The translations under genes and the position numbers were made by a program. This document shows positions 1 through 64,000 of a stretch of DNA of 64,000 nt, in pieces. This stretch comes from Rhyzopertha dominica (taxonomy: Eukaryota > Arthropoda > Insecta > Coleoptera > Bostrichidae): positions 18,496,392 through 18,560,391 of the forward strand of contig QCXZ01000003.1 of the NCBI GenBank assembly GCA_025024175.1, written 5' to 3'. The notes under the pieces are model-generated. The model was not told the DNA's origin, ran no database searches, and saw only the letters and a program-made list of their open reading frames with translations. How positions within the stretch are numbered: the first letter of the stretch is position 1; the number at the start of each line of letters is the position of its first letter.

Positions 1-480
1 TGTACTTTACGATCGTGATACAATCATTTTATCACCCTTTCCTTGTATTTTCATAAAGCTCTTTATATTTGCTACATATTTCTTGTATACTACTGGAACT
101 TTCTCTTCGGGTTTTCAACACTTAATGTTGTAATAGTTTGCTACTCCTGATACCATTTCAAGTAAGTCGAATTTTGTATGGTCGAGATAATGCTTCGGCC
201 TCTGCTGTTGCTGTTGCTAGCATTACTTTACCTGATTCACTAATTTTAGTGTTTTGTTCTTCTGTTATTTGTGGTAATTCAATTATGCCTGCTTACAGAT
301 CAAGATTAATATCAAGCGATTGTATTGACCTCGAACTATAAGTTCTAATTACCACTACTAAGATCCCCTTTATATTGCACTGTGGTTGGTCGACATTAGC
401 TTACTAGGGGATAGATAGTAAATGGACCCCAGTTTGGAGTAAGTATTATAATTATGAATGCAGTATAATAAAGACTTTTT
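1..480. other. No recognisable feature
   Basis: AT-rich sequence. Only short open frames without family motifs were found. Confidence 0.5.
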
Positions 481-482
481 AA

Positions 483-560
483 CTCTAAATTCCTTTTATT
501 GTTTAACGATAACCGGTTTCGAAACTAACCGTCGACTCATAGTCGGACCAGCGTCTAAAA
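483..560 (-). mobile_element. Possible Penelope-like element terminus
   Basis: On the minus strand the segment reads GAAACCGGTTATCG next to the palindrome GGTTTCGAAACC and is followed by an A-rich tail. This resembles the ribozyme-bearing ends of Penelope-like elements (GAAA core followed by a palindromic ACCGGT). No intact CUGANGA box is present, and no coding part is attached. It could also be a chance palindrome. Confidence 0.3.
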
Positions 561-660
561 TATTCTGTAGTGTTTTGTGGGATAATTAACTTTAAGGTTG
601 CAGAAAGCTCACATTTCGGAGCTATGGGCTGACATTCATCTGCAACCTTCAATACTATCG
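561..660 (+). repeat. Dispersed repeat A, copy 1
   Basis: About 100 bp that recur near 6114-6213 in the same orientation with a few substitutions. Shared blocks include TGTTTTGTGGGATAATTAAC and AGAAAGCTCACATTTCGGAG. No coding potential is seen. The element family was not identified. Confidence 0.75.
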
Positions 661-2084
661 CCATGCATATTGTAGCTTGGCAGCAGTTACAAAAAAGCGA
701 CACAAAGAATTCAGAAATCAACGCCACCCGCGTTGCTGAATCATTTATAAAAGCTCTGTATATGATTAACTTGCACGATGGATTTAACCAAATTATTCTT
801 TAGGACCAAATTTGACTTTAATTTAATTAACACGTGCCTATGCGATACAGGGAGTCATAACTAACGAATACGCGCATTTGCATTTTCATCGCAACTTCAC
901 ATCTCACGTTGAAAAACTTATTAACGAATTTTGCTCGATTTATTATTTTTATACATCACGAATTACGCCAAAACAATATGATTTCCGATCTGTATGAAAG
1001 ATGAAAGAGACTAGATATTAAAAACCGTAAAAATACCTTACGTTACTCCGTAGTTTTCTGGAAAGCTGTGATTGGTCAACTCGATCAACACCTACTAATA
1101 CTACTAAGTACTAATACAGGTACCAATGAAAAAAAATGTTCTTTCTATTCACAAATATTTGCACTTAACTACAAGTAGTGCAAGAGACGACTAAGATTAA
1201 TGAAAAAGTAAACGACTATACTAATTTGAACAAAATAGTACTTATGCAAATAGCACCGCAAATTGCAGTTTGATTGTTCAATAAACAATGTACGTAGTAA
1301 TAACATTTCCACACGCGCATAGAATTTACGCCTTGTTCGTTATCTAGAATCGTTTAGTCGCCCCTTACCCCATTTGAGTTAAATACGGTTAGCTGGATTA
1401 TTCTTGTTGAAATGCTTGTTACCTGAAAGCACCTACAGCCCCGAGGCCAACCAGACGTGTATAAAGAGCTGGATTGTACCCTTTCCTCATAATTCGCTTT
1501 GCCTTAACGTCAAAGAAAGAAAATTGCCGTTATGCTCAGTAGACGTCTCAAAAGCGTGGCTTCTCTAGGTGTGTTTGTTTTCTTAGCTTTAGGGCGTTAT
1601 CTTTCATTTTCCTGCAAACGCACTTAAAACTTTGAAGTTTAACGTAAGCTAGGTAAATGACATTAATGCTTCGCAAGCAAATATTACCTACTTTTATTCT
1701 GTTGGCACAAATAGTATAATAATTACAAAATTGATGGCTTCTTGTTACGTTTATTATTTGCTCAACGTTCGGACACAATATTTTTTAAGATTCGTTTGCT
1801 GGTTCAGGGATCTCCGTTTAACACTATTGAATTCAACAAGGGTTAATAGTGACATATGACACAGAATTATACAATAGTGTAAAATTAAAATATGCACGCT
1901 TAAGTAAAATACACAAAACTTAGGAAATAAATAGTTTATAAAAAATACACATTATACTATACTAGAATATAAGCTAAATAACCTCAGAGTAGGTGTTTGT
2001 ACATACGGTTTTGCCTTATTTAAATCATCAACCGAAAAAGCAATGCGCACATAAATCGCACCGTTCCCCTCATAACGTCATAAC
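661..2084. other. No recognisable feature
   Basis: AT-rich sequence with short open frames only. No protein motif, RNA gene or strong repeat was seen. Confidence 0.45.
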
Positions 2085-2358
2085 TACGGTTGGGCGATAC
2101 CACTAAAAAGGTATCGATATTGGATACCGGTGCAGTATCGATACTACTCAAAAGTTATCGAAAGTGTCAAAAGTATCGAAAGTGTCAAAAGTATCGAAAG
2201 TATCGAAGTATCGACAGTATCGAAGCATCGAAAGTATCGAAGTAAGCAAAGTACCTAAAGTATTGAATGTATCAAAAGTATCAAAAGTATCGAAGGTATC
2301 TAAAGTATAGAAGTATCGAAAATATCGATATATTGAGAGTATCGAATGTATTAAAGGC

Positions 2359-2504
2359 ATCAAAGTTGCTTCACTATATATAGATACTACAACTCAAAGG
2401 TTCAATTATTTACATAAGAATAGGTTAGGATATCAAAGTTGCTTCACTATATATAGATGCTACAATTCAATGGTTCAATTATTTACATAAGAATAGGTTG
2501 AAAT
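2359..2504. repeat. 73-bp tandem duplication
   Basis: Two units with period 73 share AAAGTTGCTTCACTATATAT and TTCAATTATTTACATAAGAA and differ at a few positions. The pair lies between the two TATCGA arrays of the surrounding element. Confidence 0.8.
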
Positions 2505-3576
2505 ATGCTGAGGCGCATGTACTATATATCAAATGTTAAATTCAGTTTTAACTAGTAACCATCTACATTTTTAATTAAGTGGTAGGTAATCATAGCACTT
2601 AATAAATAATAACTAATAACAGCAGCAGCTTAAAAGCTTGCTTTATAAAACACGAAGGTGCTTTATAGTGAAAAATACAACTCAACTTTTTACACATATA
2701 TTATATTTCAGTGTACATCATATAATAAAACATACTACATCCGTAAAAATACTAACATTACAAAAGGCCAATCAACAGGAAATTAAACTCAGCGATAAAC
2801 AGAAACGTAATTATGTATATAACTATATATAGGGTGTAAAAAGTATGGAGACAGTTCGAACAAATCTAGCGAGTATTGAACCAAAACGCTTGGACAGTGG
2901 GGATTCTGTATATTCCACAATCTTTATTTTTTTAATTTTTTTATAATAGGGGAGTTAATAGAGCATTTATTACCCTTCATAATTTTTGAATAGTAGATAG
3001 CAGGTTCTATATATGGGTTATCGTTGTATTCAGTAAGTTTTATTCTATCGATCTATTGAAACAATCGATTAGGCCAAATCTCTCACACAATTCAATAGGT
3101 AAGTTATTCTAATGTTAGGTAAACTCCATAAAAAATAATGAAAACAAGAATTTACCTATACCAGCGTTTTTGTTTAAAACCCACCAATTTTATTTAATAT
3201 TTTGTTTACTATTAACACCGCCGATACTTTGGATGATGCTATACCTATGAAGCTTCTCATACTTTAAATTAGTGCAATACTCGATTTTCAATACATTTGA
3301 TACTTTCGATACCTTTGAATACTTTCAATACTTGAATACCACGAGTCGATGCCGGCTAAGGTAACGATACTTTGAGTAAGTATCGATACTCTGACTTTCG
3401 GTACTTCAGATTATTTTGAATGCTTTCGATACTTCGATACTTTTCAATACATTCGAACTTCGATACTCTTGAATACTTTCGAAACTTCGATACTTTTAAA
3501 CACTTTCGATACTTCGAAACTTTTAAACACTTTCGATACTTTTGAATACTTTCGATACTTCAATACCATGACAATG

Positions 3577-3660
3577 TGGTATCGATACTCGATACCGCCG
3601 AAGGTATCGATACTCGATACCGCCGAAGGTATCGATACTCGATACCGCCGAAGGTATCGA
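3577..3660. repeat. 25-bp tandem repeat, three units
   Basis: GATACCGCCG recurs at 3591, 3616 and 3641, an exact 25-bp period. Each unit contains a self-complementary TATCGATA core, so the array is also rich in small palindromes. It forms the inner part of the right subterminal array of the hAT-like element. Confidence 0.85.
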
Positions 3661-3704
3661 TACTTTAAGTAAGTATCGATACCTTGCCCAGCCCTACTCA
3701 CAAC

Positions 3705-4036
3705 CGAACTTGTGAACGCGTTGAGTTAGATGGTTCAGATAAAATCATAGTAAGATCGTTGGGAAAAAAAGGTCTTTTACACATATGTATTTTCGCTAAA
3801 ATCCAAAATTGTGACACTGTCGCTACCCGATGGGAAAGTTTTACTATAAATATAAGTAGCACTTCATCCTTATTTAGTATAGGGTCCCGAATTTCGTGAT
3901 TTATACCTGCTGCTTTTGCAGCAATTAATCATAGTCAGAGGTTGATCGGTTTACATGCAGCATTTGCATAACAATGTTTCATTAGGTTGTACTACAGAAG
4001 GTAGAGAAACTATTAAACTGTAAATAGTGACCTAAT
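3705..4036. other. No recognisable feature
   Basis: Short interval between the hAT-like element and the 290-bp tandem pair. Nothing recognised. Confidence 0.4.
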
Positions 4037-4109
4037 GTCATAAGGTAAAATAATTGAGCTACGATACCCGATAACCAAGTCTATACCACGTTGTCTGTGT
4101 CAGAATAAT

Positions 4110-4151
4110 CTGTGAACAGCTGTTTCAGCTTACAAAGCCTCATCAGCACAG
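4110..4151 (-). ncRNA. Hammerhead ribozyme, unit 1
   Basis: Read on the minus strand, in order: stem I strand CUGUG; catalytic box CUGAUGA; stem II GGCUU, loop UGU, AAGCU; GAA; palindromic stem III ACAGCUGU; U; stem I strand CACAG. Stem I is five perfect pairs, and stem II is four Watson-Crick pairs plus a G-U. Every conserved core base is present. Cleavage is expected after the U preceding CACAG, that is between 4115 and 4114. The 8-nt palindromic stem III allows only a two-pair hairpin within one molecule, so dimer formation through stem III is likely, as in other minimal animal hammerheads. Confidence 0.88.
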
Positions 4152-4399
4152 CTATAGTCCCAACGCAAATTTTTATTATGCTTGAAAACTGGGCTATTTG
4201 CAGACACCGTCGTTGTGGACCTCTCTCCGTTTTTAAGCGCCTACTACCTAGTTTACTACCTTTCAGAATACAGGTTCCCCCTAGAGACAGATGAGTGTCA
4301 CCGTTAATTGCCAACAGATGTCATAAGTCATAAGGTAAAATAATTGAGCTACGATACCCGATAACCAAGTCTATACCACGTTGTCTGTGTCAGAATAAT

Positions 4400-4441
4400 C
4401 TGTGAACAGCTGTTTCAGCTTACAAAGCCTCATCAGCACAG
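4400..4441 (-). ncRNA. Hammerhead ribozyme, unit 2
   Basis: Identical to the ribozyme in the first unit, exactly 290 bp further on, with all core bases and all three stems conserved. Two intact copies in tandem are the minimum needed to excise a unit-length RNA from a longer transcript. Confidence 0.88.
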
Positions 4442-4616
4442 CTATAGTCCCAACGCAAATTTTTATTATGCTTGAAAACTGGACTATTTGCAGACACCGT
4501 CGTTGTGGACCTCTCTCCGTTTTTAAGCGCCTACTACCTAGTTTACTACCTTTCAGAATACAGGTTCCCCCTAGAGACAGATGAGTGTCACCGTTAATTG
4601 CCAACAGATGGCACGG

Positions 4617-6113
4617 TGTCGCCCACAACTATTATCCTTACGTTACCCGATGTTCAATTATTTGAGAAATCGTTACAGCCTTTTAATTCTCGTCAAAGCG
4701 AAAGGGTTTCGTCTGCAGTTGATGGCAGTGCAGACCATATAGACATGCTTTTTAATGTATATCGTCTTGGATATTGAAAAACAATAAAGGCAAAACTTTT
4801 ATTATTCAAAATCATAAATAGTAAGACACCGTTACGCTTTAAAAATATTTCATGTAAAAGATAAAAGACGTGATCATATACCCTACAGTGAGCGCACTGG
4901 GAACGAGTCTTATTGAACATAATCTTTCATGGGTCTTTTTTTCACTTACAGGACTTTTAACTTTGTGACTACCTCGTGCGGATATAAAACAAAATGATAT
5001 AAATTATCACGGATATTCTCTCATTGAACAAGTTACTATATAACTACAGGAAATTTGCGGCACTCGTGTTTACCGTTAATGTTAATTCTTCAAACGTACT
5101 GAACGGTCTTTTTGTTGAAGGCCCTAAGCTTTTTGTTACGATATAATAGAATCCCACGTAAGTTTGTGTGGCGCAAAATACGGGATTCGTGGATACGACC
5201 AAATTTACAAAATAAACAGCTGTTGAACGCTGTACCAATATTAATACACGAAACATATTTCACCGCNTTCGGTCTGACGCTGACGGATTCTGATTCAAGC
5301 TAGATTTCATTCGCGAATATCCTCGAAACAAATCCGGAAATGCGCATACAGCTGTTAGCAGATTCACTTATTCAGTGGGTTTTCACAGCCCCACGAGCAA
5401 GTTCTAAAAATCAATGAAATCTGACCCAGTCGGCAAATCTCTGGGATTGACGCACAGTTAATACTTTATATGGTGTTTGAACCTAGATTGAACAACGGGG
5501 TCGAAGGTGTTCTCTCATCAAATACGAAAGTTCGAGGTATCGGCCTGCCAAACGTAATATTTATCATTGGTCTTGGCTAGTGTTGGATACATGAAAACAA
5601 CCGGTGCACAATGATTTATACATTAAGCATCACAAAGTAAATATTTCTTGTTACATATACATCTCAGTATAAAAAAATAAGGCAGGAAGCTGGCAATTGT
5701 TAATTACATTTGCTTCATTTGTGTGTATGTGGAGGTACTCACATTGATGGTTATGAAAGTATAATAACTGACAAACAAATTGGGTACACAATGCCATGCT
5801 AAAACAAAATTGCTCTATTGTCATATACCAGCTAATTATATTAGAGGTATACTTTATATTTTGTTAATATACGAGTAATTTAATTAAACCCACAATGGGC
5901 TACTTGTACAAAAATTTTTATCATGTAAACTTAATCATCGGGTTATAAAGGATTTCTATAAATGATTCATGCATCCAGGGCGTTTATGGATATTATCGAT
6001 TAAATCAATTTGCCGCCTCTCAGGAAAGTGACGCATACTTGTCATCTGTCGATTTTTTAATTATTTGATATATTTTAATGTGAAAAAACGTCTGGGAGTG
6101 TGTATTTTTAACA
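4617..6113. other. No recognisable feature
   Basis: AT-rich interval with one ambiguous base. The short open frames at 4693-4920 and 5044-5303 carry no motif I recognise. Confidence 0.4.
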
Positions 6114-6213
6114 TATTCCTTAGTGTTTTGTGGGATAATTAACTTTATGGTTGCAGAAAGCTCACATTTCGGAGGTGTGGGGTGACATTGATCTGAAACC
6201 TTCAGTACTATCG
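6114..6213 (+). repeat. Dispersed repeat A, copy 2
   Basis: Second copy of the repeat at 561-660, same orientation, differing at scattered bases and reading GGTGTGGGGTGACATTGATC where copy 1 has GCTATGGGCTGACATTCATC. Its flanks do not resemble those of copy 1. Confidence 0.75.
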
Positions 6214-6559
6214 TTGCTTGCTATCGCCCGTAACAAATGCATCTTCCATTATTTATAACAAAAAATGCTTACATACACTACGGACAACAAACAAATCGGC
6301 AACATTCGACACGAGCTACTCGATATTCGGTTCTGTATGGAAGTGTAATTTTTTTTCAAGTGCCAACCTTTTTTCTGTTAAACATACTTAATAAATACCA
6401 CTGAAATGTGCTTGAAACATACATACATATATAAAATGCATTAGTGACTTCGACGAAAGATAAGACCCAGTAACACAGCACTACAAAACAAGCATAGCAA
6501 AATTATCTGCGAATATTCTGTCGTTTGAGAAGATCATGAGTCCGTTCCCAGTCATCCGC

Positions 6560-6720
6560 TAGGTAACCCACAGCATTGCTGGTCCAATGGGGAGCGCGCA
6601 CGTTGACTAGTAGCGCCACCGGTGGTGAAATAACGCAAGATTGGGGTATACGCAGCATGACAACCACAAATTTCGTTGGTTTACTTTTGCTTTAATATTG
6701 TGAGGGAAGTGTGTACTACG
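6560..6720 (+). promoter_or_regulatory. GC-rich promoter-like segment upstream of THAP fragment
   Basis: A locally GC-rich stretch (GGGGAGCGCGCACGTTGAC) in AT-rich surroundings, immediately 5' of an in-context ATG (GAAAATGCC). It contains TAGCGCCACC, the reverse of a GGTGGCGCTA motif that resembles the insect CTCF core. No TATA box is evident. Promoter role is inferred from position and base composition. Confidence 0.3.
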
Positions 6721-6727
6721 TAGGAAA

Positions 6728-6856
6728 ATGCCTAAATCTCAGAGAAATTGTTGTGTTGTGGACTGTAATAATACTGAGAACTCATGTGGCAGCAAAAATA
6801 TTTATCGATTTCGTGAGAAGCTGAACAAAAACAACATTGTGTTATGTGTTGTGTAG
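6728..6856 (+). pseudogene. THAP-type zinc-finger fragment
   Basis: The frame from ATG reads MPKSQRNCCVVDCNN, then a stretch ending in NIYRF, and stops after about 42 codons. THAP domains are C2CH zinc-binding DNA-binding modules of about 90 residues that open with Cys-(2-4)-Cys-x-N and carry a FYRFP-like block roughly 20 residues later. Both marks are in the right place. The second half (the Trp, the later Cys-His pair and the AVPTIF box) is not seen. THAP domains occur in host transcription factors and in P-element transposases. This could be a decayed P-like element, or a first exon whose continuation I cannot find. Confidence 0.5.
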
Positions 6857-7335
6857 TATACAGGTATACCTAGTACAAAACGACTTGAGCACTTGACCCG
6901 CGAGAGATGGTTGCCCAGAAGAACAAATTGTAGCGTGGGGCGTTCGTCTACTGGCTACAGTTTAAACGAACAACATTGTCACTTTCGGTTACCGTATTTA
7001 AGTTCTTCTAGTCTCTTGCCGTTTCTTATCATCGTTGAAATATCCTATTTCATACAATGACTTTACCTTCTTGGAATTTCGTAATAGATTCCAACCCTGC
7101 GTCTAATACCCAAACATATGTAGCAAGAACAGTAGGAATGTTTTCAGGATGGTTTCGCGCTCGTTCGGTACTACGCTATAGTTGATGATGATCTTCGAAG
7201 CGAGGTCCGCCTTCGCTCATCTCGCGTCGTTTTGCACCAGCTTATAGAGACCCATTCATATTTGCAGTTGCTTGACTAATAACGAATGCCATAAAATGAA
7301 GATGGAAGACTAAATTTGTAATAATTATTAGTAGT

Positions 7336-7500
7336 CACTATATTGAGTAGCTTGTAAACCAGCTGGTTTTTGTTTGTGCTTTGTTTCACACTATTTATCG
7401 AATAATTCGACAATTAAGAAAGGTTTCTTGAAAATTATAAATAGTGTGAAACAAAGTTTAATCAAAAATCAGTTTGTTTGCAAGCTATTCAATGTGATAA
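7336..7500. repeat. Imperfect inverted repeat (hairpin element)
   Basis: Arms of about 60 bp (7336-7398 and 7437-7500) face each other across a 38-bp loop. The left arm runs TTGTTTCACACTATTTAT and the right begins ATAAATAGTGTGAAACAA. The outer parts pair GAGTAGCTTGTAAACCAG with a diverged partner. It could be a small foldback MITE. No target duplication was identified. Confidence 0.7.
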
Positions 7501-8200
7501 TTTCGACATATTTCACAAACACTGCGCCTTAAACTATTCAGTTTATTATTAAAAGTAGTTACTTTCATACCTCCAAAACCGTATTTGATTATTATTTCCT
7601 TCATTTTGCATAAAAATCCGTTATTGCCGTGTCACTTTACATACGATTTAATTTGTATTTATACCCCAGATTTGTCTGTTCAATCCACCAGAGGTCTCTG
7701 AACGCGGGCGCGTACACGCTCCCTATAGAAAATTGTCAGCGTGACTGGAAGCATGAAAATGCGCACTTATCTGCGTTTCTTTCAAAAGTAAGAATCATAG
7801 GGAAACAATCAGCCTTGTTGACTCCATTCGCTACCACCAACAGCAATGGCACTATTTGGGTCGCAAAACCACAAAATGACCAAGTTTGAAATATTCGTGA
7901 TAAAACATTGCAGAAGAGGTTACCCCGGGAATCAAATTTATTGTTAGCTAATTGCATCTAGTACTGTTGTGCAGCCCAGCAAAGTGAGCGACAAGACAAA
8001 ATTACATACATCAAAATGGAGCAATAGTAGACGCCGCGAAGAAACATCGCAAAGAATGAAGAAAATTGACACAAATGTGAAAGTCGTCACGAGGTATGTA
8101 ATAAGGTGCATTTGGAAAAGTTCGTCCATGTGTCGAGAAGAAAAGCCAAAGAGAATCTATAACAGGTAGACAAAGTAGACCTATTCAAGACAGAAGAGAA
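7501..8200. other. Unassigned interval upstream of gypsy relic
   Basis: Contains an 86-codon frame (7629-7889) and a lysine/arginine-rich frame (7969-8169) without recognisable motifs. The latter could be remains of the gag/linker of the following gypsy element, but no CCHC knuckle is visible. Confidence 0.3.
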
Positions 8201-8202
8201 GT

Positions 8203-8860
8203 CAAAGAAATAACAGAAGACAGAAAATGTTTTCGACTCAGAAGTATCAGGACAGACTTCTAGTGTCTGGTATAACTATTTACTGATAAAAAATGATTCA
8301 AACTTGACTCTGGAGCAGAGATATCCATTTTACCGTTGTATTTGTTTTAAAAATGTGTTTTGTGAAGTAGTATTTCTTCATATAATGCAAATTTAATAAC
8401 ATTTGATGATCACAAACTAAAAGCAATTGGAAAAGCCTGTTTAGAATGTAAATATAAAAACATATCATTTTAAGGGTATAAGATTGTATTTCATGAAATT
8501 TAATTAAGAGAGTTGGGCAAATTAGTAAGATTTTTTGTGTACTTAATAAAAACCCTAAAAGAATTGGAATTTCAAGCAATTCGGCAGAATGGGTAAAGTA
8601 ATAGTCAAGAACAAAATAGAGAGTGAAGACTTTACTTAGACCCCAGAATCTCAATAAAAAATAAACACTATTTTGATGCCTACAAAAAAATTTTATTTAG
8701 GAAGATGTTAAGAATTATTTGAGCATGCCATTTGGAGCAAAAGCAACGCCAGAAATATTTCAGAAGCACGTTTTGTGCATTTTTGCCCACATACAAGGTG
8801 TGCATATGTAATCTTGATGATCTGATAATCGCAGCTAATGTCCAATGAGAGGTCTGTCGT
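8203..8860 (+). pseudogene. Ty3/gypsy pol relic (protease and reverse transcriptase)
   Basis: At 8303 the frame reads LDSGAEISILP, the active-site motif of a retroviral-type aspartic protease (D-S/T-G). It is followed in another frame from 8399 by TFDDHKLKAIGKACLECKYK, typical of gypsy protease. At 8725 comes MPFGAKATPEIFQKH, the FGL-xx-AP-xxFQ segment of gypsy reverse transcriptase. From 8810 NLDDLIIAA follows, the YxDD catalytic box with Tyr replaced. The segments fall in different frames with stops, so this is a dead copy. The roughly 380 bases between protease and RT are too short for a full domain set, indicating deletion. LTRs were not found. Confidence 0.8.
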
Positions 8861-10344
8861 TTTCAAACAAAGATGCGATAGTTTCTTTTAGTGATATTTC
8901 TGTGTATTTATTTATATGAATGTTATTAGGTCACAACAGACTACTACGGGGGCGAGCAAAATCTCAATCCTGATATAACACATACATTATGTTACCATTA
9001 CCTGTAACGCTCTGAATACATATGTCATATGTACCCACAGCACCATTTTTGTTTGCATGGGGTAAGTAGTTTTTTCGTACTTAACTGTATAGGGTGACAT
9101 ACCTATTACAAAAATATTAAGCCAAAAGGAATTACCTTATTAAGGAGAATTAGCAATAGGTATATCATCCTACAAATTTGAAACTTCATAATTCCGTTAA
9201 AATGCGAACAATCCATCGCTTTTCCTGCGGACCAGCGGGTCATAGAACCGATAAACTGCCTTTCAAATGAAATATAATATGACCCCTTGTTATTTAAAAT
9301 TTTGGATTAGATAGCGATTGTGGTGTCATCTTGAATTTTGAAGAAAACTTCACTTTTAAAAGAAGTTAATGTTCAAATATGTTGCACATATTTTCTCCAA
9401 ATATTCTAATTTAACGCGCTCAAAACTTGACACGACTGTATATGTATTCACAGAGAAGCTTGAATTCACTTCATCTCTTTCTCTTGTTCGTATACTGTAT
9501 GGAAACTACTCACGAAAAACAAAAACATAGAGCTCCGGTTTTACGATTTTCTTACTTACACGGCAATGGCACTCCAGGTATATTTTTCACTCTCGAGTTC
9601 GCATCATGTTCATTTAAAACAATGACAGACGTTCAGCAGGTGGATATCTGGACATTCGTTGCAGTAGCAAAGACGGCAGCGCCAAAACAATACACTCTGA
9701 ACCACAAGGCTTCCTACTTTTTTATAATTAATATCTACTTTGAGGATGGTGTAAAATAAAATAAACTGGGAATATAAGCGTTGCTGTTAAATTAATTTAA
9801 TCCGATTTCACGCAACGTTGCCCACTAAACAGGGAAGTGCCAACAAACCCATCACGGATGACAAATGCGGGGGCAAAGGGGTGTCATGCTTCTAATTCTC
9901 GGACAGCTTCCTTTCTGTGCACAATAATTAATAGTATTATTTAATCGTTCAAGTAATTTATCACTTTTAAACTTAATTTATTGCGGAATGTGAGCTTGAG
10001 ACTTACCGACTGTATTGTTTCCGCACGGACGCCAACTGCTTTAGTAAATTTTATCTGAGCGTTACGATGAATGGATTGTTTTCAAATAATATGTTTCGAT
10101 TGTATTTTGTTTCATCCAGGTATTTCAATGTAGAAAAAAGTGTACATAATAAATTAGATGTGTTTGTAATCATGCACCAGTATTCTAGACTAGAAATTAA
10201 GTCAAAAGCTATTTATTTTTTGGCAACTCTGTTCTTTAATAACAACAAAAACTACAAATTGACATATAGGCTACGCATGTTGTTTGATAGGTACCAACAA
10301 TCCGATACGAGTATCAATAGAGAAGAATTTTTTAAATCAGGAAA
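8861..10344. other. No recognisable feature
   Basis: Holds a 110-codon frame (9427-9759) and a 94-codon frame (10067-10351) with no motif I recognise. The sequence is AT-rich with no clear repeat. Confidence 0.4.
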
Positions 10345-11215
10345 AGCTTGATATGATTGAATGTTTTATTCTTTGTTGTAATGCGGCCGAAGCCGCAGAA
10401 CACTATTACTATTTTGCGCGCCATTTTGATCGTCGCCAGCCTTCGTTGCTAAATTTTAGAAGGCTGTATGTAATTTTTTCTCTATGGTTCTTTTATCAAA
10501 CCGAAAGGTAACGAAACTGAATTTGGTTACTTTCTAAATGTAGAATCCGGGTATTTCAACTAGGCACTGCAGTAAGGATTTTAAAGAAAAATTAAGTTTA
10601 ATCCGTATAAATTGTCGGTATCCTAAACATTTAATGCTGGTGACCGAAACAGCCGATTACCATTTTGCAGATGGTTTAAGAATATGTGTTTAGCAGATCC
10701 ACAATTTGACCTAAAAGTGATTTGGACTGATGAAACACGATGTTTGATCGGTATAAAGAGCTTTATGAATGCAGGAAAATCCAAAACGTGTCGAAAAAAT
10801 ATCGAAAATATGGTGAAAACCAAATAAATTTTGATTTTAATGTTTGGTGTGTGGTATAATTGGCTCTACAATTTTGGGTTCATACATTATTGAGGACAAT
10901 TTAATGGTGTCAGTTAATTATCTTCAAAACGAATTTGCGGAGATGTTGGACGAATTAAATTTAGAAATTCGTGCTACGTTTCAGGATTTCTACATGATGG
11001 AGCATCTGCAAAAAATCACATTATGTACGAAATTATTTACAAGAAAGCTTTCCTAATTCTTGGATTGCCAAGAATGCTCCAATCGCTTATCGACCTCGTT
11101 CTCCAGATTTATCCGTACTAGATTTTTGTGTGTGGGAACATTGAAGAAGAACTTCGAATAGCTGTGCGAGAAGCTATTTTACATTTAGACGCTCTGTTAA
11201 GAACGCTCTGTTTTG
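10345..11215 (+). pseudogene. Tc1/mariner-superfamily transposase relic (DDE type), copy 1
   Basis: The amino-terminal part shows a helix-turn-helix type segment (CNAAEAAEHYYYFARHFDRR) with the pattern of insect IS630/Tc1-mariner transposases. VIWTDETR near 10718-10740 corresponds to the first catalytic Asp. LGSYIIEDNL lies near 10875, HDGASAKNH near 10996 carries the second Asp, and RSPDLSVLDFCVWEH near 11097 is the conserved block around the third acidic residue. The pieces lie in several frames and are separated by stops, and the end of the protein is missing. The same family occurs at 44.2-44.8 kb and 55.8-56.5 kb. Confidence 0.8.
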
Positions 11216-14200
11216 AAAACACGTAACTTGTGCATTGATAATAATGGTGATACTTTTGTAATGTAATTTGCACTTAAATAAATAATAGGAAACATATTTA
11301 TTTTATACATTTTAAAGAGCTGATTTTGCGCTTTCCTTTAATTATGTTACAGCAATAAAGACACGATTATCTTATAATAGTCTTCTTTTATGAACAAAAT
11401 TAAATCATTTTAAACTTTTTTCATACCAAAGCTATAGGGATATAAAATATATAAGCGTCACACTGAACTATCAAATAGCAACAATGTTTTCATCAATTGT
11501 TTTTAAGGCTAGCTATGAGATTTTTTAGTGTTATAATTTGTTTGTCTTTGAAGAAATGTTGGTCAAGTGAACAGTATCATTCTCAATAGTCATAGTCAAT
11601 TATGATATCCGTTTATAAAAATACAACTTTGTTTTGTTTCATAAATCGAAACCAACAGTCTGCACAAAAAATAACACCATTTTATTTAGATCATAATAGT
11701 GATACAAAAGATGGATTTTTAGTAATCTAAATATCTTTTATTATCCGTGGGAACAATTAAAAAAACAAAAGGTGTATAAAAGTGCCCTCATAAAACAGTA
11801 CTTATTATCTTAGAAAAGTTTGCTCTAGTTCAGGTATTTACTGAGATGCTCATAGAAAACTCATTAGAAACATACGAAAAACAGCTTGACTAATCTAACA
11901 ATCGATTTACGGAAGTATATTAAAATGAATGCCACAGACTTAAAAACTGGTTAATTACCTCGTTAGTTACATTTACTGCATTTACACACAATTTGAATTG
12001 CGATATAAATAATATGTAAAATATATAAAATTTATATATATAAAATAATATATAAAATACATATAATGCAGATCTTATGTTTTGAGATGTGTTACCTGCT
12101 GAATGCTTGCAGATAAAATAAAAATATCAAACCTGGCAAGCCTAAATAATATAATACAATTAAAAATAATGACTTATAAGACACGATAAATTCGTCCATA
12201 GTTCTCACAAGAATTCATAAATTTAGGGATAAGTTTTGAAGTTGTCTTCTCATTCTAATTAGTATGTTATTAATCAAATAATATAATACAAAGCACAACG
12301 AAATTTTACCAATTTATGGTCAAGTATTCGTGCAAAAAGTGACTTCGTAAATCAAATCTAAATACCAAAAACAAATATACGTGCCGATACACCTTTTGAA
12401 AGTTTGCTTTATGTCATGCTATGGGTAAGATATTTATTACTATTTTTGTGATGAAAATTATAAGGATATACGTCTTAACCAACAAAATGATGAATTTTAA
12501 AATTAATGCATTCAGTGGTTCTAAAAAGTTTGGCTCTGAAACTTAAGAAAAGAGTATATTTAAAAATTGATGTTTAGACTAGCCCTAGAAAAAAAAATGG
12601 GCTAAATCTATAAATAATGGTGTTTTTCTTACCTAAATAAATTGCAGTTAGAATGAAAGATAATTGAAAGCTATTAATGTTTAAAAAATCTAATATATCA
12701 CCTTGCAAATCTTACAAGACAAACAATTATTCAAATTTTTATAGATGAGTCATATTCCTTAAGAATTTTAATATGTTTCCGTCCTCTTCCAACTTTTTTG
12801 TAGGTGCTTTTAGTTGGTTATCTAGCTGGAGATAGGCTTTTCTCCGTTTTGTTTTGCTGATTCCGTACTCCAGCTGCATTGTCTTTCAGTTTTTGCATCA
12901 AGAAATGTACCTATGTACGGTGTAGTACGGCCGACAATTGGTCGCATAAGCTACGTAACGGAAACAAGTATAATGCCACACAACATACTTTTCACCCTTG
13001 TTTTAAGAATAGGAAAGTTCTTAATTATTTTTGCAAACTTCTGGTAACAGATGAAGTGGTAGGACTTATACAAATATTCGGGATAGTGCAGGAAATGACC
13101 AGTATCTTATTATACCTATATTATGCAGAATGCACATATTTATTGCTCTCTTACCAATTCTACCGATTTCTTCTCCGAAAATTATCACATGCCCTAGTTA
13201 ATTGTTTTTTTAAGAATTTACAGATAGCATTATAAGACGCTTGCTGTGTAAGGATTAGGAGCAATAATTGTGATTAGATGGCTGGAAAATCTTGTTCGCT
13301 CGCCGCTCCTTGCCCTGTAGGACCATCGCCCGTGTTCGCTGGAAACACGGTTCGCTCAGAGCACGTCCGCTCAAAGCACGTTACCATGCATTTAAGGCCA
13401 TATTTACTTGTTCTTCGTACTATTTTCAAACATTGTGAAAATATCCATTTGCATTATGATCCACGAGTATTATTGGCCAGAGATTACTGCGAGCTCAGAT
13501 CGGTCACAAAATATCATAATTTACTTCCCAGTTATGACGTAGAGAACGTGACTAATGATTTTAGTTGTACGTAGTTTGTTTCCTTTGCAGCGGTATATCA
13601 ACATGAAGTTCTAAAGCTTATTTATTTATGTTAACAGCAAACAGCTACATTTTGCACAGTCATCGTTACGTTAAGTACCATTGAAAAGCACATGCTGGGA
13701 AAATATGAACGAAGCTCTATGGCCTTAAAAAGTTCTAGCTGTTAACGCTCTTCGAACTAACGAGATATTCACTCTTCGGACTGAAAGTTTTTCGCTCATT
13801 ATGGAAGCGGTGGTAGTTTGCACGTACTTTATGCATAACAAGGCATATACAATTCCGAATAATTATTAATTTATTCTGGATATCCCGAGTGTGTAAATTT
13901 ATACAGTTGTAATATCAAATTAAATGGCTTTCACACACGAACCCTTGTGTATCTGTTCTATTTAATGTTACGATAAAATAGATTGTTTGCCACTTAAACT
14001 AGGTTTGTATTCTGGGGTAGGGTCTAGGTTTTAATTTACTAATCTGATTACGTATAAGTTCACTGTAGTAATTGAGTTGGCGTGTGACTGTTGTTAAACT
14101 TACTACAATCGGTGAATTCAGGTTACCACTAGTTCAGTACACTACCATTCCAAAAGTTCTAATTCAAAACACTTCACTTCACTACTGTCATTCTAAAACA
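11216..14200. other. Long interval without a recognised gene
   Basis: Strongly AT-rich from 11.3 to 12.8 kb, including a run of TATATAAAAT-type low complexity near 12010-12060. Open frames at 12879-13235 (118 codons) and 13278-13574 (98 codons) have no recognisable domains. The region left of 14200 would be the leader of any transcript from the heat-shock-type promoter at 14.24-14.33 kb, but no heat-shock protein frame follows. Confidence 0.4.
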
Positions 14201-14240
14201 CTTTAGAACACTTGGATGACTGCGCGCGCTTTTCGTCGCG

Positions 14241-14330
14241 CTTTATACCGACCGGCGAATATGCTCGAATGTTCTGGTGCCATCCCCCTCTGTCTAGCAT
14301 GGAAGCTTCGAGAACATACGAGAACAAGAA
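14241..14330 (-). promoter_or_regulatory. Heat-shock-type promoter 1 (HSEs and TATA)
   Basis: On the plus strand GAA-gc-TTC-ga-GAA-ca-TAC-ga-GAA (14302-14324) is a five-unit heat-shock element with exact 5-bp spacing and one imperfect unit. GAA-tg-TTC (14267-14274) is a second, perfect pair. A TATAAA box follows on the minus strand (14242-14247), and then a GC-rich start region and a GTGAAGTG-rich leader. This is the layout of insect hsp70 promoters bound by HSF. No hsp reading frame follows to the left. It may belong to an LTR (the BEL/Pao relic to the right has the same orientation) or be a stranded promoter copy. Confidence 0.6.
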
Positions 14331-14640
14331 ACCTTACGCAACTGCACGAACGTCTGCCTAGTTGCCTAATCCACAACACGAGCACCTACTCGTAGAACAT
14401 TATTTTCGTCAAGAAAGGTGTTAAGTGCAAGTAATTCAAGGTTTTCAAGCTCACTTGACTGCTAGGATCTTCTTTCAAAGTTTTCAAAATAGCAATTTCA
14501 TTAGAAAACGCTTGAAGTTGAACACATTTCACAATAAAAAGAATGTCTGCTGCAATTCAGCTATTTTTACTCTGAGGATTGCATACATTGTATACAAAAC
14601 GCAGTACATAAGTTAAAGCTTGCTGAAAGAAGAAAGAATC

Positions 14641-14860
14641 ATTGAAATCTTAGTCTTTTGGGGTTAGACCGCGTCTGATTTAGGAATAAGGTCGACGTTT
14701 CGCCCGCACTTGTAAGGGGCATCATCAGGACAGGAATAAGGTGTACGAAATATTGTGCAAAACCGACGCGTCCTGATAATGCCCCTTAAAAGTGCGGGCG
14801 AAACGCCGACCTTATTCCTAAATCAGACGCGGTCTAACCCCAAAAGACTAAGATTTCAAT
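14641..14860. mobile_element. Inverted pair of Penelope-like element ends
   Basis: Arms 14641-14731 and 14772-14860 are near-perfect inverted copies (for example GGGGTTAGACCGCGTCTGAT against its complement) around a 40-bp loop. The sequence CCTGATGATGCCCCTTAC followed by GCGGGCGAAACGTCGACC is typical of the ribozyme-bearing ends of Penelope-like elements. No coding sequence remains between the arms, so this looks like a severely 5'-truncated inverted double insertion. Confidence 0.6.
14691..14731 (-). ncRNA. Hammerhead-like core in PLE end
   Basis: Minus-strand order: GUC; CUGAUGA; one extra U; stem II GCCC...GGGC; GAA; palindrome ACGU; C; GAC. Core boxes and a canonical GUC cleavage triplet are present. 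Stem I is only three pairs, stem III exists only as an intermolecular ACGU palindrome, and an extra U sits between the CUGAUGA box and stem II. The right arm's copy has CUGAUAA (the G8 position changed to A) and ACGC instead of ACGU, so it should be inactive. Ribozyme activity of the left copy is uncertain. Confidence 0.5.
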
Positions 14861-15159
14861 CAAACTCTGGCCGCGAAAGCCTACGTTCTTACAAGAAAGA
14901 ATCAGTTTGGATTCTGGAGAAAATCATCGGTTGATTTACAGGTAGAATGACGACTAAGTACTTTAGCTTTTTACAGAGTCTATGTAAATAAATCTTCAGT
15001 AGATATTCCGCGAGACAATACTTTGGCAAAATTATGTTTTGAGGGTACGTGCCTCCAACAAGATATGCTAGTCAGTTCTTGAATTTCACCAATCCTATTA
15101 GAAACGAACGTTGATCATCTAGAAGAATCAGATTAGATCCACGATAAAGGAGTTGTAGA

Positions 15160-16640
15160 GTCAGTTCACAGATAGATATTGTTTATACAAACATCGATAG
15201 TGCATCTTATTTTATCGGTTGAACGAGCCAGCAACGAAGCACCACAAAGCTCTAATCGTGACAATGTCAAGCTTTTTACAGGGGCCACCCGAGACGAATA
15301 AATAATCCCGTTTTTGTCAGTAATCACCCTATAACACACAGCTGTGTAAGCTTTGATAGAAGCATTGAAAAATCTGTGAATTTCGAAGACGACTGGACAT
15401 GAGGCAGACATGAATCTCGGTACCTTAAAATCACGAAGTGCGGATACAAAATTTAGCCAAACTGATTTTATGTGATCTGGAAGATTGTTATCCCAAGATA
15501 TATTTGCTTTCCTTATCGACTGCAGAAGGTTTTTACAGCCATCGTTACAATGCTGGCAAAGCCTAAAGGATCAAAGGTACTAAAAATTTCAGCCAAGATA
15601 GAGTGTTTTGTAATCTGTGTCCTTACATAGACTGAAACTGTCTGATGACGGACACCAAGTTATACGTAGAGCCTTGACAGAATCCTTGTCAGTAAAGGAA
15701 ACTAATAAGGATTCTAATTTATCAGGATTTTCATATTTTGGTTCCCTTAACAACATCGTCAGCGTAACAGTTCTCTTGCAAGGCACAAGAGGTTAAGGGT
15801 TGAAGGGTACTTAAAACCTTCGTCCTGTGCAAGTTTGTAAAAAGAGTACGAGCGGCCAGAAAACGTGACCCTGCTCAGTTCTAAGCAACGAATTTTAGGT
15901 GCGTTCGTTTGGTGTATTTTCCATAATATACGCTGAAGTGATTTCGGATATACAATATCTGTCAGTGCATTTTAGTAATCTTGGTTGTGAACGCATATTT
16001 GTATGTACGAAATCGATTGTGTAAATTAAGTCCGGTTAAACAACAGGACCTGATGCTAGCATTACATCGTTCAGGGATACATCGATAGATGGTGGAGCGC
16101 TAGCGTTAAAGACTATACCCTTAGCTTTGTAATGGAACTACTCTCTTTAATAACTGCGTGCGGAGGCATGTAGTAACTGTGCTACCAATCAGCACCATTA
16201 ACTTCACGAACAGGGACCAAGCGAGTATGGCCCAAAGTTACGTATTATTGATGTTGTTTCGAAACTGCTCGTACAAATCCTCATTGCGTAGGAGTATCTT
16301 TTCAAGTAATAAGGGTCGCCCGTACGAATCACCCATAGAATATATTTTCCTCATACCTGATACAATTATTTAGAAGGAGAGATAGTTGGAGTTTGAGATA
16401 GTTCTTCTATGTTCCAAAACTTCATTAGAGATTCGCTTAAATCGGGAGTTTTCACAACAGATCTTGTAAAATAACAACTCTATCACGATCAGTATTTTCA
16501 GGGAGGTTAATAGAAGCAGCAGCAATTCACCCAAAGACAATTTTCTGAAGAACAGGCTTTCCTACTGACTTGTTGGTTACCTCGCCTCGGAGTTCTCCTG
16601 CTGTACAAGCAGCACAAACCGAAGAAAGTTGTTATTTTGG
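15160..16640 (-). pseudogene. BEL/Pao retrotransposon pol relic
   Basis: Reading leftwards on the minus strand: QKTVFGWIAAASINLPE near 16540; PPSIDVSLNDVMLASGP near 16040-16095, the start of BEL/Pao reverse transcriptase; NCYADDVVK near 15749-15777, the YxDD catalytic box as YADD; ALRITWCPSSDSFSLC near 15640-15690; and SRVAPVKSLTLSRLELCG near 15240-15295, the region leading into RNase H that is diagnostic of this superfamily. Frames change and stops intervene. Integrase, gag and identified LTRs are absent; the left side is cut off near 15160. Confidence 0.85.
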
Positions 16641-18637
16641 ATCCATGGCTTGTGGAAGCTTTCCGCAGATCTGTTCAAACGTACGGTGAGAACTAAGCAA
16701 CTTCACCTCGATAATAATCCGGCTCGATGGGACCAGATAATTTTAGATCTCTTCACCACACAGTGTATTGCAGGAGCAATAATTGACTTCTGGAAGGATC
16801 AGTAAAGACCATAAAGTACCAGGGTTGTGATCCTGTGACACTTTATTGTAATTATCAGGGCTATAAACACTTTCCCTGATATTTTAATGAACAATGACTT
16901 AAAATTACAAAATGACAAATTTTTCAACAGTCTATGTCAGAATTATATCAAGGCAAACTTAGCAATGACATATAAGGATGAATGTGGGAGGCAGATCATC
17001 GATCATATACTATATACTATTTGATAATGGGATCACTGCTTCTACTATAAGAAATTCACTGTCACTGTGGATAAAAGTTTGCAAGGTGTTATCACTAACT
17101 ATCAAGATAGTGTAACCATTCGAAGACTTCGATCCTGTTGCACTTTAAATTATATACTTATCTCCTTGCATATTATGAGATCGTGTGCTTGTAAAATGTA
17201 ATTTCCAATTAAAGTTTATAGGCTAAGTCAGTATTAGCTGTGATTACTAGAGTAGTTACGTTAATGTTAAAAAATTGATCCTAGCATGCAAGTACGTTAA
17301 GTACTTATTCAAGAAGTGGAACTTCCGAGACTTGTACATAACTCCAATCCGTTGCGAGTATGCCATTAAATCATATTTTATTGCTAGCTCCATGCGAACA
17401 CCGTATATCACCCGTAGGTGCAGCAAATTGTGCAATAAGAGCAATCTCGCTCAATATTCCTAGGCCGGGATAAACTGTGGGTGTAATGAAATATAGAACT
17501 GCTTTGGCGAGAAAATCAAATTCATTTATTGGGTAATGCGTATTTGTGTGCTGAGAACAATAGATGAAACTACTGGTAAGTACCGTTTTGAATGGAAATT
17601 AAAAAGGTTATGTTTGAACGAACAAAACTACGGCAAGAATATTAGTTATGCACACAGAAACCATTTAAAGGAGAGCAATGTCAAGCTATTATGTGTTATT
17701 GTGTGATATTGATGAAGTAATTATTATATTTTTCATTATAAGGAGTGTCGTCTACGTTTACCCCTAAAGTTGCACATTAAGAAAAATTCACTACCGGGCA
17801 GATAAGGTGAAGCACTAACTGTTTGAAACTCCTAAATTTAAAGAAGTACTAAGGTCTTAATTTTGCAGAAATATTTGGATGCCGTTTTCCTAAATTTAAG
17901 AAACTCTTTTCAAAATGCTGTAAAATAAACCGCATTCAAAATAGTCTTTTTAGTTGTAAGTACAGTGGGTAACTTGTAATAATATAAATATTACAACGAA
18001 GTAGCCGAACCTGGATTATGGTGTTGGAATTGTGCAAATGATATAAGCCGATTAATTTAATTATTTTATTATATTGCCAATGTTTTAGTTAATAACGGAA
18101 AGCCAATAACTTCTAAAAGCTGGTTAACAGCTAATTGGCAATAGCGCCTTTTTGTTGCTGAAATGTATTTTTGGTTTGCAAGCTAGTTCCATTTGAATTA
18201 GGTATGTGTGTGTGTGCCTTCAATATGTGAATTCAGATAAAATTACTTCCACTATTTATAAAAAAAACACCCGCCTCTTGGTTAACTCATGTTACAAATA
18301 ATATTTCTTACGATTTTATAAGCAAAGCCTGGCCTCACTTGCCTCCTGACACCGAACACAACTTACGCAAATAGTATAGCGTTGTCTTTTTTATGTGCTA
18401 CACGCGCCTCATAAATTGAAAAACGTTAACCGGGATAGTCTATATATAAGTCAAGTAAGTACCTACACAAAAAGTTTTTAACAAAAGGTGCGTTGAATAT
18501 GTAAAGTTTTAATCACGTACTCAAGACTTACATATAAAGTGGTTAAGTCCTGACAAAAAATTGTCATATTTTAGTAATTCAGTACTGGTTATATTCTCAT
18601 CTTGTCAGGCTTTCACTTTCTTTGGTTCGTTAATTTA
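16641..18637. other. No recognisable feature
   Basis: AT-rich interval. The only longer frames overlap each other on opposite strands (17256-17463) and have no motif. The part just right of 16640 could be further decayed BEL sequence. Confidence 0.4.
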
Positions 18638-19672
18638 CAGGGTCATTCAGTAAATAATGAGACCAATCGCTGTAGCTCGGAAAAAACTTTAAATACTTTT
18701 CAACATAGTCCCCGTTATGGTAGTGTTGTTGCGAGACGAGAAAGACAAGATAATGGCCCATTTTGTCTTGTCTAGAATATCGAAATAAAAATTTGTCAAG
18801 ACAAGACGAGATAGGGATCGAGACAAGATGAGACTTCTTCTATTTCGTTTTGTCTCGAATATGGCTCGCGTTAACCTACACCTATGTATAGGCGCTTTCC
18901 CCATATTGATAGAAATGGCTCGAGATATTCCCAGCATCCAAAAGCTGGTCTGATCATCAGGAAACACAGGAACAGGCTTAACAATGTATCTGCCATGTAT
19001 GCCTTAATTCGTGGTATACGTGTTCCATAAAGGAGAAGCTTTAGTAATTTTAAAAACAATTGCTTCTTGTGTTTTGTTGTTTGAATAATTTGTTGCTATA
19101 CTCTGATCACCGAATAGATGGAGTGATTACGTGAATTGTATGCATCTTGCACATTATCGGATTTGATGCTGTTTACTCAAGTCCGAAGTAAACTTTGTAA
19201 CAAATTTTTGACTACTGAACAATTAACTAAAAAATTTTGAAATGATTACTGTATAAAAATTACGTGAAGAACACGCATCATGATCACTCCATCTGTTCGG
19301 TGATCGGAGTATAGTTCATTTTCATTTTCTTAGAATATTTTTCACGTTACTTGATAATTTCACGTTATAATTTTTAAGTTGCCTACCTAAATCAGAAAAT
19401 GTTTTGTTTTAACGTGTGTTTTTGGAAATACTTATATATTTTTTTAGTAATAAATAGTGCCTTATAACCTGGCTCCTAATATATTCATTTCTAGAAAATA
19501 CCTATTGCACGACGTATAATATTTGTAGTTAACTATACCGTGTGTCCCTAATGTCGCGGAACATGCGATTATTTTGGAAACGGTAATTTTTTTAAAAGTG
19601 TTGAAACACATGAACTTTTTTTTTCTAGAAACCTTTTAGCCTATGTAGTTGTTCTAAAATCTGCCGCATGTT

Positions 19673-20131
19673 GGCGCCACAATCAAAGTCATGTTCTTTT
19701 TTAATTGGCAACCCCTTTATTATTGCATTTTTAGATAGATATCGTTCTCCTGGTGTGCCACATATGGTTGATTGTACAAGAATTTTTTTGAAAAAAGCCG
19801 TTTTTTTCTGCCGCCAAATGAGGTTTTGGTAATTGAAGAACCTTTGTTTTCAAAGCAATCTTAAAGTTTCTTAATTATCGCCTATTTTAACCTAAATGAA
19901 TTGTGTGCCGAAACTTTTGAGACATACGTTATTTGTCTAAATACAACATGTTGGAATATTTGAGTGACATTTTTTCAAATATGATTGACATTAGAAGAGG
20001 CGCGCACGCGTTCCTGTTCGGTAGGAAAAAGCTGCTTTTTTTCAATGTATTTAAGAAAGCGGTAGCTATCCAAAAATGTAAAAAAATAGGGGTTGCGAAT
20101 TTAAAAAAAAAACATGACTGATTGTGGCGCC
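19673..20131. repeat. Foldback repeat bounded by GGCGCCACAATCA
   Basis: A 459-bp segment that starts GGCGCCACAATCAAAGTCAT and ends with its near complement ATGACTGATTGTGGCGCC. The arms continue inward for about 80 bp, pairing GGCAACCCCTTTATTATTGC with an inverted GCAACCCCTATTTTTTTACA-type stretch. It interrupts the left terminal repeat of the surrounding element, because the right terminal repeat continues without it, so it is probably an independent, younger insertion. Confidence 0.65.
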
Positions 20132-20820
20132 GTCCACAATGGAGTATTTGTATTGAAAAACTGGTCATAAGTCACTAACTAAAAATTTCAAATACAAGAA
20201 TAAAAACTTAATTCTGAAACAACAATAAATACATAGGAGAGGGCCGTGAATATTTTGTATGTTTTTGGTAGTAGGTGGCGGTGCAACTCGTCAGAAGTTG
20301 ACAATTGCGCACGGCAAGTTTATTTGTTGTTATCGTTTCGTGTCAACTTTACACTTCAACAAGTAAATTAGTGAATCTTTAATGAACGTTGCTAATTTTC
20401 GTAAAATGGATTGTTCTGCCACAGATGTGTATTACATAATTTAATAATCTTTATTGTCAGTTTATCTGTTTTCATACAGAAATGGAATTTCTTGAAAGTA
20501 ACAAAATTTTCGGTAACGTTTTGTAAACAGAATTGTAAATTACTTTTTTTAATATACTTCTGATATCTATTGGGCAGTAATTTTTGTATTAGAAAACAGA
20601 AAAAAGATCGTAATTTCAAACTTGAAATGCGTTAGCTGCGAATATTTGCGAATTTTAATTTTAGGAGTATTTACATACATTTACCGATTTTTTAAATAAA
20701 TACATGGTTAATACAACGTTCAGGAACAGTTCAAAAACTCCGTTATATGAAAATAAATTATTTGGATATTTGGGATGGATATGAAGTGGAAAGCAAAGAA
20801 TAATTTTTAAATATTTTCAC

Positions 20821-20845
20821 ACTTCCTGTTTAACCGGAAATACGC
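20821..20845. repeat. Degenerate CTTCCGG palindrome
   Basis: CACTTCCTGTTTAACCGGAA is an eroded version of the perfect palindrome at 30104-30126, suggesting the same element family in both places. Confidence 0.4.
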
Positions 20846-21972
20846 CCCTACTTCATTTTTTAAGTTAATACTTCTTTTGACGCACTTGGTAGCTATTAAA
20901 ATAAATGGATAGGTCCCTAAACTGCCTTAGTACTATATTTAGCGGAATTCGTTGTTCTTTTAGCTGATAAAATGACAAATTGTAAACAGTGGATTTAGGG
21001 ACTTTCACAAATAACCGTATTTTTGTTTTATGTTGTTTTAACAGAAAATTTGTTAATTTTTGTGTTTCTCTTAATGCAGATTGCAACACTACATCCATAA
21101 ATTGTAGATGTATTTGTTTTGATCGTAATAAAGCAATTTTTAATAATTTTATGGTGGCAATCTGGCCAGTTTTATCTTTTTAAGTTTTGTATATAAATGT
21201 TGTTTTTAAGTAGGTAATTATTTCATATACTTTATTTTCATTTGCCTACTCTATAAAATAGTGATAATTATAAAATGATATGTAAAACAAACTCAAGAAT
21301 GTAACATTTAAAATTTGGCATTTCTGGATAATTTTCATTTCTGAACATTTTTTTCATAACATTTTATCATGTTTAAAAACAAATGGAATTTGGATATGTA
21401 AAAACGCAATATGGCGATCATAGAAAAAATAAAAACAAAGGTGTGTCAATGGTTCAAAAACAGTTTATAGAAAAAACTGATAACTGTATTACTTGAAATA
21501 CTCTATAAGATATTAATAAATATTAACATCATATTTGTTCAATATTTAATGCTGAACGATTCGTAATCTATTCCTTTTTTACTTGCATATTAAATAAGCC
21601 ATTAAGCTACATAACTGTGCCTATTTAATCAGGTTTTCGATATTCCAATGGTGAGGCTTCTAAATTTAACACCCTGTATATTTTTATAAAACTTTTTTGT
21701 ATCCTAACAGATAAAATGTCTTTTAAACCTAACGTATTAAAAGTTTATATCGTTTAAAGAACCATTCGACCAGCAAATGTTTTTGGCCGGCTTTTACGTG
21801 CAAATACTCCTCTGTGGCGTCGTGTAGCAGATTTTAGAATATCTAAGTAGTAGTAAAAAAAATTCTAGAAAAATAAAGAAGTTGACGTGCTTCAGCCTTT
21901 AAAAAAATTACCGTTTCCAAAGCAATCGCGTGTTCCGGGACTTTAGGGACGCACTGTATATTTACCTACGGT

Positions 21973-23031
21973 CAGGGTTAGCATGATTAAAACAAAATTT
22001 TTAAAACAGAATGTTTTAAAGTTGTTTAAAACAACGCTTCTGTTTAAAACTATGTTTTAAACAAATGTTTAAATCATTTGTATGTAATTCATTAATTATT
22101 ACTATTAGGCTCGTTTACTCTCCACAAATAGATAAACAGGATTATTAGTAATTATATATCTACATAATGTCACCTCACATTTGAATAAAAATGAATTGAA
22201 TTCAAAACCAGGCCTAGTTTTTTATCGATACAACAGTTATAGAAATTAATGATAAACTAGCTATAAATTATAAACATCTTAAAACAACAAATAAAAATCT
22301 TAACCTTATCATAACATAAAAATTTGTATTTCTGGTCCAATACAACAAAACAATAAATAAGACGTTCATTCAACACTTACTAGATATTTATATCTTTAGC
22401 ATAATAGAACAAATAGTTCTCAGAAATTGGGAATATAAAAAACAATAAACAAGAAATAAAATATTTTTACTAGTGCAAGCATATCTTTTTTGCACTTCTT
22501 GCATCGAGCTCGCATTGTACTATTTTGCACCTTGATTTGTCGAAGTAATTCCCCACACTGCATTATTCCTCCTACTGGTCATTGTAATTGTTGAACTTTA
22601 AACATACAAGGTCGGTTCCTATTCTCTTTGTTCAACCCAATATCCAGTAACCAGTATGTGATTGGTCTGGATTTTAAGAACAGATTTGATTTTCGCTTAA
22701 ATTAGAAAAGAAAAACCGGTTCATAATAACTAAAATTGTCGCGCAAACGCCGTACACATCGAATACAAATGACAAATGACAACAGGCAATCGTAGTCACC
22801 TAGGGATTTTTAGACAAGTGCTACGCTTTGCGTCATCTAATCGTATTTATTTTCACTAATACACATAGTAATTTGCATGAGAGTGCACGTTTATAACAGT
22901 GTTTAAAACGTTTTAAACATGTTTTAACTAAGTAAGAAAAAACATGTTTAAAACAATTTAAACATGATTAAATTAAGAAAAACTGCTTGTTTTGTTTAAT
23001 TTTAAAAAAAACATGTTTTTTGCCAACCCTG
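21973..23031. mobile_element. hAT-like element with GTTTAAAAC arrays and perfect 8-bp duplication
   Basis: Terminal repeats are CAGGGTTAGCATG on the left and, inverted, CAGGGTTGGCAAAAAACATG on the right. CCTACGGT stands directly outside both ends (21965-21972 and 23032-23039), a perfect 8-bp target duplication as expected for hAT transposition. Both subterminal regions carry clusters of GTTTAAAAC/GTTTTAAAC-type palindromic units. The 1,059-bp body has no transposase. Confidence 0.85.
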
Positions 23032-23748
23032 CCTACGGTACCTACCTGAAGTCTATCATGTTTTAGAACGCTTGCGTTGTTTCGAGACACCTCGTCTTGT
23101 CTCGTCTCGCCCCTATCTCGACAATGTAATCTTGAAAATCGAGACAAATTTCTGTCGAGACGAGATAAAACACAGGCGAAACGAGACAAAACAAGACGAG
23201 ATGCTCAAATTGTCTCGTCTCGCGGCAACACTATCCCCATCAACATTTATGAACTATCCTATCGTTCACTTAATTTTTGTATGTTTCTGGCATAAAATTC
23301 TTTGGGCTGATCTCGAAGACATTTGTGCACCTGACACTTCATTGATTTAAGTAGTCCGTACAAATGAAAGTCTTACGAAGCAAGGTCGGGCTTGTAAGCT
23401 GAATGTTGAAGGTCTCTCATCCGACAAATATATCTTGAGTGAACTAGGCCTCATGTGAGTGCGGGTTGTTATGAAGGCAAAATCACACCTTGACTCAAGA
23501 GTTCACGACGTTTTGTGCGAATTGCAGACCTTACTGTGTTTTTACAATACATTTTTAATACTCTTCTGTGAATTCGCTCGTTTTGACACCTTTTGCAACT
23601 AAAAATCTAATCAAAGTACGCCAGTGAACTTTTGGACGTTATGTTTACAAAATATTAATGATTAGCTGATCAGATCCATCACAAGGATACACACTGGACG
23701 TCCCGAAGGCTTTGTAATGATTAAATAATTATTTACTGGATAACTATA

Positions 23749-24806
23749 ATTTTCGTACGGATACACTCTCCTTTTACTCGTATTAGAAAATAAAGTACGC
23801 TTTGTGCGCTTTTTTAAATCTGATATCCATATATTGTTATAAATATAGTCGTAATTTATAATATTCTATTTCTTATAACAGTTACTTGATTTCTATTTTA
23901 TAAGGTATGCATATGCAAATAATTGTAAGTTATCATATATCTCACTCACGAAATGTGAAAGACAAAAAATGGACATACGATAAATACCACCAGAGAATAA
24001 TTTAAAGTTGTGTTGTCCGAAACTGTAGTAAGAGTATTGGTTCAATAATTGTTCCTCTATTACACCGAATTTACATTTCTCCCCATCGCTGTTCCGCGAA
24101 GAAGATTAAAAAACGTTCTATAGCTGGCAGACAATAATTAATTGTGGAATACCCCGTTCCTTATATTCGCTAAATGTAGGCGACATTCAAAGTGGAACCT
24201 AATTTGTTCTTGTATTGTTCCCTTACAACTTTCAACTTGCCGTACCGATGGCGAATAGTGTTCACAGCTGCGGTCTTGGTGCTTAAAGGTAAATTTAATA
24301 AATAATAGGCTGTGCCCTGGGCGCGTTTACTTGAATGACTTGGGCTGAATTATTAAAATCGCTTGGGCCAATAGCGCCACAGCTATCCCGAATGAGCCCT
24401 TTTGGTACGATTGGAAGATATGTATCTAGAATATCTGGGTAACTGGTCGATAATCCTAAAGATATTCCACTCGGGTATTAAGCTGTGAAAAGTCAATATG
24501 TAGCCGTCTTGCACCCCCCGAATATTCGTGCATGATTTTAGAGGGGAACAAGGCTAAATCTACCCTTGAAAAGCAAATGTTCCATATAAAAGGAATCGTA
24601 ATTGCAACTTATTTAATAATATACACCATTTGTTTAATTCTATTGGTTTCAAAAATAATATTGTATATTCAGGTGACATTGAGTGATGAAGCAATAAAAG
24701 GAGTACGGCCTCTTAATACTAGCTTGTAAAATGTACGTGACACAGTTTTAGATAAGCGGAATAGTAATGCCGGTAGAAATGCGTTTTCAGCTATACCGTA
24801 CCGTGC
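23749..24806. other. No recognisable feature
   Basis: Mixed-composition interval. A 65-codon frame with a hydrophobic stretch (24532-24729) is too short to assign. Confidence 0.4.
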
Positions 24807-26042
24807 TATATTGTGCCAATGACCCTCAGTGCACTTATAAATAAGGGTCATTTTTGCAGTTACCAGTTAGGGGTTGGATTTCCTTTGAAACCACCGGTTC
24901 TTAACATATTACCTGGTTAACGATGATAATGATGATAAATGATATGTATTAGATATTAAGAGTGTTCTTTTCTATTATTATGTGTATGTTTATTAAATTT
25001 TTTAATAATTGATTTTTCTTGTAATGGCTATCTTTAAACGTTCCTTTTACTAATATTATACTCGTACATATATATATCTCTGTAAAGGATTTAAAAAATG
25101 CACGAGTATCATTTACAAACTTTCGCTGTGGCAATGAAAATTAATACCGTGAAAATCTTTTAAAAATATATTTTCTTTTATTAAATTTTCGATTAAACTT
25201 CACCTACAGTTTCTTTGTCATTTCTGGCAATTACCTGATAAGTAAATTTGAACGAAATGTAACATTTTTTTAGCTGTTTTCAGTTATTGCAAATTTAATG
25301 TTATAAATATAATTATTTAAATATTTCTACATTGCGATCCAACAAAGTAGTAGATATTGTCATTTATATAGCTATATTTCTGACTTAAAATATTTTCAAA
25401 TCTCTTCAAATAAGTTTTCTCTTAATGACTTTTTAGTACCTAGGCAATGGTATTTCAAACTTTGCAGGTTAATAAAGTGAACCTATAATATTTGTACAAG
25501 CTTTTTGGTCACAAAACGTATTAAACGAAATATTTTTTATTCTTGTAGACCCTCTCATAAAATAGGTATAGTTTAAGCAAATTCACGCATCCCTAAAAAT
25601 TCATTATTAAAAATAGATTATACTAAATGACCAGCAGAGCAAACAAATTTAGTTTTTCCTAAATTACGAAAATATATATTAAGTAAATATTTGTTACTTA
25701 TGCACATCAGTTGTAATAAAAATCTCGATCCTGGATAATTTCGTTCTAAAGGTAAATAATAAATTCTAATTTATTTGGAACAAGACAAATTTGCTTCTAG
25801 CTGAACGTATTTTCTAAACACTTTGTCGAATATCCGATTGCAAATTTCTCTTTAAAGCATATAAATAATTTTCTGAATCAGACCATTTTTTAAATCAGTT
25901 ATACAGATAAACAAGGACTAAAGTTTAACCCTGTAACAAACAGATTTAGAGCCGCGGGTTACAAAGGAAACCGAACCCCTAACAAATAACTGCATAAATG
26001 ACCCTTATTTTGTAAGACACTGAGGGTCATTGGCACAATATA
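24807..26042. mobile_element. TIR element of Tc1/mariner style (MITE)
   Basis: Inverted termini of about 95 bp share TATATTGTGCCAATGACCCT, AATAAGGGTCATTT and TTAGGGGTT at both ends, and TATA stands at both edges. The 1.24-kb interior is AT-rich and has no frame above about 60 codons, so the element is non-autonomous. The family was not identified. Confidence 0.8.
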
Positions 26043-26882
26043 CTGAAATCCTGTAAATGTATGCGAGGTGCCTGGAATGTGATCGACTTGGAAGTATGCG
26101 GTTTTTGTACAAAATTTAAGTCACAATGAATTAAATCAAAACTTCATGTCAATCCAATCATTTATTTTCTTTCATAAAATTTGAAATCACAATGAAACTC
26201 ATTTATTTCATGGGTAAATCTGTAAAATTGTTTGAGCTAAATCGACGAACTTTGAGGACTTCGTTTTTTGAAACTACTGCGACGAACGCACAACAGAATC
26301 ACAATTCAAGTGAAAGTAGACAAAAGGATCAATTTTTAATTACTGCATAATTGGCACTTCAGAACTCAATGTATTCGTTCGCTCGACGACGATACAGTGA
26401 TTAATTTTTGGTGAAAATCGACTAAACATCATTCACTTTGTGTTATCAAATTAAACTTGATTAACAATTTCAAATTAACTTTAAATCGAAACTTGAAAAA
26501 ATTGAAGTATATATATTGTCCGAATCGAATGCATATGTTAACCGTTCGCAAAAAGACCGCGGGACATATGTATAAATGTATTTTTATTTTAATTTAAATA
26601 AATAATAAAATTTTAATTTAAGCTAAAATACGTTTTTCCAAACTTTTCACTTTACCGAAAACATTCATTTGGATTAATTCCATAAATAATATACAATTTT
26701 TTCCCAATATTCTTCTTTCAAAACACAAAAAGTATATCGCTCCTATCGTCAGATATAATCGAGAGTGTATATAAAAATTTAGATTTTTCTGACTTTCCGT
26801 AAATCCCGAAATATTTTGATGCAACCTTTCCAGGACTATAACGAACAAAAACAAAACAAATATATTACACTTATCGTGAGTT
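26043..26882. other. No recognisable feature
   Basis: AT-rich. A 101-codon minus-strand frame (26618-26923) overlaps the start of the next plus-strand frame and lacks motifs. Confidence 0.4.
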
Positions 26883-27209
26883 ATGGTCGCGAGTTCGTGC
26901 AAAAATGTCATGGTAAAAAGCACTTTTAGTTATTCTCGAATTGCTGGGAAATTATTCCAATTTTTCAATACGTTAAAGCCTTATTTAGAAGACTATTATG
27001 AAAATTTAAAAACGAGGTTAAATGGTCAGCTGTTTCCAATGATGTGGTTATTAATTTTTATTTTTATAATTTTTTGTGGGATTATTGCTTTGTTGTGCAA
27101 AATTTGTCTCAATTCCCCGCAAAAATGTCATTGCACTGGGCTCCGCTTTTATTCGGGCCGTCCCTGTAGACCAACCGAGCATATACGGCTAGCGAAGTAC
27201 AGTGACTGA
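26883..27209 (+). CDS. Uncharacterised single-pass membrane ORF (108 codons)
   Basis: Begins with a true ATG. Residues 1-50 are polar and helical in character (KPYLEDYYENLKTRLNG). Residues 53-75 form one strongly hydrophobic segment (MMWLLIFIFIIFCGIIALLC) that would span a membrane. The tail is Cys- and Arg-rich (CHCTGLRFYSGRPCRP). The order amphipathic helix, TM, basic tail is protein-like for a small membrane protein, but I recognise no family. An antisense frame overlaps its 5' end, and in such AT-rich DNA a hydrophobic ORF can arise by chance. No splice or promoter evidence supports it. Confidence 0.2.
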   Translation: MVASSCKNVMVKSTFSYSRIAGKLFQFFNTLKPYLEDYYENLKTRLNGQLFPMMWLLIFIFIIFCGIIALLCKICLNSPQKCHCTGLRFYSGRPCRPTEHIRLAKYSD

Positions 27210-29079
27210 GTGTATCACCAAATAGTCGATTTATACGTCCTCACCTCACACGTATTTTATCAAATTGCTTTTTACTTCCTTAGTTTTCAGATTCGAATAT
27301 TTATATCATTTTATTAATAAATAAAGAGCACGCTTCACCTGTTATGAACCGATGAGCCGTTACTGTCTTTGAATTAATCCCTCTACAAAATCAAGCATAG
27401 AAACTTGGAGTTTCGGTCTTCATAGCTCAGCCTCTAATAATGCTTAACAAGGCTTTAAACTTTTAGAAACAACCGTAGACGAACTTTCGTGCTACTTGGT
27501 TCTTGAACCTTTAAAGTCTTCCCGCCGGAACAAAATCCATCAACCAGCAGCTACGATTTAGACCACTTACTCACGTATACCGCAATTTCTTTTGTGTTCG
27601 TCCTAAACTTTAAAAAGAAGTTCAGGATCCAGGGAACCGTAATGTAGAAGCGGAATATAAATTATAAGGGATATTGATCCCGCACTCGAAAGCGCAACAG
27701 ATGGCTTCATCAGAGCGCAAAGCACATTAAAGATTAATTCATTCGATAACAGCTCTCGCATGCTTTTTAGAAAACTTCCAAATCCAAAATTAAGATCTAT
27801 CGCGTCTACTTGTAACAGTCTAGACATCACCACTGGTTTATAAACGAATTCAGCGCTTGCCAATGTAACGCAGTTTGATTAAACGGGATTAGGCCTATTT
27901 CAGCAATCGCATTATTCCGGCCCGGTCCACAACGAATATCAAACGTGACACAATGTATTACGCATCACTGCAAACCGGATGATCATGTTTTATGCCTCTG
28001 GTATAAAAACCACATTAACAGTACAAAACTGCAAGATGCATGTTTTAAATAACGAATGTTGTGTGAGGTAACATATGTTATTATTCCCTCTTCTTCCTGT
28101 TCACCTTATGATGAATACGTAAAATTGTGTGGGCGAAGGTATTTATTCTTTAAAATTATATTTATTTGTCATAACGGTGCTAATGCGGCAGAAGGTTTTC
28201 GAAATCATTTAAATAAGAGCCTTATTAAAATTCAGACTTATTAACAAAAAAAATCATTTTAGCTGGTGTTTGTCCTATCAACGATTTTCATTATGGTATA
28301 ATATTTGTTTAGCAATATGCCGATAATGTGCAGGGTAACCATAATGTTGATGCCAAACGATCTATCTTAGTAATGTAATGGTAATTCGTTGTAAAAAAAA
28401 AAGCAGCGATATCCCGTGTCATTCAATGTACCATCAACAAAATCATATTTTAACCACCTTGGATTTTCTACATACCCACAATGTATAATAGGTATATAGA
28501 TTAGCAGAAGGTTGCTTTATTAGTAAATATATAGCACAGAAAGAAGAAAAATCAGTNTTGTATTTTTGTTTTGTATCCACCCACTGGTAAAACTCAACTC
28601 GATTTTTGACATCATTCCCATGTAGTTCTGCTATTGCAAATTAATTAAGTGCATGTTTATGTTGCTTTAGTATTGTTATGATGTGAGGAAACCAGCGCCT
28701 GCTGAATAGGCAACCAGATTGACTTTCGTAAGTAAACTACTGACTTCCCGTTACCGATGGTAACCAAAAACTGCTTGGTAAAATCAATTTATCGTTCTGA
28801 AAACTTTGTCATAATAACATACGATAATGGAAGTGGAAAAATTCTATTTATGAAGACGAGCCACAGACAACGTATCTTTTATCTAGACAGCTAAATCTTA
28901 CGATTTGCGGGAGAAAATGGTATGACCACCAGTAAGTCGCCATGTTGCTCGTTTGTAGGGCAGCGAGTCTGCGCAGTGGCTAGGTGTATGGCAGGTCCCG
29001 TAAGTTGTATCGTTACCATGACGTTCTCACGTGATCTTTACTAAAGTATTACATATTTCGCCTGTACCTATAATGATTG
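27210..29079. other. No recognisable feature
   Basis: Short frames only (27603-27863 minus, 28056-28244 plus). One ambiguous base near 28557. No RNA gene was recognised. Confidence 0.4.
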
Positions 29080-29225
29080 GAAAGTATTAAGTTATTGGGT
29101 AAGCAGGCTAATTAAATTAGAAAATATAACTCGCTAAGATCAGGACTCGAACCCGAATCTCTAGAACGGTACTTTGGTATGTCCCATTACACCAGACCCA
29201 AATGGCTAGATGGTGGTCAGTTGGT
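29080..29225 (-). mobile_element. tRNA-derived SINE, copy 1
   Basis: On the minus strand the unit contains TGGTGTAATGG (A box, complement of 29184-29194) and GGTTCGAGTCC (B box, complement of 29143-29153) about 30 bases apart. These are the internal pol III promoter elements of tRNA genes. The sequence around them does not fold into a full cloverleaf, and a tRNA-unrelated tail AGCGAGTTATATTTTCTAAT follows. It is paired with an inverted second copy to the right. Confidence 0.65.
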
Positions 29226-29239
29226 TGCATATGTGTATG

Positions 29240-29312
29240 TTATGTTGTTATTCATATAATACTGGCTGGATCTGGGAATGTTGTTATTCATATAATACTC
29301 GCTAGATCTGGG
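29240..29312. repeat. 38-bp tandem duplication between SINE copies
   Basis: TGTTGTTATTCATATAATAC is repeated with a 38-bp period, each time followed by a GCTGGATCTGGGA or GCTAGATCTGGGA motif. It lies between the two inverted SINE copies. Confidence 0.7.
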
Positions 29313-29430
29313 ATTTAACTCGTGTAATGTAACATACCAGAGTACCGTTCTTGAGATTTATGTCCTGACCGCAGCGAGTTACTTTTTTAAATTTAATTAG
29401 TCTGCTTACCCAACAACAATACTCTTAAAT
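29300..29430 (+). mobile_element. tRNA-derived SINE, copy 2 (inverted, decayed)
   Basis: Matches the minus-strand copy to its left: CATACCAGAGTACCGTTCTT and AATTAGTCTGCTTACCCAAC are shared. Its A and B boxes are mutated (CGTGTAATGTA and TTATGTCCTGA), so it should not be transcribed by pol III from its own promoter. Confidence 0.6.
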
Positions 29431-31318
29431 CTTATCACTGCTTTACACTTTTAGGTAACTATGTATTTCTGTGAGGTAAACACAACACACAATAATGTTA
29501 TCGCCGGCGCCGCATCGCCTTGATACGCAGTACAACCTTTGTTATCGTTTAGAATTACTGAATGATATTTGATTAAATTCTTGTCCTTCTAAATATTATG
29601 GTGTATAGTGTATGTAAGTAACTTTGCTAATAGTAGGACTAGGATGAATGGAATCAGTACTCTTGCAAACGCCCAATTTACTTCCAGTTTTATGCTTTAT
29701 TAATTATTAAAACTACAAAATTCTTACATTTAGTGTATGCGTTTATGAGTGATATTATAATTACTATTTAAAGAAATGAAGTTATTTGCATTTGAAGTTT
29801 GCTGTTTAAAAGCTTACAAAACTACTTTGCAGCTTTAGAAAATGTTAAGCCATGGTCAATAAAGTACAAAGATTTATGCCCAATGCGCTGATAAAAACTG
29901 CGTTGCCATAGCCTTTGTGGTTGTAGATGTAAACAGTTTCTTAGAAACTACTATAAAAAAAATCCAAAAAATGCGAACTACGCCTAAACGGTTCATCTTA
30001 GACCCAGTGTGTTAATGATAAAGTGACCTTTAAATTTGATAAGCTATCTAAAAATGTAATAATACTCCTATACAGAGAGTTTAATTTAAAATAAATTAGT
30101 GTCAACTTCCGGTATAACCGGAAGTTCGCCATCTTTGGGAATATTTTTATTCATCTCGCCCCACCGCTGAATGTAAGTGTAGAAATTTACATTTCAAAAC
30201 TGTCAACTTTCCAAGATATTTCTAATATAAGCTTAAGTGTGGACACCCTGTATATTGTATAGCTATTAACTGGTAAAAATAGGTCCTACCGCGGTACTTG
30301 GCAGGTATAGGAGAGTTTATCGACCGTTGGTGGCGCTAGTGTGTCTTTGCAAATGGCGGAAATAAACAGTACTTGCTATTATAATATACTCGTCTGTATC
30401 TCAAAATGAAACACAGATGGGTTCGCAACCGAGTATATTCAATATAATTATTAAAAAGGAACTGGTAATGGTAACCAAAACACACTCGCAGCAATAACCT
30501 ACGTGATAACCGCTTAATCACATAACCGCATATTACTATTATAATATAATATCACACTATTGTAAACTTGCCTATTGGGACACCTGTATACAAAAAATGT
30601 GTTGGATGATTTTTGTAAGCTGCAAATATACTAAAGCACTTGACGATATCTTTTCTNGGGCTTACACAGCATATCATCAACACCACTCAAATTTTTATTA
30701 GAACCTACATCCCCGAAACAATGCAGCCCTGACGCGAGCATGCATTCATATCTGGGAATTATGCCGTCATGGAGAGGTTTTCAAATAACAGAGCACGCCG
30801 CCGCCTTAGTCGGCTCAGTTATTAAGGAAGTCGTAATGAGATTCAGCTGCTTCGACTATTGGATTCATNTAACTGGTTGCCGGGTTTGCAGTAATTCGAT
30901 TAGGAATTNAAGATCGGTNTATTGAAATTCCAAAGTATAAGCAATATTGAATGCCGTCTCTGTATTTCCNTATCGCTTCAACGCCTGCGACAAGCAAAAA
31001 AGCTCTGCAGATAACTTAAAGGCATAAACTTTAGTTAGCCCCTAAATGAATGACGCTAATCGCGGAACGCTTATTTAGTATTTGCTTACGTTTGAGGTCA
31101 GGGAGTTTGACACAGCTGATAATATAATAATCTGTAACTAAATGTACCTTAGTACATATACATAGTGTTATGATGCGACAAACTAATAATGTTCGTTCAA
31201 GCTTTCCTTCTATAAACATTAAGTCAAATCCCGCGCATATAACTGGTCAATAAAAAAAATGGGGACTACAGGCCCTATTTTTTATTGCAGAATATGAATC
31301 TGCATGATAAAATGCTAC
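29431..31318. other. Unassigned interval with a palindrome and a GGTGGCGCTA motif
   Basis: Contains the perfect palindrome listed at 30104, an ACACCCTGTATAT end motif near 30242, and GGTGGCGCTA at 30329. A minus-strand frame through ambiguous bases (30815-30997) includes KYRDGIQYCLYFGISI and looks somewhat coding, but I cannot assign it. Confidence 0.35.
30104..30126. repeat. Perfect 23-bp palindrome
   Basis: AACTTCCGGT and ACCGGAAGTT flank a 3-base centre. An eroded relative stands at 20821-20845. Both lie some way from an ACACCCTGTATAT motif, suggesting they are parts of one repetitive element family with an ACAGGGTGT-type end. Confidence 0.75.
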
Positions 31319-31320
31319 TA

Positions 31321-32464
31321 TGATCAAATATAACCTAGATTTTTTAACTAAAACCCAAAAATTCTTCAAAATAGTCCCCGTCGGATGCAATACACATTAT
31401 TGCAACGTCCTTATAACAAATTTTATACGTCTCCTTTGGTATCGCCTTCAGCTCCCTCTTCGAATTCTTTTTTATGGATTCAATCGTTTCAAAATGCTTT
31501 CCGCGAAATGGTAATTTGAGTTTTGGGAAGAGTAAAAAGTCACATGGTGCCATATCTGGTGAATACGGAGCTTGCGGAATGACGTNTATCTTGTTTTTTT
31601 TATCAAATAATCGCGTATTAAGTGAGCCGTGTGAATCGGTGTATTATCGTGATGCAAAAACCATGTTTTGTTTGACCAAAATTCAGGCCGTAATAGACGA
31701 ATTTTTTTTTCAAATTTCGTAGAACTTGCACATACCAGTCAGCATTAGCTGCAGCCAGAAGGAATTCTGAATTCACAACACCTTGATAATCGAAGAAAAC
31801 GATCAACATTGTCTTGATTTTTAGCGACTCATCTTTTACGCGCCATTCTAATGATTGTTGTGCGGTTTCGACGTCATATACATAGACCCATTATGATGCG
31901 CTGCATGTCGATATCACTCATAGCAAGCATTTCTTTAGCGACGAACTTGCGTTGCTCTTCTTGGTAAAAATTCAACACTCTTGGAACAAGTCGCGTCTTA
32001 TGTCTAAAATATCATGTAAAATGGTTTGCACATGACGATTTTCGAGCACCATTTTCTTCACTTTTTCAATGTTTCCTTCGTTAGTCGATGTTTGCGAACG
32101 GCGTTCATGAGGCGAATCTACAATCTCTGTACGAGCCTTCTTTGAACGATTTATACCAATTATACGCAGAGGCTTGTGACATATGGGAATCCGGATAAGC
32201 CTTCTGTAACATTCTGAACGCATTAGCAAACGATATTTCGTTTGAAACACAAAATTTAAGGCATATTCTTTGGTCTACAGAATGCGACATGATAAAAATC
32301 TAAAAACACACTTGTTTGCTTGCGTCGAAAACTTTTTTGTGACAGATCGTGCTGAAATTTGACATGGAAGCGTGACAGTGCTACCAACCTCACGCAAGAA
32401 GAATTTTGACAGAACATGATGCGCGGTTCGTTTAAATTAAAAATTCTATGTTATTTTTGATCAG
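31321..32464 (-). pseudogene. Mariner element, near full length, inactivated
   Basis: Termini TGATCAAATATAACCTAGA and, inverted, TGATCAAAAATAACATAGA are bounded by TA on both sides. The transposase runs right to left. The amino end DQRICLKFCVSNEISFANAF and SQASAYNWYKSFKEG is the mariner helix-turn-helix region. WVYVYDVETAQQS, TMLIVFFDYQGVVNSEF (second catalytic Asp) and FLHHDNTPIHTAHLIRDYL (third Asp, DD34D type) follow, then MAPCDFLLFPKLKLPFRG and the end CIASDGDYFEEFLGF. At least three frameshifts break the frame. The codons ahead of WVY that should hold the first catalytic Asp (TGDE-type motif) are missing. One N lies in the third-Asp region. Confidence 0.92.
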
Positions 32465-32517
32465 TACAGTAATAGACACGTTTTTTTTAGTTTTTGCAAA
32501 GCGCAATGCTTAAAAAA

Positions 32518-32530
32518 TAATAATCTTTAA
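32518..32530. repeat. Target-site duplication, left copy
   Basis: TAATAATCTTTAA stands immediately left of the palindromic PLE insertion and recurs unchanged at its right edge. Confidence 0.75.
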
Positions 32531-32571
32531 TTCTTCAAAAGAAAATATTCTTAATGTGAACTTCCACTTTA

Positions 32572-32614
32572 TTTTTCAATTGCAAAGCGCTTTCGGCTAC
32601 ATGCTAGCCATCGT
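32572..32614 (-). ncRNA. Hammerhead-like core, left PLE arm
   Basis: Mirror image of the motif in the right arm (see 34157-34199), sequence unchanged. On the minus strand it lies between the end of the reading frame and the outer terminus. Confidence 0.5.
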
Positions 32615-32728
32615 CAGTACAAACGTTAAAAGGAAACTAACAGTTTGACAAAGTCAAAAAAAACAGAAACAAGCAAACTTGACTACAAACTGAAATGCAA
32701 CCCACATGCCAGTAACTCAAACGAAACA

Positions 32729-33280
32729 TTAATTTAGATCAAACAAAGAATTTAGAATAGGACAATTGAAATTACAAAAATCATTTAGAATAGTAAAATT
32801 TTGTTCGTTAATAATTTTATAAACCTCTAAAATTTCCAAATAATTTAATTTAGATGATTTAGTACACAAATGTAATGAATTTAGATTGTCTAGCGTGGCA
32901 GTGTGTTTATTTACTAATAAATGGTTAGCTAACGAAGAATTTGTTGTAACAATATCTGTATTTTTATACTTTTCAAATTGTTTCAAATGTTCTTTACCTC
33001 TAGTTAAAAAGGATCTTCCGGTTTGTCCAATATAAACCGAATTGCAATCATTACATGAAAAACTATAAACGCCTGAATTATTTAAAACTGAAATTTGGTC
33101 TTTATTACGGACAAAACGGGAAAACACACTGCCTACGGTAGAAAAAGCAATATTTATTCCATTAGAAGAAAATAATTTAGATAGGCTAACTGAGACTTGA
33201 CCAGCAAACTTAAGAGGAAACCAAACCTTAACTTTTTCATCCAAATAAGTGGTACAGAAAGAAAATTTAAATTTTGTCAA
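32729..33280 (-). CDS. PLE GIY-YIG endonuclease segment, left copy
   Basis: A 183-codon open stretch of the carboxyl end of a Penelope-like polyprotein. It has no ATG at its beginning (first triplet TTG), because the copy is 5'-truncated. It contains GVYSFSCNDCNSVYIGQTGR, the GIY-YIG nuclease core with the CxxC of the PLE zinc-binding insertion, then RGKEHLKQF and SSLANHLLVNKHTA. Compared with the right copy I see only the change EVYKI for EISKI near the end. Without reverse transcriptase it cannot move by itself. Confidence 0.85.
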   Translation of the reverse strand: MTKFKFSFCTTYLDEKVKVWFPLKFAGQVSVSLSKLFSSNGINIAFSTVGSVFSRFVRNKDQISVLNNSGVYSFSCNDCNSVYIGQTGRSFLTRGKEHLKQFEKYKNTDIVTTNSSLANHLLVNKHTATLDNLNSLHLCTKSSKLNYLEILEVYKIINEQNFTILNDFCNFNCPILNSLFDLN

Positions 33281-33351
33281 ATACTTAAAATAAAGTTTTT
33301 CTATTAAACAATGTTATTTCTTATTTTTCTTTACACCCTTATGCACACAAA

Positions 33352-34050
33352 ATGGCTGTTTTTCATTCACTTTTTAATCGACTTTTTAAATTACCTCTGT
33401 CATTAAATGCTTTTGAAAAAGAATTGGGTGTAATACTACAAATTGCTTTCAATAACAATTTTCCTAATTATTTAATAGAAATACTTTATTTTAAGTATTT
33501 GACAAAATTTAAATTTTCTTTCTGTACCACTTATTTGGATGAAAAAGTTAAGGTTTGGTTTCCTCTTAAGTTTGCTGGTCAAGTCTCAGTTAGCCTATCT
33601 AAATTATTTTCTTCTAATGGAATAAATATTGCTTTTTCTACCGTAGGCAGTGTGTTTTCCCGTTTTGTCCGTAATAAAGACCAAATTTCAGTTTTAAATA
33701 ATTCAGGCGTTTATAGTTTTTCATGTAATGATTGCAATTCGGTTTATATTGGACAAACCGGAAGATCCTTTTTAACTAGAGGTAAAGAACATTTGAAACA
33801 ATTTGAAAAGTATAAAAATACAGATATTGTTACAACAAATTCTTCGTTAGCTAACCATTTATTAGTAAATAAACACACTGCCACGCTAGACAATCTAAAT
33901 TCATTACATTTGTGTACTAAATCATCTAAATTAAATTATTTGGAAATTTTAGAGATTTCTAAAATTATTAACGAACAAAATTTTACTATTCTAAATGATT
34001 TTTGTAATTTCAATTGTCCTATTCTAAATTCTTTGTTTGATCTAAATTAA
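33352..34050 (+). CDS. PLE GIY-YIG endonuclease segment, right copy
   Basis: A 232-codon frame beginning with ATG. Residues 1-50 (FNRLFKLPLSLNAFEKELG) match the region between reverse transcriptase and nuclease. GVY is at 119-121, CxxC at 125-128, YIG at 132-134, the catalytic Arg region QTGRSFLTRGKEH at 135-147, and the His-containing SSLANHLLVNKH follows. PLE proteins join an RT to this nuclease, which nicks the target DNA. Here the RT is absent, so the frame is the intact 3' part of a truncated copy. The clean frame in both arms suggests recent insertion. Confidence 0.87.
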   Translation: MAVFHSLFNRLFKLPLSLNAFEKELGVILQIAFNNNFPNYLIEILYFKYLTKFKFSFCTTYLDEKVKVWFPLKFAGQVSVSLSKLFSSNGINIAFSTVGSVFSRFVRNKDQISVLNNSGVYSFSCNDCNSVYIGQTGRSFLTRGKEHLKQFEKYKNTDIVTTNSSLANHLLVNKHTATLDNLNSLHLCTKSSKLNYLEILEISKIINEQNFTILNDFCNFNCPILNSLFDLN

Positions 34051-34156
34051 TGTTTCGTTTGAGTTACTGGCATGTGGGTTGCATTTCAGTTTGTAGTCAA
34101 GTTTGCTTGTTTCTGTTTTTTTTGACTTTGTCAAACTGTTAGTTTCCTTTTAACGT

Positions 34157-34199
34157 TTGTACTGACGATGGCTAGCATGTAGCCGAAAGCGCTTTGCAA
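34157..34199 (+). ncRNA. Hammerhead-like core, right PLE arm
   Basis: Order: UUGUA; CUGACGA; an extra U; stem II GGCU, loop, AGCC; GAA; palindrome AGCGCU; U; UGCAA. Stem I can form five pairs (UUGUA with UGCAA, one G-U). PLE ends are known to carry minimal hammerheads that work as dimers, and the AGCGCU palindrome fits that. The extra U between the CUGANGA box and stem II is a weakness, so activity is not assured. Confidence 0.5.
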
Positions 34200-34294
34200 T
34201 TGAAAAATAAAGTGGAAGTTCACATTAAGAATATTTTCTTTTGAAGAATTAATTAATAACTCCACTTAGAGAATATGGATCAGTTTTCAATAAT

Positions 34295-34307
34295 TAATAA
34301 TCTTTAA
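34295..34307. repeat. Target-site duplication, right copy
   Basis: TAATAATCTTTAA, identical to the copy on the left side of the PLE insertion. Confidence 0.75.
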
Positions 34308-36439
34308 AGTTTGAATCTGTGATGTCACCGTTCCCTGACGCGCTTAATGCGATGTAACTGTGTGATGTTGCCACGCGCATTTTGTGATCCTGGCATGCCA
34401 ATCGGTGCGGTAGGTCGAGATCAGGTTTATAAAACTGAAGTCGCAGGAACGTTACCATTTTGTTGCCCAAACTCCCAACCGTATTTATGATTTATAACAA
34501 CCTACACTCAAATGGATGTCAATATTAAAATATAAAGTAGGTATATTAAATTAAAATATTAACTTGTAGCGGATATACGGCAAACAGAATTTAATTTATC
34601 GCAGCAGCAGGATAAGATTTGTGAGAAATCGAACGATCTGGCCACGTACCGGTATTCAAGACTTTAACGCCAAAACCAAAACGTAAATAAAGGTTACGCG
34701 TGTGCAACAGCGACCAAACTAGACAAAAGCAGAGGTGTCAAACCTCAAACATGCAACAGGGCATCCGTGCATCGGAGCAATAGCGTAATGCGTCCTGGGA
34801 GCGGTGACGAATCACGCAATATTTGAATGTGGCGGAATACCTTTAAATGTAAAAATAAGACACTATAACGATACAAATATTTTTTCCGTTGCCAGCCTAG
34901 GCAAAATCGCACATGTGTTATAATAACGATTTGCTGTCAAGGGCTACAACCCCATTAGATTTTTGACGTTTCTTCCATTTTACTAAAAAGGACAGGGCTT
35001 TAAGTGTACCTATTAAGCACAAAAATAAAACCTCACTCTAAATATACCTGTATATAATAATATACTTTATGTTCGACGTAACATTTAACATGTAATTATC
35101 CAGAGTAGTTAGCGTTCGTAAAGCGGCACAGTACTTTACGTATGTCTAGTTTGTTAGCCTCGTTCGTTAGGCTCGCTCAGCCACAAACTGCAACTAATCC
35201 AGCATAGTTTATCACCTGCTTATTCTAGTTAATGTTTGCTGGTTAAAGACTGATTTCATTCTAGCAAACTATATGCCTAACAAATTCTTTCCCAATTTAT
35301 AAGGCAGCACTGTACCTTTTAGGATAAAGCGAGAGTAGTAAAGTATTGCGCTCCAGTCATCGGGATTGCAGACAGTCCAGATGTTTCAGACCAATTGCAT
35401 TAAATACAAAATAGACTAAAATCAAAATATCTGTTACTAATAAAATTACATCATGCAGATGGTATTCTCACATAACATTGATATTTTAAAGTAATCTCTA
35501 GCAACTATTGAACAATTTTTGGTTGTCAAGCATATTAGTTGCACCTTTTGCACGTACGCGTTTTATTTTGTGTCGTAAATAATAAGCTCTGTATGTGATT
35601 AATGAGAACAAATGTACTTATTGTTGCTTCCTTTGAACACTTGGCATCATACAGGTTCGAACTTCTCTAGCTGCAGGCTGCAGACGATGTCAGTATTCTT
35701 TCATTCCGCTATTTCGCAGGTCTCAGAAAAGTAAGCGGCCAGCAAACAAAGAGTTTGTTCATGTTTATTGATACAATCAATCGTTTTATTCTGTATTAAA
35801 AATGAGCCCACCGCAAGTTCGTTAAAAGGATGGTACAATAAATTAAGTGTAGCAATGAAAATATTTCGCGTAATATCATTTTGTCATTCAAATTTCAATA
35901 TAGTAAACATTTAATTTTTGAAAATATGGCGGAGGCGCCGGATAAATGGCAAAGTGTGCTATACAAATTTGACAACTTTAACAGTGAAGCAACAAATTTA
36001 AGCTAAATAATTGTAAAGTCCCTAGCAGCTTGATGCTTACGGATTTGTAGATAGAAGCTGTCGTAATCATAATCGTATATAAAATTATCAGATACTATCC
36101 AAGGAAGAACCACGTTAATAACTATGTGCAATCCGCAAGTGTGACCATCAAAGGAAAAATGCTTATGGATAACTATGTCTGTAGTCTATCGCCCACATAG
36201 ACATAACAAGAAGCAAAAATTTACACGATTTTTCAATGCGTGAAGTCAAAAATTCGTTTGCAACTGGATTTTTGACTTAAAAGTAATAGTAGAATTAGAT
36301 TATTTCCATTATAGATATAATAGTTTTCAAAAAATAATAGAAAAATACGCAAAAAGTATTTTACACCGTCAGCAAGGAGTCAAAAAGCAAAACAATAAAT
36401 TATTATTATTATGTCTTAAACTTTAACGGATACACTTTG
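34308..36439. other. No recognisable feature
   Basis: No open frame of note on either strand, and no repeat recognised. The part from about 36100 may be further decayed PLE sequence leading into the next entry. Confidence 0.4.
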
Positions 36440-36780
36440 CAATAAACTGGGTAAATATAATATCCAACCCATTTCACTACATAAAACTAATGTAGGAAAA
36501 TATTATTTGACAATAAACCCAAGACAAATAGAAGGAGAAACTGCCATATATGTATAAAACAGAGTGATCAGACTGTTCAGCTATATACATAGGTTAAACC
36601 GGTACAAGTTTTTAAATTAGAAGAAAGGAACACAAAAGAACAATACAAATAAAAACAAGTAATTCCAACTTTGGTCAACACCACATAGACATCCGATGGT
36701 TTTAAAGTATTATAACTCACACTGTTGACGATTAGCTAGATTATAACCTTTCCCCTTCTTGTAAAACGTAATTATCACAT
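36440..36780 (+). pseudogene. Second Penelope-like element relic (GIY-YIG)
   Basis: In one frame the sequence gives LGKYNIQPISLHKTN, then IEGETAIYVYKTE and SDCSAIYIG, TGTSF and RRKEHKRTIQIKTSNSNFGQ. This is the GIY-YIG core (YK...YIG-x-TG-x-SF) with the Arg-Lys-Glu-His helix. Stops replace residues at three points. The downstream piece TTGACGATTAGCTAG resembles the ribozyme-bearing end of PLEs. It is clearly diverged from the 32.5-34.3 kb copies and represents another lineage. Confidence 0.65.
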
Positions 36781-37439
36781 GCTATTATCCCCATCAGTAA
36801 CATGTAAAGTAGTACTAGGTATTTATAGTCAGAAAACATGAATAAACAAACGTTTAAACTTGTATTAAACATTTTTTATGGCTGTCTGATAAAAGATAAC
36901 GTCAGATGATAATTTTTATCTTCCGAAAATAGTATTGGTTTCATATCTCTGGTGTTTTTACTCGCATTGAGCATTGAGCTATGCTGAATTGCAAAGCGTG
37001 AAGGTAAATCTATAAGTATAACAAGCAACCTGTAGTGAAAAGGCAGTGTCAGGAGAACTAAAACACTAGTAAAAACATGTACCTAGCAAACATATCCAAT
37101 TAAAAATTCTCTGGGTTGGTTTTATTTGCTTGCTTGAATGATACATGTCAAAGAAAAGAAATATTTGTAATAAGAAGTCGAAGGACTATTCATTTTTCAA
37201 GTGTTACGGTAAAGTATATTGCTTCGAATTAGTATACGAGTATATATGGATGTAATTCACTTTGTTCTCTAATAATACTTTATCCCAATTGATAGTCATT
37301 GCATATCAGGCCTAATAAGCACTTTCGATAGAATTCCTCCTAATTCATAATCGTATAGCTTTACGATAGATGTGAAATGAAAAAAGGATAGCTAAAACGA
37401 CATTAGAGGGACAGCAACAAGCAATCGGATCCATATACC
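36781..37439. other. No recognisable feature
   Basis: AT-rich spacer; nothing recognised. Confidence 0.4.
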
Positions 37440-37650
37440 GGGTGTATCACAAAGAATTCCGACATTTTGCAGTATTAAGTTCTCAAATGTGCTCCTTTTA
37501 ATGAAAATAATGGCAACTTAAAACAACTGCCCATTGGTAGCAATCCATTTATCTCCAAAATTTGCTTAGAACCAGTCTATGGCTGACTAGTTCGATGAGG
37601 GGGGAGGACACCATCATTTCCGTAGCAGGCATTCATACATTCTTCCTGTG
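37440..37650 (-). pseudogene. DDE transposase carboxyl-terminal relic
   Basis: On the minus strand PPHRTSQP and FGDKWIATNGQL resemble the QQDGAPPH...FGDKWI block of IS630/Tc1-type transposases, and AHLRT near the end resembles the GGHL tail. The right-hand part is missing. The left edge CCGGGTGTATCACAAAGAAT looks like a terminal repeat of such an element. Confidence 0.5.
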
Positions 37651-37833
37651 GAAGTTTAATAAGCACGAGATTTTGTAAGGTATCTAAATATCTTACATAG
37701 TTGAAGTTTCACTGTAAAAATGGAAAGACAAAATTCAAGAAAACTCATTAAACATCCCGGACTATGTGTGTATTCTAATCATTACACAGAAAAAGATTGC
37801 TATTACTTTTACTTATGTCAATGTTTATACACA

Positions 37834-38837
37834 CAGGGACCGCCACCTAAAACTCCCCAGGCTTGTATTTTTATATGTCAAATTGTAGGTCTTTTTAAAC
37901 TCTTTAAAAATACCTTGGTGGGCGGCCAAAAAATTTTTTGCAGATTATCATATTTTGTATTTAAAGTTATTTTTTGTAAATATTTTTTAACCTTACCTCG
38001 TATAATAAATATTGCTTCACAGTTGAATGCCGACTTTTGTCTTCTTCAATTTGTGTCATTACCATGTATGCGTAATTTTTACTCCTTCTTAGTGAAAAAC
38101 AAGAAAAACTAGTCGCCGCCATGTTTTTTAAATAGGGTTGTTCAGAATTTTTAAGTGTTAGTTTAGTAGCTTATTACGGTAAAAATTGTGTCTACATACG
38201 CATCGCTGCACACAAAACCTAATTATTTTAAGTAACTTTTAAATAAATCAAGTACAAAGTTCGTTCTAAAGAGAGAGAGGCTAGGAAATGAAACCCCGTG
38301 ACGAGGGTAGTAGGCGATGTAGAAAACAAAACTAGCCTCATCGCAGGGTTTCGCTTTCTAGCCTCTCTCTCTTTAGAACGAACTTTGTACTTGATTTAGT
38401 TAAAAGTTACTCAAAATTTTGGGGTTTTGTGTGCAGCATTGGGTATGTAGGCATAATTTGTACCATAATAAGCTACTAAACTAACACTTAAAAAATTGTG
38501 AACCGCCCTATAATAGAACATGGCGGCGACTAGTTTTTCTTGTTTTTCACTAAGAAGGAGTAAAAATTACGCATACATGGTAATGACACAAATTGAAGAA
38601 GACAAAAATCGGCATCCAACTATGAAGCGATATTTATTATACGGGGTAAGGTTAAAAAATATTTACAAAAATTAACTTTATTTGCAAAATATCACAATAT
38701 GCAAAAAAACATTTTAGACCCTCACTATGCTATTTTTAAAGAGTTCAAAAAGACCTACAATTTGACATATAACATAAGGTTGCACCTGAAAAAACAAAGA
38801 AAATACGAGCCTGGAGAGTTTTAGGTAGCGGACCCTG
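37834..38837. mobile_element. 1-kb palindromic MITE
   Basis: The ends read CAGGGACCGCCACCTAAAAC and, inverted, CAGGGTCCGCTACCTAAAAC, and the complementarity continues through both halves to a centre near 38310-38330. Shared blocks include AATTTGTGTCATTACCATGT and TAGTCGCCGCCATGTT. The edges are TA-rich, as for Tc1/mariner-type insertion. The 130-codon frame at 37720-38112 runs in from the flank through the left arm and is probably not a gene. Transcription across it would give a long hairpin RNA. Confidence 0.85.
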
Positions 38838-38859
38838 TATATATGCTGGAACTCAAAAG

Positions 38860-39360
38860 AAATGCAACATATTGTAGATGTAGTTTAATAGTTTAATCCA
38901 GTAACAAATACGCAAGCTAGAAGGGTATGTTTGGGTAGAAAATAACACAATATATAGATAGATTTACTTTACATATTACAAGGCTTGTACATATTTCGGT
39001 GTAACCAGTATGTATTGAAAGCAAATGTTCATTAGGGAACCTGTTGCCATACTATACATTGATGCCATCTTAAACGCCCTTTTTTAACAAGGCAATTCCC
39101 TACAATACACAACCCATCAAACCATAGTTTTCTTAGAAGATGATGACGTTAAAGTTTTAAACTGACCTGCCAAATCCCCTGACTTGTTGCCAATTGAGCA
39201 TATATGTTATAGCATCGACAGAATACTTCAGCGATTTCCACAGCCATCAAATATATTGGACCAATTGTAAATATGTGATCAACAGCCCTAAGACGACTTA
39301 ACACAAGAAAAGATTAATCATCTGAATCGGTCTATGTCTTATCAAGGTAGAAAGTTCTGC
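38860..39360 (+). pseudogene. Tc1-type transposase relic
   Basis: FLEDDDVKVL is followed by PAKSPDLLPIEH near 39166-39201, the conserved WPARSPDLNPIEH block of Tc1 transposases. RFPQPSNILDQL and the NTRKD segment then match the carboxyl helix region. Frames shift and stops occur; the amino-terminal DNA-binding part is not recognisable. Confidence 0.75.
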
Positions 39361-42300
39361 AATAACCATGGTGGTGTCTCTCATTATTTGTTACTTTTCT
39401 TGTTCACATTTAACCAGACTGTCGTAACATAAAAGCTAAACACAAAAACATTCAAAACCTTTCTTTTCTTGTTGTTGCATTGCTATGGAGCTTCAAAGTA
39501 ATCAATGCGTAAATCGCTTATTCTACGCATACTACTAAAAATAGGTTTTTCATGCAACCATGTTGTTATGGACATTGGGTGTTTTACACAAATTTATGTC
39601 GTGGAGACAAATGAAAATAAGTCCAATACATTGAGACCTGAAAGCACTCACAAATTCATGCAAGAAGTACCAGATGAAAAATACTTATTCACAAAAATGA
39701 TGAACTATATTTAACAACAGGTCGTAGAAAAAACAATGTGTTTAACTTGTGTTAAAACCTCTCTTCATTGCTCGTGTTTATTGCACATTCGGTCTGCGGC
39801 CTCGTGAGTACTTCAAGCACTCGCATGAAAAGACCGTTTTTCAACACTTGTTAAGTAAATAACCATTGTACTTAATTAACAATATTCAAACTGTATAATC
39901 ATGATGTTATGATAAATTAAAGGTTCTAACGCGACAAGCATTTACTTTTTTGTCATTTCCAGTTCTGTACCATTATTATTGATTTTATTTCATAACGCAT
40001 AGCAAATAATTGCGATTAAAGCTGCTCTCAATGACAATATTATGTAAACACCGTAAAAATAAATCATGCTTTGACATTGATCCACGGTTACAGAAAGTAT
40101 CTCTAATTCAAACACTACTGTTTGCCACGAAACAACACAGCTCTCAGTAATCTAATTATTTATTCTGTTGCTGCCTTTTACATCATTTTATGTTTGCCTA
40201 CACGCGCTGTGCTCATTATACTTGAATTATAGCTGGCTGTGGAACTTATTATTCACGTGTCAGAGCAGCAAAGCATCGACGCACACGATATGAGAAATGA
40301 ACTTCCAAACTAGTTAATGTTTACGTCGTAGAAAAGCTCCATACTTGGTAGAACATCACGCATACTAGACTGACAGGGAGAGGTTGAACTTTGAAACAGT
40401 CAGTCGCTGCAAGCACCAGTATTAACGGAGGTATTATCTACCCTTCGTCTGATTTTTTAACTTATAAGCGTATACTGGATGTCTGCATGCAACTTGTAAA
40501 TTTAGAAAATTATTAAGCATAAACACACGTGAAACATGAGATTCCGGCATTCAGATACGGCGTATTTTAGCTGCTTTCTTCCAATCCCTATTTTTTAATT
40601 GAAATAGCTTAAAACAGATTAAATGGCATCATTGCACACAGCTACATAGATCTGTTTCGAACAAAGCTAATGGGGAAGTATTTATATCAATTTTTTGCTG
40701 AAAAATCGTCCCCTAATCTCTCAGACTAGGTGCAGATTTCGAAGATATCTGATGCCATAATTCAGCTTTAAAGATATCACAAGAAAAGAGTAAAGCATCG
40801 AATTTTTGTGATCTAGCTTACACCAGTCGATAGGATAGATATGACTTTTTTTAGGTGTTTTAGTTATATTTTTTATTATCTACCACATTCACATTGAAAT
40901 ATTTCATATCAAAATTATTATACAACTTCTCAACAAAGGTTAAAGTTAGAAAACCCAAAACGCGCGCAAACGCCAAACAGATTGTAAAACGTACGTAAAT
41001 CGTTAAACTTCTAGATGCAGCCATTTGCGGTCTGTTTGGTTTCGTTATTCCGGTTTGCCTGTTATTAAAATGACAAATTAATATGAGTAGAAAGGCGTAT
41101 CGCTAATCGATAGTCCTGAAGCATTATTGCCACGCTTAATGTAAGAACTGCTGGGCTTGTTCACACAATTTCTTCAGTGAAAAGCCATCATCCAGTGAGA
41201 TCCGACAATGCTCAACCGCATATTATAGTAAGAGATATTTGCAGAATTATTCTACTACTACTACGCTGCACCTTAAAGAAAGATGATTTTGATCGTAGCC
41301 TGAGCTATTGTCATGCATTGCCCGAAAAACGTAGTACGAGAGAATCATACCTTTTTTACTTTCTGTACAGACGAAGCTTCATTTGCCAAAAACGAAACAG
41401 TAAGTAATCATAATATGCATTACTAATTCTAAAAATCCACATTGGAGACGAGAAGTAGATAATCAACATCGCTAAGGTGTATTAAGACCCTAACTACCAC
41501 TATCTACTACCTACTATCTACCACGGCTACTGGAAAATATTTCATTTCAAACAAGAAAAATTCGTCTCTCCCCAATGTGTAAACATCATTTGCTTTTAGC
41601 AACTCACAATTATTATTAAGTTAATGTAGTTTAAAGCAATAATGTTCTTTTTTTATATTTATTGTCACATGGCGTGGCCTTCCCTATTTTATGTTAACCT
41701 CTTACTAGTACTAAACAATAAGAGAAGTAAGATATTTGATTTTAATTATTAAGTTTAAACTGAATATAATATTTTGTGAATAAGTTTTTAAAAAATGATA
41801 TTTTTTATGTTACGCTATCAGCTTTAGGTTTTCACCACAGTTTTTCTTAAATTTCCTAGAAAACAAAATAAAAAAATGTGTGCTGTCCTATTTAATTTTT
41901 TTAGAAAACGAGGGAAAATTACTTTCTTGTTATGTGTACTGTGTACTACTTTGGATTTCAAAACGAAGAAAGCTCAGGTTTTGAACACTGTTTTCTTCAC
42001 ATAATAGCCTATCAAAAAAATCTATGAAATAGTGTCAATTTACGATAAATCTTAATCTCGTTGAAAATCCGTTCAAAATGAATCCTAGCTCGTTAATTTT
42101 CTTTATGTTACGAAAACCGTAAACACGAGTTTGTTTTTCTAGAGAAATGCTAAAAAGCAGATAACCTTAAGTGAATCGTAACACATTTTATTGAATACTA
42201 AAAGTAATAGCTATGTTAGCAATGGCATGAAAGGTAAGGGTGCTTTGGTATGTGGTATCTATGCGACGAGGTGATTTGTGGTTTGCGTCTATATTACTGA

Positions 42301-42666
42301 GGAAAAAATGATGTATTATTAGTTATTAAAAGTAATATTCCAACAAAATCAACATAAAGATATCATCGAGGGCTGGATTTTTTTAAAGCTGGCGGCGAAT
42401 TAATGTAAATGGGAAAGTCGACGAAGATGTAACGTTTCAGAATTGATAAACATTTTTCGGGCCATACTGATGGTAAGCAAAAATCTTGAAGTTCTAGTCT
42501 AAAAAGCATGAGCCATCTTCTGTGTGGATCAATATCTATATGTCGCAAGCTATGCAACGTTGTTGAATATAGACCTTTCTTCGTATCTTTTATGAAACGT
42601 GATAGTTCAGCACATATTGCCAAACAGGTAAAAGCATGTACAAGAGATGAAATTAAGACATTTTTG
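39361..42666. other. Long interval without a recognised gene
   Basis: Short frames at 39505-39714, 41177-41407 and 42363-42716 (117 codons, minus). The last includes HRRWLMLFRLELQDFCLPSV and looks somewhat protein-like, but I cannot assign a family. No repeat was recognised. Confidence 0.35.
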
Positions 42667-43060
42667 CAGTGGCGGCTGGTGAGGGAGGGCTGCGGGACTA
42701 GGTACATCAAATTCAATTAAATTAAAACATTTATTTACATTTACATCAAATGATCTAATATACCCATTATTAGTGATTACCCATAGGTATTTAATTTATA
42801 ATCTTATGTAGATTTGCATTCAGCGCCTGAACTGCGGGAAACCGCAAGCCATCTGATTCATTTGCCTGCCGGCTGCCGGGCGGGCTGATTCCTGTAAGCC
42901 CAAAGCGTTGCAATGCCAATGCAATGTTCTGTGACCAATGCGATGGAAATGACACGTGTCGGCACGCGATTCTAAGTATAATTTCGGGCTTAGTACGTTC
43001 AGCCCGGGACACAATGGCGCATTCCTGCAAATAATGCACCCGAACGTGAGCGGTGGTTAT
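42667..43060 (+). mobile_element. hAT-type left end (CAGTGGCGGCT family)
   Basis: CAGTGGCGGCTGGTGAGGGA starts a GC-rich block in AT-rich flanks. A related end lies at 55059 (CAGTGGCGGCTCCTGAAGGA). hAT terminal repeats commonly begin CAGTGGCG. No right-hand terminal repeat was found, so the extent is a guess from base composition. Confidence 0.45.
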
Positions 43061-43581
43061 TAAGCGTACGTACAGGTGTTTTTTTGTGGAAAATTGTGTT
43101 CAAGACAAAAAATGAGGGTGTGTAATTTAATTAAATTAAACTTCAGTTCTCTGAGTTTGGTGAAAAAATAAACATTAAGAAAAACGAAACGCCCTGTACC
43201 TGTATTAAATTTAAATCAAGTTCAACCCAGCTAGCAAAAATCGAAAAGGATTTGCCAGAAAGTTTGATGCAAATGTTTATTAAAAGACTTCATGGTTGCG
43301 CGGATGTTTTGTTGGTTTATTGTTTGGTGGCGATGATAAGTGGACATTTCTAAGAAATAAAAGGAAAAATATTTAAAATAGGAATATATTTTTTATTATT
43401 AGGAATGCTTATCTATTTGTATAAGTATACAAAAAGTGATGACATTGTACGTTTTAATGGTTTTAATTTAAAGATATTATTGAAGCAGGTTCATATTTGT
43501 TAACATTCCCAAAAAAACTGATCGTGGCCGACTATTGACTATTGTTAACAGTAGAATCAATGATCTGACGTTAATTATAAC

Positions 43582-43680
43582 CAGGGCTACGATCCGGAAC
43601 TGAACAGAAAACCGGACAAAACCGTTATTTTTGTCGGAACGAAAACCGGAACTAAACCGAAAAAACATATTTCACCACAT
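43582..43680 (+). mobile_element. Possible hAT-like end with AACCGGA repeats
   Basis: CAGGGCTACGATCCGGAAC is followed by repeated ACCGGA/AACCGGAAC/AAACCG-type units, the same architecture (short end plus subterminal motif array) as other elements here. No opposite end or target duplication was found. Confidence 0.35.
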
Positions 43681-43779
43681 CTTCACCACTTCAGTTAGTC
43701 ATTTTGGCAGGTGTTGAAGTTAACACAAATTTTATTGGAAAAACCAAAAACAATTCTTGGATGCCTTGGCACGCCGGGA

Positions 43780-44140
43780 GATGTACAGAGTGCTCCAGTT
43801 ATCGTGCTCACCCAATTGACGGCTTTATTTGAAATCTTAGAGGAAAATGTTTCAAATAAAAGTTGTAACAGCCAAGGAGTACTCCATGACGCAATGTAGC
43901 ATATTTACACAGTTGCCAAATTTTGAATACTGGACCAAACTTGCATATTTTTGTAAATAGAACGACCTACTTTTATATGTGCTCTAAAATTGACTGCTTC
44001 GGAGATACACATGGGTGGTCCAGTTATCGTGCTCACCCAATTGACAGCTTTACTTGAAATCTTAGAGAAAAAAGGTTCAAATAAAAATGGTAACAGTCAA
44101 GGAGTACTCGATAAAGCAATATAGCATATTTATACTGGCA
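43780..44140 (+). repeat. Tandem repeat, two 225-bp-spaced monomers
   Basis: CCAGTTATCGTGCTCACCCA recurs with a 225-bp period, and similarity extends about 125 bp in each copy (TGAAATCTTAGAG, CAAGGAGTACTC, GCAATATAGCATATTTA). Divergence is moderate. This is either a short satellite fragment or internal repeats of an unidentified element. Confidence 0.75.
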
Positions 44141-44214
44141 AGCTATACCAGCCAACTAGACAGTTGAAAATTATAGTGGTATGGCTTACATAAATATATT
44201 TTTTATCAAATGTT

Positions 44215-44815
44215 AAAAACATCTTCCATTGTCACCTGGCAACAGGTAACCTAAACGATTATTAACCTCTTCCTGAACATTATTTTTTACTTCAGGTGTA
44301 ACAAGTCGTATTTCATCGGCTAAATCTGTAAGGATTGTGTTAATAACTTGACCTTTAATGCAACTTCATAGACAAGAGCTGGAAAAATTTCATTGAAAAA
44401 TGCGCGAAGCTTTCTGATGTAATCTGGCGAAGCACCGTTTTGTTGAAATAAAATATTTGTATTAGATAATGAAATTTAAAAATCTAAAAAGATTCGTTCA
44501 ATAGCTTTATTACCCATTGTTATCAACCCATGCATACGTTGATTTTCTCTTTGTATTAAGTACCTATGGGCATCTCATCTAATGAGGTTTACGGCAGACC
44601 ATAATAACGGTAGTTTTGAATATTTAGTTCTCAATTTAAGTCAAAGGTGGACTTTCCAGAAAACACAATATTTTTCACAAAATTTTAGTCCTCAAAGCAC
44701 ATCCTTTATGAATACATTCACAAAATCTCAGTCGCCTATAACAATCGTCTTCATAAGCTTCTTGCAGGACTTGCATTTTGTAAGGATGGTAGATATTTAC
44801 TTATATGTAATATTT
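44215..44815 (-). pseudogene. DDE transposase relic, copy 2
   Basis: Minus strand: PYKMQVLQEAYEDDCYRRLR and FCE near 44740-44795 correspond to the HPYKxQLVQEL...DDxDRRxxFC block. Then SLDEMPI and KINVCMG follow. FQQNGASPDYIRKLRAFFNE near 44380-44450 carries the QxDGAPPHY block with its Asp changed to Asn. The tail LADEIRLVTPEVKNNVQEE near 44270-44330 matches the end of the family. Same family as the relics at 10.3 and 55.8 kb; the SPDL block is deleted. Confidence 0.72.
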
Positions 44816-46789
44816 TGAGCACTGCCGCCCTTCCAGTATTAATTTTGATGCTAAATGTTTAGATGAACCACGCGGGCTGGTCCTAAGCATTTAGTAAAAC
44901 TTACAATTGCTTTTCTTCAGAAATTAATAGCGTGGTAGGCTATTAGTCTTTGGAACTTCTTGAACGTAACCAACCAGTTTGGTGTAAATTTTACTTAATC
45001 TTACTTAGGTACGAAATTGCTGGTCGATTGGGATAGTTTGGTTTTATAGACCGCACACTTCTTGTTCCGTTAGGTATCTATCCCCACAACCAACCAATCG
45101 GCATCATTAGAATTTTAATAATTTCAGAATTTGAACAAAACTTGGAAAAACGATACGAAACTACTGAAACTGCACAAAAAGTACTTGAATGTTTGAAAAC
45201 GAGGAACACAGTTAACATTATCGAAAGAAAGTTGAAAAATACAAGCCTTTTTTCGTCTTCTGTTAACAAGTCATAGCGTGTTTGTCATACAATACGAAAA
45301 TGCCTTTTTGGCTCATCACTCTATCAATCAAATCAAAGTATTTCTTCTAGAGATTAAGATATTGGCAATTTAATTTTTGAAACACATTTAACTTAAAATC
45401 GTTAAGTTGGGTGGGTATAGGATATGTTACCAGAAAAAAGAAAATTTTAAAAATGTACGTAGCTTAATAATTACTTTATTTATTTCTCACTTTACGACCC
45501 CACTGTATGTCAAATATGGTGAAGTGGTAACAAGGTTAATGGAGTCCAAATATGTTAGCACACTTAAAAATGCTTTACAGAGACAAAATACTCCAGCAAA
45601 TCACAAAATAGTGTTACTTATCTATGAAATTATAGAAACTATTATTTTAAAAAAGCTATCGTATTTTATAGTTTTCGTAAAAATTAAAATTGTATGATGT
45701 TACGAAAAGTATTGCCTGATGAAATAAAGCTGACGTTATTTTCGTCGAATAATATCGAATGTCATTAATAAATGTAGAGGCACTAATTTCCAGAAGTGGG
45801 AATATATATCCATTACCTTACTTTACGATATTGTCGTCGACCTAAATAAGGAAAATAGGAACTGGCCCATCAAATTTATGTAATCGTTGCTTTCAAGTTA
45901 AGTCGAGCTTCTATTTGCAACTACAGCTCATGGACAAAAAGTAATTTCTAAACGCAGTAGTAAAATAAAGATAGACAAATCCAATTTTAAAGATTACTTT
46001 TACAAAAGAAACCACTAGATACAAACTATATCATATACCAAATTGGTTCTTCAAAAAACAATGACATAGAAGTAAGTTACTGTTTTTAAACTGAAATAAT
46101 AGCATCTAGTATCATCTCTTGCACTGCTATAGCATACTAAATATTTATGAAAGGCAAATACTCTTTAAGAAAGGTAAGATCGAAATACTGAATATTTTCC
46201 GTCATCATGGCGTTATGTTGTTCTAAGTCCAAATTTATGGCTATTGGTAAGTTCAATACATAGAGAAAGGAGGTATAGATGGGCAAGCATGTCACTTTTT
46301 ATGAAACTTACACAAGCACCCTATTACAAGTATAAACCGAAACTTTTGGCTCGACAATATTACCAGGTTGCCACACATACAAATTTCTAGGTAGACTTAA
46401 TGAATTTTTAGACTTTCTTAAGCCTTTATTTATTTCTTGTGGTATACATTACTTCAAGTTTATATATACTTACATTTCTTGCTCCCATAAACTAAAACTT
46501 CACCATAAAACATCGAAAAACAAGTCAGCAAATTTTTTTTTCCTTCAGAAATAACTTACTGCGGCAACAAAAGTAGCAAAATGATAAATACATTCACTAA
46601 ACCAATATGCTGAAACATTTAGCAATATTGCAGCTTAAGAATACTAATAATAATCTCAGCGGAACTTGACTAATGAAACTACAAAACTTAAAAAAAGCCC
46701 TATATTAACTATGTAATCAGCACTGACAAAAGCCGAAAGAGATTATATAATGAATTCATAAGCTAAACATTTATTCAGAAACGTACAAA
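44816..46789. other. Unassigned interval
   Basis: A 96-codon plus-strand frame at 45407-45697 (TPLYVKYGEVVTRLMESKYV) and a plus-strand stretch near 45110-45260 (FEQNLEKRYETTETAQKVLE) look somewhat coding and could be transposon remnants. I cannot name the family. Confidence 0.3.
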
Positions 46790-47298
46790 ACTATTCTACC
46801 TGAGAAACTATTGCATTTGGATAATATAAACAAACATTTTATAACATCTTCTCAATCTCAAGATAGTCCTCACCCACTGCTCTTGAATTTCTTGTCTAAT
46901 AATACACATCGGAGTATTAGTAAAACGTTCAATTTTACTGTGGTTGATGAGGATACCGTTCTAAAGGCTTTGAATGCAATTCCGTCAGGTGCTGTGGTAA
47001 TGACAAAATGAGTAAATCAATGTTGGTTTTGTGTTGTCCGTATATTTTAAAATATATAACACATATTAAATTACTGTGTAGAGAAAAATCAATTTCCGAA
47101 ATGCTGAAAAATTGCTCGTTATATCATTACCTAATATAAATGTCTAAGTGTTTTGGAGATCTTCGGCCGGTTAGTATTCTTCCTACCATGTCTAAGATAA
47201 TGTAATGGAGAAGGTGTTGCTTAATCAAATTCTGAAACATCTAGATTAACATAAAANACTTCCNACACTGCNATCTGGATTGAGGTCACGGCATAATT

Positions 47299-47306
47299 GT
47301 ACCACC
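47299..47306. repeat. 8-bp target duplication, left
   Basis: GTACCACC, repeated exactly on the other side of the nested hAT MITE. Confidence 0.9.
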
Positions 47307-47570
47307 CAGTGGCGTAGCCAAGGGAGGGGCAGATGTGCAATTGCCCCCCCCCCCGGAACTAAATTAATTTGATAATGGAATAGCAGCTTTTTACATTTAA
47401 CGGTACAAATTTGTTGCAAACTATTGGTTTGTTGTATAATAAACATTTTAGCAAATTAAATATTAAAATTTAAGTCACACCTCTTCTGTTTTTTTCTTGT
47501 TTGTACTTAACATTTTTCTTGTGTATGGAGCTTTGCCCCCCCCCAAGACACCTTTCTGGCTACGCCACTG
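47307..47570. mobile_element. 264-bp hAT MITE (CAGTGGCGTAGCC family) inside the LINE
   Basis: Terminal repeats CAGTGGCGTAGCC and GGCTACGCCACTG are perfect inverted copies, extended inward by runs of C (TTGCCCCCCCCCCC and GCCCCCCCCCAAG). A perfect 8-bp duplication flanks it. Removing the element and one duplication restores the LINE reading CTTTIVDDIA. It has no coding capacity. Confidence 0.95.
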
Positions 47571-47578
47571 GTACCACC
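47571..47578. repeat. 8-bp target duplication, right
   Basis: GTACCACC, identical to the left copy. Confidence 0.9.
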
Positions 47579-48625
47579 ACTATCGTGGATGATATTGCCG
47601 CAACCTACAAGTAATTGATTACAATTCTAGTATTATACTTTGAAGAATTAACGACAAATTGATGTCAGTGTTAAATTGTTGGTTTTCCCCTCGCTCTGTG
47701 AAATTACTTAAAGGTTATTTATTCAACCGACAACAGTGTGTTATCTATGCAAATAAAAGTGCCTGCCGTATGCGTGAGTAGTGTTCCCCAAGGATCATTC
47801 CTCGGCCCCATGTTGTTTATGCTTTATACGGCACGTTTTGTAGAATGTTTTGCAAGTGTTTCATTTTTATGCAAGTGACACTCAAGTGTATTACTCGTGT
47901 CAAATTAACCATGATTTCGCGACTCTCCGATGTATAAAAAAATATTGCTGATCTTTTAATCCCAGCATATTTAAGGTTATTGTATTTGGTAGAAAAAATT
48001 ACATAAAACATAAGAATACGACCAATGTCAGTATTGACCAAAAAAACTACCAATCGTTGAATCGGCAAAAAACCTAGGACTTTACTTGGACGCCCATGAT
48101 AACCATGTGTTAAAAAAAGCTTATTCTAACTTATAGCTTCTGTATCAAAGCCGAAAAATTATAAATTATAATTGCAAGCGTTTCCTATGTAAATCATTAA
48201 TGATGTCTTAAACTATTGTGATTTGGTATATGGCCCATGTATATCGAAATATAATTCCAAAAGGCTGCAGAGAATACAGAATTCTTGTACTCAGTTTGTG
48301 TGTGGCTTGAAAATGAGAGATCACATAAGTTGCTAGATTCGTAGTCTTGGCTGACTAAATATGTTGAACAAAGATTACTTCATTATCCTAAACAATACAT
48401 TTCTATAGTAAGAATGGCAAGAACTAAATTTGTTGCTAGAACAACAATTCATAATTTTAATGTCAGAAATACATACCTCTTTACGATTCCTGAGCATTCT
48501 ATATCGCTATTCTGCGGATCATTCTCTTATATTGCGGTAAAAATAATTAACTTGCTTCATATAAAGGCTTTGCTTGATTCTAAAATAGTTAATATTAAGC
48601 GAATGGTGCTGGGCGACACTTGAAT

Positions 48626-49515
48626 TTAATTTCAAAATTTAGTTTTTAATTTTAATTTGCTTTGTATTATATACGTGTTATAAACCACACATGAAAATTA
48701 TTTGACCTACCATANAATGCATGTAGCTCGCCGAACANATTGAAGTATACCATTANTTTCTATGTTCTTATTTCACGGCTATCACGTATGTTCCGAATTG
48801 GTATAGCTACGTCGCTACGTCTATTTCTTTAACGAAGCTGAACCTGTGTTGCGGCTTAAGCACCCAATAGCTTAATGTACAGAAGTTCGTATTTAAATGA
48901 TAGGTATCTTACCATCGTTTATTTGCCATCAGATCGTTAGAACAAGCAAATACACTAGAAATACAAAACAAACTGTACCCAAAATAACAATAAATTATCA
49001 AAATCAAATAAATAGTTATTGTACATTTCAGGTTTAACAGATAGGCACTAGTTAATCAAAATTTTCATGGATACCTTGTTAATTAAAAATTGTGTGCTGT
49101 TTTGGGTTTGGGTCTAAAATAGATTTGCGTATTACTTCGGATTACACCCGAGGTATGGCGTCACTCTAGTTTAGTTTTTCATACCTATAACTCGTACCTT
49201 TACTTCCTTTTTCTTCTCCCAGATTCAATATCAAGTATTTCAGGTCAAAGCGTTTTGTACTTTAAATAAATTATTATATTTCATGCAAGTAGAAAATTAG
49301 ATGGCAATGCCATCTCTCAGCATTACATTGACTATATATGTATAAGCTTATAAAGTCACTGCACCACTGACTAGTGTTAACACTGACACTATGACAAAGC
49401 CTTCCTAAAGGAAATGACTATAGCAAATAATGCGGGAGCCAGGAAAGAAGGCAGACGTGGTGGGGACAACAGTTGTCGCCAGACAGTTAAATCATTGGTG
49501 TGCCTGCCATTATTC
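48626..49515. other. No recognisable feature
   Basis: AT-rich with several N bases near 48715-48755. GCCAGGAAAGAAGGCAGAC near 49438 has an inverted counterpart near 50946 on the other side of the next element, hinting at an older enclosing repeat. Confidence 0.35.
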
Positions 49516-49523
49516 ACGGTCAC

Positions 49524-50844
49524 TAGTGATGTCAAATCCGATTACTTTTATGTAATCGCGATTACTCGTTACTGGTATAACTAGTAATCGTTACTTCGTA
49601 CTCGTTAACGATTACTCAGCGGTAACACATTCGTGTTGCCATTCCAGAATACGGGAGGAGTACGTTACAGTCTTGCACTAATAATCGTTATTCGTAAAGT
49701 AACCGCTGTTACGGAAGGTACTGTATTCCACGCGAACACGTACGATTATTGCAGCTGCGCCTGAAATTTAATAAGTAGGTACCTACTTTAAAACGAAGGC
49801 GCATAAAAATTATGAAGTTTTTATGTAATTACATATAATTAAAAATAAAAGCAATGAGAAATACATTTTATGTATGATATGTAGTGAAATCGGGATGTGT
49901 GTTCAGACTAGATAAAGTTTTAGTACGTAAATTTTAGTAGGTACACCTTTTTTGTGCAAAAAATAACCAAAGAAGTACAACGGCAAATGTAAATAATATT
50001 GTTAGAGTATAAATGAAAGGTAGGTATATATGCAAAAATATGCACATAAAATGGTTCACTCATTTTTTTCTTTCGATGTAATTATAGAAACAGCGTTATT
50101 ACATTAGTAATTGACATGGGATTTCCTACATTATTCTTATTATAACTATTATTTTGCCGTCAACAAGGTTAATTTTGGTGTTAAGGAGATAAAAAAGTTT
50201 TATCAAATATATACACATTAAGCAAATGCGTCAGTAATAACTGGAGTATTTTTCGTTAGTGGTATTCTTGTATTTAAAAGAAAAAACAAATATTAAGGAT
50301 GCCACAAACGAAATTATTGTATGCGTTTAGTAAGGCACTAACAATATTTATTATATTAATAATTATTTTTGGTGTAGGTAATAAGATTTTGTCAGACGGT
50401 TTTACTTTTACTGTAACAGAGCAGAGCAAATAATTATTAAATGCTGATGGAAAAACAAAATTAACAACATTCACCTGGACCATAATATTTTTAAACTTAT
50501 TTCTCAACGCGACCTTTAGAATCTTTATTTTGTAAGCTAAAAGACTAAAAACCTACTTTTCTCCGCCTTTAACTACCTTCTACTTTATCTACAATCGATC
50601 CACGTATCTTACTTCAGTCGTTACCTATCGAATCCGAACCTACTCTTTCCTTACTCGTTATTCGTCGTAGTCGTTACTCGCTACCGCATGACTGTGTTAT
50701 GCTGCGGCACTGCAGAATATCGGTATACGAGCAGTAATCGTAGTAATCGTGTAACGACACTGTTCACAATTGGTAATCGATTACTTCGATTCTTGTGAAG
50801 TAACGATTACTGAGTAACGAATCATTACAATATTGACAACACTA
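49524..50844. mobile_element. hAT-like element with TAATCG/TTACTCG arrays and perfect 8-bp duplication
   Basis: Ends TAGTGATGTCAAATCCGATT and, inverted, TAGTGTTGTCAATATTGTAA are flanked on both sides by ACGGTCAC (49516-49523 and 50845-50852). Both subterminal regions (about 49540-49700 and 50600-50820) consist largely of GTAATCG, GTTACTCG and CGATTACT units on both strands. The middle is AT-rich with no transposase. The TAGTGTTG start is shared with the 18.7-23.2 kb element, although the internal motif differs. Confidence 0.88.
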
Positions 50845-50852
50845 ACGGTCAC

Positions 50853-51289
50853 AGTTTCAGGCTAACGCGGCGAATAATTTTAATAACTAGTCCCACCTAT
50901 GCGGTTCGCTCCTTTCAAATTGTGGACAATTTTACATTCCTAAGGTCCGACTTCTTTCCTGGAGCGCACTACTTTTGCGTGTAGTCTGAACAAGTTGGCG
51001 TGCACCTGCATACTTCAACTTGACAGCAGGCCCTCACGGCACTGACAGGCAAGAACTGATATACCTACACTAAAATGCATGTATGTGCTATGCTGTCTGC
51101 ACCGCAGATAGATTTATTTCGCTATTATTATAATATGACTATTATGTATTAATTTGATTAAAAGTTATTTGCGTATGGAATAAACATTGAATTTTTTAAA
51201 GAATTTAATAAATATAATAATAATAATAAAATTATTAGTAAAAACTAATATAAAATAAGTATGCAAGTGAATGTTTCAATAAAATGTAG
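50853..51289. other. No recognisable feature
   Basis: Mixed sequence; nothing recognised. Confidence 0.4.
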
Positions 51290-51982
51290 TATACGAATGT
51301 TGTTCAAAAAGTAATGCATAGTGCGTGTTGTATGCAACGTAGATAGTTAAACGAAGAAGCGTCACTTCGTTTTATGAACATAACGACATTCCGAAAAGAT
51401 GTGTCTGTGGCCTCGGATTTCAGCGATCAAGCAACGTGCGTATTCGAATTGAAACAGGTCGCGGTAAGAAAGTGGCGGGTATTTATGACGCCTTGAAAGA
51501 AGCATATGGAACGTTTACTGTTGATTGTAGCACATTACACAGGAGGTAAATTCGGAAAAGTACGAGGACGAGTACTAGTGTCACTGAAGAATACTGCTAG
51601 AACTTGCTTCAAAACGTTTTGTGGCCGAAAATCCGTAAATTACGTCCTGCAATGTTAGATAGTGGTGTTTTGGACTTACACAACAATACATGCCTGCGTA
51701 TTGGTGTACTGGTCACGGACCTTCTGGGCAAATATTGCTAGGAATGACTCGATTAGCCCACGTATAGTCCAGATTTGTCTTCAAGCTCCTTTCAAAGCTC
51801 AAGGAACCCGTTCGCGGGGAGAATTTTTTTAGACTGGCAAGGCTCCGTACCGAAACAGACGCTAAACCTAAATAAGTAAGGTATGGGACTATATTGAAGG
51901 GTTATCATAAACTGTACCTCATTAAATAAATATATTTTGAGCTAGAGCCAACTATGCTTTATTTTTGGGAAACTTTCGTATA
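51290..51982 (+). pseudogene. Internally deleted mariner relic
   Basis: Terminal repeats TATACGAATGTTGTTCAAAA and, inverted, TATACGAAAGTTTCCCAAAA include the TA duplication. Coding remnants on the plus strand are RGKKVAGIYDALKEAYG near 51450-51510 (amino-terminal helix-turn-helix region), LDLHNNT in place of LHDNA, VTDLLGKYC, and PTYSPDLSSS near 51760, the SPDLAP block. The middle of the transposase, with the first two catalytic residues, is deleted, and stops and frameshifts occur. Confidence 0.82.
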
Positions 51983-52109
51983 AAAAGTACAAAAGATATT
52001 ATAAAAGCAGACGAAAACGAAAATAAAAATCTGTTCTAAGAAAAAGCATCGGTAATCAGAATACACGAAAAATAAGGATAATGATTTGAGTATATTGCTT
52101 TTCGTTTTA

Positions 52110-52448
52110 TCACTTTTTTACTTTTAACAAGGTTTCAAAAAAGCTTCTATCCTTTTTATTTGGGATATAAGTCAACATTTCCACACGATGTTTTTTTTTA
52201 ATTTCAAGTATCGATGCAGTCAACTTCACCGTTCCATCATTGTTCAATCGGTAACTGACTTTCGACTTTTTCACTCTGGCTTTAGCGTGGATCAGTTTAA
52301 CACCAAAAACCTTGCTGTATGGAACATTAGGATATTTTTTTTCATATACCTGCAAAATAATGAATTCATTTTTCCAATTTTTTGACATGCTCGACAACAA
52401 TTTGATCAAATCTAGAAGATTCCAAATTTCAAGTGCCTTTCGATGCAG
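52110..52448 (-). CDS. Uncharacterised lysine-rich ORF
   Basis: An open stretch of about 112 codons after an upstream stop. The first ATG gives MSKNWKNEFIILQVYEKKYP. Composition is protein-like (YRLNNDGTVKLTASILEIKK, then YIPNKKDRSFFETLLKVKK at the end), with alternating hydrophobic and basic residues suggesting beta strands. The upstream part LHRKALEIWNLLDLIKLLSS also reads as coding and is open, so the true start may lie before the ATG or in another exon. I recognise no family. It might be a transposon-encoded or exonic fragment. Confidence 0.3.
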   Translation of the reverse strand: MHRKALEIWNLLDLIKLLSSMSKNWKNEFIILQVYEKKYPNVPYSKVFGVKLIHAKARVKKSKVSYRLNNDGTVKLTASILEIKKKHRVEMLTYIPNKKDRSFFETLLKVKK

Positions 52449-53284
52449 CTATATATGTACCATTATATCTTGGCTCGGTTCACTAAAAAATTCAATAATT
52501 TCCAGTTGTTGACTACTCTTAGAATTTTGAAAATGCTGAAGTGCAAAAGACGTAACAGAATTTTTGTTTTGTGGAACACAACTGTCAGACCACATAATTA
52601 TTTGTTAAATAGTATATTTTTATTTCGCTTATGAAAAAAGTGAATTGAACCTTTTGGAATTTTTGAGATCTATAAAAGTCTATATCCCTCAAAAATGATT
52701 TTAATCAACAAGGTAATACTGCGGTGACGTTTTGTCAATAAATGGCAGTAAATAGAGAAGTTATGGGTCTAATTATTAAGTAATGATTTGTGCTTATGGA
52801 ATAAACATGTTTTGTAGAAAATGACAATTTAAAGGGTAACAGGGAGTTTTGCAATGGATCTGAAAATATGCAGCCATCAAAGTTGAAGTGGCACGTTTGC
52901 GGACCATGCGAGTTCGCATTCGTCTATTTGTAGCGTGGGACCCGAGGGGGGCTATAAAACGAAACTGTAGTCAAACAAGTTCAATTTTCAAATAGGCGCG
53001 CACCCATGCTATAAATTAAGACCATCCCTCTTTATCGACTTTTCACATAAATTATTGTGCCAATGCTTTTTTTTTGAAATGTATATTTTCGCTTTTAGAT
53101 ACATGCAATTTTAATAAAAAGGGCCGTTTTGTTTAATCCCAAAATATCTATTCTAATTTAATCGTAAAAAGCTATGATATCGAAAAGCAAGCGTTTCAAA
53201 CAAGTAATAAGCAAGTTACATATATCGCTTTTTAATGCAAATATCTTTTATGTGAATTTCGCTTAATTTATACCCTAAAACCAG
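52449..53284. other. Possible upstream region of the candidate exon
   Basis: Contains GGGGGCTATAAAACGAAACT near 52945, a TATA-like box in a short GC-rich context, about 340 bp 5' of the candidate exon. Nothing else was recognised. Confidence 0.3.
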
Positions 53285-53568
53285 GAACATCTGTCAGGCA
53301 TTCCCGAAAGCAAAAACGGAAAAGACGCTAGTGGAGCTTTTGTTCGGGGTAGCAAATTTTCTTCTATTTTCGTCGATGAGCGTGTGGGGCAAGATAGCGA
53401 GCGGAAACCTGTAGCTATGCGCATTTACATGACCGAGGAGCTGAGTAAACGAGAAAAAAAGAGCATCGCCGTACCTGGTAGCTCGTCGACGGCTGCAACA
53501 ACCTGTGGCGGAGTCCGCTGCGGCGATGGCGATCCCCAACACGATATAATCACGCACATATCAGCACA
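53285..53568 (+). CDS. Candidate internal exon of an unidentified host gene
   Basis: A 284-bp stretch open in one plus-strand frame, with markedly higher GC than its surroundings. It is preceded by CCCTAAAACCAG (possible acceptor) and ends at ACA/GTAAGTCAG, a strong 5' splice-site match. The translation begins EHLSGIPESKNGKDASGAF, has a charged middle (FVDERVGQDSERKPVAMRI, MTEELSKREKKSIAVPG) and a Ser/Thr/Gly-rich end (SSSTAATTCGGVRCGDGD). It looks like a soluble, partly disordered protein segment, not a transposon. Family unknown. An antisense frame of 141 codons overlaps it, with poorer composition. The upstream acceptor lacks a clear pyrimidine tract. Confidence 0.35.
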
Positions 53569-54335
53569 GTAAGTCAGCAAACGAGCAGGCATCCGCTCCC
53601 GGAACGAGACCCGCTGACGACCGGGAGTAGGCAAAACTCCGGTGTAACAAGTAGGTAGAAGGTGGCCGGGGCAAAGTGCGCGCGCACGGACGTTACATCG
53701 AACGATGTTGTCAAAGTACGGACACGATACACTTGTTCGTGCTACGGAATATCCGATTCCGTTCTTCCGTGGAAGATTTCGGCGACCATAACTTGCCTTT
53801 TTCTTTATTTTGAGAAAGAAACATGAGGTGATGTTTAAAACTAAAACCATGGCGACTCACGTTCCGGGAGTCAGTTGCAGAGATGCAGTTTTTGCGTCGC
53901 TAAAACATGAGACATTCCAAAAACATTTTACACTTCCCAGTGAGAAACTAAAATGAAAATATGAAAAGTTATATTTTTGTTTCTGAAACGTAGCTTCTTT
54001 TCAGATTATAACAGTGTGTCAGCCAAATGGAATGAATTCGATAATGCTTAAATAAGTATTCGAAACAACGCTTGGACCTGTGAATTGCTATTTTAGTTCG
54101 CATATTTTTTTCAACAAAAGTTTTCTATACTTGATATGTCATGTAACAGTGGCCAATACTAACTGTCATAGTTTTAAAAGCAAAACCCTGTATTTTTTAT
54201 GAATTGAAAACTAATCCATTTCTCTAAGAGAATTTTTTTGTGATAATTAAGTCTTTAAAAAATTAACTTCGAGTTGAATATTCAACTAATATATAGTAGT
54301 CACTAAATACATGTATTTAGTGTGACAGTAATAGG
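53569..54335. other. GC-rich downstream flank then AT-rich spacer
   Basis: 53569-53790 stays GC-rich (CAAAGTGCGCGCGCACGGAC), which would fit intron or promoter sequence near a gene. The rest is AT-rich with nothing recognised. Confidence 0.3.
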
Positions 54336-54800
54336 TATATAGCCATCGTCAGTGCCAGAATAAATAAGAAAACAGTGCGAAACTTTTACATCATTTTGAT
54401 AATGTCAAAAAAGCAACCTATATGCCAGTAACACACAAGTAATAATAGATAATTTAGATCAAATAAATAATTTAGAACTGGAGAATTGAAATTAGAACAT
54501 TCATTTCGAATAATCAAATTTTGTTCATTTATAATTTTATGAATTTATAAAATATCCAAATAATTTAATTTTGATCATTTATTGCATAAATGTAACGAAT
54601 TTAAATTATCCAGTGTGGCAGTGTGTTTATTTAACAATAAATGGTTAGCTAATGAAGAATTTATTGTTACAGTGTCTGTATTTTCATACTTTTCAAATTG
54701 TGTTAAACGTTCCTTAGCTCTAATTAAAAAGATTTTCCCGTTTGTGCAACATAAACTGAACTGCAATCACTGCATGAAAAACTATAAACGTTTCGTAAAT
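54336..54800 (-). pseudogene. Penelope-like element relic, same family as 32.5-34.3 kb
   Basis: Minus strand: QFEKYENTDTVTINSSLANH and LLLNKHTATLDNLNSLHLCN match the nuclease carboxyl end of the palindromic copies, and the 3' non-coding part with the CTGACGATGGCT box is also recognisable. The second half of stem II and the GAAA box are lost. The GIY-YIG core itself is mostly missing (break near 54780). A single, older, truncated copy. Confidence 0.8.
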
Positions 54801-55058
54801 ATTAAGAGTTTTCAGGTACGTTGCAACACTGCGTATATTAATTATTATGTATTTGTTTTCGATCCAAATAACATAAAAAAAACCTGTATCTGTGTACTTA
54901 TATATAGCCGTTTGAATTGGGTTGATTGCATATCAAGAATAGTTTATTTAACTGAAATCCACAAATTAACGATTCTAGATGATTGGCTGTAGAGATAACA
55001 GGCGGACACAAATGGAAGTTGCTTGCTTATTTCACGATCAATTTCTAAATCTTCCTCC

Positions 55059-55158
55059 CAGTGGCGGCTCCTGAAGGAGGGCTCTAGAACGTTGCCCTCC
55101 CAAAGAAAATTAAATACAATTAATATGTATCTTGTATGTTATAAGTACATCCCATATT
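55059..55158 (+). mobile_element. hAT-type left end, second copy
   Basis: CAGTGGCGGCTCCTGAAGGA followed by GGGCTCTAGAACGTTGCCCT; related to the end at 42667. No matching right terminus was found. Confidence 0.4.
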
Positions 55159-55438
55159 GCAAGCATTTTCCTTATTCGAACTAGCTATTCTTATTTTTTG
55201 CCAGCTTAGGCATTTTACATGGGCGCAAGCCTTACGCCCAGTGGCTTTACATTGTTGCTATATTTGGTTGCCATGGTTACCGTGCCATTTTACTCGAAGT
55301 AATATTTGTTTGCATATGGGCATTTTGGACACAGACAGTCAGTTACATTGGTACATTTGTAACAAACACAGTAGGTTGCAGCGTTGTCCTTCAGGTTTAG
55401 TACGATGGTACAACGTAGTCTAAATATTCAGACAGCAA

Positions 55439-55700
55439 TAGTGAAATTTGTATTTGTAATGTATTGACTGCAGTAATAAATTGCTAAAAAATTAAACCAT
55501 ATATCGTTAATAACCTTTACGCCAACCGCATGAAAACATGTCAATAATAATACAATTTTTTATGAAGGGCTACTATTATCATTCATTACATAAATATTTA
55601 GCAAAATTTCCTTTGAATATTAACGTTATCAGTAACAGGAAACTTTAAGAGGGAAATATCTACAAACCAAAAGAGTTTGATGGACACATTATCCCAGAAT
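55439..55700 (+). repeat. Dispersed repeat B, copy 1
   Basis: About 260 bp related to 58638-58870 in the same orientation: ACTGCAGTAATAAATTGCTA, AAATTAAACCATATATC, AATAATACAATTTTTTAT and GGAAATATCTACAAACCAAA are shared with substitutions. It lies directly 5' of a DDE transposase relic and may be part of that element. Confidence 0.65.
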
Positions 55701-55794
55701 TTAATAAAGTACACAAAATATATACCAAGGGACAATTAGTGAAATATAAAAGCAGTTTCGCGAGTTTGGGCAGTAACGAAGATAAAAAAATTGA

Positions 55795-56515
55795 ATATTA
55801 TGCTTGAGTTTGAAAGAAACTCACATAATTATAGTCGACAAGCAGCAGCAATGTTCGATGTTAGCCATTAATTGATTATTCGAATATTAAAAGAAAATAA
55901 ATTGCATTCCTATAAAATGATGGAGCTTATCGAAGACGACTGTAACAGAAGAATGTATTTTTGTAAACAAATGATGATAATGTTGGATAACAATGTGATC
56001 CAATTAGAACATGTTTTTTATGATGAGTGCGCCAATAGACTTCACGGTCAAAATCGTCAGAATTGCCGCTGTTGNTAAAAGGAAAATCCTCACTGAATTA
56101 GAGGATAAACACGCAATACCTTGAAACGGTTAATGTCTGAGCAGGAATTATTTGAGATCATATCATAGTGGATAAATATTTAACTCTACTTCAAAATAAT
56201 GTCGTGCCAACTTTGCAAACTTATATCCTGATCTAGCAAACTCACACGTTCCAGTGAATATTACATGTTTCAACACGATGGAGGACCGCCCCATTACCAA
56301 ATTAATGTCGGGCAGTTCCTACGTCAACAGAATATTTCTTAATCGGTGGATAGGGAGGCGAGGATCGATGGAATGCCCAGCACGATCCCCTGATCTAACG
56401 TCATTAGACTTTGTATGGTGTTATGTCAAAAATGTTGGACTTAAGAAGACGACAACGCTTGCGATTAGATCGGTCACGCCTGAGATAGTGAGTAACTTTA
56501 GAAGTTTTATTTAAA
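55795..56515 (+). pseudogene. DDE transposase relic, copy 3
   Basis: MLEFERNSHNYSRQAAAMFD is the start of the helix-turn-helix region, followed by LHSYKMMELIEDDCNRRMYF and CKQMMIMLDNN. FYDECANRLHGQNRQNCRC replaces the FSDEATFxLxGxVNRQNCRYW block. FQHDGGPPHYQINVGQFLR near 56267-56325 holds the second Asp, and RWIGRRGSMECPARSPDLTS-type sequence near 56345-56410 leads to LDFVWCYVKN. Frames shift at least three times and one N is present. The best preserved of the three copies of this family. Confidence 0.82.
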
Positions 56516-56621
56516 ATTAGGATGTTGCCAAGACGTTCGCGGCAAGAATTGTGAATATCTCCTACATTGAGATTAATGTTTTTGCACACTATTAATAAAT
56601 AAGCAGTATTATTAGTAAACG

Positions 56622-56768
56622 TAGATGATATTTTAAAGTGTTTGCAGGCATATCATGAAATGAAAAAGTATTGCCAGCCTTGACAGAGATTTGAACTCGG
56701 TCTCGGTGAAGGCTAGCAATACCATTTCATTTCATCTTATGCATATAAACCCATTAAAATATCATCTA
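56622..56768. repeat. Palindromic MITE-like repeat, about 147 bp
   Basis: Arms 56622-56680 and 56711-56768 pair over their full length (TAGATGATATTTTAA outside, TATTGCCAGCCTT inside). The 30-bp loop, read on the minus strand, has GAGTTCAAATCTC, similar to a tRNA B box, so it might have a SINE component. Confidence 0.75.
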
Positions 56769-58637
56769 TGTTCATTAAAAACTGAATTTAGTCAATAATT
56801 ATCTTTCCCAGTATTATTAGTCTTTGAATGCGTTGTAGCGTTATTATTTAATCAGATGATCTCATTTTTGCAATAAATGTGAAAGTTGACAGTTGAAGAT
56901 AGGTATAGGGCATTGTCTTACATAGTGTTGCATTTAAACTAAGAAAATTGATATTGACTACTGTTACATGTCACACCCCGTATAAATCGGCATGTCCGAG
57001 CGTTGTTTCCAACACATCTTCACTTATTTATTATAGAATTAATTCGATTTCGTTGATACATACTGCATATGAACAATATTTAAGAAACGTTTCTGAATTG
57101 TCAACACAATGCCCACAGATATGATATTTTCAAGAAACATCGTGTTTCTAATTAAAATACAAAATTCAAATGAATACTTGAAATGTTATTCTGCGTATCG
57201 AAACGTGTCAACTCTTCGGATTACACAAGCAATATTTAAGAAACATTTCTGAATTGTTAGCATAATGATCCAGAAACATCTTTTTTTGTATTCTTAACGC
57301 CACTTTATTTTAAGTAAGTATATACTGTTTTGGAAATTTTAGTTTTAGTTTTTGGCGTGATTTTTAGTAACTCCTTGATGTCATAGGTATACATATTGGT
57401 TGCAGGGTGTAGATAGGTTTTTGTGTGGAGTTATCCGTAATCATACTGTTGTCCGTTTCTGTTTTCCGTCATCGGTTATCAGCAGGTCTCAGCTGAATGT
57501 GGATACTGCAGCGCAGCTTGGAGGTGGGAACTACAGAACAGGACTTTTGCGCATTTGTGAACAGAAAGAAAGCACGAATCAAAAACATGTCATGTAACAG
57601 GCATTCATAAAACCGAGTTTACATGCGCAAGCTTTTACATCCAATGGTTTTATNGTTTTATCTAAAGGCGNGGTAGTGCCCCAAGTCAAATAAGTGCACA
57701 GCCGTAAAAGCCGTAAAAGGACTAGGCTATATTCACAAATTGCATACATACTATTTGTATCTATAATTGAAGTTCTTTAATTACTTCCACATCCAACGGA
57801 TAACTGTATCGCGAAAAAAAATTCCAAAAATTTTTATTTGCTCATTCGCTTTAAAATGGTCGAGAACGCAAAAAACAGCAAAATTTGAGCAAAACAATTT
57901 CTTGTCTGTGTGTCTGTGATATTGCTTGTGGACACGAAGTTTAAATTTTGGTATTATATAGAATATCAAATTTTTGATCAGAAAGCACTCTTGTAATTTG
58001 TTTGTTAAGTTAATAATTTTCGAGTTATTTGGAAAAAACGATTTTAAAATTTATATATTTTTACTAACATCACGAGGACTGTTTGTCTTAGAAAAAATGT
58101 GTAGAGAGAAAAATGCTCAAATCCTGGTTACTAATCGTATAGTATAAGAAATAAAACGTAAATGTCATTTTGACAATTGGATGTCGAAGTATTCATCAAT
58201 TTGCAGCGATTTTTTTGTTACTGACATGCATACTGACCGATCATCAAAACTTTTATGTTCTTCTAGAAGACAACACAAACTTTAATTTTTGCATTTAGTT
58301 AATGTTTAGCCAATAAAAAAAAACTCTAACATCCCTAAACTTCAATTGAAACAATTGAGATCTCATCAAAAACAAAAAGGTACAAACACAGCAGTCCTTG
58401 CACCGCAAAAAGTTCAGAGATCTCATATAAAATCAAGTGAGTTATTTTAGTTAGTATCTAGGTAAGTACCTATTCAATAACTTTATCATAAATTAAATTT
58501 CCTAATTAGTTACCTAACAACATTTAGAATGACCGTGTCAATATTAGACATATTTATTTCTATTACTTAATAAATATAATAACATTTCAATCCCACGGGA
58601 ACATAATCACGTAAGAATAGTGTTATCACAAAAATAG
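56769..58637. other. No recognised gene; short direct repeat
   Basis: CAATATTTAAGAAACGTTTC near 57075 recurs as CAATATTTAAGAAACATTTC near 57231. Frames at 57400-57597 and 57781-57969 have no motif. Single N bases occur near 57655. Confidence 0.4.
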
Positions 58638-58870
58638 AAAATAGTGAAATACTGGAAATAACTTCACTGCAGTAATAAGTTGTTAAAAAATTAAACTATA
58701 TATCAACGGTATGAAAGCATGCCATTAATAATACATTTTTTAATAAAATGTTGCCATTATGGCTAACTATATAAGTATTTAACAAAATTCTATAAATGAA
58801 AAAAATAGCGGAAACGTCAGGAACAGATTACTTTAAGAAGGAAATGTTTACAAACCAANAGTTTGCAGGA
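58638..58870 (+). repeat. Dispersed repeat B, copy 2
   Basis: Diverged copy of 55439-55700, not followed by transposase sequence. Shared blocks include CACTGCAGTAATAA and AATAATACA, and AGGAAATGTTTACAAACCAA near its end. Confidence 0.65.
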
Positions 58871-59341
58871 CAGTATCGCTAAATTTAATTTAAGAAAGTT
58901 GAATAACTGTATATTGTATTCATACGGTACACACTGTTTAAAAATTAAATATTTTGAGTACATAAAAAAGTTGTTGTCTTAAATTGCTGGAATAACACCA
59001 AGCTTCTCCAATTCGGAGGTTCACGGGGCACCACTGTTAGTATCTCCGGCCGTACAGGAGCATCTTATATTTTTTGTGCTGTATTCCACTTATTTTTTTA
59101 CTAAGGGGATCTTGTGAATGGTAAAAGATACAAGTTTGATAAAATCGGGTAAACATTGCCCTGCACAATGACGATGAACCAACTGAGAAGTATTGTATGA
59201 GTTTAAAGTATACCAAAAATGGGAAAGTTAAACCACCTTGAACACGATTTGAACTTGGAAAGGAAAAATTCCGATCGGACCGGATTTGGAACGAATCTTT
59301 ATGTATCATTCAAGTGGTGGATAGAAACGAAACGGAACGAA
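58871..59341. other. Possible end of another repeat
   Basis: Near 59260-59370 there are repeated GGAACGAATC/ACGAAACGG-type units. They end at an inverted TAGAGGTGGTCAATTC, again resembling a hAT-like end with subterminal units. If so, it cuts off the gag frame to the right. Confidence 0.3.
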
Positions 59342-59928
59342 TCAATGCGTGGAATTGAATTGACCACCTCTACAGCAGACAGCTTGTGGTAATGTGTGAA
59401 GCAAATCCAGTGCAGGTCCACACAGGGCAATCACCAGAGCCGTAGCTTTCTCCTGATCGTTCCAGCTGTTCGCCTTCCCAGCTGCCTCAAACTGCATCTT
59501 GTAGATCTCAAACGACGTCTGTCCATCACACGGTGGTGTTTTAGCCTTACTGCTTCCAGTTCCTGGCAAAAACTTGGGTCCGTGGGTTTTCATATTTTCC
59601 AAATCCTTCTCGACACAATCAGCTCTTCTTCCAACTTCATCGACTCTTTCTTCGACATGATCGACTTTTTCTTCAACATGGTTCACTTTTTCTGCCATAT
59701 GATCTACTTTATGTTCGATCATACTCTGATTCGTTTTAATTCCGTCTATTTCGGTTTTCAATTGCTCTTGAACTATTATTTCGTTCTTTTTTTCCTCTTA
59801 ACCAAATTGCATTTTTCTAAACCCGTCTTCTTTTCTTCATATGCTGTTCTCATTTCCNCTTAGCCTTTTTTCATTTCTTCTTTCATGTCTTGCATCATTT
59901 GCATCAGCTGCCATAGTTGTGCATCCAT
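59342..59928 (-). pseudogene. Ty3/gypsy-type gag, truncated and frameshifted
   Basis: Starts MDAQLWQLMQMMQDMKEEMK and stops after 23 codons. After a frameshift at an N it continues with a heptad-rich coiled coil (HVEEKVDHVEERVDEVGRRA) and then GQTSFEIYKMQFEAAGKANS and KATALVIALCGPALDLLHTL. The last two are the conserved DGKTSW...YKxQFE / ATALxxALRGPALDLL region of arthropod gypsy gag. The frame is cut near 59365, so the rest of gag and all of pol are missing. Confidence 0.82.
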
Positions 59929-60200
59929 GTTGGCAGATTGGCTTCTTGTCACTGACATACACCTTCACTCCTGTTCTTCTCCTCTCTAAAGCCTTTCAAG
60001 TACTATCCGTCTGGGTCACAAAACACTCCAGAAATTCACAATCCACTTCCTGACACCAGTTGTTGCGACTACGGCCTGAAAACTGCGGACTTACTGTAAC
60101 GTAGTTTTTTTCCTATTGTGTCATACACTACCTTACAGCAATGGAACAAGGTTCCGGGTTCCTCCCGTCGCTAGCTTTTCTTACAGCGGAGGAGGTCGTA

Positions 60201-60212
60201 GGTCGGGCGCCA
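60201..60212 (-). other. Primer-binding site of the gypsy-type element
   Basis: Minus strand TGGCGCCCGACC begins two bases after the LTR end. The first ten bases, TGGCGCCCGA, match the primer-binding site complementary to the 3' end of tRNA-Lys used by many retroelements. Position between LTR and gag leader is correct. Confidence 0.7.
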
Positions 60213-60214
60213 GG

Positions 60215-61905
60215 TGAATTACTACAGAAAACCCACTATTAGCTGACACTAGCACCGCCTCCCAATTCACCAGAGAGAGTGCCCTATAGCTACTATAGTT
60301 ATACGAGGAGTATGGAACAAACAAAAGAAAAAGACGCATATATCGAACGAAATATATTGATAAACCGTTGCCTCGATACTAGCGAAATAAAGATATTTGT
60401 AATTCACGAAAGCTCCTAATTTACAACTGGAAAATTCACGACTGATACAAAAATTACTTGTGTATACGTAAGAAATGTAACTTATATTAACGATAACGAT
60501 TATTCCCCCACCGATACGCAAGTTAAAGTTGACAAAAAGAAAACCAAACGTCGGCACAATTGAAATCCCGCGATCAATTCGACGTTCCCTGTACTCCGCG
60601 CTGGCCAGACGCGTCGCGTGGGGTCGCTACGGTCCGGAAAAAAAGTCCGCGAGAAGCCGCCGTATTATATATAAATTAAAAAAAAATGATAATAGTACTT
60701 GCGTACCGTTTACTCCCCCTATTTTACACCAAGACTAATCTACCGGTATAATTATACTAATCTATTTCTACAGTATTCTAATTTTAAGCCTATCTATACT
60801 AATAAATGATAGTACGCCCCCATAAACTGGACGTTTGACGAGCTTGGAACGCGTCCGTCAGCCATTGTTGACACTAGCCCCGATAAATAAAAGGAATGGT
60901 CTGACCTTATAGCAGATATCCTGGTATATACTCGATACAACCCTGCCAATTAATCGTGCTCAGTATGGTCCGTTCTAGAAGTCCGGATCTGGCGTTCCTA
61001 GCTCCCGTCCGCGCGACTGTGGACTGATGTACCGCCGGTTCCGACCCAGAGTCCGTCAAATCCGCCGGATTGCCTTCAGAGCACCGCTTCGATGGCAAAT
61101 AGTTTTCCGGATGGAAAAAACCCTACAAAGACAACCTACCCTAACTTTATGCGCTAATTACGAAACGACAGTATGGCTTACCTGACCGTAACGNTCGGAG
61201 TTTTTATACAAGGTGCGAAATGGCACAGCCACGTGACGTGGTTCAAAATTGAATTTTCACTGCTCCTCTCTCGAGATATGGTACCAAGATCCACCAAAAC
61301 AATAACTACTATATCATGGCCCGTTATAACTAAACACTTTCTAAATTTAATCCCTTTGCAGGGGTGATTATTCAACAATCACAAATGAATATTATAGAAT
61401 GTGTCTTTCTAAAAATCCACGCTACAAATGCCTCGAATCACGTAGGCCCGCATCTCGCGTACAAAAATTTTAGACAAGAAACGCCGCTAAACGCGCCCCG
61501 ATATCCGCTGATACAACCAGATTTAAATCGTACCGCACGCCTATTCGGTAGCCAACCAGTAACGCGCCGCATATTTAAAATGTACTTATAACTAAGCCTC
61601 AATTAAAGCATTATTAAACTAAACGCAAAGCGTTTCATTACTCCTTTTATTCAAAACACTACTATCAAATACACTAATCTAAACTCAACTAGTTTCAAAA
61701 AAACTGCTGTTTAAACGCCACTAATTCACTAAACCACTATACTGCACATACTTAACACTAAAACACCTGCTTCACTAAGACTTTCGCTCGCTTGATGATC
61801 GCTTTTCGAATTCAGAACTAATACTTGCGCTCACTCCGTCGGGCTATTTATACCCCCATAGAAAATTCCAGAAGGGAAACCCTTCTAGATCATACCGAAA
61901 CTTCA
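60215..61905 (-). mobile_element. 5' LTR of the gypsy-type element (about 1.69 kb)
   Basis: In minus-strand sense the LTR would start TGAAGTTTCGG and end GTAGTAATTCA, giving TGAA...TTCA termini. It directly follows LINE endonuclease sequence and is followed by the primer-binding site and gag in the same orientation. The right-hand end holds heat-shock elements and TATAAATAG; a second TATATATAA lies near 60666. The partner LTR is not in the window, so the boundaries rest on termini and context only. Confidence 0.55.
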
Positions 61906-61914
61906 CGAAGGTTC
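61844..61914 (-). promoter_or_regulatory. Heat-shock-type promoter 2 (HSEs and TATA) in the LTR
   Basis: On the plus strand GAA-aa-TTC-ca-GAA (61861-61873) and GAA-ac-TTC-ac-GAA-gg-TTC (61897-61914) are perfect heat-shock elements with exact spacing. The minus-strand TATAAATAG (61844-61852) lies 8 bp further on. A start site near 61815-61822 would lead into a leader with GCGATCATCAAGCGAGCGAA and GTGAAGCAGGTG, resembling insect hsp70 leaders. No hsp frame follows. If the LTR boundary above is right, the last two HSE units lie just outside it. Confidence 0.7.
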
Positions 61915-62133
61915 GAATGCTCTGTTTATCGTTATCAAACAACCCCCACCCCTCTTTAAACCCAAATGCTCATATCTACTGTCACAACGAAATACATGGT
62001 AGCTATTACAACTAATTTCGCTGTCATAAATGTTTCTACCCAACGAGGTCTCAGTTAAGCANAACATATTATAGTCGATTATGAATAGAGAAACTAATAG
62101 GTCAACTGTTTTAGTGTTTGGTCCCCTTAACAT
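61906..62133 (-). pseudogene. LINE endonuclease (APE-type) fragment
   Basis: Minus strand: VDLLVSLFIIDYNM, then CLTETSLGRNIYDSEISCNS, YHVFRCDSRYEHLG and KRGGGCLITINRAF. This is the D(I/V)xCLTETWL...YxVFRxDR...KRGGGVLIAV signature of the Jockey/CR1-type apurinic-endonuclease domain, with the catalytic Glu in TET. The fragment ends exactly where the LTR begins, so the gypsy-type element appears inserted into it. The downstream half of the LINE is not found beyond the gag truncation. Confidence 0.85.
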
Positions 62134-64000
62134 TCATTTAATATACATAATGTTGAAAAGAGCTGCATAAGAATATTTTTTGTATTTAGTATGACGAACT
62201 GCATGAGATTCCGTAAAGGGAGTGCATGATAGTTACTATATTAGGCCTAACATCAAAGATTTTAAAGATTTCATTAGAAGTTGATATACAAAACAGGTGT
62301 CTCTATCAAAGGCAGAATCATTGCAATCAATATTTCAATGCTTTTTAAGAGTCAATTCTTATAATTTATATTGTACATGCATTTTTGAGTACTCATCCTT
62401 ACAATTAATTAGTTCATGCTCCTTAGAACAAGGACACGCAAACTTGGACTGAGGCCTAGTGATGAAAATTACCGAACTTAATAGCATCCAAGCAGCGCGA
62501 TTCCGTCATAAACACAACGATCTAAGCCTAACACTACGTATTGTCTTTACTTTCCATAATATTCTTGTACGTGATTCCATCAACTTGCACAAGTGCCTGC
62601 GCGACCGCTTCTCTTCTTGGATTCGGTCCAGATTCAGTAACTTTAAGAATTTTTCTAAATTCTTCGTCGGCTAATTCATACCAACAATTTAGTTAGTGGG
62701 TTAGGATTGATAACTTCTGTTATTGTATAATTTTGAGATAGGATCGCATCAACGACTTTTTAACTTTGAGCTTTCGTCTTCGGTGTCACAAGTAAGCAAA
62801 ATACCACCATTATTAATGTGTTTTACTTTAGTGATAGGGACGTTTGTATCCGAATGCTTAATGTTTTCAAGTACTACCAACTTTGTCAAACTGATAGTTT
62901 GTTTTACGTTGGCCACTCTGTTACACTATTGCAATATATTTCAACAGTATGGCCATACCCATAATTAAAATTATGTGCTTTACAGGTAATTTGCTAATGT
63001 TTTCAGTTTAAACTGATTTTGCAATTAATCTACTACGTTTGTCGCATTAATTTGCCAACCTTGAGCATATATTATTCCAAGTAAATTGAAATATTGTAAA
63101 ATAAATGTAGAAAATTAAAAGAAACATAGTAGAGAAGAGTTCTGCTCTAAAGTACTCAAATTACTTCAGGCAGTTTTGGCGCAACCAGCTGTGTAAGTAC
63201 ATTCTTCTGCAATGCAGATAATAAAAACCTGGTTGAAGACATAATATGCTAAAAATCGTTTTTCTCCGNCTGTTGTAAATAAAAATCACTCCTGAGGCTG
63301 AGCACTCTTGAACTGATTCAGTGAAAAATNAGGAAAACTAAAACATTTCATTAACAAATTAATGTTAACAAACGTTTGCTTTTTATTCTGTATTGTTTAA
63401 TGTGTTAGTGTAGTAAATATTAAANTCTGATTTAATGTTAACTATTTTATAGCGNANTGTCATTTTTTATTCTAANTTAAAAAAATAGTTGCTGTTTTAC
63501 GTTNTTACCTCTATAGTGGATAATTTTGTAAACAAAACAACAACGAAGAACAAAACAGGTATGGTCACTTAAGAAACCTACAAAAGTATCCAATTGCATG
63601 TTCGATAAAAGCCCGTCTCTAAATGGCCATCTTCAGATGCAATAACCGATTCCGTAGATAATGCGCTATCGACGAGGCCAGCATCTAAAGTGAGAGTTTC
63701 GTATAAGCGTTGTATAAGCTAATGAAAATGCACAGTACAACAAAGGACGGGATTTCGCTGATACCGTGACTAACGCGAGCGCTTTAGCGGACGTTTCCTT
63801 TTGTCTTTTGTAGTAAAGCTAATTTCGCTCAGCAAGTGCACTCCGTGCTCATGATGAAAAGCAGCTTTTCCAACAATACACGAATGACTCAAAAGCTATT
63901 CTTGCTGATAGCAACTATCCAACATGGCCGTTATATACTTATTATTATGAACATCTGGAAACCTACACCACGAATTTAAAAAAGAGGTAATTATATTGTC
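62134..64000. other. Unassigned interval with ambiguous bases
   Basis: N bases cluster at 63268-63505. GCATCTGAAGATGGCCATTT (minus strand, near 63620-63640) resembles PLE ends, but the GAAA box reads GAAC. One coding-like stretch is listed separately. Nothing else was recognised. Confidence 0.35.
62534..62680 (-). pseudogene. Coding-like fragment of unknown family
   Basis: An open stretch of about 48 codons: ELADEEFRKILKVTESGPNP, then RREAVAQALVQVDGITYKNI and a stop. The amphipathic helical pattern looks protein-derived, unlike neighbouring frames. I do not recognise the family. It could be a gag-like or host exon fragment. Confidence 0.25.

Follow-up and report, generated by a model that had tools for sequence, protein, structure and literature searches.

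A dispersed short-repeat family with a type I hammerhead motif in Rhyzopertha dominica and the probable local duplication of one of its copies

The window analyzed here is a 64,000-nt stretch of Rhyzopertha dominica contig QCXZ01000003.1 (positions 18,496,392 to 18,560,391). It contains two head-to-tail units of 284 bp each (4037–4320 and 4327–4610), assigned to the minus strand, with a period of 290 bp and a 6-nt linker between them (4321–4326, TCATAA on the plus strand; unit 1 with its linker, 4037–4326). The units differ at a single one of 284 positions (4193 G, 4483 A), confirming the near-identical tandem units 290 bp apart reported in a preliminary description of this DNA. The G+C content of the unit was 42%, and its one long open frame had no Pfam match. 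Folding of the unit RNA (z = +0.4, 66% paired) showed no special stability of a 290-nt circle. The search for Pol III boxes and tRNAs gave one weak A-box-like site per unit and no tRNA genes in the window. We also looked for further diverged units in the flanks by 16 whole-flank alignments, one of which was reached by 6 of 300 shuffles and was not accepted; this test overlooked a short piece of module C (see below), which the family model later detected. Elsewhere in this part of the window, a 9-bp motif (AGTATCGAA) and its complement form degenerate arrays at 2134–2351 and 3286–3664, and a 25-bp unit is present in 3.5 perfect copies at 3578–3664.

Each unit carries one predicted type I hammerhead ribozyme of 42 nt on the minus strand (ribozyme 1, 4110–4151; ribozyme 2, 4400–4441), and the two are identical. 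They comprise stem I CUGUG/CACAG, CUGAUGA, stem II GGCUU-UGU-AAGCU, GAA, and ACAGCUGU. The core is full and stems I and II have 5 bp each, the core-closing pair of stem II being G-U. Stem III in ACAGCUGU consists of 2 bp and a palindromic AGCU tetraloop, or of 8 bp when formed between two copies. Cleavage is predicted after U, between 4115 and 4114 and between 4405 and 4404, a spacing of 290 nt. The proposal that each unit has an intact type I hammerhead on the minus strand, with cuts one unit apart, was therefore borne out by the sequence. A strict hammerhead descriptor found no match in 150 simulated windows. A looser one found 26 in 4000, and in two of these both stem I and stem II reached 5 bp or more, like those of the window; a chance origin of the motif was rejected on the basis of this simulated sequence.

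The preliminary description had named the Rfam hammerhead model as a check, and here the outcome was negative: nothing in the window reached the gathering score, the best match of the window ribozyme, to Hammerhead_3, scored 23.5 bits (E = 0.031; cut-off, 48.5). It had also called the hammerheads complete, which holds for the core and stems; for the contact between loops 1 and 2, no canonical partner was seen when the window sequence was judged by eye. With tertiary contacts left out of the fold energies, the predicted single ribozyme fold was 7.2 kcal/mol above its best fold, and the predicted double hammerhead 4 kcal/mol above the best dimer fold. Since the energy gap of the double hammerhead is smaller, a dimeric mode of cleavage is predicted to be likelier than a single-hammerhead mode. 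The literature describes such dimeric action for hammerhead motifs of newts and of Penelope-like elements (PMC6155905 and PMC7761336, in the portions available).

Two further hammerheads lie in an inverted pair of fragments (32527–34252). The plus-strand fragment (33467–34252) has a GIY-YIG-type open reading frame and, in its 3' untranslated part, a minimal hammerhead (34157–34199, plus strand) in which an extra U follows the core. Its twin (32527–33312, minus strand) differs at 4 of 786 positions and has the corresponding minimal hammerhead, also with the extra U (32580–32622, minus strand). The twins are arranged 5'-to-5', and their hammerheads are located ca. 110 nt past the stop codon. The GIY-YIG match (E = 0.0021) is weak and does not reach the Pfam cut-off; we take the fragment to be Penelope-like from this match, the ribozyme, and a known motif of such elements. 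The window also holds part of a BEL/Pao peptidase (E = 2.3e-18) and a weakly matching piece of mariner type; taken by themselves, mobile elements of these types make an insect or other arthropod host probable. In addition, a 906-bp stretch at 37871–38772 is a large palindrome with an 87% match to its own reverse complement. A long hairpin with near-perfect arms at 14677–14824 (Rfam Tombus_IRE, 36.4 bits; cut-off, 45) is probably a small inverted-repeat element; a hammerhead-like match at 14677–14728 was rejected, as it sits in one arm of this hairpin and has no stem I.

To find related sequences, we searched the assembly to which the window belongs (479 Mb, 138 contigs) with the unit as the query. 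With 40 of 755 candidates scored, at least 57 matches were obtained at E ≤ 0.001, two of them the unit pair itself and at least 55 elsewhere. The closest other copy among the matches listed had 80% identity over 209 nt, or 90% over 89 nt. We took 39 regions for profiles (set 1), leaving out L011 because its matches mirror those of L015. A second query, L039, gave at least 129 matches (40 of 1433 candidates scored), from which 30 loci were taken; 10 of these repeated places already in hand and were left out, and the 20 new places formed set 2. The profiles yielded three modules, A (89 positions), B (148 positions), and C (87 positions). Module A carries the ribozyme on its minus strand, and this orientation is written a. 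In the window, profile matches place module A with ribozyme 1 at 4077–4163 and with ribozyme 2 at 4367–4453 (minus strand), and module B at 4173–4322 and 4463–4613 (plus strand). An end piece of module C is present only after unit 2 (4614–4638, minus strand; alignment of 4614–4643). Other tandem copies in the genome, for which the preliminary description had proposed a genome-wide search, were thus found as part of a dispersed family.

Homology breaks off sharply at the module ends, and no wider element was widely common around 38 family loci. These observations bear on whether the units are what remains of the terminal repeats of a Penelope-like element. Such an origin would agree with the presence in the window of a Penelope-like pair that carries hammerheads of its own and with the minimal type I hammerheads of Penelope terminal repeats reviewed in the available text of PMC7761336; the unit ribozyme resembles Penelope-like minimal hammerheads in being type I, in its weak stem III, and in that it may act as a dimer (PMC6155905 and PMC7761336, in the portions available). 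However, the unit ribozyme lacks the extra U, its stem III is longer (2 bp and palindromic), and the unit has no Pfam-recognised frame. A candidate Penelope origin of the unit was rejected, as no sequence was common to the unit and the window's Penelope-like fragment; no link to a reverse transcriptase or GIY-YIG frame was found either. Together with the sharp family edges, these differences make the Penelope-remnant reading extremely unlikely.

The family consensus of the ribozyme was CUGUG-CUGAGGA-GGCUU-UAU-AAGCC-GAA-ACAGCUGU-C|CACAG, which has a full core, five Watson–Crick pairs in each of stems I and II, and a GUC cut site. Among the 46 A modules of set 1, the core was kept in 30, and the core with all 12 pairs in 17. 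In set 2, which has 50 A modules, the core was kept in 26 of the 41 gap-free ones and the core with all pairs in 13. In the ribozyme stems, 92.7% of cells were paired, compared with 17.7–41.5% when the partner was slid, and covariation in the stems did not go beyond that of shuffles. The 17 intact ribozymes of set 1, whose loci were chosen by likeness to an intact unit, exceeded the 9.2 expected under neutral decay, a number reached in 1 of 5000 simulations. In set 2, the 13 intact ribozymes against 9.7 expected were not significant (477 of 5000 simulations). The evidence for selective constraint on the family ribozyme is therefore mixed. On folding, six family monomers (G+C content, 45–48%) gave stability z values of -6.2, -1.95, -1.5, -5.1, -2.8, and -2.35; family monomers are thus predicted to be often, but not always, unusually stable.

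The repeat might instead be a satellite or other repeat with a hammerhead-like motif whose cleavage was lost or never present. The absence of covariation, of an Rfam-level match in the window, and of any match reaching the Rfam cut-off in 20 family loci would be in line with this, as would the favoured competing folds and the core-closing G-U pair of the window copy. On the other hand, the full core, Watson–Crick stems, and cut site of the consensus and the proportions of intact modules in both sets speak for a ribozyme, and we consider a non-cleaving repeat quite unlikely.

Regarding the arrangement of the modules, direct pairs of A modules (a B c a) were read in 17 of 20 distinct loci, a count obtained with a query, L039, that itself has the a B c a form. 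In L054, L061, L067, and L071, two near-intact ribozymes (no more than one mispair in each of stems I and II) are spaced head-to-tail by 328, 330, 323, and 323 nt, respectively. The family's own array unit is therefore 323–330 bp, and its module order is unlike that of the window unit. Many copies carry an additional inverted piece, as in C' b a B c a (L039) and C b A B c (L035), whereas the form of the window, C' b a only, was read in 11 of the 39 loci of set 1, the window counted. L039 aligns to itself in inverted orientation over positions 2–451 with 84% identity. A further unit type of the ribozyme family, with alternating B and a modules and no C, was seen at L021:990–1622.

Inverted modules in so many copies are not predicted by a simple circular-RNA model, and no such mixed arrangement was found described in the available portions of the retrozyme literature. 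They would be expected of a DNA transposon or fold-back element whose terminal repeats would be the arms C'b and Bc, inverted to each other, with the ribozyme motif as a passenger, and the inverted self-alignment of L039 points in the same direction. However, direct arrays with no inversion exist (e.g., L061 and L071), the element end at module A falls outside the inverted arms, and the target-site repeats vary from 10 to 15 bp. We regard this reading as unlikely. More speculatively, the copies may form a retrozyme family with a constant inverted head and variable ribozyme units, C' b a (B c a)n. Paired ribozymes would excise exactly one 323-nt unit as a circle, altering n from RNA to DNA generation, the head C'b would pair with Bc and gate the ribozyme, and the window copy would be the n = 0 form. 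This model is possible but doubtful.

Direct repeats at a score of at least 10 flanked 6 of 39 loci in set 1, compared with 6 of 760 controls, and 2 of 20 loci in set 2, compared with 0 of 400 controls. Since the element edges in the window were set by hand after its repeat had been seen, the set 1 count with the window removed is 5 of 38. The duplications were 10–15 bp long, varying between loci, and at this score they were absent in 33 of 39 and 18 of 20 loci, respectively. At the edges of the 290-bp repeat in the window, no target-site duplication of 5 bp or more was found. A 13-bp repeat with one mismatch is instead located at the family edges, just outside both, and is probably the target-site duplication: the left copy, TACGATACCCGAT, at 4060–4072 and the right copy, TACGTTACCCGAT, at 4639–4651. 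The left copy falls inside the duplicated unit and recurs in unit 2 at 4350–4362. Host flank is likewise included in the unit (4037–4059, copied at 4327–4349), and unit positions 1–33 were covered by none of the at least 55 other matches listed. The module C' end after unit 2 (4614–4638) scored 28, which none of 5000 random window positions reached, and the corresponding place after unit 1 scored 10.

The unmatched positions 1–33, the single C' end, and the 13-bp repeat within the unit point to duplication of one old copy along with its flank as the most likely history. A single insertion would have produced a 13-bp target-site duplication and an element of ca. 276 bp (by arithmetic) with one ribozyme. 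A tandem duplication of 4037–4320 would then have taken along the left flank and target site and ended short of C', so that the window copy would have gained its second ribozyme only through the duplication. Other copies are only 80–90% identical, and the nearest neighbour of the window module A among 46 modules has 85% identity; therefore, judged by sequence identity, the insertion is old and only the duplication is young. The near-identical tandem may also be an assembly error.

The preliminary description had seen in the pair a candidate retrozyme whose near-identical units suggest recent activity. On such a model, both units would have been inserted together, and recently, as the dimeric cDNA of a 290-nt circular RNA. 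The near identity of the units, the identical ribozymes 290 nt apart, and the size and G+C content, which agree with metazoan retrozymes as given in the available text of PMC7229834, would suit such an event. In contrast, flank and a target-site copy lie within the unit, the end module occurs once, positions 1–33 are unmatched at the other places, the best listed copies are 80–90% identical, and the arrays of the family use another unit. The dimeric insertion is therefore strongly disfavoured, and we consider it very improbable. Overall, we consider it probable that the repeat is a copy of a dispersed short-repeat family with a type I hammerhead motif, likely moving as retrozyme-like RNA elements, and that its tandem form in the window most likely arose when DNA was duplicated locally, flanking sequence and a target-site duplication included.

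In such a family, RNA would be transcribed from the minus strand and would cleave itself, probably in a double hammerhead formed via the palindromic ACAGCUGU. Direct arrays would release an RNA of ca. 323 nt, which a host ligase could close to a circle, and insertion might proceed via a Penelope- or LINE-type reverse transcriptase. The window copy, if transcribed, could still yield a 290-nt RNA.

According to the available portions of PMC7229834, metazoan non-LTR retrozymes are non-coding tandem repeats of ca. 170–400 bp, from dimers upwards, with low G+C content and a type I hammerhead whose weak stem III has two pairs and a tetraloop, and they occur species-specifically in insects among other animals; retrozymes co-occur in one genome with Penelope-like elements bearing their own hammerheads, and those of mussels also lack most canonical loop-contact nucleotides. 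Further traits of these retrozymes are a highly self-paired unit RNA, the lack of a primer-binding site or polypurine tract, and accumulation in tissue as linear and circular RNA; of the RNAs folded here, that of the window unit was not highly self-paired, and those of the family monomers were mixed in this respect. The present family resembles them in its type I hammerhead, with core and stems intact by sequence and a weak stem III; its arrays of 323–330 bp with a ribozyme per unit; its G+C content (42% in the window unit and 45–48% in six monomers, against below 45–50%); the lack of a Pfam match in the window unit's long frame, in line with no protein coding; the 10–15 bp target-site duplications in a minority of loci (more than 4 bp, when present, in retrozymes); and the Penelope-like elements with hammerheads in the same genome. 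It differs in its mixture of direct and inverted modules in many copies, in showing by eye no clear loop 1–loop 2 contact, and in that the window tandem is most likely a local duplication. Since PMC7229834, in the portions available, already reports such repeats in insects, the family can be placed within the known retrozyme kind, with which its predicted features fit.

Compared by description only, the family also resembles two other insect systems. Like the pDo500 hammerhead repeat of Dolichopoda cave crickets, for which the available text of PMC2837043 reports that the RNA cleaves itself in vitro and that multimer transcripts are processed in vivo, it is an insect hammerhead repeat family with a proposed double-hammerhead mode; pDo500 is satellite DNA, whereas the copies here are short and dispersed. 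Like the repeat-type hammerheads of Aedes aegypti (PMC3088659, in the portions available), it consists of interspersed repeats in which loop III can pair fully between two copies, with a stem III of 8 bp here and 10 bp in the Aedes dimer model. A word-based literature search matched no named family to the window repeat. Exact pattern searches gave no matches in viral contigs or prokaryote genomes, and no similar DNA was found in plasmids or phages; since animal genomes are few or absent in these collections, the negative results say little.

The window copy illustrates a trap: nearly identical ribozyme units in tandem may stem from nothing more than duplication of the local DNA, and their identity does not by itself indicate recent activity as circular RNA. 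RNA of the hammerhead repeat is predicted, from its sequence, to cut itself and likely to form small circles. The family offers single copies, direct arrays, and inverted composites for comparison, with coordinates in one assembly, and the neighbouring Penelope-like hammerheads make the proposed link between retrozymes and Penelope machinery testable in one genome.
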